Shown here: in pieces, positions 1-41,665 of the stretch
Position numbering within the stretch: the stretch's first letter is position 1
Layout: the number at the start of each line of letters is the position of its first letter
NCBI GenBank assembly: GCA_019694595.1
Contig: JAIBBQ010000034.1
Location: 1 to 41,665 of the forward strand
Direction of reading: 5' to 3'
From: Myxococcaceae bacterium
Lineage (GTDB): Bacteria; Myxococcota; Myxococcia; Myxococcales; Myxococcaceae
Length of the DNA stretch: 41,665 bases
The notes under the pieces: model-generated
The model's input: the letters and a program-made list of their open reading frames with translations, nothing else
Told to the model about the DNA's origin: nothing
Database searches by the model: none
Translations under genes and position numbers: made by a program

Positions 1-557
1 CGAGCACCGAGCTCTTCGGCCACCTCGAGGCGGTGCAGTTCACCTACGTGCAGAACGCGTCGCTCAAGGGCACCTCGCTCACCCTGGGCCACATGACCGC
101 GGGCGTCACCCACACCTTCGACGCCGAGCGCGAAGCCCACCTGCGCCACGGCGTCTCGGCGCGGGCGCTGTTGCCCACGTCCTTCGGCATCCCCGGGGTG
201 CACCTGGTGGGCGCCGAGATCGGCCACGTCGGCAGCTGGCGCGCGCCGCGGGACTGGCAGTGGCTCGAGGTGCACAGCTACCTCGGCGCCAACCTCACCG
301 CGGGCCTCGGCGCGGGCCCGGCCCTGCCCTTCGCGACCGGCACCCTGGTGCTCGGCGCGCAGCTCTCGCCGTTCGACTGGGCGGCGCTGGTGGTGGACCT
401 CGACGCCCGCATCGGCCCGCGCTCGGCGCTGGCGCCGGCCTTCGCGCTGCGGGCCCGCATCTTCCGGGTGAACGTGGAGCTGGCGGCGACGCTGCCGCTG
501 TTGGGCAGCGACCGGCACGACCTGGTGGTCGGGCTGCGCGTGGCTTACGGCTTCTGA
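1..557 (+). CDS. Outer-membrane-like protein, C-terminal part (5' end outside window)
   Basis: The reading frame is open from the window edge (first full codon at 3) to the TGA at 555-557, so this is the 3' part of a longer gene. A GTG at 33 is only an internal candidate start. The visible ~184 residues alternate hydrophobic and polar residues, rich in Gly, Ala, Leu and aromatic residues, and finish with Val-Ala-Tyr-Gly-Phe. A terminal Phe after alternating residues is the usual signature of an outer-membrane beta-barrel's last strand. Function is otherwise unknown. The last 13 bases overlap the 3' end of the convergent TldD gene. The beta-barrel reading is an inference from the C-terminus alone. 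Confidence 0.6.
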   Translation, partial: STELFGHLEAVQFTYVQNASLKGTSLTLGHMTAGVTHTFDAEREAHLRHGVSARALLPTSFGIPGVHLVGAEIGHVGSWRAPRDWQWLEVHSYLGANLTAGLGAGPALPFATGTLVLGAQLSPFDWAALVVDLDARIGPRSALAPAFALRARIFRVNVELAATLPLLGSDRHDLVVGLRVAYGF

Positions 558-2227
558 GTCACGCCGGGCGGCAACAGCAGCGGCGGGCGGTCCTTGCCTT
601 CGACCACCCGCTGCAGCTCGATCTCCTGCAGCAGCGCCGCCGGGGCCACCGTGCTCACCGGCACCATGCCGCTCTCGGCGCCGCAGAAGCCGTTGAAGAC
701 GCCGGGGGTCTTGCCGGTGGCCATCACCTTGTTGATGGAGGTGAGCGGCGTGCCGACGATCTCCACCCCGCGCACCAGGCTCTCCTTCCCGTCGCGCACG
801 TCGACCCGGTACACCATGCGCGGCACGCCCTTGAACGCCTGGTAACCGTAGCTCGAGGTGTTGGTGTTGCCGCCGGTGATGTCCTTGATGAGCAGGCCGT
901 ACGGCTTGCCCTGGCGCTTGGCCTCCGCGATCAGCAGCCGCTTGAGCTCGGCGTCGGGGAGCTGCTTCTTCGACTCCACGATCAGGTTCGCCATGCGCGC
1001 CACCGGCTTGCGGTTGCCCTGGCTGCGGCCGTGGCCGTTCGACCGGAGCTGCCCTTCGACCGGCTTGCGTGACAGCAGGAAGCTCCGGAGCACGCCGTTC
1101 TCGACCAGCAGCGCCTTCTGGCCGGGCACGCCTTCCTCGTCGAAGCGGTAGTAGCCGTTGAGCTGCTTGCCGCCGACCTCGCGCAGCGTGGGGTCGTCGA
1201 CGATGGACAGGAACGGCGGCAGCACGCCCTTGCCCAGCTGTCCGTGGAAGGTCTTGCCTTCGAAGTCGCTGTCCTGGCGCTCGCCTTCCAGCCGGTGGCC
1301 GACCGCCTCGTGGAAGAGCACCCCCGCGGCGTCGGGCTCGAGAATGGCCGGGCCGGTGTACGGGTCGATGGCCGGCGCCTGCCGCAGTGCGAGCAGCTCT
1401 TCCACCATGGCGAGCGCGGCGGTGCGGATCTCGGCGTCGGTCGGCAGCCGCGCCTCGGTCGGGGCGTACCAGTCGCGGGAATCGTCGAGCAGCTGGCCGT
1501 CGCTCGCGCGGGTGAAGGCGTTGACGTGGATGCCGTAGAGCGTCTCCTCGCTCAGGATGCGCGCGCCTTCCGACGACACGAAGGACCGGGTCACCTTGTC
1601 GCCGGTGATGCGCACCTCGGAGTCGAAGATCTCCGGGCGCTCGGCGACGAGCCGGGACACCTCGCGGGCCACCGCGCGCCAGCGCTCGCGCGCCCAGGTG
1701 AAGGGGACGGCCGGGCCCACGTCGACCACCGGCGTCTCGCGGCTGAAGGCGGGTGGGCGCTTGGGGTCCTCGACGGCGTACACGTCTTCGCCCTTCTTCT
1801 TGAGGAAGTTGAAGAGCGCGCTCTTGTACTTCTCGTCGGTGATGAGCCAGAGCGCGGTGCGCAGCGCCGCGGGGGAGTCGTCGATCGGGCCCTGCTTGTG
1901 GGCCAGGTAGCTGTTGCCCTTGGTGGAGAAGTTGAAGTCGAGGTCCTCGGCGATCGAGCTGTCGAAGGCGTAGTCGCCCACGCGCAGGTCGGTGAACACC
2001 TTGCGCTCGCGGAACTCCGCGTCCTGGAAGAGCGCGCCGTAGCGGCCGGCGACCTCGCGCTGGTCGAAGTCCTTGAGCTGGTAGCTGAGGAAGTACGGCG
2101 GCTTGTTCTCGCGCAGCGTGAGGCTCGACTGGCTGCGGGACAGCTCCTCGGCCATGGCGTCGAGCAGCGACTGCCGAGGGTCGGGAACGGGGGCAGCGGA
2201 GAGCAGCAGCGCGAGCGCGAGGACCAT
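545..2227 (-). CDS. TldD/PmbA-family metalloprotease, probably secreted
   Basis: A 560-residue protein of the TldD/PmbA family, zinc-dependent peptidases best known from microcin maturation and degradation of unfolded or modified peptides. The family's HExxxH zinc motif is visible as HEAVGH at residues 306-311, followed by the typical RLEGERQDSDFEGKTF stretch and a Gly-rich C-terminal half. The N-terminus (VLALALLLSAAPVPDP) looks like a signal peptide, so export is likely; classical E. coli TldD is cytoplasmic, and secreted versions are a subgroup. It lies 22 bp downstream of a HAD phosphatase on the same strand and is probably co-transcribed with it. I see no PmbA/TldE partner in the window. 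Family assignment is firm; the substrate is unknown. Confidence 0.9.
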   Translation of the reverse strand: MVLALALLLSAAPVPDPRQSLLDAMAEELSRSQSSLTLRENKPPYFLSYQLKDFDQREVAGRYGALFQDAEFRERKVFTDLRVGDYAFDSSIAEDLDFNFSTKGNSYLAHKQGPIDDSPAALRTALWLITDEKYKSALFNFLKKKGEDVYAVEDPKRPPAFSRETPVVDVGPAVPFTWARERWRAVAREVSRLVAERPEIFDSEVRITGDKVTRSFVSSEGARILSEETLYGIHVNAFTRASDGQLLDDSRDWYAPTEARLPTDAEIRTAALAMVEELLALRQAPAIDPYTGPAILEPDAAGVLFHEAVGHRLEGERQDSDFEGKTFHGQLGKGVLPPFLSIVDDPTLREVGGKQLNGYYRFDEEGVPGQKALLVENGVLRSFLLSRKPVEGQLRSNGHGRSQGNRKPVARMANLIVESKKQLPDAELKRLLIAEAKRQGKPYGLLIKDITGGNTNTSSYGYQAFKGVPRMVYRVDVRDGKESLVRGVEIVGTPLTSINKVMATGKTPGVFNGFCGAESGMVPVSTVAPAALLQEIELQRVVEGKDRPPLLLPPGVTQKP

Positions 2228-2249
2228 GCGCGCGCGACCATAGCGGGGC

Positions 2250-2912
2250 TCAGGCCTGAACCGGGCCCATCCAGTCGACGCTGGCCCAGCCGCGCTGCTT
2301 GGCGTGCCGGGCGAGGCGCCAGTCGGGGTGAACGACCACCGGCCTGCCGACGGCCTCCAGCACCGGCAGGTCGCTGTACGAGTCCGTGTAGAAGGTGCAG
2401 CGGTCGAGCGACTCGCCCTGGAGCGCGGCCCGGGCGGCGACCAGCTTGCCTTCGCCGAAGCACACCGGGCCCACGGTGAGGCCGGTCAAGCGGCCGTCAG
2501 CGCCGACCTCCAGGCGGTTGCAGAGAATGGCGTCGAGCCTCAGGTCCTTGGCCACCAGCTCGGCCATGAAGTGGGAAGAGGACGACAGCAGCACCAGCCG
2601 ATCGCCCGCCGCACGGTGGGCCTCCAGCGCCGCGAGGCCGCCGGGCCGGTAGCGGGAGCGCACCTGGGTCTCGAAGAAGCTGGCGGTGCGCGCGGCGAGC
2701 TCGGCGGCGCTCTCGCCTGCGGCGGAGGCGATGGCCTTGGCGATCATCGAGGCCTGGGAGGTGAGGCCGAGCTGGTACTGGGCGAGCCAGGTGGCGGCGC
2801 GCAGCGCCCGGCGCAGGGGAAGGCGGCCCAGGGCGACCTCGCGGCGAATCCAGAGCGAGCCGGAGTTCACCGACAGGAGCGTCAGGTCGAGGTCGAAGAA
2901 GGCAATTGGCAC
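2250..2912 (-). CDS. HAD-superfamily phosphatase, subfamily IB (SerB-like)
   Basis: A 220-residue HAD hydrolase. Motif I is FFDLDLTLL (Asp7 nucleophile, Asp9 acid/base), motif II is the Ser run LLSSSS near residue 110, and motif III/IV is FYTDSYSDLPVLEAVG with the metal-binding aspartates near residue 175. An all-helical cap of ~75 residues lies between motifs I and II, as in the IB group that includes phosphoserine phosphatase and related phosphomonoesterases. The conserved VVVHPDWRLARHAKQRGW end is typical of HAD-IB family hydrolases of unknown substrate. The start is a GTG at 2912, chosen because the catalytic motif begins at residue 5; no strong ribosome-binding site precedes it. It is the first gene of a likely two-gene unit with the TldD protease. 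Confidence 0.85.
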   Translation of the reverse strand: MPIAFFDLDLTLLSVNSGSLWIRREVALGRLPLRRALRAATWLAQYQLGLTSQASMIAKAIASAAGESAAELAARTASFFETQVRSRYRPGGLAALEAHRAAGDRLVLLSSSSHFMAELVAKDLRLDAILCNRLEVGADGRLTGLTVGPVCFGEGKLVAARAALQGESLDRCTFYTDSYSDLPVLEAVGRPVVVHPDWRLARHAKQRGWASVDWMGPVQA

Positions 2913-2973
2913 TCACCGGCAATGTAGCCCGCGTGAAGGCCTGTTTCCGTGGCCGGAAACGAACGACGAGGGG

Positions 2974-3177
2974 TCAGCGCTTGGCGGGCTGAACGTACTG
3001 GAAGACGGCCTCGCCGCTGGTGGACGGCGCCGGGGCCCCGAAGGACACCTCGGTCCGATCCTGGCTGCTCACGCCCGAGGTGTAGAAGAAGGTGAAGGTG
3101 GTGAACCCGCTCGAGGTGACCATGGCGGGCGCCACAGTGCCCCAGGCGCGATCGCCCGCAAGTTTTTGGCTGGTTTT
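2974..3177 (-). pseudogene. C-terminal gene fragment cut off by a MITE-like element
   Basis: A minus-strand frame ending in TGA at 2974-2976 encodes a Thr/Ser/Phe-rich tail (for example SGFTTFTFFYTSGVSSQD, ending FQYVQPAKR) that reads like genuine protein, unlike the sequence upstream. Going upstream, the frame runs straight into the inverted repeat starting at 3178. The only ATG inside (3123) would give 49 residues and has no ribosome-binding site. The same frame stays open through the element up to the TAA stop of the VWA gene at 3451-3453, so the fragment may be the displaced end of that gene or of another. I do not recognise the protein family. Treated as a remnant by inference. Confidence 0.4.
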
Positions 3178-3447
3178 CTTTTTCGCGAGGGCTTCCGCCC
3201 GCGAAAAGGCGGGGCTTGGCCGGCTTCCGCCTGGCCCGCCCCGTCCACCTGAGGGTCTTCGGAGGCCTCGCGGCCGAGCGCGGGGAAGTCTTCCGAGAAA
3301 GCGCTCCCTCGAGGCGCGATCTTGGGGGGCTCGGTCTTCAGCTCCTGAAGGAGTCGAGTGCGAGCCCGGGCGAGAGCCCCCGGGACCATCACCCGTGGGA
3401 CGAGGCGTCAGCCTCGCCTTTTCGCGGGCGGAGCCCTCGCGAAAAAG
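3178..3447. mobile_element. MITE-like element with 33-34 bp terminal inverted repeats
   Basis: Positions 3178-3211 and 3415-3447 are inverted copies differing by one inserted T and no substitutions. Each end reads inward as CTTTTTCGCGAGGGC, then TTCCGCCCGCGAAAAGGCG on the left or TCCGCCCGCGAAAAGGCG on the right. Each end can also fold on itself (TTTTCGCG against CGCGAAAA). The ~200 bp between has no convincing reading frame. Size, near-perfect ends and lack of coding capacity fit a miniature inverted-repeat element or a paired REP-like unit. No clear target-site duplication is visible. It sits 3 bp downstream of the VWA gene's stop codon and directly abuts a gene fragment. No second copy was found in this window. 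Confidence 0.6.
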
Positions 3448-3450
3448 CAG

Positions 3451-4689
3451 TTACGTCGCGCAGAGGAGCCTGATGTCGAGGATCTTGTCGTCAGAGCGGC
3501 GCTTGCAGCTCGCCCCGAAGAAGAGGCGGCCGGCTTCGCCCCCCGTGCCCGCCTCGAACTTGTCGAGCCCGTTGCCCAGGGTGCAGGTCTGCACGTTGCC
3601 GTCGCGACGGGTGATCGACACCTGGATCATGCGCGGGTCGGGCATGTTCGCCACCGACACCACCTGGCTGATGTTCGCCAGCCCCGCGATGTTGGTCAGC
3701 GTGTCCCGGTAGGAGTCCTTGCAGATCGAGTCCAGGTTGATGAGCGAGCTGAAGAACATCTCCGCCATCTGCCGGTGACGGATGCCCGGCTCGTTCGACG
3801 TCGGACAGTCGATGTTGCGCACCTGCATGCCGTCGAGCACCGCCATCGCCGGCTTGGTGTCGCCGCGCCCGACCGGGGCGATCGCGGTCCACACCACTTC
3901 CTTCGAGTTGCCCGACGAGTCCTTGAGCTCCTGGGTGAACAGGCGGTTGTACTCGGTCACCGTCCCCAGGCTGTTTCCCTGCTCGTGGCAGTCGTCGACG
4001 CTCGGGTTGTCCCCCACGTGCACCTTGGGCGGCCGGGTCGGCTCGCTGCAGTCGTCCTCGTCGGTGAGCACCACCACCAGCAGCCGCGCCCCGTCGCGCA
4101 GGAAGCCCCCGTTGCCCCCCTGCTCCAGCGGCGTCTTGGTCTGCTCCAGCAAGGCCAGCCGCACCGCCTCGAACGGCGTCTCCTGCCCGCTGCCCGACGT
4201 GCCCTGCTGCACCAGCCGCGCGAACTTGGCCACCAGGTCCGGGTCCTCGCCCGACAGCACCCGCTCCGTCCCCGTCCCCAGGATCACGCCGCCGTCCGCC
4301 GACGGCTCGGGCACCGCCTGCAACCGCCCGGATTGCTGGGGGAATTCCTTGTAGTACTCGACCCCGTTGATCAGGGTGTGCTGGTAGACGCTGGTGGTGA
4401 TGACGCCGATGCGGAAGTCGGTGCTCACCCCGCCGCCCTTGCGGATCTCGTCGACGAACGCGGTCAGCTCCCGCGCCACGCCCGCCTGCTCCTCGGCCAT
4501 GGAATTCGAGTTGTCGATCACGAAGAGGATGTCGAGCTTCTGGGCCTGCAGGCTCGGCTGCACCGCCTGACAGCTGGAGTTGAGCTGCGAGCCGTTGGCG
4601 TCCACCGGCGACTTGCAGCCCAGGCAGCCCTGGCAGCTGGCGACGAAGCCGAAGGCGGCGAGCAGCAGCGTTTTGCGGAAGGGTGACAT
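3451..4689 (-). CDS. von Willebrand factor A domain lipoprotein
   Basis: A predicted lipoprotein of 412 residues. The N-terminus MSPFRKTLLLAAFGFVASC is a lipoprotein signal with Cys19 as the lipidated residue, followed by a Cys-rich segment. The VWA domain begins at ILFVIDNSNSM, with the metal-ion-dependent adhesion site DxSxS at residues 59-63, and continues with the LLVVVLTDEDDCS strand. VWA domains bind protein ligands through a metal ion, so a cell-surface adhesion or scaffolding role is likely. I chose ATG 4689 rather than a codon 33 bases upstream because GAGG lies 8-9 bases ahead and the signal peptide starts cleanly. The stop codon is 3 bp from the MITE-like element, so the original C-terminus could have been longer. 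Confidence 0.85.
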   Translation of the reverse strand: MSPFRKTLLLAAFGFVASCQGCLGCKSPVDANGSQLNSSCQAVQPSLQAQKLDILFVIDNSNSMAEEQAGVARELTAFVDEIRKGGGVSTDFRIGVITTSVYQHTLINGVEYYKEFPQQSGRLQAVPEPSADGGVILGTGTERVLSGEDPDLVAKFARLVQQGTSGSGQETPFEAVRLALLEQTKTPLEQGGNGGFLRDGARLLVVVLTDEDDCSEPTRPPKVHVGDNPSVDDCHEQGNSLGTVTEYNRLFTQELKDSSGNSKEVVWTAIAPVGRGDTKPAMAVLDGMQVRNIDCPTSNEPGIRHRQMAEMFFSSLINLDSICKDSYRDTLTNIAGLANISQVVSVANMPDPRMIQVSITRRDGNVQTCTLGNGLDKFEAGTGGEAGRLFFGASCKRRSDDKILDIRLLCAT

Positions 4690-4767
4690 GTGGGTGGACC
4701 TCGCAGATCTTCGAGACCGCATTGTGCCCTAGCCGTTCGGCCGGGTCGAAAAGTGCTTCTTCGCGGG

Positions 4768-4802
4768 TTGCGCCGACGCCCTTCGTTGCTACGTTCCAGA
4801 CA
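4768..4802 (+). promoter_or_regulatory. Candidate promoter of lon, leaderless arrangement
   Basis: TTGCGC (4768-4773), a 16-bp spacer and TACGTT (4790-4795) resemble -35/-10 elements. The -10 ends only 6 bases before the ATG at 4802, so transcription would begin at or next to the start codon. No Shine-Dalgarno sequence precedes the ATG, which fits a leaderless message. Weak -10 match; inference. Confidence 0.35.
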
Positions 4803-7255
4803 TGTCCGACGACAAGAAGAAGGGCGCCGCCGCTGCTCAGCAGATGACCGCGCCGATGACTCCTCCGGGCCTGATCAACAAGGAAGACATTCCTCAGGTC
4901 CTCCCCATTCTCCCCCTGCGCAACTCCGTCTTCTTCCCCGGAGGCGTGCTCCCGCTCGCCGTCGGCCGCCAGAAGACCATCGCGCTCATCAAGGACGCGG
5001 TCCGCGACGATCAGGTGATCGGCGTGGTGACCCAGCGCAAGGCCGAAGAGGAAGACCCGGGCGCCACCGACCTGTACTCGATGGGCACCGTCGCCCGCAT
5101 CGTCAAGCTGCTCAAGATGGGCGAAGACAACTACTCGCTCGTCGTGCAGGGCCTGGCGCGCTTCCGCGTCGTCGACCTGGTGCAGGAAGCCCCGTACCTC
5201 AAGGCCCGCGTCGAGGCCGTCGAGGACAAGACCGCCGCCGAGAACGTGGAAGTCGAGGCGCTCGGCATCAACCTGAAGAAGCTGGCGCGCGAGGTCATCG
5301 AGCTGATGCCCGAGCTGCCCGCCGCGGCGACCGAGCTCGTGGAGTCGATCACCCACCCCGGCCACCTCGCCGACCTCATCGCCGCCAACGTCGACGTGCC
5401 CATCGAGGAGAAGCAGGCGGTGCTGGAGACCGTCGACCTCAAGGCGCGCATGAAGCTGGTGCTCGAGCTGCTCAACCGCAAGCGCGAGATCCTCAAGCTG
5501 TCGAACAAGATCGACTCCGCCGTGAAGGGCGAGATGTCGAAGACCCAGCGCGAGTACTACCTGCGCCAGCAGCTCAAGGCGATCAAGGAAGAGCTCGGCG
5601 AGATGGGCGAGGAAGAAGAGGAGCTCGACGAGCTCGCCGAGCGCATCAAGAAGGCCGGCCTGCCTCCCGAGGTCGAGAAGGTCGCCAACAAGGAGCTCAA
5701 CCGCCTGAAGACGATTCCGGCGGCTTCCAGCGAGTACACCGTCGCGCGCACCTACCTCGATTGGATCGCCGACCTGCCCTGGAACAAGCTCAGCGACGAC
5801 AACCTCGACATCGACAACGCGCGCAAGCAGCTCGACAACGACCACTACGGCATCGAGAAGGTCAAGAAGCGCGTCATCGAGTACCTCGCGGTGCGCAAGC
5901 TGAAGAACGACATGCGCGGCCCGATCCTCTGCCTCGCGGGCCCGCCGGGCGTCGGCAAGACCTCGCTCGGCCAGTCGATCGCCAAGGCGCTCGGCCGCAA
6001 GTTCGTGCGCCTCGCCCTGGGCGGCGTGCGCGACGAAGCCGAGATCCGCGGTCACCGCCGCACGTACGTGGGCGCCCTGCCCGGCCGCTTCATCCAGAAC
6101 ATGAAGAAGGCCGGCACGCGCAACCCGCTCATGCTGCTCGATGAGGTGGACAAGCTGGGCGCCGACTTCCGCGGCGACCCGTCGGCGGCGCTCCTCGAGG
6201 TCCTGGACCCCGAGCAGAACCACACCTTCAGCGACCACTACCTCGACGTGGCGTTCGACCTCTCGAAGGTGATGTTCATCGCCACCGCCAACCGGCTCGA
6301 GCCGATCCCCGCGCCGCTCCGCGACCGCATGGAGATCATCGAGATGTCGTCGTACACGTTCCTCGAGAAGACGGCGATCGCGCGCACGCACCTGATCCCC
6401 AAGCAGCTCAAGGAACACGGCATCACGGCCGACAACATGGACCTCACCCCCGACGGTCTGGACAAGATCATCTCGGGGTACGCGATCGAGCCCGGCGTCC
6501 GCACGCTCGAGCGTCGCATCGCCGAGGTCACCCGCAGCGTGGCGGTGGAGGTCGCTTCCGGCCGCACCGAGAAGCAGGTGATCGACGCCAAGCGGGTGGC
6601 CGAGCTGCTCGGTCCGAAGGCGATGGAGCTCAACGTCGCCCTGCGCACCAGCCAGTGCGGCGTGTCGACCGGCCTGTACTACACGCAGCTCGGCTTCGGA
6701 GACATCCTCTTCGTGGAAGCCACCAAGATGACCGGCAAGGGCTCGATGATGCTCACCGGCCAGCTCGGCGACATGATGAAGGAGTCGGCGACCACGGCGC
6801 ACTCGTGGCTGCGCGCCAACGCGGAGCGCATGGGGCTCACCTACGCCAACTTCGAGAAGAGCGACGTGCACATCCACTTCCCGGACGGCGCGACCCCGAA
6901 GGACGGGCCGTCGGCGGGCATCGCGATCACCACCGCGCTCACCTCGCTGTTCACCGGCATCCCGGCGCGCAGCGACACCGCGATGACGGGTGAGATCACC
7001 CTGCGCGGCGTGGTGGGGAAGATCGGCGGCGTGCGCGAGAAGGTGATGGGCGCTCACCGCGCGGGCATCAAGCGCATCATCCTCTGCGAGTCGAACCAGA
7101 AGGACCTGATCGACGTGCCGGAAGAGGTGCGCAAGGAGCTCGAGTTCTTCTTCGTCACCAAGATCGACGAGGTGCTGGAGCTGGCGCTCGAGAAGTCGCC
7201 CTGGCGCGCGGCCCCGCCCCCGGCCGAGGAGCCGAAGGCCGAGATCCGGGCCTAG
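4802..7255 (+). CDS. lon: ATP-dependent Lon protease (LonV-like)
   Basis: An 817-residue Lon, a homohexameric cytoplasmic protease that unfolds and degrades damaged and regulatory proteins. Domains in order: N-terminal substrate-binding domain starting at LPILPLRNSVFFPGG (residues ~35-230), helical region, AAA+ module with Walker A GPPGVGKT (380-387) and Walker B MLLDEVDK, then the S16 protease domain with catalytic Ser704 in KDGPSAG and Lys747, 43 residues apart as in E. coli Lon. Length and N-terminal sequence resemble my recollection of Myxococcus LonV; the second myxobacterial Lon, LonD/BsgA, is the alternative. Residues ~610-660 of the linker to the protease domain look less conserved. 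A terminator follows the stop codon. Monocistronic. Confidence 0.97.
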   Translation: MSDDKKKGAAAAQQMTAPMTPPGLINKEDIPQVLPILPLRNSVFFPGGVLPLAVGRQKTIALIKDAVRDDQVIGVVTQRKAEEEDPGATDLYSMGTVARIVKLLKMGEDNYSLVVQGLARFRVVDLVQEAPYLKARVEAVEDKTAAENVEVEALGINLKKLAREVIELMPELPAAATELVESITHPGHLADLIAANVDVPIEEKQAVLETVDLKARMKLVLELLNRKREILKLSNKIDSAVKGEMSKTQREYYLRQQLKAIKEELGEMGEEEEELDELAERIKKAGLPPEVEKVANKELNRLKTIPAASSEYTVARTYLDWIADLPWNKLSDDNLDIDNARKQLDNDHYGIEKVKKRVIEYLAVRKLKNDMRGPILCLAGPPGVGKTSLGQSIAKALGRKFVRLALGGVRDEAEIRGHRRTYVGALPGRFIQNMKKAGTRNPLMLLDEVDKLGADFRGDPSAALLEVLDPEQNHTFSDHYLDVAFDLSKVMFIATANRLEPIPAPLRDRMEIIEMSSYTFLEKTAIARTHLIPKQLKEHGITADNMDLTPDGLDKIISGYAIEPGVRTLERRIAEVTRSVAVEVASGRTEKQVIDAKRVAELLGPKAMELNVALRTSQCGVSTGLYYTQLGFGDILFVEATKMTGKGSMMLTGQLGDMMKESATTAHSWLRANAERMGLTYANFEKSDVHIHFPDGATPKDGPSAGIAITTALTSLFTGIPARSDTAMTGEITLRGVVGKIGGVREKVMGAHRAGIKRIILCESNQKDLIDVPEEVRKELEFFFVTKIDEVLELALEKSPWRAAPPPAEEPKAEIRA

Positions 7256-7283
7256 TCGCTTCGCATCAGCCTCGTGAAGCACC

Positions 7284-7315
7284 GAAGGCCGCTTCGCTCG
7301 CGCGAGGCGGCCTTC
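7284..7315 (+). terminator. Rho-independent-like terminator after lon
   Basis: GAAGGCCGC (7284-7292) pairs perfectly with GCGGCCTTC (7307-7315) around a 14-base loop, followed by TTCGTCTC. It lies 29 bases after the lon stop codon. The T-run is weak, as usual in high-GC genomes. Confidence 0.6.
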
Positions 7316-7371
7316 TTCGTCTCGAGGGACGCGACCTGCCCTGCCTGCCCCCGGGCGCCGTTGGCCGGCGA

Positions 7372-7390
7372 TGTCCTCCCGGAGAGGACA
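7372..7390. repeat. Short hairpin in the leader of the membrane-protein gene
   Basis: TGTCCTC (7372-7378) and GAGGACA (7384-7390) form a perfect 7-bp stem around CCGGA. The hairpin lies about 85 bases upstream of the ATG at 7474, in the untranslated stretch between lon and that gene. It could be an operator or a leader structure; nothing more can be said. Confidence 0.3.
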
Positions 7391-7473
7391 CCTGCGGCCT
7401 CGCGGGCCTCGTCGTGCGTCAGCGCCTGCACTCGGTGTGTCGATGTGGGGTTGGAGAGCGCAAGGAGCAACGC

Positions 7474-8103
7474 ATGGCCAAGATCAGAGTGGGACTCGAC
7501 TTCCTCGGGCATCTCGACCGCGGCCAGGACATGGTCGCCACCCGCTCCGCGACGGTGATGTTCTTGCCGGTGCTGCCCCTCGGGACCTACCGCATGGTCG
7601 CGGACGAGAGCGGCGTGCCCACCTCGTTCAACCTGAAGTCGCTCTTCGCGGCGTTCTTCAAGCCGTGGGGCTTCCTCGTGGCGGCGGTGCTGGCGGGCTT
7701 CAACCTCTTCTCATCGCCCTGGTACTACAGCCAGTGGCACCCGGTGCTCGGCCTGGGGTCCTGGCTGCTCTTCGCGGCGGTCTTCGCCTCGTGGGTGTGG
7801 CTCGGCCACCGCCCCGGGCCGCACCAGGCGAAGCGCCGCACGGTGATCGCCGTCTTCGCGGGCGTGGTCGCGCTGGCGCTCGCGGTGGGCACGTTCATCC
7901 AGGTGCGCGACGTGGCGAACGCCATCGCCCGCGGCCACGCCGCGTCGCCCGCGGACGTGCTCGAGGGCATGCAGTCGGGCCTGCGCAGCGACCGCACCTG
8001 GTTCGGCTTCAGCGTGGTGTACCTGCCGGCGCCCACCTACGGCACCGCGCTGGTGCGGCTGCCGCCGGGCGCGCGCGACCTGCGCCTGTCACAGGGCCCC
8101 TGA
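7474..8103 (+). CDS. Integral membrane protein of unknown function
   Basis: A 209-residue protein. The N-terminal ~60 residues (from MAKIRVGLDFLGHLDRGQDM) are soluble and include the hydrophobic PVLPLGTYRMV segment. Three membrane helices follow at about residues 65-85, 90-110 and 122-145, and a ~60-residue C-terminal tail is soluble. I started at ATG 7474 because AAGGAG lies 6-7 bases ahead; an in-frame ATG 20 codons upstream would add a Cys/Arg-rich stretch without a ribosome-binding site. The family is not recognised. It is transcribed towards the UDP-glucuronate decarboxylase gene, with 16 bp between the two stop codons. Confidence 0.7.
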   Translation: MAKIRVGLDFLGHLDRGQDMVATRSATVMFLPVLPLGTYRMVADESGVPTSFNLKSLFAAFFKPWGFLVAAVLAGFNLFSSPWYYSQWHPVLGLGSWLLFAAVFASWVWLGHRPGPHQAKRRTVIAVFAGVVALALAVGTFIQVRDVANAIARGHAASPADVLEGMQSGLRSDRTWFGFSVVYLPAPTYGTALVRLPPGARDLRLSQGP

Positions 8104-8119
8104 GGTCCGCGCCCGCGGG

Positions 8120-9076
8120 CTACCGGACCACGCCGCGGAAGTACTCGATGGTGGCCTTGAGGCCCTCGTCGAGCCCGACCTTGGGCTCCCAGCCGAGCAA
8201 GGTCTTCGCCCGGGTGATGTCCGGCTTGCGCTGCTTGGGGTCGTCCTTGGGCAGGGGCAGGAAGACGAGCTTGCCGCCGCCGCCGGCCGCCTTCCGCACG
8301 GCTTCCGCGAACTGGATCATCGTCAGCTCGGTGGGGTTGCCGATGTTCACCGGGTCGCTCACGTTGGACAGCGCCAGCCGCACGATGCCGTCGACCTCGT
8401 CGGCCACGTAGCAGAACGAGCGGGTCTGCTTGCCGTCGCCGAAGATGGTGAAGTCCTGCCCCTTGAGCGCCTGGCCGACGAAGGCCGGCACCACGCGCCC
8501 GTCGTTGAGCCGCATGCGCGGCCCGTAGGTGTTGAAGATGCGGATGGTGCGGGTCTGCAGGCCGCGCTTGCGGGCGAAGGCCGACACCAGGGCTTCGCCG
8601 TACCGCTTCGCCTCGTCGTACACCGCGCGCGGGCCGGTGCAGCTCACGTTGCCCAGGTAGTCCTCGCGCTGCGGGTGCACCAGCGGGTCGCCGTAGATCT
8701 CCGAGGTCGACGCCTGGAAGAAGACCGCCTTCTTGGCCTCGGCGAGCTCCAGGCCGTGCTGGGTGCCCAGCGAGCCCACGCGCATCGTCTCCAGCCACAG
8801 CTCCGCGTAGTCGATGGGCGAGGCCGGCGAGGCGAGGTTGAAGACGTAGTCGACGGGCCCGGCGACGTCGAAGCGCTCGGTGATGTCGTGCCGGCGGAAC
8901 TCGAAGCGCGGTTCCTTCTTGAGGCCCGCGTGGTTCGCTTCGTTGCCGGTGATGAGGTTGTCGATGGACAGCACGAAGGTCGCGCCGTCGGCGAGCAGGC
9001 GCTCGCAGAGGTGGCTCCCGAGGAAGCCCGCGCCGCCCAGCACCACCACTCGCTTGCCCTGCATGGTCGCCGTCAT
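8120..9076 (-). CDS. UDP-glucuronate decarboxylase (UDP-xylose synthase) family
   Basis: A 318-residue extended short-chain dehydrogenase/reductase. The NAD-binding GGAGFLG motif is at residues 14-20, the LASPASP motif at 81-87, and the catalytic STSE / YxxxK set at 123-126 and Tyr153-Lys157. RIFNTYGPRM and the GDGKQTRSFCYVADEVDG block are characteristic of UXS enzymes, which oxidise UDP-glucuronate to UDP-4-keto-xylose with loss of CO2 and then reduce it to UDP-xylose. The product would feed exopolysaccharide or lipopolysaccharide synthesis. A ribbon-helix-helix regulator lies 15 bp upstream on the same strand, so the pair is probably an operon. The start is ATG 9076; the ATG four codons later is possible. 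Other NDP-sugar epimerases are a less likely alternative. Confidence 0.9.
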   Translation of the reverse strand: MTATMQGKRVVVLGGAGFLGSHLCERLLADGATFVLSIDNLITGNEANHAGLKKEPRFEFRRHDITERFDVAGPVDYVFNLASPASPIDYAELWLETMRVGSLGTQHGLELAEAKKAVFFQASTSEIYGDPLVHPQREDYLGNVSCTGPRAVYDEAKRYGEALVSAFARKRGLQTRTIRIFNTYGPRMRLNDGRVVPAFVGQALKGQDFTIFGDGKQTRSFCYVADEVDGIVRLALSNVSDPVNIGNPTELTMIQFAEAVRKAAGGGGKLVFLPLPKDDPKQRKPDITRAKTLLGWEPKVGLDEGLKATIEYFRGVVR

Positions 9077-9091
9077 GGGCCGACCAATACC

Positions 9092-9271
<180 letters not shown>

Positions 9272-9279
9272 GGACGTAT

Positions 9280-9311
9280 GTGACGGTATGTCCACTGTCA
9301 CGGAGGGTCAA
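9280..9311 (-). promoter_or_regulatory. Promoter and candidate operator of the RHH-uxs operon
   Basis: On the minus strand TTGACC (9311-9306) and TACCGT (9288-9283) are separated by 17 bp, a good -35/-10 pair, ending 11 bases before the ATG. The inverted repeat GTGAC (9280-9284) / GTCAC (9297-9301) covers the spacer and -10. This is a plausible site for autoregulation by the RHH protein. The same short region must also carry the promoter of the divergent lipoprotein gene. Confidence 0.45.
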
Positions 9312-9313
9312 AA

Positions 9314-9925
9314 ATGAGGTCTCTCAAGCTCGCCGCGTGCACCGCCGTTCTGGCCTTGGCCGCCTGTAGCGGCGGCAACAAGGCTGTGCGGGCCGACGAA
9401 GGCGCGAGCGCCGGAGAGCGCGTGGCGGAGAACATTCGCCAGAAGCAGAACGGCAACGAGACCCTCACCGAGTTCGACCTCAACGGGGACAAGAAGCCCG
9501 ACGTGTGGAGCTACACCGTCAGCGCCAAGAACGCCGAAGGCAAGACCATCGAGCGGCTGGTGCGCAAGGAACTCGACCTCAACTGGGACGGCCGCGTCGA
9601 CATCTCGCGGACCTACGACGACCGCGAGCAGATCGAGAAGGAGTCGCTGGACCTCGACTTCGACGGCAAGGTCGACCAGGTGAACTTCTACGAGAAGGGC
9701 GTCATCGTCCGCAAAGAGTCGGACCTGACGTCCACCGGCAAGCCGTCGCTCTTCCGGTACTACGAGAAGGGCAAGCTGGTGCGGAAGGAACGCGACACCA
9801 ACGCCGACGGGCGCATCGACTACTGGGAGTACTGGGAAGGCGACCAGGTCGACCGCGTCGGCGAGGACCTCGACGGCGACGGCAACGTCGACCGCTGGAC
9901 CAAGAACCCCAACTCCGAAGGGTAG
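9314..9925 (+). CDS. Lipoprotein with 24-residue Asp-rich (calcium-loop-like) repeats
   Basis: A 203-residue lipoprotein: signal MRSLKLAACTAVLALAAC with Cys18 as lipid site, then a repeat region. Asp-rich loops occur at residues 55-63 (DLNGDKKPD), 88-96 (DLNWDGRVD), 113-121 (DLDFDGKVD), a degenerate one at 137-145, 161-169 (DTNADGRID) and 185-193 (DLDGDGNVD). The last four are spaced exactly 24 residues, with YEKG(V/K)(I/L)VRKE between them. The loops resemble EF-hand/dockerin-type calcium loops, and the aromatic-Lys-Gly pattern recalls MORN-like repeats. GGAGG lies 7-8 bases before the ATG. Location in the periplasm or outer membrane is inferred; function is unknown. It is divergent from the RHH-uxs operon. 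Confidence 0.8.
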   Translation: MRSLKLAACTAVLALAACSGGNKAVRADEGASAGERVAENIRQKQNGNETLTEFDLNGDKKPDVWSYTVSAKNAEGKTIERLVRKELDLNWDGRVDISRTYDDREQIEKESLDLDFDGKVDQVNFYEKGVIVRKESDLTSTGKPSLFRYYEKGKLVRKERDTNADGRIDYWEYWEGDQVDRVGEDLDGDGNVDRWTKNPNSEG

Positions 9926-9940
9926 CCTTTTCGGCTACTT
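9916..9940. terminator. Bidirectional terminator hairpin between convergent genes
   Basis: GTAGCC (9922-9927) pairs with GGCTAC (9933-9938) around TTTTC, extended outside by GAAG/CTTC with one bulge. It spans the TAG stop codons of both convergent genes (lipoprotein at 9925, SPOR protein at 9935). Confidence 0.5.
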
Positions 9941-10759
9941 CAGGTTGGTGACGAAGGCGTCGAGGCTCGTCTCGCGCTTGAAGTCGGCCAGGTACCGCCC
10001 GGCCGCCTCGCGCGACGGGAAGCGGCCCATGCGGACCCGGTACCAGGTGCCCTTCCCCGGCACCGCGGCGTCGACGATGAACGGCGCGTAGCCCCGGTCG
10101 CGCAGTCCCGAGGCGAAGTGGTCGGCCTCGGCCTTGTCCTGGTACGCCGAGAGCTGCAGCGTCCACTGCCCGTCGGCGGAGGCCTCGGGGACCTTCTGGG
10201 CCCGCGCCAGCGCGTCCTTGAGCTCGCCCTGGCGGGTGGGCGTGGGCTCGGTCTTCGACGGCTCGGCCTTGGCCAGCTCCACCTTGGGCTCGGGCTTCGG
10301 AGGCTCAGGGAGCTTGGCGGGCTCGGCCTTGGGCGCCACCGCGGCATGCTCCAGGGCCTGGGCGAGCGCCTGGGCCTGCTTCTCGGGCTCGGGGGGCCTG
10401 GGGTCGACCTTGGGGTCGATCTTCGGCTCCGGGGCCTTGGGCGCCTCGGCGACCTTCACGGGCTCGCTGGGCTTGGGTTCGGGGGCCCGTGCGGGCGCCT
10501 TCTCGGTGAGCTCCTGCTGGAAGCGCAGCGAGGCGTCGCGCTGTGCCGACTCGTCGGCAGCGGACTTGGCGTCGAGCGCGGTCAGGATGTCGGGGCGCGG
10601 CGCCGCGGGGCCTTCGTCGCGCCCCTGCTGCTTGCCGTACCACTGGCCGAGCGCGAAGGCCCCGCCGAGGAGCCCCAGGCCGACCACCACCAGGCCGGTC
10701 AGCTGGCGGCCGTCGAGCGACAGCTCGACCTTGTCCTTCATCCGGTGGAGATCACGCAT
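9935..10759 (-). CDS. SPOR-domain membrane protein
   Basis: A 274-residue bitopic protein. A short N-terminal cytoplasmic segment leads to one membrane helix (about residues 20-40, [19 protein letters not shown]). Next comes a long periplasmic linker rich in Pro, Glu, Lys and Ala with repeated PEPK/AEPK-like units (about 75-190), then a C-terminal SPOR domain (about 195-274: [20 protein letters not shown] ... [20 protein letters not shown]). SPOR domains bind denuded glycan strands of septal peptidoglycan, so a role in division or envelope remodelling is likely (FtsN/DedD-like architecture). It lies 54 bp downstream of mnmA on the same strand but has its own promoter candidate. Confidence 0.9.
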
Positions 10760-10771
10760 GGCGTCGAAGGC

Positions 10772-10799
10772 ACCGTAGCGCTTCGGATCTCAGCGTCAA
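10772..10799 (-). promoter_or_regulatory. Promoter of the SPOR-domain gene
   Basis: On the minus strand TTGACG (10799-10794) and TACGGT (10777-10772) are separated by 16 bp. The -10 ends 12 bases before the ATG at 10759, leaving a leader of only about five bases. The -35 match is 5/6; the -10 match is modest. Confidence 0.45.
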
Positions 10800-10813
10800 A
10801 CTTCCGAGGACGC

Positions 10814-11857
<1,044 letters not shown>

Positions 11858-11904
11858 GTCCCCTCAATGCCACCTCGGGGCTTCCCCGGAAAGGTCCTCG
11901 GCAC

Positions 11905-12091
11905 CTTTTCCACAGGGCTTTTCCACTGGACGAGACGCCATTTCCACAGGGCGTCGCCCTGGAGTGGCGGAACGAGGCAACGCAAAGCATTGAGTTTGCT
12001 GGACTACTGAAAAGCGTCCCCAGGGAGCCGTTTCCCCAGGGGAACTGCAGTGCTCAGCGGGCGAGGCGGTGTTGAAAAGCCTGTGGGGAAC
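11905..12091. repeat. Cluster of DnaA-box-like TTTTCCACAGGG repeats
   Basis: The gap between the nucleotidyltransferase and mnmA holds six related units: CTTTTCCACAGGG (11905-11917), CTTTTCCACTGG (11918-11929), ATTTCCACAGGGCG (11940-11953), GTCCCCAGGGA (12016-12026), TTTCCCCAGGGGA (12031-12043) and, inverted, CCTGTGGGGAAC (12080-12091). The first fits the DnaA-box consensus TTWTNCACA exactly and two more are one mismatch away. TTTTCCACAGGGCTTTTC (11906-11923) is also matched, inverted and with two differences, by 12075-12091, so the ends could pair in RNA. No replication gene is nearby. DnaA binding is an inference. Confidence 0.5.
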
Positions 12092-13333
12092 TCAACGAGG
12101 AATGTCGGCAACTTGCGCACACCATTGCCGCGCTGCGTTCGACAGCCGTTCGGCGGTGTTTTCGGCCGGGGTTTCGAGCACCAGCTCGAGGAGGTGGCGC
12201 TGCAGCGCACCGACCTGGGGGCCGGGGTTTCCGAGGAGCGCGGTGAGGTCGGCGCCGGTGAGCGCGAGGTCCTTCACGGTGAGCGGATCGCCGCGCACCG
12301 CCGCCACGCGAGGCGCGAGGGCGTCGATCGGCGCGCCCAGCGCCCCCGCCACGCCGAGGGCCTGGGCGATCTGCTCGGGCTCCCGCCCCACCCCTCGCAG
12401 CCAGAGCCGGAAGGCCCGCGGGGAAGCGTCGGGCGCGGGGGGATGCGCGCCGGCGATGAGCTCGAGCGTCCGCTCGATGACCTTGGTGGGCAGCTTGAGC
12501 CGCTGGAGCGCGGTGCGAGGCGTAGCTGCGTGGGCGAGGAGCACCGCGAGCCGCGCCGCCTCGTCGACCGGGGCGTTCACCACCGCGTCGAAGGGCGCCC
12601 CCTTGGCCTCGGGGACCGCGTCTTCCAGGAGCCCGGTGACGTCGAGGAGCGACAGTCCCCTGGCCGCGCCTGGCGACAGCAGGATCTTCCGCAGCTCTTC
12701 CTGCACCCGCTCGAAGGCCACCTTGCGAAAGACGTGGCGGGTGGGCGCGATGGCGGCCTGGGTGTCGGGGTCCAGGGAGAAGCCGAGCACCGCGGAAAAG
12801 CGCACCGCGCGCAGCGCCCGCAGGCCGTCTTCGGTGAAGCGGTCGATCGCCTTGCCCACGCAGCGCACGGTGCGGGCCGCGAGGTCCACCTGGCCACCGA
12901 ACGGGTCGACCAGGCGCCGCAGGTCGTACGCCATGGCGTTGATGGTGAAGTCGCGCCGGGACAGGTCGGCCTCGATGTCGGTGTGGAACTCGACCTTGGT
13001 CGGCCGCCGGCCGTCGACGTAGTCGGCCTCGGCGCGGAAGGTGGTGACCTCGACGTGGTGCCCCTGCACCAGCACGGTGACCGTGCCGTGCTCGATGCCG
13101 GTGGGGATCACCTTGCGGAAGCAGCGCTGCACCTCTTCCGGGCGCGCGCTGGTGGCGAGGTCGAAGTCCTTCGGATGCTGACCGCGCAGCATGTCGCGCA
13201 CGCAGCCGCCCACCAGGAACGCCTGGAAGCCCTTCAAGCGCAGCCCGTCGAGCACCTCCAGCACCGGAGGCGGAATGGAGGCCGCGGACAGCGCGCTCGG
13301 GAGTTCTGCGCTCACCGGCCGGAGTGTGCGCAC
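12092..13333 (-). CDS. CCA tRNA nucleotidyltransferase / poly(A) polymerase family
   Basis: A class II nucleotidyltransferase of 413 residues (407 if the GTG at 13315 is used). The head domain shows FLVGGCVRDML, then the metal-binding DFDLAT motif (DxD), followed by VTTFRAEADYVDGRRP and RRDFTINAMAYD. A neck helix with EDGLRALRAVRFSA follows, then a helical body. Such enzymes add CCA to tRNA 3' ends or polyadenylate RNA; the two activities cannot be separated by eye. Both tRNAs in this window lack encoded CCA, so the genome needs a CCA-adding enzyme and this is a candidate. Both possible starts are GTG and neither has a clear ribosome-binding site. It lies upstream of mnmA on the same strand. 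Confidence 0.88.
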   Translation of the reverse strand: MRTLRPVSAELPSALSAASIPPPVLEVLDGLRLKGFQAFLVGGCVRDMLRGQHPKDFDLATSARPEEVQRCFRKVIPTGIEHGTVTVLVQGHHVEVTTFRAEADYVDGRRPTKVEFHTDIEADLSRRDFTINAMAYDLRRLVDPFGGQVDLAARTVRCVGKAIDRFTEDGLRALRAVRFSAVLGFSLDPDTQAAIAPTRHVFRKVAFERVQEELRKILLSPGAARGLSLLDVTGLLEDAVPEAKGAPFDAVVNAPVDEAARLAVLLAHAATPRTALQRLKLPTKVIERTLELIAGAHPPAPDASPRAFRLWLRGVGREPEQIAQALGVAGALGAPIDALAPRVAAVRGDPLTVKDLALTGADLTALLGNPGPQVGALQRHLLELVLETPAENTAERLSNAARQWCAQVADIPR

Positions 13334-13372
13334 GGCCGCCGAAAGAATCGAGCTTCGAGCGGAAGGACGCGC

Positions 13373-13792
13373 CTAGGCCGGCTGGGGCCGCCCGGCGACG
13401 GCGCGCACGCCCAGCCAGGTGAGCAGCCCGACCGGCCCCACCAGGAACGTGAGCGCCAGGCACGGCACCAGCGCCCAGTGCGGCACACCGTGGCGGCGGG
13501 CGTCGCGCGCTTCCCACGCGCCGATGAAGAGGTCGAAGGCCAGGTAGTGCACCCAGCCCGCGAGCAGCACCCACGGCTCGTGGAACAGCAGCGCCAGCTG
13601 CTCGAGGCTCCCGAAGCCGCCCTGCGCCGAGCCCAGCTGGCTGCCGAGCACCACCAGGTACAGCGCCGCGAGGACCGCCACCACGGCGAGCGCGGCGCGC
13701 TGGGCGAACGGCCGGCCGGGCAGCGCCACCAGCGCGAGCCACCCCAGCGTGGCGAAGGGGTTGGCCAGGCCGAAGACAAGCTCCGGCGTCAC
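13373..13792 (-). CDS. ABA4-like (DUF4281) membrane protein
   Basis: A 139-residue protein with four membrane helices. The signature is FHEPWVLLAGWVHYLAFDLF around residues 68-87, followed by IGAWEARDARR, with a final helix LTFLVGPVGLLTWL. This matches the ABA4-like family (DUF4281); plant ABA4 is needed for neoxanthin formation. The bacterial members have no established activity, though myxobacteria do make carotenoids. The GTG start (13792-13790) overlaps the TGA of the upstream membrane gene by 4 bp (GTGA), so translation is probably coupled. Control is presumably by the TetR regulator divergent from that gene. Family is fairly certain; a pigment role is inference only. Confidence 0.75.
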   Translation of the reverse strand: MTPELVFGLANPFATLGWLALVALPGRPFAQRAALAVVAVLAALYLVVLGSQLGSAQGGFGSLEQLALLFHEPWVLLAGWVHYLAFDLFIGAWEARDARRHGVPHWALVPCLALTFLVGPVGLLTWLGVRAVAGRPQPA

Positions 13793-14655
13793 GCGGCCTC
13801 CAGCGCGACAGGCCTGCGCCCGCCGAGCACCGCGACCGCCGCGCCCAGGGCACAGCAGCCCGCCCAGATGCCGAGCGCCAGCTGCGCGGGCCCGTCGAGC
13901 GCGGTGAGCGGCTGGGCGCGCAGCGCCTGGGCGGTGGCGAGCAGCACCAGGGCGCCGTAACCGAGCCCCGCGGTCACCGTGAGGCGGGCGCGCTGCTCAG
14001 CGCTCAGCGCCCGGACGCGGCCCAGGGCCCAGGCGAGGAGCGGGATGACCTGCAGGGCGTGCAGCCCGAGCGCGTGGGCAGCGCGGAGGTCGCCGTGCGC
14101 CAGGCTCCAGTTGGTGAGCGGCGCGCCGGGGCCCCCGTCGAGCGCCCCCACGGTGTGCCCGTGGTGGGCGACCATGATCCACCCCACCCCGGCGCCGAGC
14201 GCGGTGATCCCCATGCCGAGCCGCAGGCTCCAGGCGAGCGCCGCATCGGGCCCGGCGGGCTGGCGCAGCAGCACCGCCGCCACCACCAGCTGGCACACCC
14301 ACAGCGCGGTGATGCCCAGCCCCATCGCCGAGAAGATCGCCCCGTCGAGCGGGCTCGCGTCGTTGAAGTGGCTGGTGACGCCGCGGGCGGCCTGCAGGGC
14401 GATCAGCGCCACCTCGAGCACCAGCACCACCGCGCTGACCAGCGCCACCCTCAGGCGGAGGACTTCGCGCCCCTGCACGAAGCGCAGCACCCAGGCGAGG
14501 CTCACCGCGTACACCCCGGCGGAGAGCGCGAACTTGAGCGGCTTGAGCCAGGCCGGCGCCCCGGTGATCTCCCGCGGGTCCAACGCCAGCCCGATCAGCG
14601 CCACCACGGTGAACGCGACCATCGACCACCCCACTGCGACGAGCGAACGCTGCAT
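13789..14655 (-). CDS. Polytopic membrane protein of unknown function, TetR-controlled
   Basis: A 288-residue protein with about seven or eight membrane helices. Distinctive polar motifs are APAWLKPLKFALS near residues 35-47, GVTSHFND and GWIMVAHHGHTVG in loops, and LAHGDLRAAHALGLHALQ; several His residues sit at helix ends and could bind metal or heme. I do not recognise the family. I chose ATG 14655 because GGGAGG lies about 10 bases ahead and the first helix starts there; an upstream in-frame start would run through the operator. It is the first gene of a two-gene operon with the ABA4-like gene. Its promoter (TTGACA at 14733-14728, 18-bp spacer, TATCTA at 14709-14704) lies under a palindrome next to the tetR gene. 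Confidence 0.75.
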   Translation of the reverse strand: MQRSLVAVGWSMVAFTVVALIGLALDPREITGAPAWLKPLKFALSAGVYAVSLAWVLRFVQGREVLRLRVALVSAVVLVLEVALIALQAARGVTSHFNDASPLDGAIFSAMGLGITALWVCQLVVAAVLLRQPAGPDAALAWSLRLGMGITALGAGVGWIMVAHHGHTVGALDGGPGAPLTNWSLAHGDLRAAHALGLHALQVIPLLAWALGRVRALSAEQRARLTVTAGLGYGALVLLATAQALRAQPLTALDGPAQLALGIWAGCCALGAAVAVLGGRRPVALEAA

Positions 14656-14694
14656 TCGGCCTGCCTCCCATGCGTTGGACCGCGACACGAACTG

Positions 14695-14749
14695 GACACC
14701 GTCTAGATATCGCCGCGATGTAGACGCTGTCAAGTTGGACCGCTACAGT
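14695..14749. promoter_or_regulatory. Divergent promoters and TetR operator
   Basis: GACACCGTCTA (14695-14705) and TAGACGCTGTC (14721-14731) are inverted repeats with one mismatch around a 15-bp spacer that is itself partly palindromic (TATCGCCGCGATG). On the minus strand the site overlaps TTGACA (14733-14728) and TATCTA (14709-14704), the promoter of the membrane operon. On the plus strand it covers TAGACG (14721-14726), which with TACAGT (14744-14749) serves tetR. One bound regulator could therefore block both genes. Confidence 0.6.
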
Positions 14750-14756
14750 CCCGGGC

Positions 14757-15380
14757 ATGGCTCGCAAGGCGGCGTACCACCACGGAGATCTGCGCCGGGC
14801 GTTGCTCGACGCGGCACTGGCGCAGGTGGAAGACGAAGGCGTGGCCGCGCTGAGCCTGCGGGAAGTGGCGCGGCGCGCGGGCGTCACCCACCAGGCGCCC
14901 TACCACCACTTCGCGGACCGGGCGGCGCTGCTGGGCGCGCTGGCGGCAGAAGGGTTCGGGCTCTTGCTGCGCTCGATGCAGACCGCGCAGGCGGCGGTGA
15001 AGTCGGGGGCGCGGGCGCGGCTGGTCGCGGCGGGCAAGGGCTACATCGACTTCGCGCTCGCCCACCCCGGCCACTTCCGGCTCATGTTCAGGCCCGAGCT
15101 GCACCAGGGCGCGCAGGTGCCCGAAGGGGGCGCCGCCTACCAGGTGCTGGTGGACTCGGTGGCCGCGGCGCAGGCGGCTGGCGAGGCGCCAGGGGGGCCT
15201 CCGGGGGCGCTGGTGACGCTGTGCTGGAGCGTGGTGCACGGCTTCGCGCTCCTGTGGCTCGACACCCAGCTGTCGACCGAGACCACGCGGAAGGACGCGC
15301 AGGCGGGCACGCTCGCGATGCTCGACGCGCTGCTCGCGGGCGCCGCCCCCGGAGCCGGGAGCGGCACGAAGCGGCGCTGA
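14757..15380 (+). CDS. TetR/AcrR-family regulator with WHG-type C-terminal domain
   Basis: A 207-residue transcription regulator. The N-terminal DNA-binding domain spans residues ~9-55, with the helix-turn-helix SLREVARRAGVTHQAPYHHF typical of TetR repressors. The C-terminal ligand domain contains YIDFALAHPGHFRLMF and VVHGFALLWLD, as in the TetR_C WHG group. A small hydrophobic ligand is expected but unidentified. It is divergent from the two-gene membrane operon, and the 11-bp-arm palindrome between them is its likely operator. The promoter -10 TACAGT ends 7 bases before the ATG with no Shine-Dalgarno sequence, so the message may be leaderless. Confidence 0.9.
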   Translation: MARKAAYHHGDLRRALLDAALAQVEDEGVAALSLREVARRAGVTHQAPYHHFADRAALLGALAAEGFGLLLRSMQTAQAAVKSGARARLVAAGKGYIDFALAHPGHFRLMFRPELHQGAQVPEGGAAYQVLVDSVAAAQAAGEAPGGPPGALVTLCWSVVHGFALLWLDTQLSTETTRKDAQAGTLAMLDALLAGAAPGAGSGTKRR

Positions 15381-15385
15381 CGAAG

Positions 15386-15459
15386 TGACCCCAGCAAGAA
15401 TCGAACTTGCGACCTGCGGTTTAGGAAACCGCTGCTCTATCCAGCTGAGCTATGGGGCC
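15386..15459 (-). tRNA. tRNA-Arg (anticodon CCT)
   Basis: A 74-base tRNA on the minus strand. The acceptor stem GGCCCCA pairs with TGGGGTC; the D stem is GCTC/GAGC, the anticodon stem GCGGT/ACCGC with loop TTCCTAA (anticodon CCT, reading AGG), and the T stem GCAAG/CTTGC with TTCGATT. The discriminator base is A. CCA is not encoded. The gene lies 5 bp beyond the tetR stop codon, on the opposite strand. Confidence 0.97.
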
Positions 15460-15505
15460 TCGAAGGTGCCTGGACGACGGCACCTGGGTGACGCCCTGAC
15501 GTTTA

Positions 15506-16144
15506 TCAGCGCCGCCACTCGCGCGGAACGGCTTCCGCGGAGGCCCGGCGGTCGAGGTCGTCGAAGTCTTCCTTCGCCCGCTGGAGCGCCTTCTTGTTGC
15601 GCACCAGGCGGTCCTTGGCCCGGGCGATCTCCGGGTCCTGGTAGACGTAGCAGTTGCCGGTGCCAAAGCCCGGAGGCGCGGGCAGGTACCCGGGCGGCGT
15701 GCCCTGGCCGTTGTAAGTGACGCCGTTGACGATCACCGAGCCGCAGTGAACCTGCTGGTTGAGAGGCATGCCGTTGAGCTCGTCGACCTTCTTGGAGTCG
15801 ATCTGGATCTCGTCTTCGAGGTCGCGCACCTTGGCGATCGCCGCCTTGAACTGCGCCCGCCAGTACGGCTCGCCGCTGAGCTCGGCGCGCGCGGGCGCGG
15901 CCGGAGCGGCGGGGACCTGGGCAGGCGGCGGCGCAGCCGGAGCAGCGGTGGCCGCTGGCGCCGGAGGCGTGGGTACCGAGGTGATGTCCGCCCCGGTGGT
16001 GGTGGACACCTTCACCCCCTTGGGCACCCCCTGCATGCTGTCCGAGTAGTGCACGGTCCCGTCGGGGTCTTCCCAGCGGAAGACGGTCTGACCGGAGGCG
16101 GCCGAGGCGAAAAGCGCTGCAGCGGTCAGGAGTTGGCGGACCAT
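15506..16144 (-). CDS. Exported DUF4124-domain protein
   Basis: A 212-residue secreted protein. The signal peptide MVRQLLTAAALFASAASG is followed by the DUF4124 motif VFRWEDPDGTVHYSDSMQG. Then come a Pro/Ala-rich linker (about residues 55-90), a helical segment (FKAAIAKVRDLEDEIQIDSK) and a region with conserved Cys in VHCGSVIVNGVTYN and GTGNCYVYQD, possibly a disulfide. It ends in a charged helix. DUF4124 proteins are envelope proteins of unknown function. I chose ATG 16144 because an excellent promoter lies just upstream and the signal peptide begins there. The longer frame to 16180 would start inside the -35 element. Confidence 0.8.
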   Translation of the reverse strand: MVRQLLTAAALFASAASGQTVFRWEDPDGTVHYSDSMQGVPKGVKVSTTTGADITSVPTPPAPAATAAPAAPPPAQVPAAPAAPARAELSGEPYWRAQFKAAIAKVRDLEDEIQIDSKKVDELNGMPLNQQVHCGSVIVNGVTYNGQGTPPGYLPAPPGFGTGNCYVYQDPEIARAKDRLVRNKKALQRAKEDFDDLDRRASAEAVPREWRR

Positions 16145-16150
16145 GGGGCC

Positions 16151-16180
16151 ATTAGACTTGAGGCCGCGGGCGCTATTCAA
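16151..16180 (-). promoter_or_regulatory. Promoter of the DUF4124 gene (leaderless)
   Basis: On the minus strand TTGAAT (16180-16175), an 18-bp spacer and TCTAAT (16156-16151) match the sigma-70 consensus at 4/6 and 5/6. The -10 ends 6 bases before the ATG at 16144, putting the start site at the start codon. No Shine-Dalgarno sequence is present. Confidence 0.55.
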
Positions 16181-16216
16181 AAAACTTCCCCCCAGGCCCC
16201 TGCCCGGCCCTCGTCC

Positions 16217-18154
16217 TCACCGGGACTTGAGGCGCTTGGCCTGCCAGTCGAGGTGCCCCGGGAGCACCTCGAGCCAGTGGCTCCAGGCGTGGCCTCCGGG
16301 GGACTCCTTGAACTCGTGGGGCACCTGGAGCTCGTCGAGCACCGCATGGAGCGCCCGGTTGGGCGGCGCCCACACGTCCTCCGAGCCCACCGTCAGGTAG
16401 AGCGGCAGCGCCATGGCCTGCTGCCGCCTGGCGCGCACCATGTGAATCGCGGAGTGCTCTTCCCACGCCGCCTTGTTCTCGGCGTACGGCCCCAGCCGCG
16501 CGATGAGCGCCGGACGCTTGTCGGCCTTGGAGAGGTCGACCGCCCCGCTCATCGAGCTCACCGCCTCGAAGATGCCGGGGTACTTGAGGCCGAGCACGAT
16601 GGCGCCGTTGCCGCCCATCGACAGGCCGATCACCGAGCGCCGCTTGGCGGTCGGCAGCCGGGCGTCGACGTCGGGGATCAGCTCCTTCATGAAGTAGGTC
16701 TCCACGCTGGCGCCGGGCACCTTGCTGCTGTCGAGGTACCAGCCGTTGGGCGTGCCGTCGGGGGTGACGACGATGATCCGGTTGGCGCCGGCGAAGGCCT
16801 GCAGCGTCGCGTGCGCGCGGTCGGAGAAGTCGGTCCACGCGCCGTCGGCGCCGTGCAGCAGGTACAGCACCGGGAAGCGCTCCGCCGGGTTGTCGCCCGG
16901 TTGAGGAACGAAGGCGAGGTAGTGGCTGGTGTCGGCGAGCACCACCGATTCCACGTCCATCACCATCGCGCGGGCGAGCGCGCGGTCCTTCGGGACCAGC
17001 GGCAGGAGCCGCTCGAGCCGCCAGGACAGCTTCTCGGCCACGAAGGTGGCACCGAGCCGGCCGTAGTGCACGCCGTCGCCCAGGTACATCTGACCCGACT
17101 TGCCGCCGTAGACGATGGTGGCGCGGGAGTTGCCTTCCTCGTCGGCGGCGAGTTCCCAGGTGTCGACGTAGATCGCCCCCGCGGCCTCTGCGGTCTTCTG
17201 GGTCACCTCGTTGACCACCTTGAGCTTCGCGGAGTGCTTGGGCAGCCGGGTGATCTGCATGCCCAGCATGATCGTCTTCGCCTTCGCCGCCGACGCGAGG
17301 TCGATGACCTTGCGCACGCGCCGCGCGTACTCGGTCTTCCACTCGTCGGTGCCGAACGCGAGCACCTTGCCGCCTTCCACTTCCAGCGGCTGCCCGTCGT
17401 TGCCGCCGAACTGGGCGATGACCACCGTGGGCTTGAAGTTCTCCAGCAGCTTCGGGAGGTGCGTCAGCCAGTCGAAGGTGTCGGGCCGGGCGAGGCCGGT
17501 GCCGAGCTTGCCGAAGCGGTGGGTGACGGTGCTCTGGTACTGCTCGAGGCGGCGCTCGAGCTCGGCGCCCATGTAGAACTGGATCGACGACGCCCCGACG
17601 ATGAGGATCCGGTTGCGCTCGGTGCCGGTGCCCACGTTGGCCGGCAAGGGCGCCGCCCCCGGGTCCGGCTCGGCCTGCCCCGCTTCCACCACCGAGGCGC
17701 CGCCGTCTTCCAGCGCAGGCGCCTTCTGCTTGATGGGCGCCAGGCCCGCGTCGATGAGGTCTCGCAGCTTCGCGGGCCCCAGCAGCTCGCTCGCGCTGGT
17801 GAGCCCGTTGACCAGGGAGAGGAGCCACGCGCGCTGGGAGAGCCCTTCGTCGTGGACCACCGCGCTCTGCAGATCGCGCGCGCCGTAGAACGACAGCGCC
17901 GCCACCACCACCCAGAGCCCGAAGATCACCTGGCGCATCGGCAGCCCGGGCACCGCGCGGAAGTAGCGGGTGTCGTCGGCGGCCATGCCGACCGGGAGCC
18001 CGTCGGGGTCGAGCTCGGTGATGGTGGTGGCGTCGGGCTCGAACCACCAGCTGTTGCGGCGGCGCTCGAGCTCCGCGCGCTTCACCTCCGAAATGCTCCG
18101 GGGCTTCGGCGGGAGGCTCGTGGTGCTGCTGCGGCGCGGGCGCGGTGGGACCAT
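16217..18154 (-). CDS. Membrane-anchored SGNH hydrolase/acyltransferase fused to an esterase
   Basis: A 645-residue two-enzyme fusion. Residues 1-~72 are basic and cytoplasmic; a single membrane helix (VIFGLWVVVAALSFYGA) follows. The SGNH domain (about 180-400) shows VGASSI with Ser189/190 in place of GDS, QFGGND (block III) and LGDGVHYG (Asp-x-x-His, block V), resembling DUF459. The esterase D/feruloyl-esterase-like alpha/beta hydrolase (about 400-640) has VLYLLHGADG as oxyanion strand, nucleophile Ser512 in GLSMGG, and a His in GGHAWSHW. In known MBOAT systems (AlgI-AlgJ/X, DltB-DltD, PatA-PatB) an SGNH-type partner outside the membrane finishes acyl transfer, and an MBOAT gene lies 14 bp upstream here. 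Substrate and the esterase's role are inferred. Confidence 0.85.
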   Translation of the reverse strand: MVPPRPRRSSTTSLPPKPRSISEVKRAELERRRNSWWFEPDATTITELDPDGLPVGMAADDTRYFRAVPGLPMRQVIFGLWVVVAALSFYGARDLQSAVVHDEGLSQRAWLLSLVNGLTSASELLGPAKLRDLIDAGLAPIKQKAPALEDGGASVVEAGQAEPDPGAAPLPANVGTGTERNRILIVGASSIQFYMGAELERRLEQYQSTVTHRFGKLGTGLARPDTFDWLTHLPKLLENFKPTVVIAQFGGNDGQPLEVEGGKVLAFGTDEWKTEYARRVRKVIDLASAAKAKTIMLGMQITRLPKHSAKLKVVNEVTQKTAEAAGAIYVDTWELAADEEGNSRATIVYGGKSGQMYLGDGVHYGRLGATFVAEKLSWRLERLLPLVPKDRALARAMVMDVESVVLADTSHYLAFVPQPGDNPAERFPVLYLLHGADGAWTDFSDRAHATLQAFAGANRIIVVTPDGTPNGWYLDSSKVPGASVETYFMKELIPDVDARLPTAKRRSVIGLSMGGNGAIVLGLKYPGIFEAVSSMSGAVDLSKADKRPALIARLGPYAENKAAWEEHSAIHMVRARRQQAMALPLYLTVGSEDVWAPPNRALHAVLDELQVPHEFKESPGGHAWSHWLEVLPGHLDWQAKRLKSR

Positions 18155-18168
18155 GTCGGTTGAGCTCG

Positions 18169-19593
18169 CTAGAACTGGAAGTAGATGTACGGCGCGATGT
18201 CGCCCGGCTGCAACGCGAGTATCGCCATTCCGACGGCGACCCAGAACAGGGGCCTGAAGCGGGTGGGAATCCGTTCGTGCAGCTGGATGAACCAGCGCCG
18301 CAGTGGGCGCCCGACGAAGTTGAGCGCGAAACCGATGATGGTGGCCAGTACCACCCACCCGTCGAAGCCCTGGCCGACGGCGCTGACGCTGAACATGCGC
18401 ACGAAGTAGACGCCCGCGGTCTCGAGGTCGCCGGCCTTGAAGAGCACCCGGCTGAGCACCACCACGGTGAAGGTGAGGAACCAGCCCAGGCCCAGCCACC
18501 ACCACGGCTCGCGGCCGACGAGGCCGAGCGCGGGCCGGGCGTTGCGTACCGCCTTGTGAATGCAGAGCACCACGCCGTGCAGCGCGCCCCAGAGGATGTA
18601 GCCCCAGGTCGCGCCGTGCCACAGGCCGCAGATGGTGAAGGTGACGAAGAGGTTCAGGAAGGTGCGCGGCAGCGAGCCCTTGGAGCCGCCCATCGGAAAG
18701 TAGATGTACTCGCGCAGCCACTTGGAGAAGCTGATGTGCCAGCGGTTCCAGAACATGCCGGGATCGGTGGCGGAGTACGGCGAGTTGAAGTTGTCGGGCA
18801 GCCGGTACCCGAAGAAGAGCGCGATGCCGCGCGCCACGTCGGTGTAGCCGCTGAAGTCGCAGTAGAGCTCGACGGTGTAGGCGATGGCGGCGACGAACAG
18901 CGCCCCGCCCGAGTAGTTCTCGGGTGCGACGAAGGCGTCGTCCACCAGTCGGGTGGCGAGCACCGTCGCCAGCACGACCTTCTTGAAGAGGCCGGAGGCG
19001 ATGAGCGACACCGCCTGCGGCAGATCGACCATGCCTTCGGGCGGGCCGTCGGCGATCTGCTTGAGGAAGCGCTTGCTCTTCACCAGCGGGCCGGCGAGCA
19101 ACTTGGGGAAGAAGGCGATCAGCAGGAGGAAGTCGAGGAGCGACTGCGCCTTCTTGCCCTGGTGCCGGTAGAGGTCGACGACGTAGGCCAGCCCCTGGAA
19201 GGTGAAGAACGAGATGCCGAGCGGGAGCCCGAGCTCGAGCACGGTCTCGTTGGGCTTGAGGCCGAGCACCATCGCCACGTCGCGCGCGGTCTGGGCGACG
19301 AAGCCGAAGTACTTGAAGAAGCCGAGGAGGCCCAGGTTGGCCACCAGCGCGGCCCACAGCAGGTACTTGCGGTGGCGCACCTTGGTGGCGCGGTCCATCG
19401 CCTCGCCGAGGCCGTAGTTCACCAGCGACGAGGCGAACAGCAGCAGCATCGGCGGGATGCTGAGCTTGGCGTAGAAGACGTAGCTCGCCGCGGTCAGGAA
19501 CGCCTTGTGCGCCACCGGGCGGCCGCGCAGCAGCGACGCCACCGTGAGGGTGACCGCGAGGAAGTAGGCGAACTGGATCGAGGCGAAGTGCAC
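18169..19593 (-). CDS. MBOAT-family O-acyltransferase (AlgI-like)
   Basis: A 474-residue polytopic membrane enzyme of the MBOAT family, which moves acyl (often acetyl) groups across the membrane for O-acylation of polysaccharides. Visible signatures: YVFYAKLS near the start, FFTFQGLAYVVDLYR, DFSGYTDVARGIALFFGY, the strongly conserved DPGMFWNRWHISFSKWLREY followed by IYFPMGGSKG, and CGLWHGATWGYILWGALHG containing the catalytic His. The start is a GTG at 19593. It sits between a lectin-like lipoprotein gene (48 bp upstream) and the SGNH-esterase fusion (14 bp downstream), all on one strand, so the three likely act together. The exact polymer acylated is unknown; exopolysaccharide, spore coat or O-antigen are possible. 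Confidence 0.95.
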   Translation of the reverse strand: MHFASIQFAYFLAVTLTVASLLRGRPVAHKAFLTAASYVFYAKLSIPPMLLLFASSLVNYGLGEAMDRATKVRHRKYLLWAALVANLGLLGFFKYFGFVAQTARDVAMVLGLKPNETVLELGLPLGISFFTFQGLAYVVDLYRHQGKKAQSLLDFLLLIAFFPKLLAGPLVKSKRFLKQIADGPPEGMVDLPQAVSLIASGLFKKVVLATVLATRLVDDAFVAPENYSGGALFVAAIAYTVELYCDFSGYTDVARGIALFFGYRLPDNFNSPYSATDPGMFWNRWHISFSKWLREYIYFPMGGSKGSLPRTFLNLFVTFTICGLWHGATWGYILWGALHGVVLCIHKAVRNARPALGLVGREPWWWLGLGWFLTFTVVVLSRVLFKAGDLETAGVYFVRMFSVSAVGQGFDGWVVLATIIGFALNFVGRPLRRWFIQLHERIPTRFRPLFWVAVGMAILALQPGDIAPYIYFQF

Positions 19594-19641
19594 GGCTGCG
19601 ACCCGCGAAGTACCACGGTCGCGGGCCGTTGGGCGGTCCCG

Positions 19642-20778
19642 TCAGCGGCAGGGGATCATGGTGTCGTCCAGGGCCACGTCGTCGAGGTAGAAGTCGACCG
19701 CGTTCCCGAGCGTCTGGAAGTGGTTGAAGCCGAAGTCGAAGCTGGTCCAGCGCGTGAAGTCCCAGCCGGTGGCGGCGGTCACGTTGACTGCCAGGGTGCC
19801 GTCGATCCACAGCTTCGCGGTGTCCTTCGGCGGGTTGCCGGAGCCGTCGATCTGCCACTGGATGCAGTGCCACGTGTTGGTGGTGATGGTGCCGCCCTTC
19901 TGGCTCTGCTCGGTGCCCGCGGGCCAGTGGTAGTTGAACTGGGCCATGTTGCCGCCGCCGCCCATGTTGATCGACGCGTTGCCTCCGTCAGCCGCCGCAC
20001 CGACTGCGGCGAAGAAGGTCGAGTGCACGCCGATGGGGAGCCCGGCGTCGGCGTTGCCCACGTAGAAGATCTCGGCGCGTCCGAAGACGTTGTTGCTCGG
20101 AGTGATGCCGGCATCCGCCCGCTGGTTGAGCGTGGCTCGCGCGGGGCCACCGGCGGGCACCTGCACATGGAGCGCCCGGAAACCATTCTTCGGGTGCTGG
20201 CCGTCGACCGCCGCGACCGGGCCGGTTCCGCTCACGGTCGCCTTCCACGGCCCGAGGATCTGGTTGTTGGCGACGGCGCCGTTGTAGCCCTCGAAGTCCT
20301 CGCAGTAGCGCAGGCCCGCGCACGCTCCACCGCTGCCACCGCCTGCGCTCCCGCCGCCTGCGCTCCCGCCGCCTGCGCTCCCGCCGCCTGCGCTGCCGCC
20401 GCCCGCGCTGCCGCCGCCCGCGCTGCCGCCGCCTGCGCTGCCGCCGCCTGCGCTGCCGCCGCCTGCGCTGCCGCCGCCCGCGCTGCCGCCGCCTGCGCTG
20501 CCGCCGCCTGCGCTGCCGCCGCCTGCGCTCCCGCCGCCCGAGGCATCACCGCCACCGGTCCCGCCGCCCGCTGCGGTCCCGCCTCCCGAGGCATCGCCAC
20601 CACCCGAAGCCGTGCCGCCGCCGGACGCCGCACCACCTCCGGACGCTGCGCCACCACCCGAGGAGGACGCACCACCGCCAGAGCCACCGGCGCCGCCGCC
20701 GTCACCACCGCTCGTCTCTGGACCGCAGGCCGTGAGCAGCGCCACGACAGGGAGAATCAGCCAGCGAAACGCGCGCAT
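19642..20778 (-). CDS. Lipoprotein with (GGGSA)n linker and lectin/glucanase-like domain
   Basis: A 378-residue lipoprotein. The signal MRAFRWLILPVVALLTAC has Cys18 as the lipid site. About 130 residues of Gly/Ser/Ala follow, including 13 GGGSA units. The C-terminal ~220-residue domain starts at CAGLRYCEDFEGY and contains NGFRALHVQVPAGG, FGRAEIFYVGN, TNTWHCIQWQIDG and VDFYLDDVALDD, the strand pattern of concanavalin A-like lectins, glucanases and polysaccharide lyases. ATG 20778 follows GAGG at 8 bases and starts the signal; 18 upstream codons are ignored. The long flexible linker would hold the domain away from the membrane. It is upstream of the MBOAT gene, so binding or cleaving the acylated polysaccharide is plausible. 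Confidence 0.75.
   Translation of the reverse strand: MRAFRWLILPVVALLTACGPETSGGDGGGAGGSGGGASSSGGGAASGGGAASGGGTASGGGDASGGGTAAGGGTGGGDASGGGSAGGGSAGGGSAGGGSAGGGSAGGGSAGGGSAGGGSAGGGSAGGGSAGGGSAGGGSAGGGSAGGGSGGACAGLRYCEDFEGYNGAVANNQILGPWKATVSGTGPVAAVDGQHPKNGFRALHVQVPAGGPARATLNQRADAGITPSNNVFGRAEIFYVGNADAGLPIGVHSTFFAAVGAAADGGNASINMGGGGNMAQFNYHWPAGTEQSQKGGTITTNTWHCIQWQIDGSGNPPKDTAKLWIDGTLAVNVTAATGWDFTRWTSFDFGFNHFQTLGNAVDFYLDDVALDDTMIPCR
20341..20535. repeat. 13 tandem 15-bp units (GGGSA coding)
   Basis: Thirteen in-phase 15-bp copies of GCC(T/C)GCGCT(G/C)CCGCC, differing only at two third-codon positions, encode GGGSA on the minus strand inside the lipoprotein gene. Near-identity of the units points to recent expansion by slippage or unequal exchange. 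Unit number should vary between strains without changing the frame. Confidence 0.9.
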
Positions 20779-20924
20779 CGGAGGCCTCGCAAGGGAACGT
20801 GATCGCCCGGAGGTGTGCACGTTCGACGCCAAGCACTCGCGTGGGGCGATGTGCCCCGACGTCGAGTCGTCACCGCACTCAACGTGCCGGAAGCTGGCCC
20901 ACGTGCTCCGAGCGCCCGCTCCCG

Positions 20925-20942
20925 CCTGTCCGCTGGGACAGG
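20925..20942. terminator. Perfect hairpin after the serine hydrolase gene
   Basis: CCTGTCC (20925-20931) pairs perfectly with GGACAGG (20936-20942) around GCTG. It lies 38 bases beyond the serine hydrolase stop codon on the minus strand. No T-run follows, so termination is only possible. The rest of the 201-bp gap 20779-20979 shows nothing I can assign. Confidence 0.35.
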
Positions 20943-20979
20943 ACAGCTGGTGGAGCGCGGATGGACCCGTCGGGCGGGC

Positions 20980-22434
<1,455 letters not shown>

Positions 22435-22520
22435 CCCGGAACGCGACGATTTCGTCCGGCGCGCGTCCCTTCGGTAGGCTTCAGCTGCGCTGTCGCCGGG
22501 ACCAGCGGGGGAGTTTCGAC

Positions 22521-24314
22521 ATGGCTGACGTTCGAACGAAGAACCTGCCGGGCGCCGCCCGCGCCAAGGCGAGCGCCACCAGCGCGCCCAGCAAGGTCAC
22601 GCGCAGCACGCTCCCCGAGTTCGAGCGCGAGCCCACCCGCGGTCCGGGGGATCACGACGGATTTCTCCAGGGCCAGGGCGCACACGTCACCTCCAAGGCG
22701 GGCCACGTGGCCACCGGCTTCGAGCTGGGCGGCGCGCGGGGGAGCCCCCCCGTGGAGCACGCCTTCGAGCGGCTCGACGCCACCGCCGCGGCCTCGCTGG
22801 CCACGCTGGCGAAGGCCTTTGCCGCCCCGGAGCTCCAGGCCGTGCTGGGCACCCCGCCCCACTTCACGAAGTCGGACCTGACGTCGATGGGCCTGCACGG
22901 CACCCTGCGCGGCCAGAGCCTCGCCACGGTGGCCCCGGCGCTCGCCGGAGCGCTCGGCGAGGCCGCCAACTTCCTGCGGGCGCGTCCGAACGCCGCCTTC
23001 CTCGCGCAGCTCTCGCCGTCGAAGGGCATCACCGCCGAGGAGCTGGCCTCCGCCAGGCTCGCGGGCTTCAGCGCGCCACACGCCGCGATGCTGAAGGAAG
23101 CCCTGACCGCCTTCGCGAAGAGCGCGGCCGCGGTCACCCCCGGCGACACTGCGCCCGAAGGTCACGCCTTCACGCTGGCCGAGGTGACGACGCTGGCCGC
23201 CGGTGGAGCGTGCCCCGACGGCCAAGAGCTCGCGGCGGCGATCCCCGACAGCAAGGCGCGGCAGGCGTTCCAGAGCGCGGCGGCGCTCATCGCGCAGAAC
23301 CCCGCGGTGTTCCGCCAGCTCGACCTGTCCGGGCCGGGCATGGCCAACATGGCGATGACCAACGGCAAGTTCACCGCCACCGACATCAACCGCTTGCTGG
23401 GCGCGAACGGGCTCTCGCCCCTACCCCACCGGCCGACGTTCGACGCGCTGGTGAAGGCCACGCTGCCGCAGGTGGTGAAGCCATTCACCAGGCCGGTCGA
23501 GATCCACGACGTCGACCAGGCGAAGCGGGCCGAGCTGGCGCGCCTCTACACCGCGTGGGCCGACGAGACCGGCATGGTGGCGCACCACCAGGCCTGGCAC
23601 TCGGAGAACGGCTCCGGCGGGACCAAGGGCAAGGGCAGCGGCGAGAAGTTCCTGCAGTTCCACGCGCAGATGGGCGAGGAGTTCCGCCAGTACCTGCTCG
23701 ACCAGAAGCCGCCCCGCACCGATCTGTTCGACGCCAACGGGAACCTCCCGACCTGGGACACCCTGCAGCCGCTCCCCAAGGAGTTCTGGGAAGGCACCGT
23801 GAAGCACCAGATCGACTGGCGCCTGCCCGGGTTCCTGTCGCCCGAGCCGCGCAAGGGCGAGACCTTCACCCTCGACGGCCGGACGATCACCTGCCTCAAC
23901 GACATCAAGTCGCCCGACGAGCTCGGGCGCGTGTGGGGCGAGTCGGGGGCGCACGCGGTGGCCCACAACCAGCTGGGCGCCGAGATGGCCGGCTTCGCGT
24001 CGGTGCGCGACCCGGCGTTCCTGCTCTGGCACTTCGGGGTCATCGAGACCAACCGCGCGGAGTGGCTCGACACCGAGAGCGGCAAGGCGTGGACGGCGGC
24101 GCACCCCAGCGGCTGGACCGACCCCTTCGCCGACGCAGGCAAGGTGAAGTCGCCGCCCCGGGGCATCGCCCTGGGCGCGAAGTATCCCCAGCAGCCGAGG
24201 GGCCCGTTCTGGACCGACGATCAGATCCGCGAGGCCGGGGTCGGCTTCGTCGACCCGGCCAAGCGCCGGGCGGCCAGCGACCGCGTCGCCACCACGCCGC
24301 GCGCGGTGCCCTGA
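22521..24314 (+). CDS. Tyrosinase-like protein with enlarged CuA region
   Basis: A 597-residue protein without a signal peptide. Residues 1-~300 are Ala/Pro-rich and helical and not recognised; TNGKFTATDINRLL near 275 is weakly EF-hand-like. The C-terminal half resembles the tyrosinase (type 3 copper) domain. A CuB-like site is seen as His478-x3-His482 (HAVAH) and DPAFLLWH ending at His504, the same spacing as His190, His194 and His216 in Streptomyces tyrosinase. The usual DPxFxxHH has Trp in place of the first, non-ligand His. A CuA-like site has FLQFH with His381, preceded by His355, His356 and His360; the gap 360-381 is filled with Gly/Ser/Lys and the usual x8 spacing is lost. GGGGAG precedes the ATG. 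The copper assignment is inference. Confidence 0.6.
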   Translation: MADVRTKNLPGAARAKASATSAPSKVTRSTLPEFEREPTRGPGDHDGFLQGQGAHVTSKAGHVATGFELGGARGSPPVEHAFERLDATAAASLATLAKAFAAPELQAVLGTPPHFTKSDLTSMGLHGTLRGQSLATVAPALAGALGEAANFLRARPNAAFLAQLSPSKGITAEELASARLAGFSAPHAAMLKEALTAFAKSAAAVTPGDTAPEGHAFTLAEVTTLAAGGACPDGQELAAAIPDSKARQAFQSAAALIAQNPAVFRQLDLSGPGMANMAMTNGKFTATDINRLLGANGLSPLPHRPTFDALVKATLPQVVKPFTRPVEIHDVDQAKRAELARLYTAWADETGMVAHHQAWHSENGSGGTKGKGSGEKFLQFHAQMGEEFRQYLLDQKPPRTDLFDANGNLPTWDTLQPLPKEFWEGTVKHQIDWRLPGFLSPEPRKGETFTLDGRTITCLNDIKSPDELGRVWGESGAHAVAHNQLGAEMAGFASVRDPAFLLWHFGVIETNRAEWLDTESGKAWTAAHPSGWTDPFADAGKVKSPPRGIALGAKYPQQPRGPFWTDDQIREAGVGFVDPAKRRAASDRVATTPRAVP

Positions 24315-24317
24315 GGC

Positions 24318-25277
24318 TCAGCGCTTCGCAGCGCGGATGAGCGCCATGCCGTCGGGCTCCTTGCCCGCGGTGATGGTGCCCTTCACTTCCCAGGTGGTGA
24401 GGTCGACCACCGAGATCACGTCGGACGCGGTGTTGGCGATCCACGCGGTCTTGCCGTCGGCGGCGTACTGGATGCCGATCGGCTCCTTGCCCACCTTCAG
24501 GGTGCGGATGACCTCCCAGGTCGAGGCGTCGAGCTCGTAGAGATCGTTGCTGCGCATGTTGGACACCAGCGCGCGCTTGCCGTCGGGGGCGACCTTCACG
24601 CGCAGCGGCTTGGTCCCCACCGGCACCGACTTGAGGACGGCGTTGGTCTCCGCGTCGACGACCGAGACGGTGTTCACCTCGCCGTTGGTCACCAGCACGA
24701 ACTTGCCGTCGGGGGTGACGTCGATGCCTTCCGCGCCCGCGCCGGTGGCGACCCGGGTCACCACCTTCGCCGCGGCGAGGTCGAGCACCACGATGTCGCC
24801 CTTGTCGAGGCAGGCCGCGTAGCCGCGGGCGCGCTGCTCGGCGAGCACCACCATGTGCGCCTCTCCGCCCACCGGGACGGTGGCGGCGATCTTCTTCCCC
24901 GCGGTGTCCACCTTGAGGATCGAGGTGCTGGCCTCGGTGGTCACCCACAGCGTCTTCCCGTCGGCGGTGATCGCGCTGCCGTGCGGCTGCTTGTTGGGCA
25001 ACAGCTCGATGGTGGCGCTCACCGCGAGCTTCTTGAGATCGATCACCGTGATGGTGTGGCTGCGGTTCTCCTTGCCAGTGCCCTGGTAGTCGCTCACGTA
25101 CGCCCAGGCGCCGTCCTTCGAGACCGACACCTCGTGCGGCCCCTTGCCGGTGGGAATCGTGGCCAGCGACTTGCCGGTGTCGACGTCCCACACGGTGAGC
25201 GTGGAGTCCGTCTTGTTGACGATGGCGAGCCGGTCGCCGGAAGCCGCGAGCAGGAACAGCAGGAGCGCTTGGGTCAT
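24318..25277 (-). CDS. YVTN-type beta-propeller repeat protein, exported
   Basis: A 319-residue protein with a short hydrophobic N-terminus (MTQALLLFLLAASG), probably a signal peptide. The rest consists of about seven ~40-residue beta-propeller blades with recurring elements: DRLAIVNKTDSTLTVWDVDT, PDGKFVLVTNGEVNTVSVVD, PDGKRALVSNMRSNDLYELD and ADGKTAWIANTASDVISVVD. This is the YVTN / cytochrome-d1-like propeller, often a protein- or ligand-binding surface in the periplasm. It is convergent with the tyrosinase-like gene, with 3 bp between stop codons. No catalytic residues can be assigned; SMP-30-like lactonase activity cannot be excluded but there is no positive sign of it. Confidence 0.85.
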   Translation of the reverse strand: MTQALLLFLLAASGDRLAIVNKTDSTLTVWDVDTGKSLATIPTGKGPHEVSVSKDGAWAYVSDYQGTGKENRSHTITVIDLKKLAVSATIELLPNKQPHGSAITADGKTLWVTTEASTSILKVDTAGKKIAATVPVGGEAHMVVLAEQRARGYAACLDKGDIVVLDLAAAKVVTRVATGAGAEGIDVTPDGKFVLVTNGEVNTVSVVDAETNAVLKSVPVGTKPLRVKVAPDGKRALVSNMRSNDLYELDASTWEVIRTLKVGKEPIGIQYAADGKTAWIANTASDVISVVDLTTWEVKGTITAGKEPDGMALIRAAKR

Positions 25278-25307
25278 GCGCCGGGCTCATAGCCCAGCTC
25301 GGGGACG

Positions 25308-26387
25308 TCAGGCCGGCCGCAGGCCGTAGAGCGTCGTCACTTCCTTGGCGCGGGTGGAGTGCAGCTGGTCGACCCGGACCTTGGCCTTCTGGTGGTACGC
25401 GCCGAGCGAGTGCTTCCAGCCCACCTGGAGCTTGGCCGCGGCGAGCTGCTCCGGAAGCCAGGAAGCAGGGCGCAGCCCGAGCAGCTCGGGCAGGTCGGAG
25501 ATGATGAGCAGCCCTTCCCCGCCCGGTGCCAGGTGCGCTGGGAGGCCTTCGAGGAAGCGCCGCAGCATGCCCGCGTCCTCGTCGTAGACGGCGCGGTCGA
25601 CCCGGTTCTTCGGCGTCTCGGGGATCCACGGCGGGTTGCACACCACGAGGTCGGCCTGGCCTTCGGGATACAGGTCGCGCTCGAGCGCGGTGAAGCGATC
25701 GGCCAACCCCAGCGCCTCGGCGTTGTCGGTCGCACAGGCCACCGCGCGCGCATCGACGTCGGTGCCGACCGCGGACTTCGCCCCGCGCTGCAGCAACACG
25801 AAGGACAGCACCCCCGTGCCGGTGCCGACGTCGAAGACGCGGGCGTCCTTGAGCCGCGCCGCGGGCACCTGCTTGAGCAGGTCGACGTACTCGGTGCGCG
25901 TGGGCGCGAAGACCCCGTAGTGCGGGCGCAGGAGCCCCTTGAGCCCGGGCACGGTGAGGCCCTTCTGCCGCCACTGCGCCGCGCCCAGCATGCCGAGGAG
26001 CGTCTTCAGCGGAACCAGCGTCTCGCCGCCGGGGCTCTCGCCCCACACCTCGCGGCACGCCACGGCCACGTCGGGAGCGCGCGAGAGCGCGAGCCGGTAG
26101 TCCGCGTCGAGTGCCACCAGCACGCGCGACAGGGTCTGGTGCTCGAGCAGCCGCGACTGGCGTTCCTCGCGAAACGCCTCCAGCGCCGACTTCGCGCGCG
26201 ACGGCGTCTCCAGCCGGCGGCCCATGGCCTGCAGCAGCTGCTTGGCGTTGTGGAAGTCGCCCTCGTAGCGCAGGTACTCGCCACGCCGGACCCGGCGCAC
26301 GGCGTCGTCGGCGCGCAGCCGGTCGTCCACCGCGGAGACCTTGGCCGGGGCCGGATCGTCGCTCTCGCTGCGCCAGGTGACCGTCAT
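25308..26387 (-). CDS. SAM-dependent methyltransferase with NPPW motif
   Basis: A ~359-residue class I methyltransferase. The N-terminal ~160 residues are helical and mostly basic. The Rossmann domain begins at residues ~180-200 with VFDVGTGTGVLSFVLLQRGA (motif I, SAM binding), then GTDVDARAVACATDNAEALG, and VVCNPPWIPE (motif IV). NPPW/NPPY marks enzymes that methylate an amino nitrogen of glutamine, adenine or guanine (PrmC, N6-adenine and RsmC-like types). The extra N-terminal domain makes release-factor or ribosomal-protein/RNA methylation plausible, but the target is unknown. ATG 26387 is preferred because longer frames (ATG 26402, or 26459) add unstructured sequence; none has a clear ribosome-binding site. 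Confidence 0.8.
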   Translation of the reverse strand: MTVTWRSESDDPAPAKVSAVDDRLRADDAVRRVRRGEYLRYEGDFHNAKQLLQAMGRRLETPSRAKSALEAFREERQSRLLEHQTLSRVLVALDADYRLALSRAPDVAVACREVWGESPGGETLVPLKTLLGMLGAAQWRQKGLTVPGLKGLLRPHYGVFAPTRTEYVDLLKQVPAARLKDARVFDVGTGTGVLSFVLLQRGAKSAVGTDVDARAVACATDNAEALGLADRFTALERDLYPEGQADLVVCNPPWIPETPKNRVDRAVYDEDAGMLRRFLEGLPAHLAPGGEGLLIISDLPELLGLRPASWLPEQLAAAKLQVGWKHSLGAYHQKAKVRVDQLHSTRAKEVTTLYGLRPA

Positions 26388-26568
26388 GGGCCCCGGGCTC
26401 ATCGCCGGTCCGCCGCCTCGATGCAAACGGAAGCCACTTTCTCTGCACTCCCCGCCCATGCCCGGGGTCAGGCCGCCGAAGCTCCTGCAGCTCGAAGGTT
26501 CTTCGCCTCCCGGGGCCGCCGTTCGGATATGGCCTCGGCGCCGTCACCACCCTCACCCGGAGTCACCC

Positions 26569-26907
26569 ATGAAGAAGTTCCTCTTCGCCGTCGCTGCCCT
26601 CGCCCTCTCTGCTTGTGGCGGCGCTGCCGGCGCCGGCAGCTGCAGCGTCAACACCGCTGGCCTGCCCAACTACTGCATCAACTACTCGGGCTCGGCGTAC
26701 ACCTCGAGCCAGGTGCAGACGGCCTGCTCCTCCGCCAAGGGCACCTACTCGTCGGGTGCGTGCTCGACCGGCGGCGGCGGCATCTGCACGTTCCAGAAGG
26801 GCACCAGCACCGAGTACAAGTGGACCTTCGGGGCCGCGGACGCGGGCGCTGGCGTCAGCATCGAGATGATCTGCACCCAGGCCGGCGGCTCGTTCAGCGC
26901 GAGCTGA
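26569..26907 (+). CDS. Small lipoprotein with conserved cysteines
   Basis: A 112-residue lipoprotein. MKKFLFAVAALALSAC is a textbook signal with Cys16. The mature part is Ser/Gly/Thr-rich with Cys in SCSVN, NYCINY, TACSSAKG, GACSTGGGGICTF and EMICTQAGG, enough for three disulfides. The repeated pattern around Ala-Cys-Ser suggests a small secreted disulfide-stabilised module. CGGAG lies 7-8 bases before the ATG. It is divergent from the methyltransferase gene with 181 bp between, where I see no clear regulatory element. The family is not recognised. A stem-loop follows the stop codon. Confidence 0.75.
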   Translation: MKKFLFAVAALALSACGGAAGAGSCSVNTAGLPNYCINYSGSAYTSSQVQTACSSAKGTYSSGACSTGGGGICTFQKGTSTEYKWTFGAADAGAGVSIEMICTQAGGSFSAS

Positions 26908-26924
26908 GGACTTCTGCAGGGACT

Positions 26925-26955
26925 CCGGAGCGCCGTGGTTCATCTGGCGCTCCGG
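26925..26955 (+). terminator. Strong stem-loop after the small lipoprotein gene
   Basis: CCGGAGCGCC (26925-26934) pairs perfectly with GGCGCTCCGG (26946-26955) around an 11-base loop, 17 bases after the stop codon. No T-run follows. It separates the lipoprotein gene from the PHP-ABC operon. Confidence 0.5.
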
Positions 26956-27015
26956 GGTGTCGCTGCCGAGGTGCTGTCGCACCGGCCGCTCGACCTGGGC
27001 TAGGAGCCGCTCACG

Positions 27016-28434
27016 ATGAGCGAGCTGCAGACCAGGGAGCTGTTTCGACTGCAGGCCACCGTCCCCCCGCCGCAGCGCACGCTGCACTACCTGCACCACC
27101 CGCTCGACGTGCCCGCGGGCTGCAGCGAGCTCGAGCTCACGCTCTCGTTCGACAAGGTGGTCGACGTGCTCCAGCTGTACGCGGTGCTCCTCGACCCCCG
27201 CGGCGAGTTCCGGGGACACGTGCAGTGCCCGGGTGGACCGGGGCCGCGGCGTCAGATCCTGCGCGTCGGCGCCTCGAGAGAGCGCACCACGCCCGGTTGC
27301 CTGGCGGGCCCGATCCCCGAAGGCCGCTGGACCATTCGCATCGATCTCGATCGCCACAAGATCTCCGCGCCCTACGCGCTGACCGTCACCGGCACGCTCG
27401 GACCCAGCACCGGCGCCGCGATGCCGAAGGTGGCGCCGAGGCCGGTCCACCTCGGCGGCGAAGGCTGGTACCGCGGCGAGCTCCACAGCCACTCGCACCA
27501 CTCCGACGGGAAGACCGACACCCACGCGCTGGTCGCCTCCGCCCGAGAGCAGGGGCTGCAGTTCCTCGCGGTGACCGATCACTTCACCCACAGCCACTGG
27601 TCGGAGCTCGCGGCCCAGGGCGGCGACGACCTGCTGCTGCTGCAGTCGATCGAGCTCACCAGCCATCAGGGCCACGCCAACCTGCACGGGCTCACGGAGT
27701 GGGTCGACGTGTACGTCGACCGCCCCGAGCGCAGCGTCAACGACGTGATCCGCGACGTGCACCGCCAGGGCGGGCTCTTCTGCGTCAACCACGCCTTCAG
27801 CGGCGATCAGGCCTGGAAGCGCTTCGACACCGACTGGAGCCAGGTGGACCTGATGGAGGTCTGGCACCTGCAGCAGTTCTCCAACAACGACGCCAACCTC
27901 GGGCTGTGGGACCGCATGCTCGCTGCCGGGCACCGGATCGTGGGCATCGGCGGAAGCGACTGCCACAACCCGGCCGACCCCAAGCAGCGCTTCGGCCAGG
28001 TGGTGACTCACGTCTTCGCCAAGGAAGGCACCCGCGACGGGATCCTCGCGGGCCTGCGCTCCGGCCAGGTGACGGTCGGGCTCGGCGCCCAGGTGCGCCT
28101 CTCGGTGGAAGACGACGCCGGCGCGCGCGTGCCGATGGGCGCGACTGCGAAGCTCGCCCGCGGCGACGTGCGCTTGCACGCCGAGATCCAGAGCGATGGG
28201 CCCGCGGTCGCCTTCCTCATCCGCGACGGGCTCCTGCTCTCGTACCAGCCGGTGACGGGCCAGCCCGGGTGGCAGACGCTGCAGTTCGAGGATGGGCTCG
28301 CCGACGGCCGCACGTCCTACTACCGGCTCGAGGTGCATGCGCCGCCGGGGAACGACCCGAAGTTCTGGGCGACCTGCCTGCGCGATCACAAGTCGCTGCG
28401 GGCGTTCGGCAACCCCGTCTGGGTCACCAGGTGA
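27016..28434 (+). CDS. PHP-domain metallohydrolase, CehA/McbA type
   Basis: A 472-residue protein without a signal peptide. Residues 1-~145 form a beta-rich N-terminal domain. The PHP domain starts at WYRGELHSHSHHSDG (metal ligands His157 and His159), then LAVTDHFTHSHW, LQSIELTSHQGHANL, GGLFCVNHAFSG and GIGGSDCHNP, supplying the usual His/Asp set for two or three metal ions. A C-terminal beta domain follows (about residues 350-472). CehA/McbA relatives hydrolyse phosphoesters or, in carbaryl degradation, carbamate esters. AGGAG lies 9 bases before the ATG. Its TGA overlaps the GTG of the transporter's binding-protein gene (GTGA), so it is the first gene of a four-gene operon. The substrate is presumably tied to what the importer carries. 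Confidence 0.88.
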   Translation: MSELQTRELFRLQATVPPPQRTLHYLHHPLDVPAGCSELELTLSFDKVVDVLQLYAVLLDPRGEFRGHVQCPGGPGPRRQILRVGASRERTTPGCLAGPIPEGRWTIRIDLDRHKISAPYALTVTGTLGPSTGAAMPKVAPRPVHLGGEGWYRGELHSHSHHSDGKTDTHALVASAREQGLQFLAVTDHFTHSHWSELAAQGGDDLLLLQSIELTSHQGHANLHGLTEWVDVYVDRPERSVNDVIRDVHRQGGLFCVNHAFSGDQAWKRFDTDWSQVDLMEVWHLQQFSNNDANLGLWDRMLAAGHRIVGIGGSDCHNPADPKQRFGQVVTHVFAKEGTRDGILAGLRSGQVTVGLGAQVRLSVEDDAGARVPMGATAKLARGDVRLHAEIQSDGPAVAFLIRDGLLLSYQPVTGQPGWQTLQFEDGLADGRTSYYRLEVHAPPGNDPKFWATCLRDHKSLRAFGNPVWVTR

Positions 28435-29414
28435 CCTCGCTGGGCCGCCTCGTCCTCGCGCTGCTCGCGCTGGCGGCCTGCAGCGAGCGTGCGGCGCGCA
28501 GCGAGCGGGCGGTGGTGCTCTACACGGTGAACGGCCCCGAGCTGACCGGGCCGGTCCTCGAGCGCTTCCGTGCCGAGCACCCGGGCGTCGAGCTGCAGGT
28601 CGTCTCGGTGCCGGGGACCGGGGAGCTCTTCGCGCGGGTGGCCGCCGAGCGCGGCGCGCCCCGGGCCGACGTCGTCTGGGGAGGCGCCCGCGAAGCGTAC
28701 GCGGCGCACCCCGAGCTGCTGGCGGCCGTGGCGCTGCCCGAGGACGCCAGCACGGTGGCGATCGATCCCGAGCACCGGTGGCACGCGACCGACCTGCTGC
28801 TGCAGATCCTGGTGGTGAACACCGAGCGCTTCGAAGGGCAGCGGCCCACGACGATCGCCGAGCTCGCCGCGCCCGGCTGGTCGGGCGGCCAGGTGGTGCT
28901 CGCGCAGCCGGGTGCGTCGGGGACGGCGTTCAGCGTGCTCGCCGGCCTGGTGACCCGCCACGGCTGGCCGCTGGTGGAGCGGCTGGTGCCCCACCTCTGG
29001 CTGGTGGACGACTCGGCCTCGATGTTCTCGCTGGTGCGCGAAGGCGAGGCCGCGGTGGGCTTCATGAACGAGGACCTCGCCACCCAGTGGGCGGCTGCGG
29101 GGGTGCCGCTGGCGCTCATCTATCCGCGCGACGGCGTTCCGTATCAGGTGGGGTGCGCCGCGGTGATCGCAGGGGCGCGGCACCCGGCGGAAGGCGCGGC
29201 CCTGGCCAACTTCCTGCTCTCGGCGGAAGCCCAGGCCGTCCAGGTCCGCGAGGTCTCCCGCCGCTCCTCGCGCAGGGACGCGCCGCCTCCCGCAGGTGTG
29301 CCGGCGCTCTCGGACGTGGACCTCATCGAGCTCGACCCCGCGCTCGCCTCGAGTGGCAAGGCAGCGCTCATCTCCACCTTCAGGGACACCGTGCTTCGCG
29401 GGGCTCGGCGGTGA
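28431..29414 (+). CDS. ABC importer substrate-binding lipoprotein (Fe(III)/AEP type)
   Basis: A 327-residue lipoprotein with signal VTSLGRLVLALLALAAC (Cys17). It belongs to the FbpA/AfuA-like family that binds Fe(III), thiamine, spermidine or 2-aminoethylphosphonate: VVLYTVNGPELTGPVLERF at the start of the mature protein, ADVVWGG, TDLLLQILVVNT, GTAFSVLAGL, GFMNEDLATQW and IYPRDGVPYQVGCAAVIAGA. Iron binders use a Tyr pair near the last block; only one plausible Tyr is visible in IYPRDGVPY plus another two residues on, so iron is uncertain. GTG 28431 overlaps the PHP gene by 4 bp. Its TGA overlaps the permease GTG by 4 bp. Confidence 0.9.
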   Translation: MTSLGRLVLALLALAACSERAARSERAVVLYTVNGPELTGPVLERFRAEHPGVELQVVSVPGTGELFARVAAERGAPRADVVWGGAREAYAAHPELLAAVALPEDASTVAIDPEHRWHATDLLLQILVVNTERFEGQRPTTIAELAAPGWSGGQVVLAQPGASGTAFSVLAGLVTRHGWPLVERLVPHLWLVDDSASMFSLVREGEAAVGFMNEDLATQWAAAGVPLALIYPRDGVPYQVGCAAVIAGARHPAEGAALANFLLSAEAQAVQVREVSRRSSRRDAPPPAGVPALSDVDLIELDPALASSGKAALISTFRDTVLRGARR

Positions 29415-31051
29415 GCCGTCGCGCGTTGCCGCTCGCGGTGCTCGCGCTGCTGTCGCTCTTCATCCTCGTTCCGCAGCTGCGGGTGCTCGTCGCCGCCTTC
29501 ACCGGGCCGGCCGGCGACCCGTCGCTCGCGCCCTGGCAGGAGTTCTTCGGCGACGCCCGCTTCCGCGAGGCGCTGCTCCACAGCCTCTGGCTGGCGCTCG
29601 CCACCGGCCTCGGCGCCACGCTGGTCGCCGTGCCCACCGCGTACCTCCTCGCGCGCTACGAGGTGCCGGGCCGCGCCTGGTTCCTCGAGCTGGCGACGAT
29701 GACCACCGCGTCGCCGCCATTCCTGGGCGCCTACGCCTGGGTGCTCCTGCTCGGCGCGAGCGGGGTGGTGATGCGCGGGCTGCGCGCCGCGGGGCTCGGG
29801 ACGCCGTTCCGATCGATCGTCGGCCCGGGCGGCATCGTGTGGGTCGGGGTGTGGTTCACCGCTGCCTCGGTGGTGCTGATCCTCCACGACGCGTTCCGGG
29901 CGGGCGATGGCTCGCTCGAGGAAGCGGCGGCGATGGCGGGGGCCTCGAGGCGCCGAACGCTGACCTCGATCACGCTGCCGCTCGCGCTGCCGGCGATCGG
30001 CACCGGCTTCTACCTGGCCGCGCTGCAGGCCTTCGCCGACTTCGGCACGCCCAAGCTCATCGGCGGCGGGTACACCACCCTTCCCGTCGCCCTGTATTAC
30101 GAGTTCCTGTCCGAGGTGCAGCGGCGGCCGGCGATGGCCGCGGTGGCCTGCGTGCTGATGGCGGCGCTGTCCGCGGCGGGGCTCGGCTTCCAGCGCTGGT
30201 TGGTCTCGAAGACCTACCCGCAGCCGTCGACGCGGCAGCGGGTGCGCCTCCCGCTGGGTCCGCTCGCCCGGCGGCTCGGCGTCGGCTTCCTCTCGCTGTC
30301 GGCTTTCCTGTCGCTGGTGCCGCACGCGGTGGTGGTGCTGACCAGCTTCATGACCTGGCGGGCGGGCGTGCTGCAGTGGACGCCGACGCTGGAGAACTAC
30401 CGCCGCCTCTGGTCGGAGAGCTGGGCGCCCATCGGCGTCAGCCTGGTGCTGTCGGGCATCGGCACCGCGATCGCGGTGGCCCTGGGCGCCGCCGCCGCGT
30501 ACTGGATCGTCCGCCGCCGCACGCCGCTGCTCAGCGCGCTGCTCAACAACCTGATCATGCTGCCGTCGGTGATCCCCGGCACCGTGCTGGCGATCGGCCT
30601 CCTGCTCACCTTCGGTGCGCCGCCGTGGGCACTCGCGGGCACCGCGACGATCCTGGTCGTCGCCTACGTCGTGCGGCGGCTCGCCTACGTCACCAAGGCA
30701 GTGGAGACGGCGATGGCGCGGGTGCCGGTGGCGCAGGAAGAGGCCGCCTGGGCCTCGGGCGCGACTCCGCCCCGGGCCTTCTTCGAGATCGTCCTGCCGC
30801 AGGTCCGCGGGGCGCTCGGCGCCGGGGCGGCCTCCGGCTTCCTGCAGATGATGACCGAGGTCTCCGCGACGGTGATGCTGTACGCGGTGCCCTGGGTCAC
30901 CATGACGGTCGTCATCTTCACCTACGCGCTGCAGCCGGGGAGCCCGTTCGGCGTGGCGTCCGCGATGACCACCGTGCTCCTGGTCTGCATCTGGGTGCCG
31001 CTGCGGCTGGTCAGCCGTCACACCACGGCACGGGAGCAGCGCGCGCCATGA
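29411..31051 (+). CDS. ABC importer permease, two fused BPD domains
   Basis: A 546-residue inner-membrane protein with about 12 helices, made of two permease halves in one chain, as in FbpB/iron and 2-aminoethylphosphonate importers. Each half has the EAA loop that docks on the ATPase: EEAAAMAGASRRRTLTSI near residue 178 and EEAAWASGATPPRAFFEI near residue 447, each followed by LP. The GTG start (29411) overlaps the binding-protein stop by 4 bp, and the stop overlaps the ATPase ATG by 4 bp. Direction of transport (import) follows from the binding protein and EAA loops. Substrate is not determinable from the sequence. Confidence 0.93.
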   Translation: MSRRALPLAVLALLSLFILVPQLRVLVAAFTGPAGDPSLAPWQEFFGDARFREALLHSLWLALATGLGATLVAVPTAYLLARYEVPGRAWFLELATMTTASPPFLGAYAWVLLLGASGVVMRGLRAAGLGTPFRSIVGPGGIVWVGVWFTAASVVLILHDAFRAGDGSLEEAAAMAGASRRRTLTSITLPLALPAIGTGFYLAALQAFADFGTPKLIGGGYTTLPVALYYEFLSEVQRRPAMAAVACVLMAALSAAGLGFQRWLVSKTYPQPSTRQRVRLPLGPLARRLGVGFLSLSAFLSLVPHAVVVLTSFMTWRAGVLQWTPTLENYRRLWSESWAPIGVSLVLSGIGTAIAVALGAAAAYWIVRRRTPLLSALLNNLIMLPSVIPGTVLAIGLLLTFGAPPWALAGTATILVVAYVVRRLAYVTKAVETAMARVPVAQEEAAWASGATPPRAFFEIVLPQVRGALGAGAASGFLQMMTEVSATVMLYAVPWVTMTVVIFTYALQPGSPFGVASAMTTVLLVCIWVPLRLVSRHTTAREQRAP

Positions 31052-32073
31052 CCGCGGTGCACGTGCACGGGGTGTCGAAGTCGTTCGGTGGGCGCGCCGT
31101 GCTCCAGGGCATCGAGCTCGAGGTGGCGTCCGGAACGCTGGTGACGCTCCTGGGGCCGTCGGGCTGCGGGAAGACCACGCTGCTGCGGATCGTCGCCGGC
31201 TTCGAGCACGCCGATCGTGGCGCCGTGCGCTTCGGCGGCGTCGACGTGGCGAAGGTGCCCACCTGGGAGCGCGGCATCGGCTTCGTCTTCCAGAACTACG
31301 CGCTCTGGCCGCACCTCACCGTGGGCGAGAACGTCGCCTACGGCCTCAGGCTCCAGAAGCGGCCCGGCGTCGAGAAGGCGGTGCAGGAAGCGCTCGCCCG
31401 GGTCGGCCTCGCGGGCCGGGAAGACGCCCAGCCGGGCACCCTGTCGGGTGGGCAGCAACAGCGCGTGTCGCTCGCGCGGGCCCTGGCGCTCAACCCCAGG
31501 GTGCTGCTGCTCGACGAGCCGCTGTCGAACCTCGACGCCTCGCTCCGGGTGGAGATGCGCCGCGAGGTGCGCCGCCTGCAGTCCGAGCTCGGCTTCACCG
31601 CGCTCTACGTCACCCACGATCAGGACGAGGCGCTCGAGATCTCCGACGTCATCGCGGTGATGAACCGCGGCGTCATCGAGCAGCTCGGCACACCCGAGGA
31701 CATCTACTTCCGGCCCCGCACCGAGTTCGTCGCCGCCTTCTTCGGCGAGGTCACCTTCCTGCGCGGGCAGGTGGTGGCCGAGCGCGCGCTCACGCTGAGC
31801 GGTGGCCAGCGCGTCGAGACCACGGCCCCGCTCGGCGCCCCGGGCCGGAGCGTGGTGCTCGCCGTTCGCCCCGCCGACGTCCGCCTGGGGCCGGCCACCA
31901 ACGGTGGATGGGTGGGGACCGTCGAGCAGGTCTTCTTCCTCGGCGGGCGCCGCCTGGTGAGGCTCACCGCCGCCGGCCTCACGCTGCACGCCCACCACCC
32001 CGTGCCGCTGCGGCCCGGGGACCAGGTCGACGTCACCATCGCCCAGCATCTCGAGCTGCCGCCGGCGACCTGA
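31048..32073 (+). CDS. ABC importer ATPase (FbpC/PotA-like)
   Basis: A 341-residue ATP-binding subunit. The nucleotide-binding domain has Walker A GPSGCGKT (36-43), Q-loop VFQNYALWPHLTV, signature LSGGQQQR, Walker B VLLLDEPLSNLD and the switch His in YVTHDQDEAL. The C-terminal ~100 residues form a TOBE-like domain (VVLAVRPADVRLG ... VEQVFFLGGRR), typical of the iron, polyamine and phosphonate importer ATPases and possibly regulatory. The ATG (31048) overlaps the permease stop (ATGA). It is the last gene of the operon. Confidence 0.95.
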   Translation: MTAVHVHGVSKSFGGRAVLQGIELEVASGTLVTLLGPSGCGKTTLLRIVAGFEHADRGAVRFGGVDVAKVPTWERGIGFVFQNYALWPHLTVGENVAYGLRLQKRPGVEKAVQEALARVGLAGREDAQPGTLSGGQQQRVSLARALALNPRVLLLDEPLSNLDASLRVEMRREVRRLQSELGFTALYVTHDQDEALEISDVIAVMNRGVIEQLGTPEDIYFRPRTEFVAAFFGEVTFLRGQVVAERALTLSGGQRVETTAPLGAPGRSVVLAVRPADVRLGPATNGGWVGTVEQVFFLGGRRLVRLTAAGLTLHAHHPVPLRPGDQVDVTIAQHLELPPAT

Positions 32074-32094
32074 GCGCCGCCCGATCACTTTTTT
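32063..32094 (+). terminator. Possible terminator of the PHP-ABC operon
   Basis: CGGCG (32063-32067) can pair with CGCCG (32075-32079) across the stop codon of the ATPase gene, and a run of six T (32089-32094) follows after nine bases. A T6 run is rare in this DNA. The stem is short. The rest of the 254-bp gap to 32327 includes an AT-rich island around 32145-32185 but no convincing gene or promoter. Confidence 0.35.
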
Positions 32095-32327
32095 CGAACT
32101 TTGGTGGGTGCAGGCGCGCTCCAGGCGAGGCGAGATGTTCAGGCACACAACAGAGTCAAGTCTTTGATTTTTATCGATGTTTCCGCCGAGTGCGGCGAGG
32201 CGCACCACCCCGGTCCCGCCAGGTGCCCACCCGGAGAGGACACTGTTCGTCGCCTTCGCAAACGGGCGAAACACCTGCGCGAGTCCACGGCCGACGATTG
32301 AGCACTCACCCTCTCGAGAGGTTCTTC

Positions 32328-33020
32328 ATGCGCGTCCGCCCTGGATTCCCCGCTCCCGAGATCCCCGACACGCTGCCCAAGAAGCACCACCACCACCCGG
32401 GGGACACCACCATCTCGGTGGTGACGGTCAACGACGACTTCGCCACGCCGAGGTCCAACCTCCCCCACCTCCACGCGGGCGTCATCCTCGGGCAGGAGAC
32501 CAAGGTGGTGAACTCCCAGCATGCGCTGGGCAAGGACTACGGCGTTCACCAGGACACCGACCGCCTCGACAAGAAGGGCACCACCGTCGCCTGGAAGAAG
32601 GACCGCTTCCACGAGCTGCGCAGCGGGTACGCGATGGGCGTGGAGCCGCACGGCCGCGAGATGCTCACCCGGTGGATCAACTTCACCGACATGGAGGTCG
32701 GCGGGAAGAAGGTGCGCATGGTCTCGGTGCACCGCCCGCCCGAGCGCTTCAAGAGCCTCTGGCCGCTGTTCGACAAGAACCTCGCCGAGTTCGTGAAGAA
32801 GTCGAAGTTGCCGGTGATCATCGGCATGGACGCGAACCAGCACGACCCGCAGGCGCTCGCCAAGCTCACCGGCCTCGACTGGCACGCCCCCAAGGGGTCG
32901 ATCGACGGCTTCCTGACCACGCCCGGCATCAAGGTCAGCCACATGCGCCGGCTGCACAAGGGCTCGAGCGACCACCACCCGGTGCAGGCCCAGTTCACCA
33001 TTCCTGATGGGCTGACGTGA
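32328..33020 (+). CDS. Endonuclease/exonuclease/phosphatase (EEP) fold protein
   Basis: A 230-residue protein with the DNase I/EEP fold signatures: VILGQETKV with catalytic Glu57, VHRPPERFKSLWPLF, IIGMDANQHDP (metal-binding Asp and Asn) and SSDHHPVQAQF (Asp-His end motif). Members cleave phosphodiester bonds in nucleic acids, nucleotides, inositol phosphates or sphingomyelin. No signal peptide is seen; the N-terminus has a HHHH run at residues 20-23 after a Pro-rich stretch. AGAGG lies 7 bases before the ATG, which decides this start over longer upstream frames. At 230 residues it is near the minimum size of the fold. The substrate is unknown. Confidence 0.8.
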   Translation: MRVRPGFPAPEIPDTLPKKHHHHPGDTTISVVTVNDDFATPRSNLPHLHAGVILGQETKVVNSQHALGKDYGVHQDTDRLDKKGTTVAWKKDRFHELRSGYAMGVEPHGREMLTRWINFTDMEVGGKKVRMVSVHRPPERFKSLWPLFDKNLAEFVKKSKLPVIIGMDANQHDPQALAKLTGLDWHAPKGSIDGFLTTPGIKVSHMRRLHKGSSDHHPVQAQFTIPDGLT

Positions 33021-33042
33021 GCGGTGAGGTAGTCAGGCGCGC

Positions 33043-33546
33043 GTGACCACGCCCGAGAACCTCCCGCTGCGCGAGCGCAAGCTCGACATCTTCTTCGCCG
33101 TCATCTTCGTGATCTTCGCCATCACCAGCGGGATCAGCGACGCCATTCCCACCCTGGGCATCGAGATGAGCCCGGACAGCACGAACCCGCTGGCCCGGGC
33201 GAACTACTGGTACGCCATCGACGCCGACCCGCTCTTCCTGCACCCGCCGGTGTGGATGCGGCTGGTCACCGGTCTCTCCGCGTTCGTCTACGGCCCCTTC
33301 TACCTCGTGCTCTCGTGGTGCCTGGTGAAGGGGAAGAACGCGATCCAGCTGCCCGCGGTGATCTACGCCACCATGATCAGCACCATCACCGGCGTGATCG
33401 TCTTCGGCGTGGAGTTCTTCGGCGAGCCCGAGTTCCGCACCCTGAACCCGGCGAAGTTCCTGCCGCTCAACCTGCCGTACGTGATCATCCCGATCCTGCT
33501 GCTGGTGCGCATGCGCAAGCCGCTGCCCTTCACGCGGCGCTTCTAG
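33043..33546 (+). CDS. EXPERA-domain (EBP/TMEM97-like) membrane protein
   Basis: A 167-residue protein with four predicted membrane helices. It resembles the EXPERA family, with helix 1 KLDIFFAVIFVIFAITSG, a loop containing DADPLFLHPPVWMRL, and later helices FVYGPFYLVLSWCL, PAVIYATMISTITGVIVFGVEF and a final NLPYVIIPILLLVRM. In eukaryotes the family includes sterol isomerase (EBP), TMEM97 and TM6SF2; bacterial members are uncharacterised. Some myxobacteria make sterols, so a lipid role is conceivable but not shown. The start is GTG 33043, with GAGG about 16 bases ahead. Its last 4 bases overlap the convergent receiver-EAL gene. Confidence 0.7.
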   Translation: MTTPENLPLRERKLDIFFAVIFVIFAITSGISDAIPTLGIEMSPDSTNPLARANYWYAIDADPLFLHPPVWMRLVTGLSAFVYGPFYLVLSWCLVKGKNAIQLPAVIYATMISTITGVIVFGVEFFGEPEFRTLNPAKFLPLNLPYVIIPILLLVRMRKPLPFTRRF

Positions 33547-34751
33547 GGGCCGCGCGGCCCGGCGAGCGCGCTCCACGGCACGGCCGGGAACGCCGGACCC
33601 GGCCGCGCGAAGTGGTAGCCCTGGAGCAGATCGCACCCCAGGCGGACCAGCGTGTCGCGCTCCTGCGCGGTCTCGATGCCTTCGGTCACCACGAGGATCC
33701 CGAAGCCGGAACAGAGACCGATCACCATCTCCACCAGCCGCTGCTTGGTGACGTCCTGGTCGACCCCGCGCACCAGCGACATGTCGAGCTTCACCACGTC
33801 GGGCCGCAGCTGCGCGAAGGCCGACAGGCCGGCGTACCCCGCGCCGAGATCGTCGAGCGCCAGACGTGAGCCCCGCTCGCGCAGGCGCGCCAGGCGACCC
33901 TGAAAATCGCTCACGTCACCCAGCGAGGCGCGCTCGGTGATCTCCAGCACCACCTGCCCGGCGAACTTCGAGAGCGGCGCGCTCGCGGAATACAGCTCCT
34001 CGTCCTCGAGATCGCGCGGGTGGAGGTTCACGAACACCGGGGTCGTGCTCCCCGTCGACGCGATGGTGTTCGCCACCTCGCGACGAATGGCGCGCCCGAG
34101 CTCGTGCAGGCGGTCCAGCTCCTCGGCCGCCGCGAAGAGCACGTCGGGAGCGCGCATCGTCGGCTCGCTGTTCCGCACCAGCGCCTCGAAGGCATAGGTG
34201 CTGCGATCCGACCAGCGGACGATCGGCTGGAACGCCATCTGAACGGACGCCAGCGCGCGATCGAACCGCGCCGACAGATCCGCGCGGTCGGAGTCGGCCC
34301 GTTCCACGGATTCCAGACGTTTCAGCTTGTGTCGTTTGGCCTTCGCCTCGGCGTGCGTGTTCACCGCGACCTCGGCGATCTGCCTGAGCTCCGACGGTGC
34401 AATGGGCTTCGTCAGGTACCGGAGCGCGCCGAGTTCGATCGCCTCCATCGCCGACTTGAGATCGCCGTCGCCGGTCATCAGGACCACGGGAAGCTCGGGC
34501 TCGAGCGCGTGGGCGGCACGCAGCACCTCGATGCCGTTCACGTCGACCAGCCGGATGTCGCTGATCACCACGTCGAAGGTCTCGGCGGCGAGCGCAGGCG
34601 CCACGCTGCGCCCGTCGGCGAGCTCGGCCACCGTGAAGCCCGCCTGACGGAGGATCCGCCCGTACGCGGTCCGCAGGTGCCGATCGTCGTCGATGAGCAA
34701 CACGTTTCCCTTCGAGGTCGCTGCGTCAGAAATCGGGTCGAGGCACGCCAT
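33543..34751 (-). CDS. Response regulator with EAL c-di-GMP phosphodiesterase domain
   Basis: A 402-residue two-domain protein. The receiver domain (about 15-130) has the acidic pocket DDD (21-23), phosphoacceptor Asp65 in DVVISDIRL, Thr93 and Lys115 (LTKP). A charged helical linker follows (135-160). The EAL domain (about 165-395) keeps the full catalytic set: EALVR (Glu189), NLHPRDL, LEITER, LALDDLGAGYAG, KLDMSLVRG, EGIE and QGYHFARPGP. It should therefore hydrolyse c-di-GMP to pGpG under control of an unidentified histidine kinase. It follows a PII-like gene 52 bp upstream on the same strand. No kinase or GGDEF protein is in the window. An A-rich codon stretch around the linker is slightly unlike the neighbours. 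Confidence 0.93.
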   Translation of the reverse strand: MACLDPISDAATSKGNVLLIDDDRHLRTAYGRILRQAGFTVAELADGRSVAPALAAETFDVVISDIRLVDVNGIEVLRAAHALEPELPVVLMTGDGDLKSAMEAIELGALRYLTKPIAPSELRQIAEVAVNTHAEAKAKRHKLKRLESVERADSDRADLSARFDRALASVQMAFQPIVRWSDRSTYAFEALVRNSEPTMRAPDVLFAAAEELDRLHELGRAIRREVANTIASTGSTTPVFVNLHPRDLEDEELYSASAPLSKFAGQVVLEITERASLGDVSDFQGRLARLRERGSRLALDDLGAGYAGLSAFAQLRPDVVKLDMSLVRGVDQDVTKQRLVEMVIGLCSGFGILVVTEGIETAQERDTLVRLGCDLLQGYHFARPGPAFPAVPWSALAGPRGP

Positions 34752-34803
34752 GGTGAGTTCCGTTCGTGAAGATCGCTGGCTGGTTCGACTGACTCCGACG
34801 ACT

Positions 34804-35130
34804 TCAGACCGCGAGCTGTTGCATCGCGCTCTCGATGGGCGAGGCCTCGATGTGCTGTGAAGTCCGCACCGGGCAGGTGAAGACCATGCCGTCGCCCTTC
34901 TCGCCGGTGTGCGCGGCCTGGGCGATGGCCATGCTGACCACCTCCGCCATGGCCGAAGGCGTCAGCACCTCGAAGCGGACATGCTCCACGCCGTGGCCCG
35001 AGGCGGCCGACCCATGGCCCACCACCTGCGATTCGGACCAGCCCGCCTGATCCAGCTGCCGCAGGGCCTGCCCGACTGCAGAACGTCGCGTCTGGCGCAC
35101 GTACGCCACCACCAGTTCCATCTCTCGCAT
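34804..35130 (-). CDS. PII-like signalling protein with short T-loop
   Basis: A 108-residue protein matching the PII ferredoxin-like fold: MELVVAYVRQTRRSAVGQAL (strand 1, helix 1), ESQVVGHG (strand 2), HVRFEVLTPSAMAEVVSMAI (strand 3, helix 2) and HTGEKGDGMVFTCPV, which corresponds to the TGxxGDGxxF B-loop of GlnB/GlnK that holds the ATP/ADP phosphates. The T-loop between VVGHG and HVRFE is only about ten residues, against about twenty-five in GlnB, and has no Tyr51, so uridylylation and AmtB/NtrB contacts are unlikely. This places it among PII-like proteins of other function. AGGAGG lies 7 bases before the ATG. It precedes the receiver-EAL gene in a probable operon. No ammonium, carbonate or glutamine gene adjoins it. 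Confidence 0.75.
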   Translation of the reverse strand: MREMELVVAYVRQTRRSAVGQALRQLDQAGWSESQVVGHGSAASGHGVEHVRFEVLTPSAMAEVVSMAIAQAAHTGEKGDGMVFTCPVRTSQHIEASPIESAMQQLAV

Positions 35131-35314
35131 CTGGCCCCTCCTTCTCAGGGTCCCCGGAGCCAGTGCACCAACCGTTCCTTCCCCGAGCCGAAAGAGTGGC
35201 GGGCCATTGGCAGACGATCGGGCGGGTCAGCACCGCGATCGGGGGTCAGCCGCCCAGGCGCGCAGGTAGGACAGCGCAGCACACCGCGGTCGGCGGGCCG
35301 CGACTCGGCCCCGG

Positions 35315-36772
35315 TCAGGCGGCTCCGAGGCTCGCCCGCCAGCGGCTCCGTGCGGCCCGGCAGGCCCCGGCGTCGAGATGGAGCGGCCGGCCGAACGACG
35401 GCATCAGCTCGCGGCACCTGGTGCGCCACTGTGCCCAGCGCTCGTGAAAGCAGCGCGGGATCAGCTCGAGCATGATCGCCACCGCGGTGGACGCGCCCGG
35501 CGACGCGCCGAGGAGCCCGGCCATCGTTCCGTCGGCGCTGGTGACGACCTCGGTGCCGAACTTGAGGACGCCGCCGCCCTTGCCGTCGCTCTTGATGATC
35601 TGCACCCGCAGGCCGGCCACCAACAGCTCCCAGTCGTCGGACCGAGCCGAAGGGCAATAGCGGCGCAGGGTCTCCAGCCGCTCGTCCGCCGAGAGAAGCG
35701 CCTGGCCGACGAGGTAGCGGGTGAGCTCGAGGTTGGCGAGCCCGGCGCGCGCCACCGGGCCCAGGTTGCCGAGGTCGATGGAGCGCACCAGGTCGAGCCA
35801 CGAGCCTTCCTTGAGGAAGCGCGTGGTGACGCCGGCGTAGGGGCCGAAGAGGAGCTCCTGACGCCCGTCGATCCACCGGCTGTCGAGGTGCGGCACCGAC
35901 ATCGGCGGCGCCCCCACCTCGGCACGGCCATAGACCTTGGCGTGGTGGCGCGCGATCACCGTCGGGTTGGTGCAGCGCAGCCACTGTCCGCTCACTGGGA
36001 AGGCGCCGTAGCCGTCGGCCTCGGGGAGCCCGGCACGCTCCAGCAACGAGAGCGTGTAGCCGCCGGCGCCGATGAACACGAAGCGCGCGCGCACGGTGCG
36101 GGTCCGCTGGGTCGCACGCTCCTTCACGTCCACCAGCCACTCGCCGTCGCGGCGCAGCGCTTCCACCTCGTGGCCGAGGTGCACCTGCCCGCCGGCGCCC
36201 CGCGTGACCTGGCCGAGCAGCGCCCGGGTGAGCGCGCCGAAGTTCACGTCGGTGCCGTCGGCCATGCGGGTGGCTGCCAACGGCCCCGGGCCCGAGCGCC
36301 CGTCGAGCACCAGCGGCATCCACCCCGCGAGCTCGGCGGGGTCCTGCGAGTACTGCATCGCCTCGAACAGCGGCGAGGTGGTGAGCGTGCGGTGACGCTC
36401 CTTGAGGAACGCGACGTCGTCGTCGCCCCACACGAAGCTCAGGTGGGGCACGGGGCGCACCAGCGCGCGCGGATCGCCCAGCTCGCCCTGCTCCGCGAGG
36501 GCAGCCCAGAGCTGCTTGCTGAGCTCGAACTGCTCCGCGATCTGGATCGCCTTCGAGCAATCCACCGCGCCGGTGGGGCCCCGGGGCGTGTAGTTGAGCT
36601 CGCAGAAGCCGGAGTGTCCGGTGCCGGCGTTGTTCCAGGCGTCGGAGCTCTCGGCCGCGGCCGCGTCGAGCCGCTCGAAGACCTCGATGGTGAGCGAGGG
36701 GTCGAGCTTGCGCAGCAGCGCCGCCAGGGTGGCGCTCATGATGCCCGCGCCGATCAGCACCACGTCGGTCAT
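35315..36772 (-). CDS. mqo: Malate:quinone oxidoreductase
   Basis: A 485-residue FAD-dependent membrane-associated enzyme that oxidises malate to oxaloacetate and passes electrons to quinone, an alternative to malate dehydrogenase in the citric acid cycle. The FAD-binding N-terminus is DVVLIGAGIMSATLAALL. Family hallmarks follow: AWNNAGTGHSGFCELNYTP, PHLSFVWGDDDVAFLKER, TDVNFGALTRAL, FVFIGAGGYTLSLLERAG, FPVSGQWLRCTNP, HAKVYGRAEVGAPPMSVPHL and GASPGAST near the C-terminus. ATG 36772 is preferred to the GTG three codons upstream. It is divergent from hflX, with 76 bp between starts. Length is normal for the family. Confidence 0.96.
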   Translation of the reverse strand: MTDVVLIGAGIMSATLAALLRKLDPSLTIEVFERLDAAAAESSDAWNNAGTGHSGFCELNYTPRGPTGAVDCSKAIQIAEQFELSKQLWAALAEQGELGDPRALVRPVPHLSFVWGDDDVAFLKERHRTLTTSPLFEAMQYSQDPAELAGWMPLVLDGRSGPGPLAATRMADGTDVNFGALTRALLGQVTRGAGGQVHLGHEVEALRRDGEWLVDVKERATQRTRTVRARFVFIGAGGYTLSLLERAGLPEADGYGAFPVSGQWLRCTNPTVIARHHAKVYGRAEVGAPPMSVPHLDSRWIDGRQELLFGPYAGVTTRFLKEGSWLDLVRSIDLGNLGPVARAGLANLELTRYLVGQALLSADERLETLRRYCPSARSDDWELLVAGLRVQIIKSDGKGGGVLKFGTEVVTSADGTMAGLLGASPGASTAVAIMLELIPRCFHERWAQWRTRCRELMPSFGRPLHLDAGACRAARSRWRASLGAA

Positions 36773-36848
36773 GGGCGGCACTCTGCCCCAAACTCACGCC
36801 GCCGCCTTGCCTGGACTCGCGCCGGGGTTCTGTGTCATCGCTGCGCCG

Positions 36849-38234
36849 ATGCTGACCACGCAGGCGGAGCGACCCCGGGCAGTGCTGGTGGGCGTTCAGG
36901 TGCCCGAGGTCTCCGACGAGGAGCACGCCGCGAACCTCGCCGAGCTCGAGCGGCTGGTGCACACCCTGGGCTTCGACACCGTGGCCCGGGTGAGCCAGAA
37001 GCGCGGCGGCATGTCCGGCACGGTGCTGGGCTCGGGCAAGCTGAAGCAGCTCGCGCGCCTCACGGGCGGCCCCGGCGTCGTCGGCTCGGGCGCGGCGACC
37101 AAGATCTCCAAGGCCAAGGAGAAGTGGGAAGAGGCGCAGGAAGACGAGGCGGAAGCGCCCGAAGACGACGACGTCGACGTCGACGACGGCGAAGTGCTCG
37201 CGGAGAAGGCCACGGTGGTGGTGGTCGACGGGGAATTGTCGCCGAGCCAGCTGCGCAACCTCGAGAAGGCCACCGGGGTGATGGTGCTCGACCGCACCGG
37301 GGTGATCGTCGACATCTTCCACCGCCACGCGCGCAGCCGCGAAGCGCGGATGCAGGTGGAGATCGCCCGGCTCAACTACCTCGCGCCCCGGCTGCGCGAG
37401 TCCACCGGGCGCAGCGAGCGCCAGGCGGGCCGCGGCTCGGGCGACTCCGCGCTGGAGCTCGACCGGCGGAAGATCCGCGACCGGCTGGCGGAGCTGAAGG
37501 AGTCGCTCGCCACCATCGCGACCGATCAGGAGCAGCGGCGGTACGCACGCAAGGACCAGCTCCGGGTGGCGCTCGTCGGCTACACCAACGCCGGCAAGTC
37601 GTCGCTCATGCGCGCGCTCACCGGGAGCGAGGTGCTGGTGGCGGACCAGCTCTTCGCCACCCTCGACACCACCGTGCGCGCACTGCAGCCGGAGTCGCGG
37701 CCGAGGATCCTGGTGTCCGATACGGTGGGCTTCATCCAGAAGCTGCCGCACGACCTGGTGGCCTCGTTCCGGTCCACGCTCGACGAGGCACTGGAAGCGT
37801 CGCTCCTGCTCCACGTGGTGGACGCGTCGGACCCGGGTTTTCCCGCGCAGCTCGAGGTCACCCGCACGGTGCTCCGGGAAATCGGCGCCGAGGACGTGCC
37901 TGGCCGCCTGGTGCTCAACAAGGCCGACCGGCTCGACGCGGCGGCGAAGGCTGCGCTGCGCGAGCGGTACCCGGAAGCGGTCATTCTCTCGGCCCACTCG
38001 CCGCAGGACGTGGCGGCGCTGCGCCAGACGGTGATCGACTTCTTCGACGGGCTGATGGGCGAGGCGACGCTGATGATCCCCTACGCGAGTCAGAACCGGC
38101 TGGGCGAGGTGTACGAGCACGCCCGCGTGGTGAGCGAGACCTACGACGAGGCCGGGCGGCACCTGGTGGTGCGGGCGCTCCCCGCGGCGCTGGCCCGGCT
38201 GCAGGCGGCCTTCCCGGGCTCGATCGGCCCCTGA
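36849..38234 (+). CDS. hflX: Ribosome-associated GTPase HflX
   Basis: A 461-residue GTPase that splits stalled or stress-inactivated 70S ribosomes. The N-terminal HflX domain contains VGVQVPEV, GSGKLKQLA and VVVVDGELSPSQLRNLEK, with FHRHARSREARMQVEIARLN. The G domain has G1 GYTNAGKS (244-251), G3 DTVGFIQKLPHDLVASF and G4 NKAD. Between residues ~95 and ~120 there is an acidic insertion (DEAEAPEDDDVDVDDGE) that the shorter family members lack. The ATG at 36849 fits the first conserved motif; longer frames run into the divergent mqo gene. No Shine-Dalgarno is visible. Confidence 0.95.
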   Translation: MLTTQAERPRAVLVGVQVPEVSDEEHAANLAELERLVHTLGFDTVARVSQKRGGMSGTVLGSGKLKQLARLTGGPGVVGSGAATKISKAKEKWEEAQEDEAEAPEDDDVDVDDGEVLAEKATVVVVDGELSPSQLRNLEKATGVMVLDRTGVIVDIFHRHARSREARMQVEIARLNYLAPRLRESTGRSERQAGRGSGDSALELDRRKIRDRLAELKESLATIATDQEQRRYARKDQLRVALVGYTNAGKSSLMRALTGSEVLVADQLFATLDTTVRALQPESRPRILVSDTVGFIQKLPHDLVASFRSTLDEALEASLLLHVVDASDPGFPAQLEVTRTVLREIGAEDVPGRLVLNKADRLDAAAKAALRERYPEAVILSAHSPQDVAALRQTVIDFFDGLMGEATLMIPYASQNRLGEVYEHARVVSETYDEAGRHLVVRALPAALARLQAAFPGSIGP

Positions 38235-38282
38235 GCGCGCCCGCGGCGTGATCCGCGACCAGGAATGAGGCAGAAGGTGGTC

Positions 38283-39158
38283 ATGGTTCGCCTCGCGGGG
38301 CTCGTGCTGCTGTCCCTGGCCCTCGTCGCCTGCGAGGGCGGCCTGTCTCCCGGTGCATCGGAGGACGACGGCGACGACACCGTCGATGCCGGGGCCGATG
38401 CGGGTGGCCTCGACGCCGGCGGCGAATCGATGGACGCCGGCCCGCTGCCCGACGCGGGCGAGGAGCGCGACGCTGGGCCGATGGCCGACGCGGGCCCGAA
38501 GGACGCGGGAGAGTCCGACGCCGGGACCAAGGATGGTGGGCTCCAGCCGCCTGATGCCGGCCCACGCGACGCGGGCACGCCCGACGCGGGGCCTCCCAAG
38601 CCGACCTTCGTGCTCCACGCGCGCAGCCAGTGGGAGGACCCGGCGAACCCGGTCACCTCGACCTCGCTGATGGCGGTGGGGAGCCTCGAGTACCTCACCG
38701 TTCACTACAACGGCGACGTGCTCGACCTCGACGGCGCGGACAACGTGTACCAGGACCAGGACTTCGTCACGATCCTGCGGAACATCCAGACCGCCTACGT
38801 GAGGGATCGCGGCTACTCCATCGGGTACAACAGCGCGATCGCCCCCAACGGCGACGAGTGGGTGCTGCGCGGCTTCGACTTCCGCACCGCGGCCAACGGC
38901 TGCGTCGCGGCCAACGTGCCGGGCTACGCGATCCTGATCCCCGTGCCGACGCCGACCAGCGCCCCCACCGCGACCCAGGTCGCCGGCCTCAAGGCCGCCA
39001 TCGCCCGCGTCCGCGCCGTCATCGCCAGCAAGGGCAACACGCGCACCATCGTCATCAACGGCCACAACTTCATCCGCACCGTGAAGTGCGGCAGCGGCAC
39101 CGGCTGCCCCGGCCCGTACTTCGAAGCGCTGATCGACGCCGGCAGCCTGGAGCCCTGA
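38283..39158 (+). CDS. PGRP-like N-acetylmuramoyl-L-alanine amidase lipoprotein
   Basis: A 291-residue lipoprotein. The signal VRLAGLVLLSLALVAC precedes a ~85-residue linker with repeated Asp-Ala-Gly (DAG) units. The C-terminal domain (about 120-285) resembles the amidase_2/PGRP fold: LTVHYNG with zinc ligand His141, SIGYNSAIAPNGDEWVLRG, and INGHNFIRTVKC with His261 and Cys269 at the expected spacing of eight, followed by a second Cys in GCPGP at 275. Such enzymes cut the bond between MurNAc and L-Ala in peptidoglycan. Which Cys is the ligand is unclear. AAGG lies 5 bases before ATG 38283; an ATG six codons earlier is possible. Confidence 0.75.
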   Translation: MVRLAGLVLLSLALVACEGGLSPGASEDDGDDTVDAGADAGGLDAGGESMDAGPLPDAGEERDAGPMADAGPKDAGESDAGTKDGGLQPPDAGPRDAGTPDAGPPKPTFVLHARSQWEDPANPVTSTSLMAVGSLEYLTVHYNGDVLDLDGADNVYQDQDFVTILRNIQTAYVRDRGYSIGYNSAIAPNGDEWVLRGFDFRTAANGCVAANVPGYAILIPVPTPTSAPTATQVAGLKAAIARVRAVIASKGNTRTIVINGHNFIRTVKCGSGTGCPGPYFEALIDAGSLEP

Positions 39159-39166
39159 AAAGACTT

Positions 39167-39202
39167 CGGCCCGGAACCACCTGGAGAGGCGATTCCGGGC
39201 CG
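39167..39202. terminator. Bidirectional terminator between the amidase gene and tRNA-Val
   Basis: CGGCCCGGAA (39167-39176) pairs perfectly with TTCCGGGCCG (39193-39202) around a 16-base loop. It lies 8 bases after the amidase stop codon. On the minus strand it is followed by AAGTCTTTTC, a fair T-run, so it can also end the tRNA-Val transcript. Confidence 0.65.
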
Positions 39203-39211
39203 CTGTCCTTG

Positions 39212-39283
39212 TGGGCGCACCAGGTTTCGAACCTGGGACCCCTGCCGTGTGAAGGCAGTGCTCTACCGCTGAGCTATGCGCCC
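39212..39283 (-). tRNA. tRNA-Val (anticodon CAC)
   Basis: A 72-base tRNA on the minus strand. The acceptor stem is GGGCGCA/TGCGCCC, D stem GCTC/GAGC, anticodon stem CTGCC/GGCAG with loop TTCACAC (anticodon CAC, reading GTG), and T stem CCAGG/CCTGG with TTCGAAA. The discriminator base is A and CCA is not encoded. Confidence 0.97.
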
Positions 39284-39359
39284 GTGCTGCGCAGGGGCAA
39301 ATGCCAAAGCCCCCCCACGGTGTCAATCGGGAAGACGGAAACTTCGCCGGAGCCTGACG

Positions 39360-39626
39360 TCACCGGCTCAGGCGCTCGTCGAGGGCCCGGACCCGGCGGC
39401 GCAGGGCCCCCAGCTGCTTGCCCAGCGCCTTGAAGTCCGACTGCGACGCGAAGTTGAGCTGGTGGAGCACCGTGTCCTGGCTCTTGCCCAGCGCTTCCCG
39501 CCCGCGCTGCAGCGTGCCCAGCGCCGAGGCGATGCGCGCCGCCCGGCGCTCGTCTGCGAAGAGCCGCTCCATCGCCTTCTGCGACAGGCCCAGCGCGCGC
39601 TGCTTGAGAGTTCTTCCGAGACCCAT
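39360..39626 (-). CDS. Small helical (phasin-like) protein
   Basis: An 88-residue, strongly charged, all-helical protein beginning MGLGRTLKQRALGLSQKAME. The C-terminal stretch SQSDFKALGKQLGALRRRVR followed by ALDERL resembles the end of polyhydroxyalkanoate granule-associated proteins (phasins), where a short loop leads into a coiled coil; the match is short and weak. A GGGGGTG sequence precedes the ATG. It lies 59 bp downstream of the Hsp70-like gene on the same strand, and may be co-transcribed and a partner or client. Function unknown. Confidence 0.6.
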   Translation of the reverse strand: MGLGRTLKQRALGLSQKAMERLFADERRAARIASALGTLQRGREALGKSQDTVLHQLNFASQSDFKALGKQLGALRRRVRALDERLSR

Positions 39627-39685
39627 GGCACACCCCCGCGTCGACTGGAGAGGTACCACGCCCGGGCGGTGGAGGGAAAACCGCC

Positions 39686-41293
39686 CTACCCGCCGAACAT
39701 GCGCTTGAGGCTCGAGATGAGGCCGCCCTTCGCCTCGGCCGCCTTCTCCTCGCGCGGGGTGCGCTTGGCGAGCTCCTCGGCGATCGCCTTCTTGAGCACC
39801 GCCGGGGTGTCGCGCGTCGCCAGCTCGACCTCGCGCGGGCCCTGGACCTCTTCCACCAGCACGTGGAGCAGGCATTCCTCGTCGAGCTTGAAGTCGACCC
39901 GCTTGCCCGCCGCCGCCGCCGGCACCTTCACCGTGCCCAGGTACTCGTTGTCCACCACCAGCTCGGAGTCGCCCTGGAAGATCTCCAGCTCGATGAACGG
40001 GCTCGACGGGTCGCTCGGCGCCGGCAGCCGGAAGCTCTTGGTGGTGGGAATGCGGTGGTTCTTCTCGACGATCTTGCGGAAGCGCCCGGTCGGCAGCGCG
40101 TAACCGATGGGCATCGAGAGCGCGTCGAGCAGCGTGACCGCGTCGATCTGGTCGAGCGAGTCGCCCAGCAGCGCCGCCCCCAGCGCCACGCACTCGTCGG
40201 GGTGCACGCCCTTGCGCGGCGGCCGCCCGAAGTGCTGCGTGATGCGCTGCTGCACCAGCGGCATGCGGCTCTGCCCACCGACGAGGATCACCTCGTCGAT
40301 CGACGAGCGCGCGATGCCCTGCTCGGTCAGCACCTCGTCGCAGATGGCGAAGGTGCGGTCGACCAGGTCCGCGGTGAGCGCGTTCAGCTGCTCGCGGCTC
40401 AGCGGCACCCGCAGATCGATCGGCTTGCCCTTGCGCTCGTCGATGAACGGCAGCTCGATCACCACGTTGGGGATCAAGGTGAGGTCGATCTTCGCCGCCT
40501 CGGCCGCGTTCTTGATGCGCTGCATGGCGATCGGCAGCTGCGACAGATCGATCTTCGTTTCCTTGCGGAACGACTCCAGCACGTAGTCGATGATGCGGTT
40601 GTCGAAGTCCACGCCGCCGAGGAACGTGTCGCCGCCGGTGGCCAGCACCTCGAACACGTTGCCCGTCACCTGCAGCACCGAGACGTCGAAGGTGCCGCCG
40701 CCCAGGTCGTACACCAGGATCTTCTGGTCGAGCCCGCGGTTGAAGCCGTACGCCAGCGCCGCCGCGGTGGGCTCGTTGACGATGCGCTTCACCGTCAGGC
40801 CCGCCAGCTTCCCGGCTTCCTTCACCGCCTGGCGCTGGTTGTCGTTGTAGTAGGCGGGCACCGAGATGACCGCCTCGGCGATGGGGCCGCCCAGGAACTG
40901 CTCGGCGATCACCTTGGCCTGCGCCAGCACGAAGCTCGAGACTTCGGGCAGCGAGTACACCGTGCCGCCGAGCTCCACCGCCGCCTCGCCTTCCTTGCCG
41001 GCGACGATGGGGTAGCTGAAGTAGTTCTTCAGCTCCTGCACCACCTTGGAGTCGAACTGGCGGCCGATGAGGCGCTTGGCGCCGTAGACCGTGCTCTTGG
41101 GGTTGGTGACCATCTGGTCCTTGGCCGCCCCGCCCACCAGCAGATCGCCCTTGAGCGTGCGCGCCACCACCGACGGGAGAATCAGGCTCCCCTTGTCGGT
41201 CGGCACCACGCGCGGCACGCGGTTCTTCACCGTCGCCACCAGGGTGTTGGTGGTGCCGAGGTCGATGCCGACGATGCGCGGGGAGTCCGCCAT
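39686..41293 (-). CDS. DnaK-like Hsp70 lacking the C-terminal lid
   Basis: A 535-residue Hsp70 relative. The ATPase domain (about 1-380) is complete: GIDLGTTN (9-16), [61 protein letters not shown] and the [10 protein letters not shown] linker region. The substrate-binding beta domain follows (about 395-505). The helical lid of DnaK (about 100 residues) is replaced by a ~35-residue charged tail ending [13 protein letters not shown]. Such truncated paralogues are not the housekeeping DnaK. In Myxococcus a DnaK homologue, SglK/Stk, affects social motility and exopolysaccharide; orthology cannot be tested here. GAAGG lies 5 bases before ATG 41293, which decides the start. It lies between a coiled-coil gene and a small helical gene on the same strand. 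Confidence 0.88.
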
Positions 41294-41335
41294 GCAGACC
41301 TTCCTTCGTAGCACGCTCGGCGCGCCGCGCAGCCC

Positions 41336-41665
41336 TCAGCGTTGCATCTGCAACCAACTGCGGATTCCGGGGTCCGGCTCCCGCCAGAGCGCCAGGGTCC
41401 GCACCAGGGCGGCCTGGGCCGGCGCGAGGCCCCCCAGCCGCTCCAGCGCCGCCCGCCGCGACGCCGCCGCGGCGCTCAGCCGCGCCGCCGCCCGGGCCTC
41501 GTCGCGCAGCCGCGCCTGCGCATCGGCCTCGAGGAGCTTGAGCTCCGCGTCCCGCAGCTTCGCTTCCACCAGCTTGAGCGCCCCGTCCACCTCCCGCGAC
41601 AGCTCGGCGAGGTCGGCCGCCTCCGCGGGGCTCCCCCGGGTCCCGGCGTCGCGGAACGCCACAGC
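41336..41665 (-). CDS. Coiled-coil protein, C-terminal part (5' end outside window)
   Basis: The frame is open to the window edge; the visible ~109 residues are Ala, Arg, Glu and Leu-rich with long heptad-like helices (DLAELSREVDGALKLVEAK, LRDAELKLLEADAQARLRDE) and end LWREPDPGIRSWLQMQR. This is a coiled coil or helical bundle. It lies 42 bp upstream of the Hsp70-like gene on the same strand, the place where a GrpE-type nucleotide exchange factor might be expected, but no GrpE C-terminal motif is visible. A GTG at 41662 is only an internal candidate start. Confidence 0.6.
   Translation of the reverse strand, partial: AVAFRDAGTRGSPAEAADLAELSREVDGALKLVEAKLRDAELKLLEADAQARLRDEARAAARLSAAAASRRAALERLGGLAPAQAALVRTLALWREPDPGIRSWLQMQR

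Follow-up and report, generated by a model that had tools for sequence, protein, structure and literature searches.

A PatA/PatB-like MBOAT-SGNH unit with a fused CE1-type esterase domain in a Myxococcaceae bacterium, a candidate O-acyltransferase of a cell-envelope glycan

Genes at the locus

The window, by which we mean the whole stretch of 41,665 nucleotides analysed here, contains a group of three genes on the minus strand, located where a preceding sequence-only reading had placed them. A gene for a lipoprotein of 378 amino acids (20778-19642) is followed after 48 bases by one for an MBOAT acyltransferase (19593-18169, 474 amino acids with a GTG start, PF03062) and, after a further 14 bases, by one for a protein of 645 amino acids in which an SGNH domain is fused to a CE1-type esterase domain (18154-16217, PF04311 and PF00756). 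Since no sigma-70-like promoter was found and terminator-like sites occurred at about chance level, the operon call is based on strand and spacing; for the MBOAT and fusion genes the putative operon additionally rests on conserved gene order. Genes for a beta-lactamase-like protein and a DUF4124 protein lie beside the unit. We found no glycan pathway among the other window genes scanned, and no conserved neighbour indicating the polymer either in the window or in the relatives checked. An open reading frame of 597 amino acids at 22521-24314 of the window scores well as coding sequence and matches no Pfam family at E 0.01.

The lipoprotein has an LTAC lipobox and 13 uninterrupted GGGSA units at residues 81-145, the flexible (GGGSA)13 linker reported earlier. 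Its C-terminal domain had been called lectin- or glucanase-like, a designation backed by a single weak PDB match (8q28, E 0.019) and by no Pfam family, the domain having none. This domain gives six matches in its own genome; within the window's family it also matches in 10 further genomes, and not at all in G050, the independent genome of that family which also encodes a full-length fusion. We considered the lipoprotein as a third member of the unit and rejected it, as none of the related operons contained it. The three-gene system proposed earlier is thus reduced to an MBOAT-fusion unit that the lipoprotein gene adjoins without being a conserved member.

The fusion protein and its distribution

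The fusion comprises an N-terminal stub (residues 1-70), a single transmembrane segment at about 71-89 detected by hydropathy scan, a linker, the SGNH domain (about residues 182-376, positions 17027..17611 on the minus strand) and the CE1 domain (about residues 400-637, positions 16244..16957 on the minus strand). The reading frame is open throughout, with 0 internal stops, and matches PF04311 (DUF459) at residues 182-376 with an E-value of 4.5e-45 and the PF00756 esterase family at residues 419-634 with an E-value of 5.5e-29 (102 bits). The catalytic motifs, GASS at 187-190 (Ser189/190), GGND at 250-253, DGVH at 360-363 and GLSMGG at 510-515 (Ser512), are all at the positions given earlier. 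Homology to PatB suggests that both catalytic domains would be periplasmic. Single-sequence structure predictions were of low confidence, with mean pLDDT values of 39.5 for the SGNH-CE1 portion and 33.5 for CE1 alone.

The search for relatives covered 96 genomes from the window's family and a phylum sample of 195 genomes; genes in these relatives were called with a custom codon-usage script rather than a standard gene caller. Within the window's family the full-length fusion was present only in the window's own genome (G000) and in G050, where it shows 48-50% identity; three genomes of a second family (f11) also encode it at full length, with 39-45% identity. Because the fusion is full length in independent genomes of two families it is not a frameshift artefact, and frameshift or misassembly as its origin was ruled out by the same architecture in 4 other genomes at 39-50% identity. 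On these sequences the membrane-anchored SGNH-esterase fusion, encoded by one open reading frame here and in its relatives, is judged to be real.

The phylum sample yielded 8 matches at an E-value of 1e-40 or better, including three from a further family (f17) in which the esterase is degenerate. The two-gene unit, MBOAT followed by SGNH-CE1 or its f17 relative, was thereby found in 8 genomes from three families of the same phylum, with the MBOAT gene directly upstream on the same strand in every one, so that the fusion is kept beside the MBOAT across relatives, in support of the earlier interpretation. Conversely, the top 8 MBOAT matches in the phylum sample, scoring at least 440 bits, were exactly those beside the fusions or f17 relatives, and the next match scored 330 bits. 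MBOAT identity among the seven relatives was 47-64%. The eight sequences formed one clade in the MBOAT tree (support 100/99) and one in the SGNH-domain tree (97/97); the group required 1 change, compared with 6.3 for shuffled labels, and none of 500 shuffles was as low. The two trees were largely congruent, with matching family groups.

A split-gene ancestor, with a separate esterase beside an MBOAT-DUF459 pair, was not found by sequence search in the neighbourhoods checked, namely that of locus L036 and the short flanks of L073, L075 and L077. No plasmid relative of the whole fusion was found at 80% coverage, and viral contigs gave no relatives. A contig scan with exact peptide patterns returned one SGNH-only relative; these patterns missed known fusions, so the scan is uninformative on other phyla. 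The window's own genome contains a second MBOAT and DUF459 pair lacking CE1 (L036:454-3117), which comes closer to PatB by score, with 92 bits, and may be an ordinary peptidoglycan system.

Transferase and esterase domains

The window MBOAT matches PF03062 with an E-value of 2.5e-30, and its best solved relative is DltB (6bug, E 7e-32). DltB also gave the best profile match (TIGR04091), with a score of 170 that is far below the cut-off of 375, and no AlgI model matched this protein in the profile scan. The earlier description of an AlgI-like MBOAT holds as regards an MBOAT with an SGNH partner and is corrected as regards AlgI, since the DltB model is best and the SGNH partner belongs with PatB/DUF459. 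The protein ends in a C-terminal acyl-shuttle motif, YIYFQF, containing Tyr471; this residue, His286 (RWH) and His326 (LWHG) were invariant in all nine aligned MBOATs. In the account of PatA given in PMC12148441, the tyrosine of the C-terminal hexapeptide is auto-acetylated and the acetyl-tyrosine peptide serves PatB as donor.

Among solved structures the SGNH domain is closest to PatB (7trr/7tjb), with an E-value of 8e-15 for the single sequence and 5e-28 for the profile, and Ser189 of the fusion aligns with the PatB nucleophile. Ser189, Asn252, Asp360 and His363 were invariant in 8 of 8 proteins, such that in each genome a membrane-anchored SGNH protein with a Ser-His-Asp triad and block III Asn adjoins the MBOAT. 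A hydrophobic wall behind the catalytic serine has been described as separating PatB from hydrolases; by sequence alignment the corresponding positions are Leu297 and Val362 in the window protein, and Leu or Ile and Val or Ile among relatives. The block II residue, given as non-glycine in PatB (Ser161/Asn165), is glycine (Gly218) in the window protein, which agrees with ordinary SGNH hydrolases; relatives have Gly, Ser or Ala there. Against the PatB equivalog model NF045704 the window fusion scored 55.7 bits, below the cut-off of 580, and the five relatives scanned scored 62-107 bits. The window MBOAT-fusion pair has the parts for PatA/PatB-type transfer. For the DUF459/PatB family, peptidoglycan is the acceptor named as characterised in the sources consulted.

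The CE1 domain is closest among solved structures to proteins annotated as feruloyl or broad esterases (7xrt, E 1.2e-30; 5vol, E 2.5e-28). Ser512, Asp593 and His622 align with 7xrt, so that both the SGNH and CE1 triads of the window protein are intact by alignment to solved relatives. The CE1 triad is intact in 5 of the 8 proteins, comprising all five of families f1 and f11, across which the region shows 42-53% identity with the triad surroundings also conserved. In f17, by contrast with the intact SGNH domain of all three members, the triad positions are occupied by Gly, Ala and Pro in one genome and deleted in the other two, and the esterase part is shortened in two of the three. Identity of f17 to the other families is 18-32% in the esterase region and 38-45% in SGNH. 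Because f17 is sister to f11 on the MBOAT tree (support 93/93, just below the starred threshold), the simplest reading is that f17 lost an active esterase. Since f17 lacks the esterase triad while its SGNH domain is intact, the SGNH half is the core of the unit and esterase catalysis an accessory. The earlier idea of acyl editing is weakened as a necessary part of the system: three f17 genomes without the triad retain SGNH and MBOAT, so the unit does not depend on an active esterase.

Proposed function and related systems

We propose, at about even confidence, that the unit is a PatA/PatB-like MBOAT-SGNH O-acyltransferase modifying a glycan of the cell envelope, with a CE1-type esterase built into the SGNH subunit. 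In this scheme the MBOAT would move an acyl group, most likely acetyl, from a cytosolic donor to Tyr471 of its C-terminal motif on the periplasmic side; the SGNH domain, anchored in the membrane, would take the group onto Ser189 and pass it to the polymer; and CE1 (Ser512-Asp593-His622), in the same chain, would take acyl groups off that polymer or one next to it, occupying the place of Ape1 in patA-patB-ape1. The acyl-transfer half has good support from homology and from conserved catalytic and shuttle residues, and an acylated polymer is the presumed target of the CE1 domain. More tentatively, and somewhat short of even confidence, writer and eraser of an envelope acyl mark would share one polypeptide, the acylation level of one polymer would be set within a single membrane complex, and one lineage would have lost the eraser's active site and kept the writer.

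Other roles for CE1 have to be weighed. The domain could serve chiefly for structure or glycan binding, placing the enzyme at its polymer, with residual catalysis, in an SGNH-MBOAT pair that is still an O-acyltransferase. Members of f17 do retain part of the CE1 sequence after triad loss, at 36-43% identity among themselves, and other C-terminal modules have been gained too, such as the ankyrin repeats at the C-terminal end of the fusion in G098 and G100. However, conservation of the triad and its surroundings in all five f1 and f11 proteins, at the overall identity given above, points to catalysis having been kept there, and we regard a mainly structural role as rather unlikely. Action on a different substrate, for example foreign polymers bearing acyl or feruloyl esters, with the fusion providing only a shared membrane anchor, would fit the annotation of the nearest solved relatives. 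We consider it quite unlikely, as the protein has an N-terminal membrane helix instead of a plain secretion signal and the partner domain of CE1 was an MBOAT-linked SGNH in every genome found. Very unlikely, in our assessment, is a second acyltransferase like the Ag85/Cmt1 branch of the fold, passing acyl groups to another acceptor: the profile does reach the Cmt1 and Ag85 mycolyltransferases (4e-12 to 1e-5), but these matches are partial and weaker than those to hydrolases (1e-30 to 1e-19).

The proposed acyltransferase with a built-in esterase most resembles PatA-PatB-Ape1 of Gram-negatives (Neisseria, Campylobacter), which shares an MBOAT with a C-terminal shuttle tyrosine, a DUF459 SGNH partner and a dedicated, co-encoded esterase. 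As set out in PMC12148441 and PMC5077204, the patA-patB-ape1 cluster is a separate-gene precedent for coupling a transferase to a deacetylase of its own, Ape1 being the enzyme that removes the groups and, in the former source, an SGNH-type esterase. In the window the esterase is instead fused to the SGNH subunit, and it matches the PF00756 alpha/beta-hydrolase family and no SGNH family, which sets it apart from the Ape1 type; the fusion also falls far below the PatB equivalog cut-off. It is possible that it represents a one-chain counterpart of PatB plus Ape1 with a non-homologous esterase. The DltB/DltX/DltD D-alanylation system shares the route from MBOAT through a tyrosine shuttle to an SGNH protein and includes the nearest solved MBOAT, but the window shuttle tyrosine is on the MBOAT itself, and Dlt in the descriptions consulted has no fused esterase. 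AlgI/AlgJ/AlgX and other MBOAT-SGNH systems of exopolysaccharide acetylation share the division of labour between MBOAT and SGNH, whereas the window SGNH is of the DUF459/PatB type, and we recognised no genes for exopolysaccharide in the window. SGNH acyl transfer to an envelope glycan through an acyl-tyrosine step is likewise a feature of OatA and other AT3-SGNH fusions; here a separately encoded MBOAT supplies the membrane part in place of a fused AT3 domain, and the fused domain is a CE1 esterase. We found no fusion or bifunctional transferase-esterase of this kind among the titles and abstracts that searches of an open paper library brought up, a scope outside which most subscription papers lie.

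Envelope-glycan acylation influences how autolysins and lysozyme lyse cells; in Gram-negatives the groups are attached by PatB and taken off by Ape1. If writer and eraser do reside in one gene, their balance would be testable by point mutations of that single gene. The f17 relatives, in which the esterase triad is missing and the rest is kept, offer a natural comparison.

At two f11 loci (L049:7612-10095 and L050:8343-10895) CE1 is followed in the fusion by ankyrin repeats and a basic tail. This extension is on the predicted non-cytoplasmic side, and a gene for a response-regulator receiver lies downstream.
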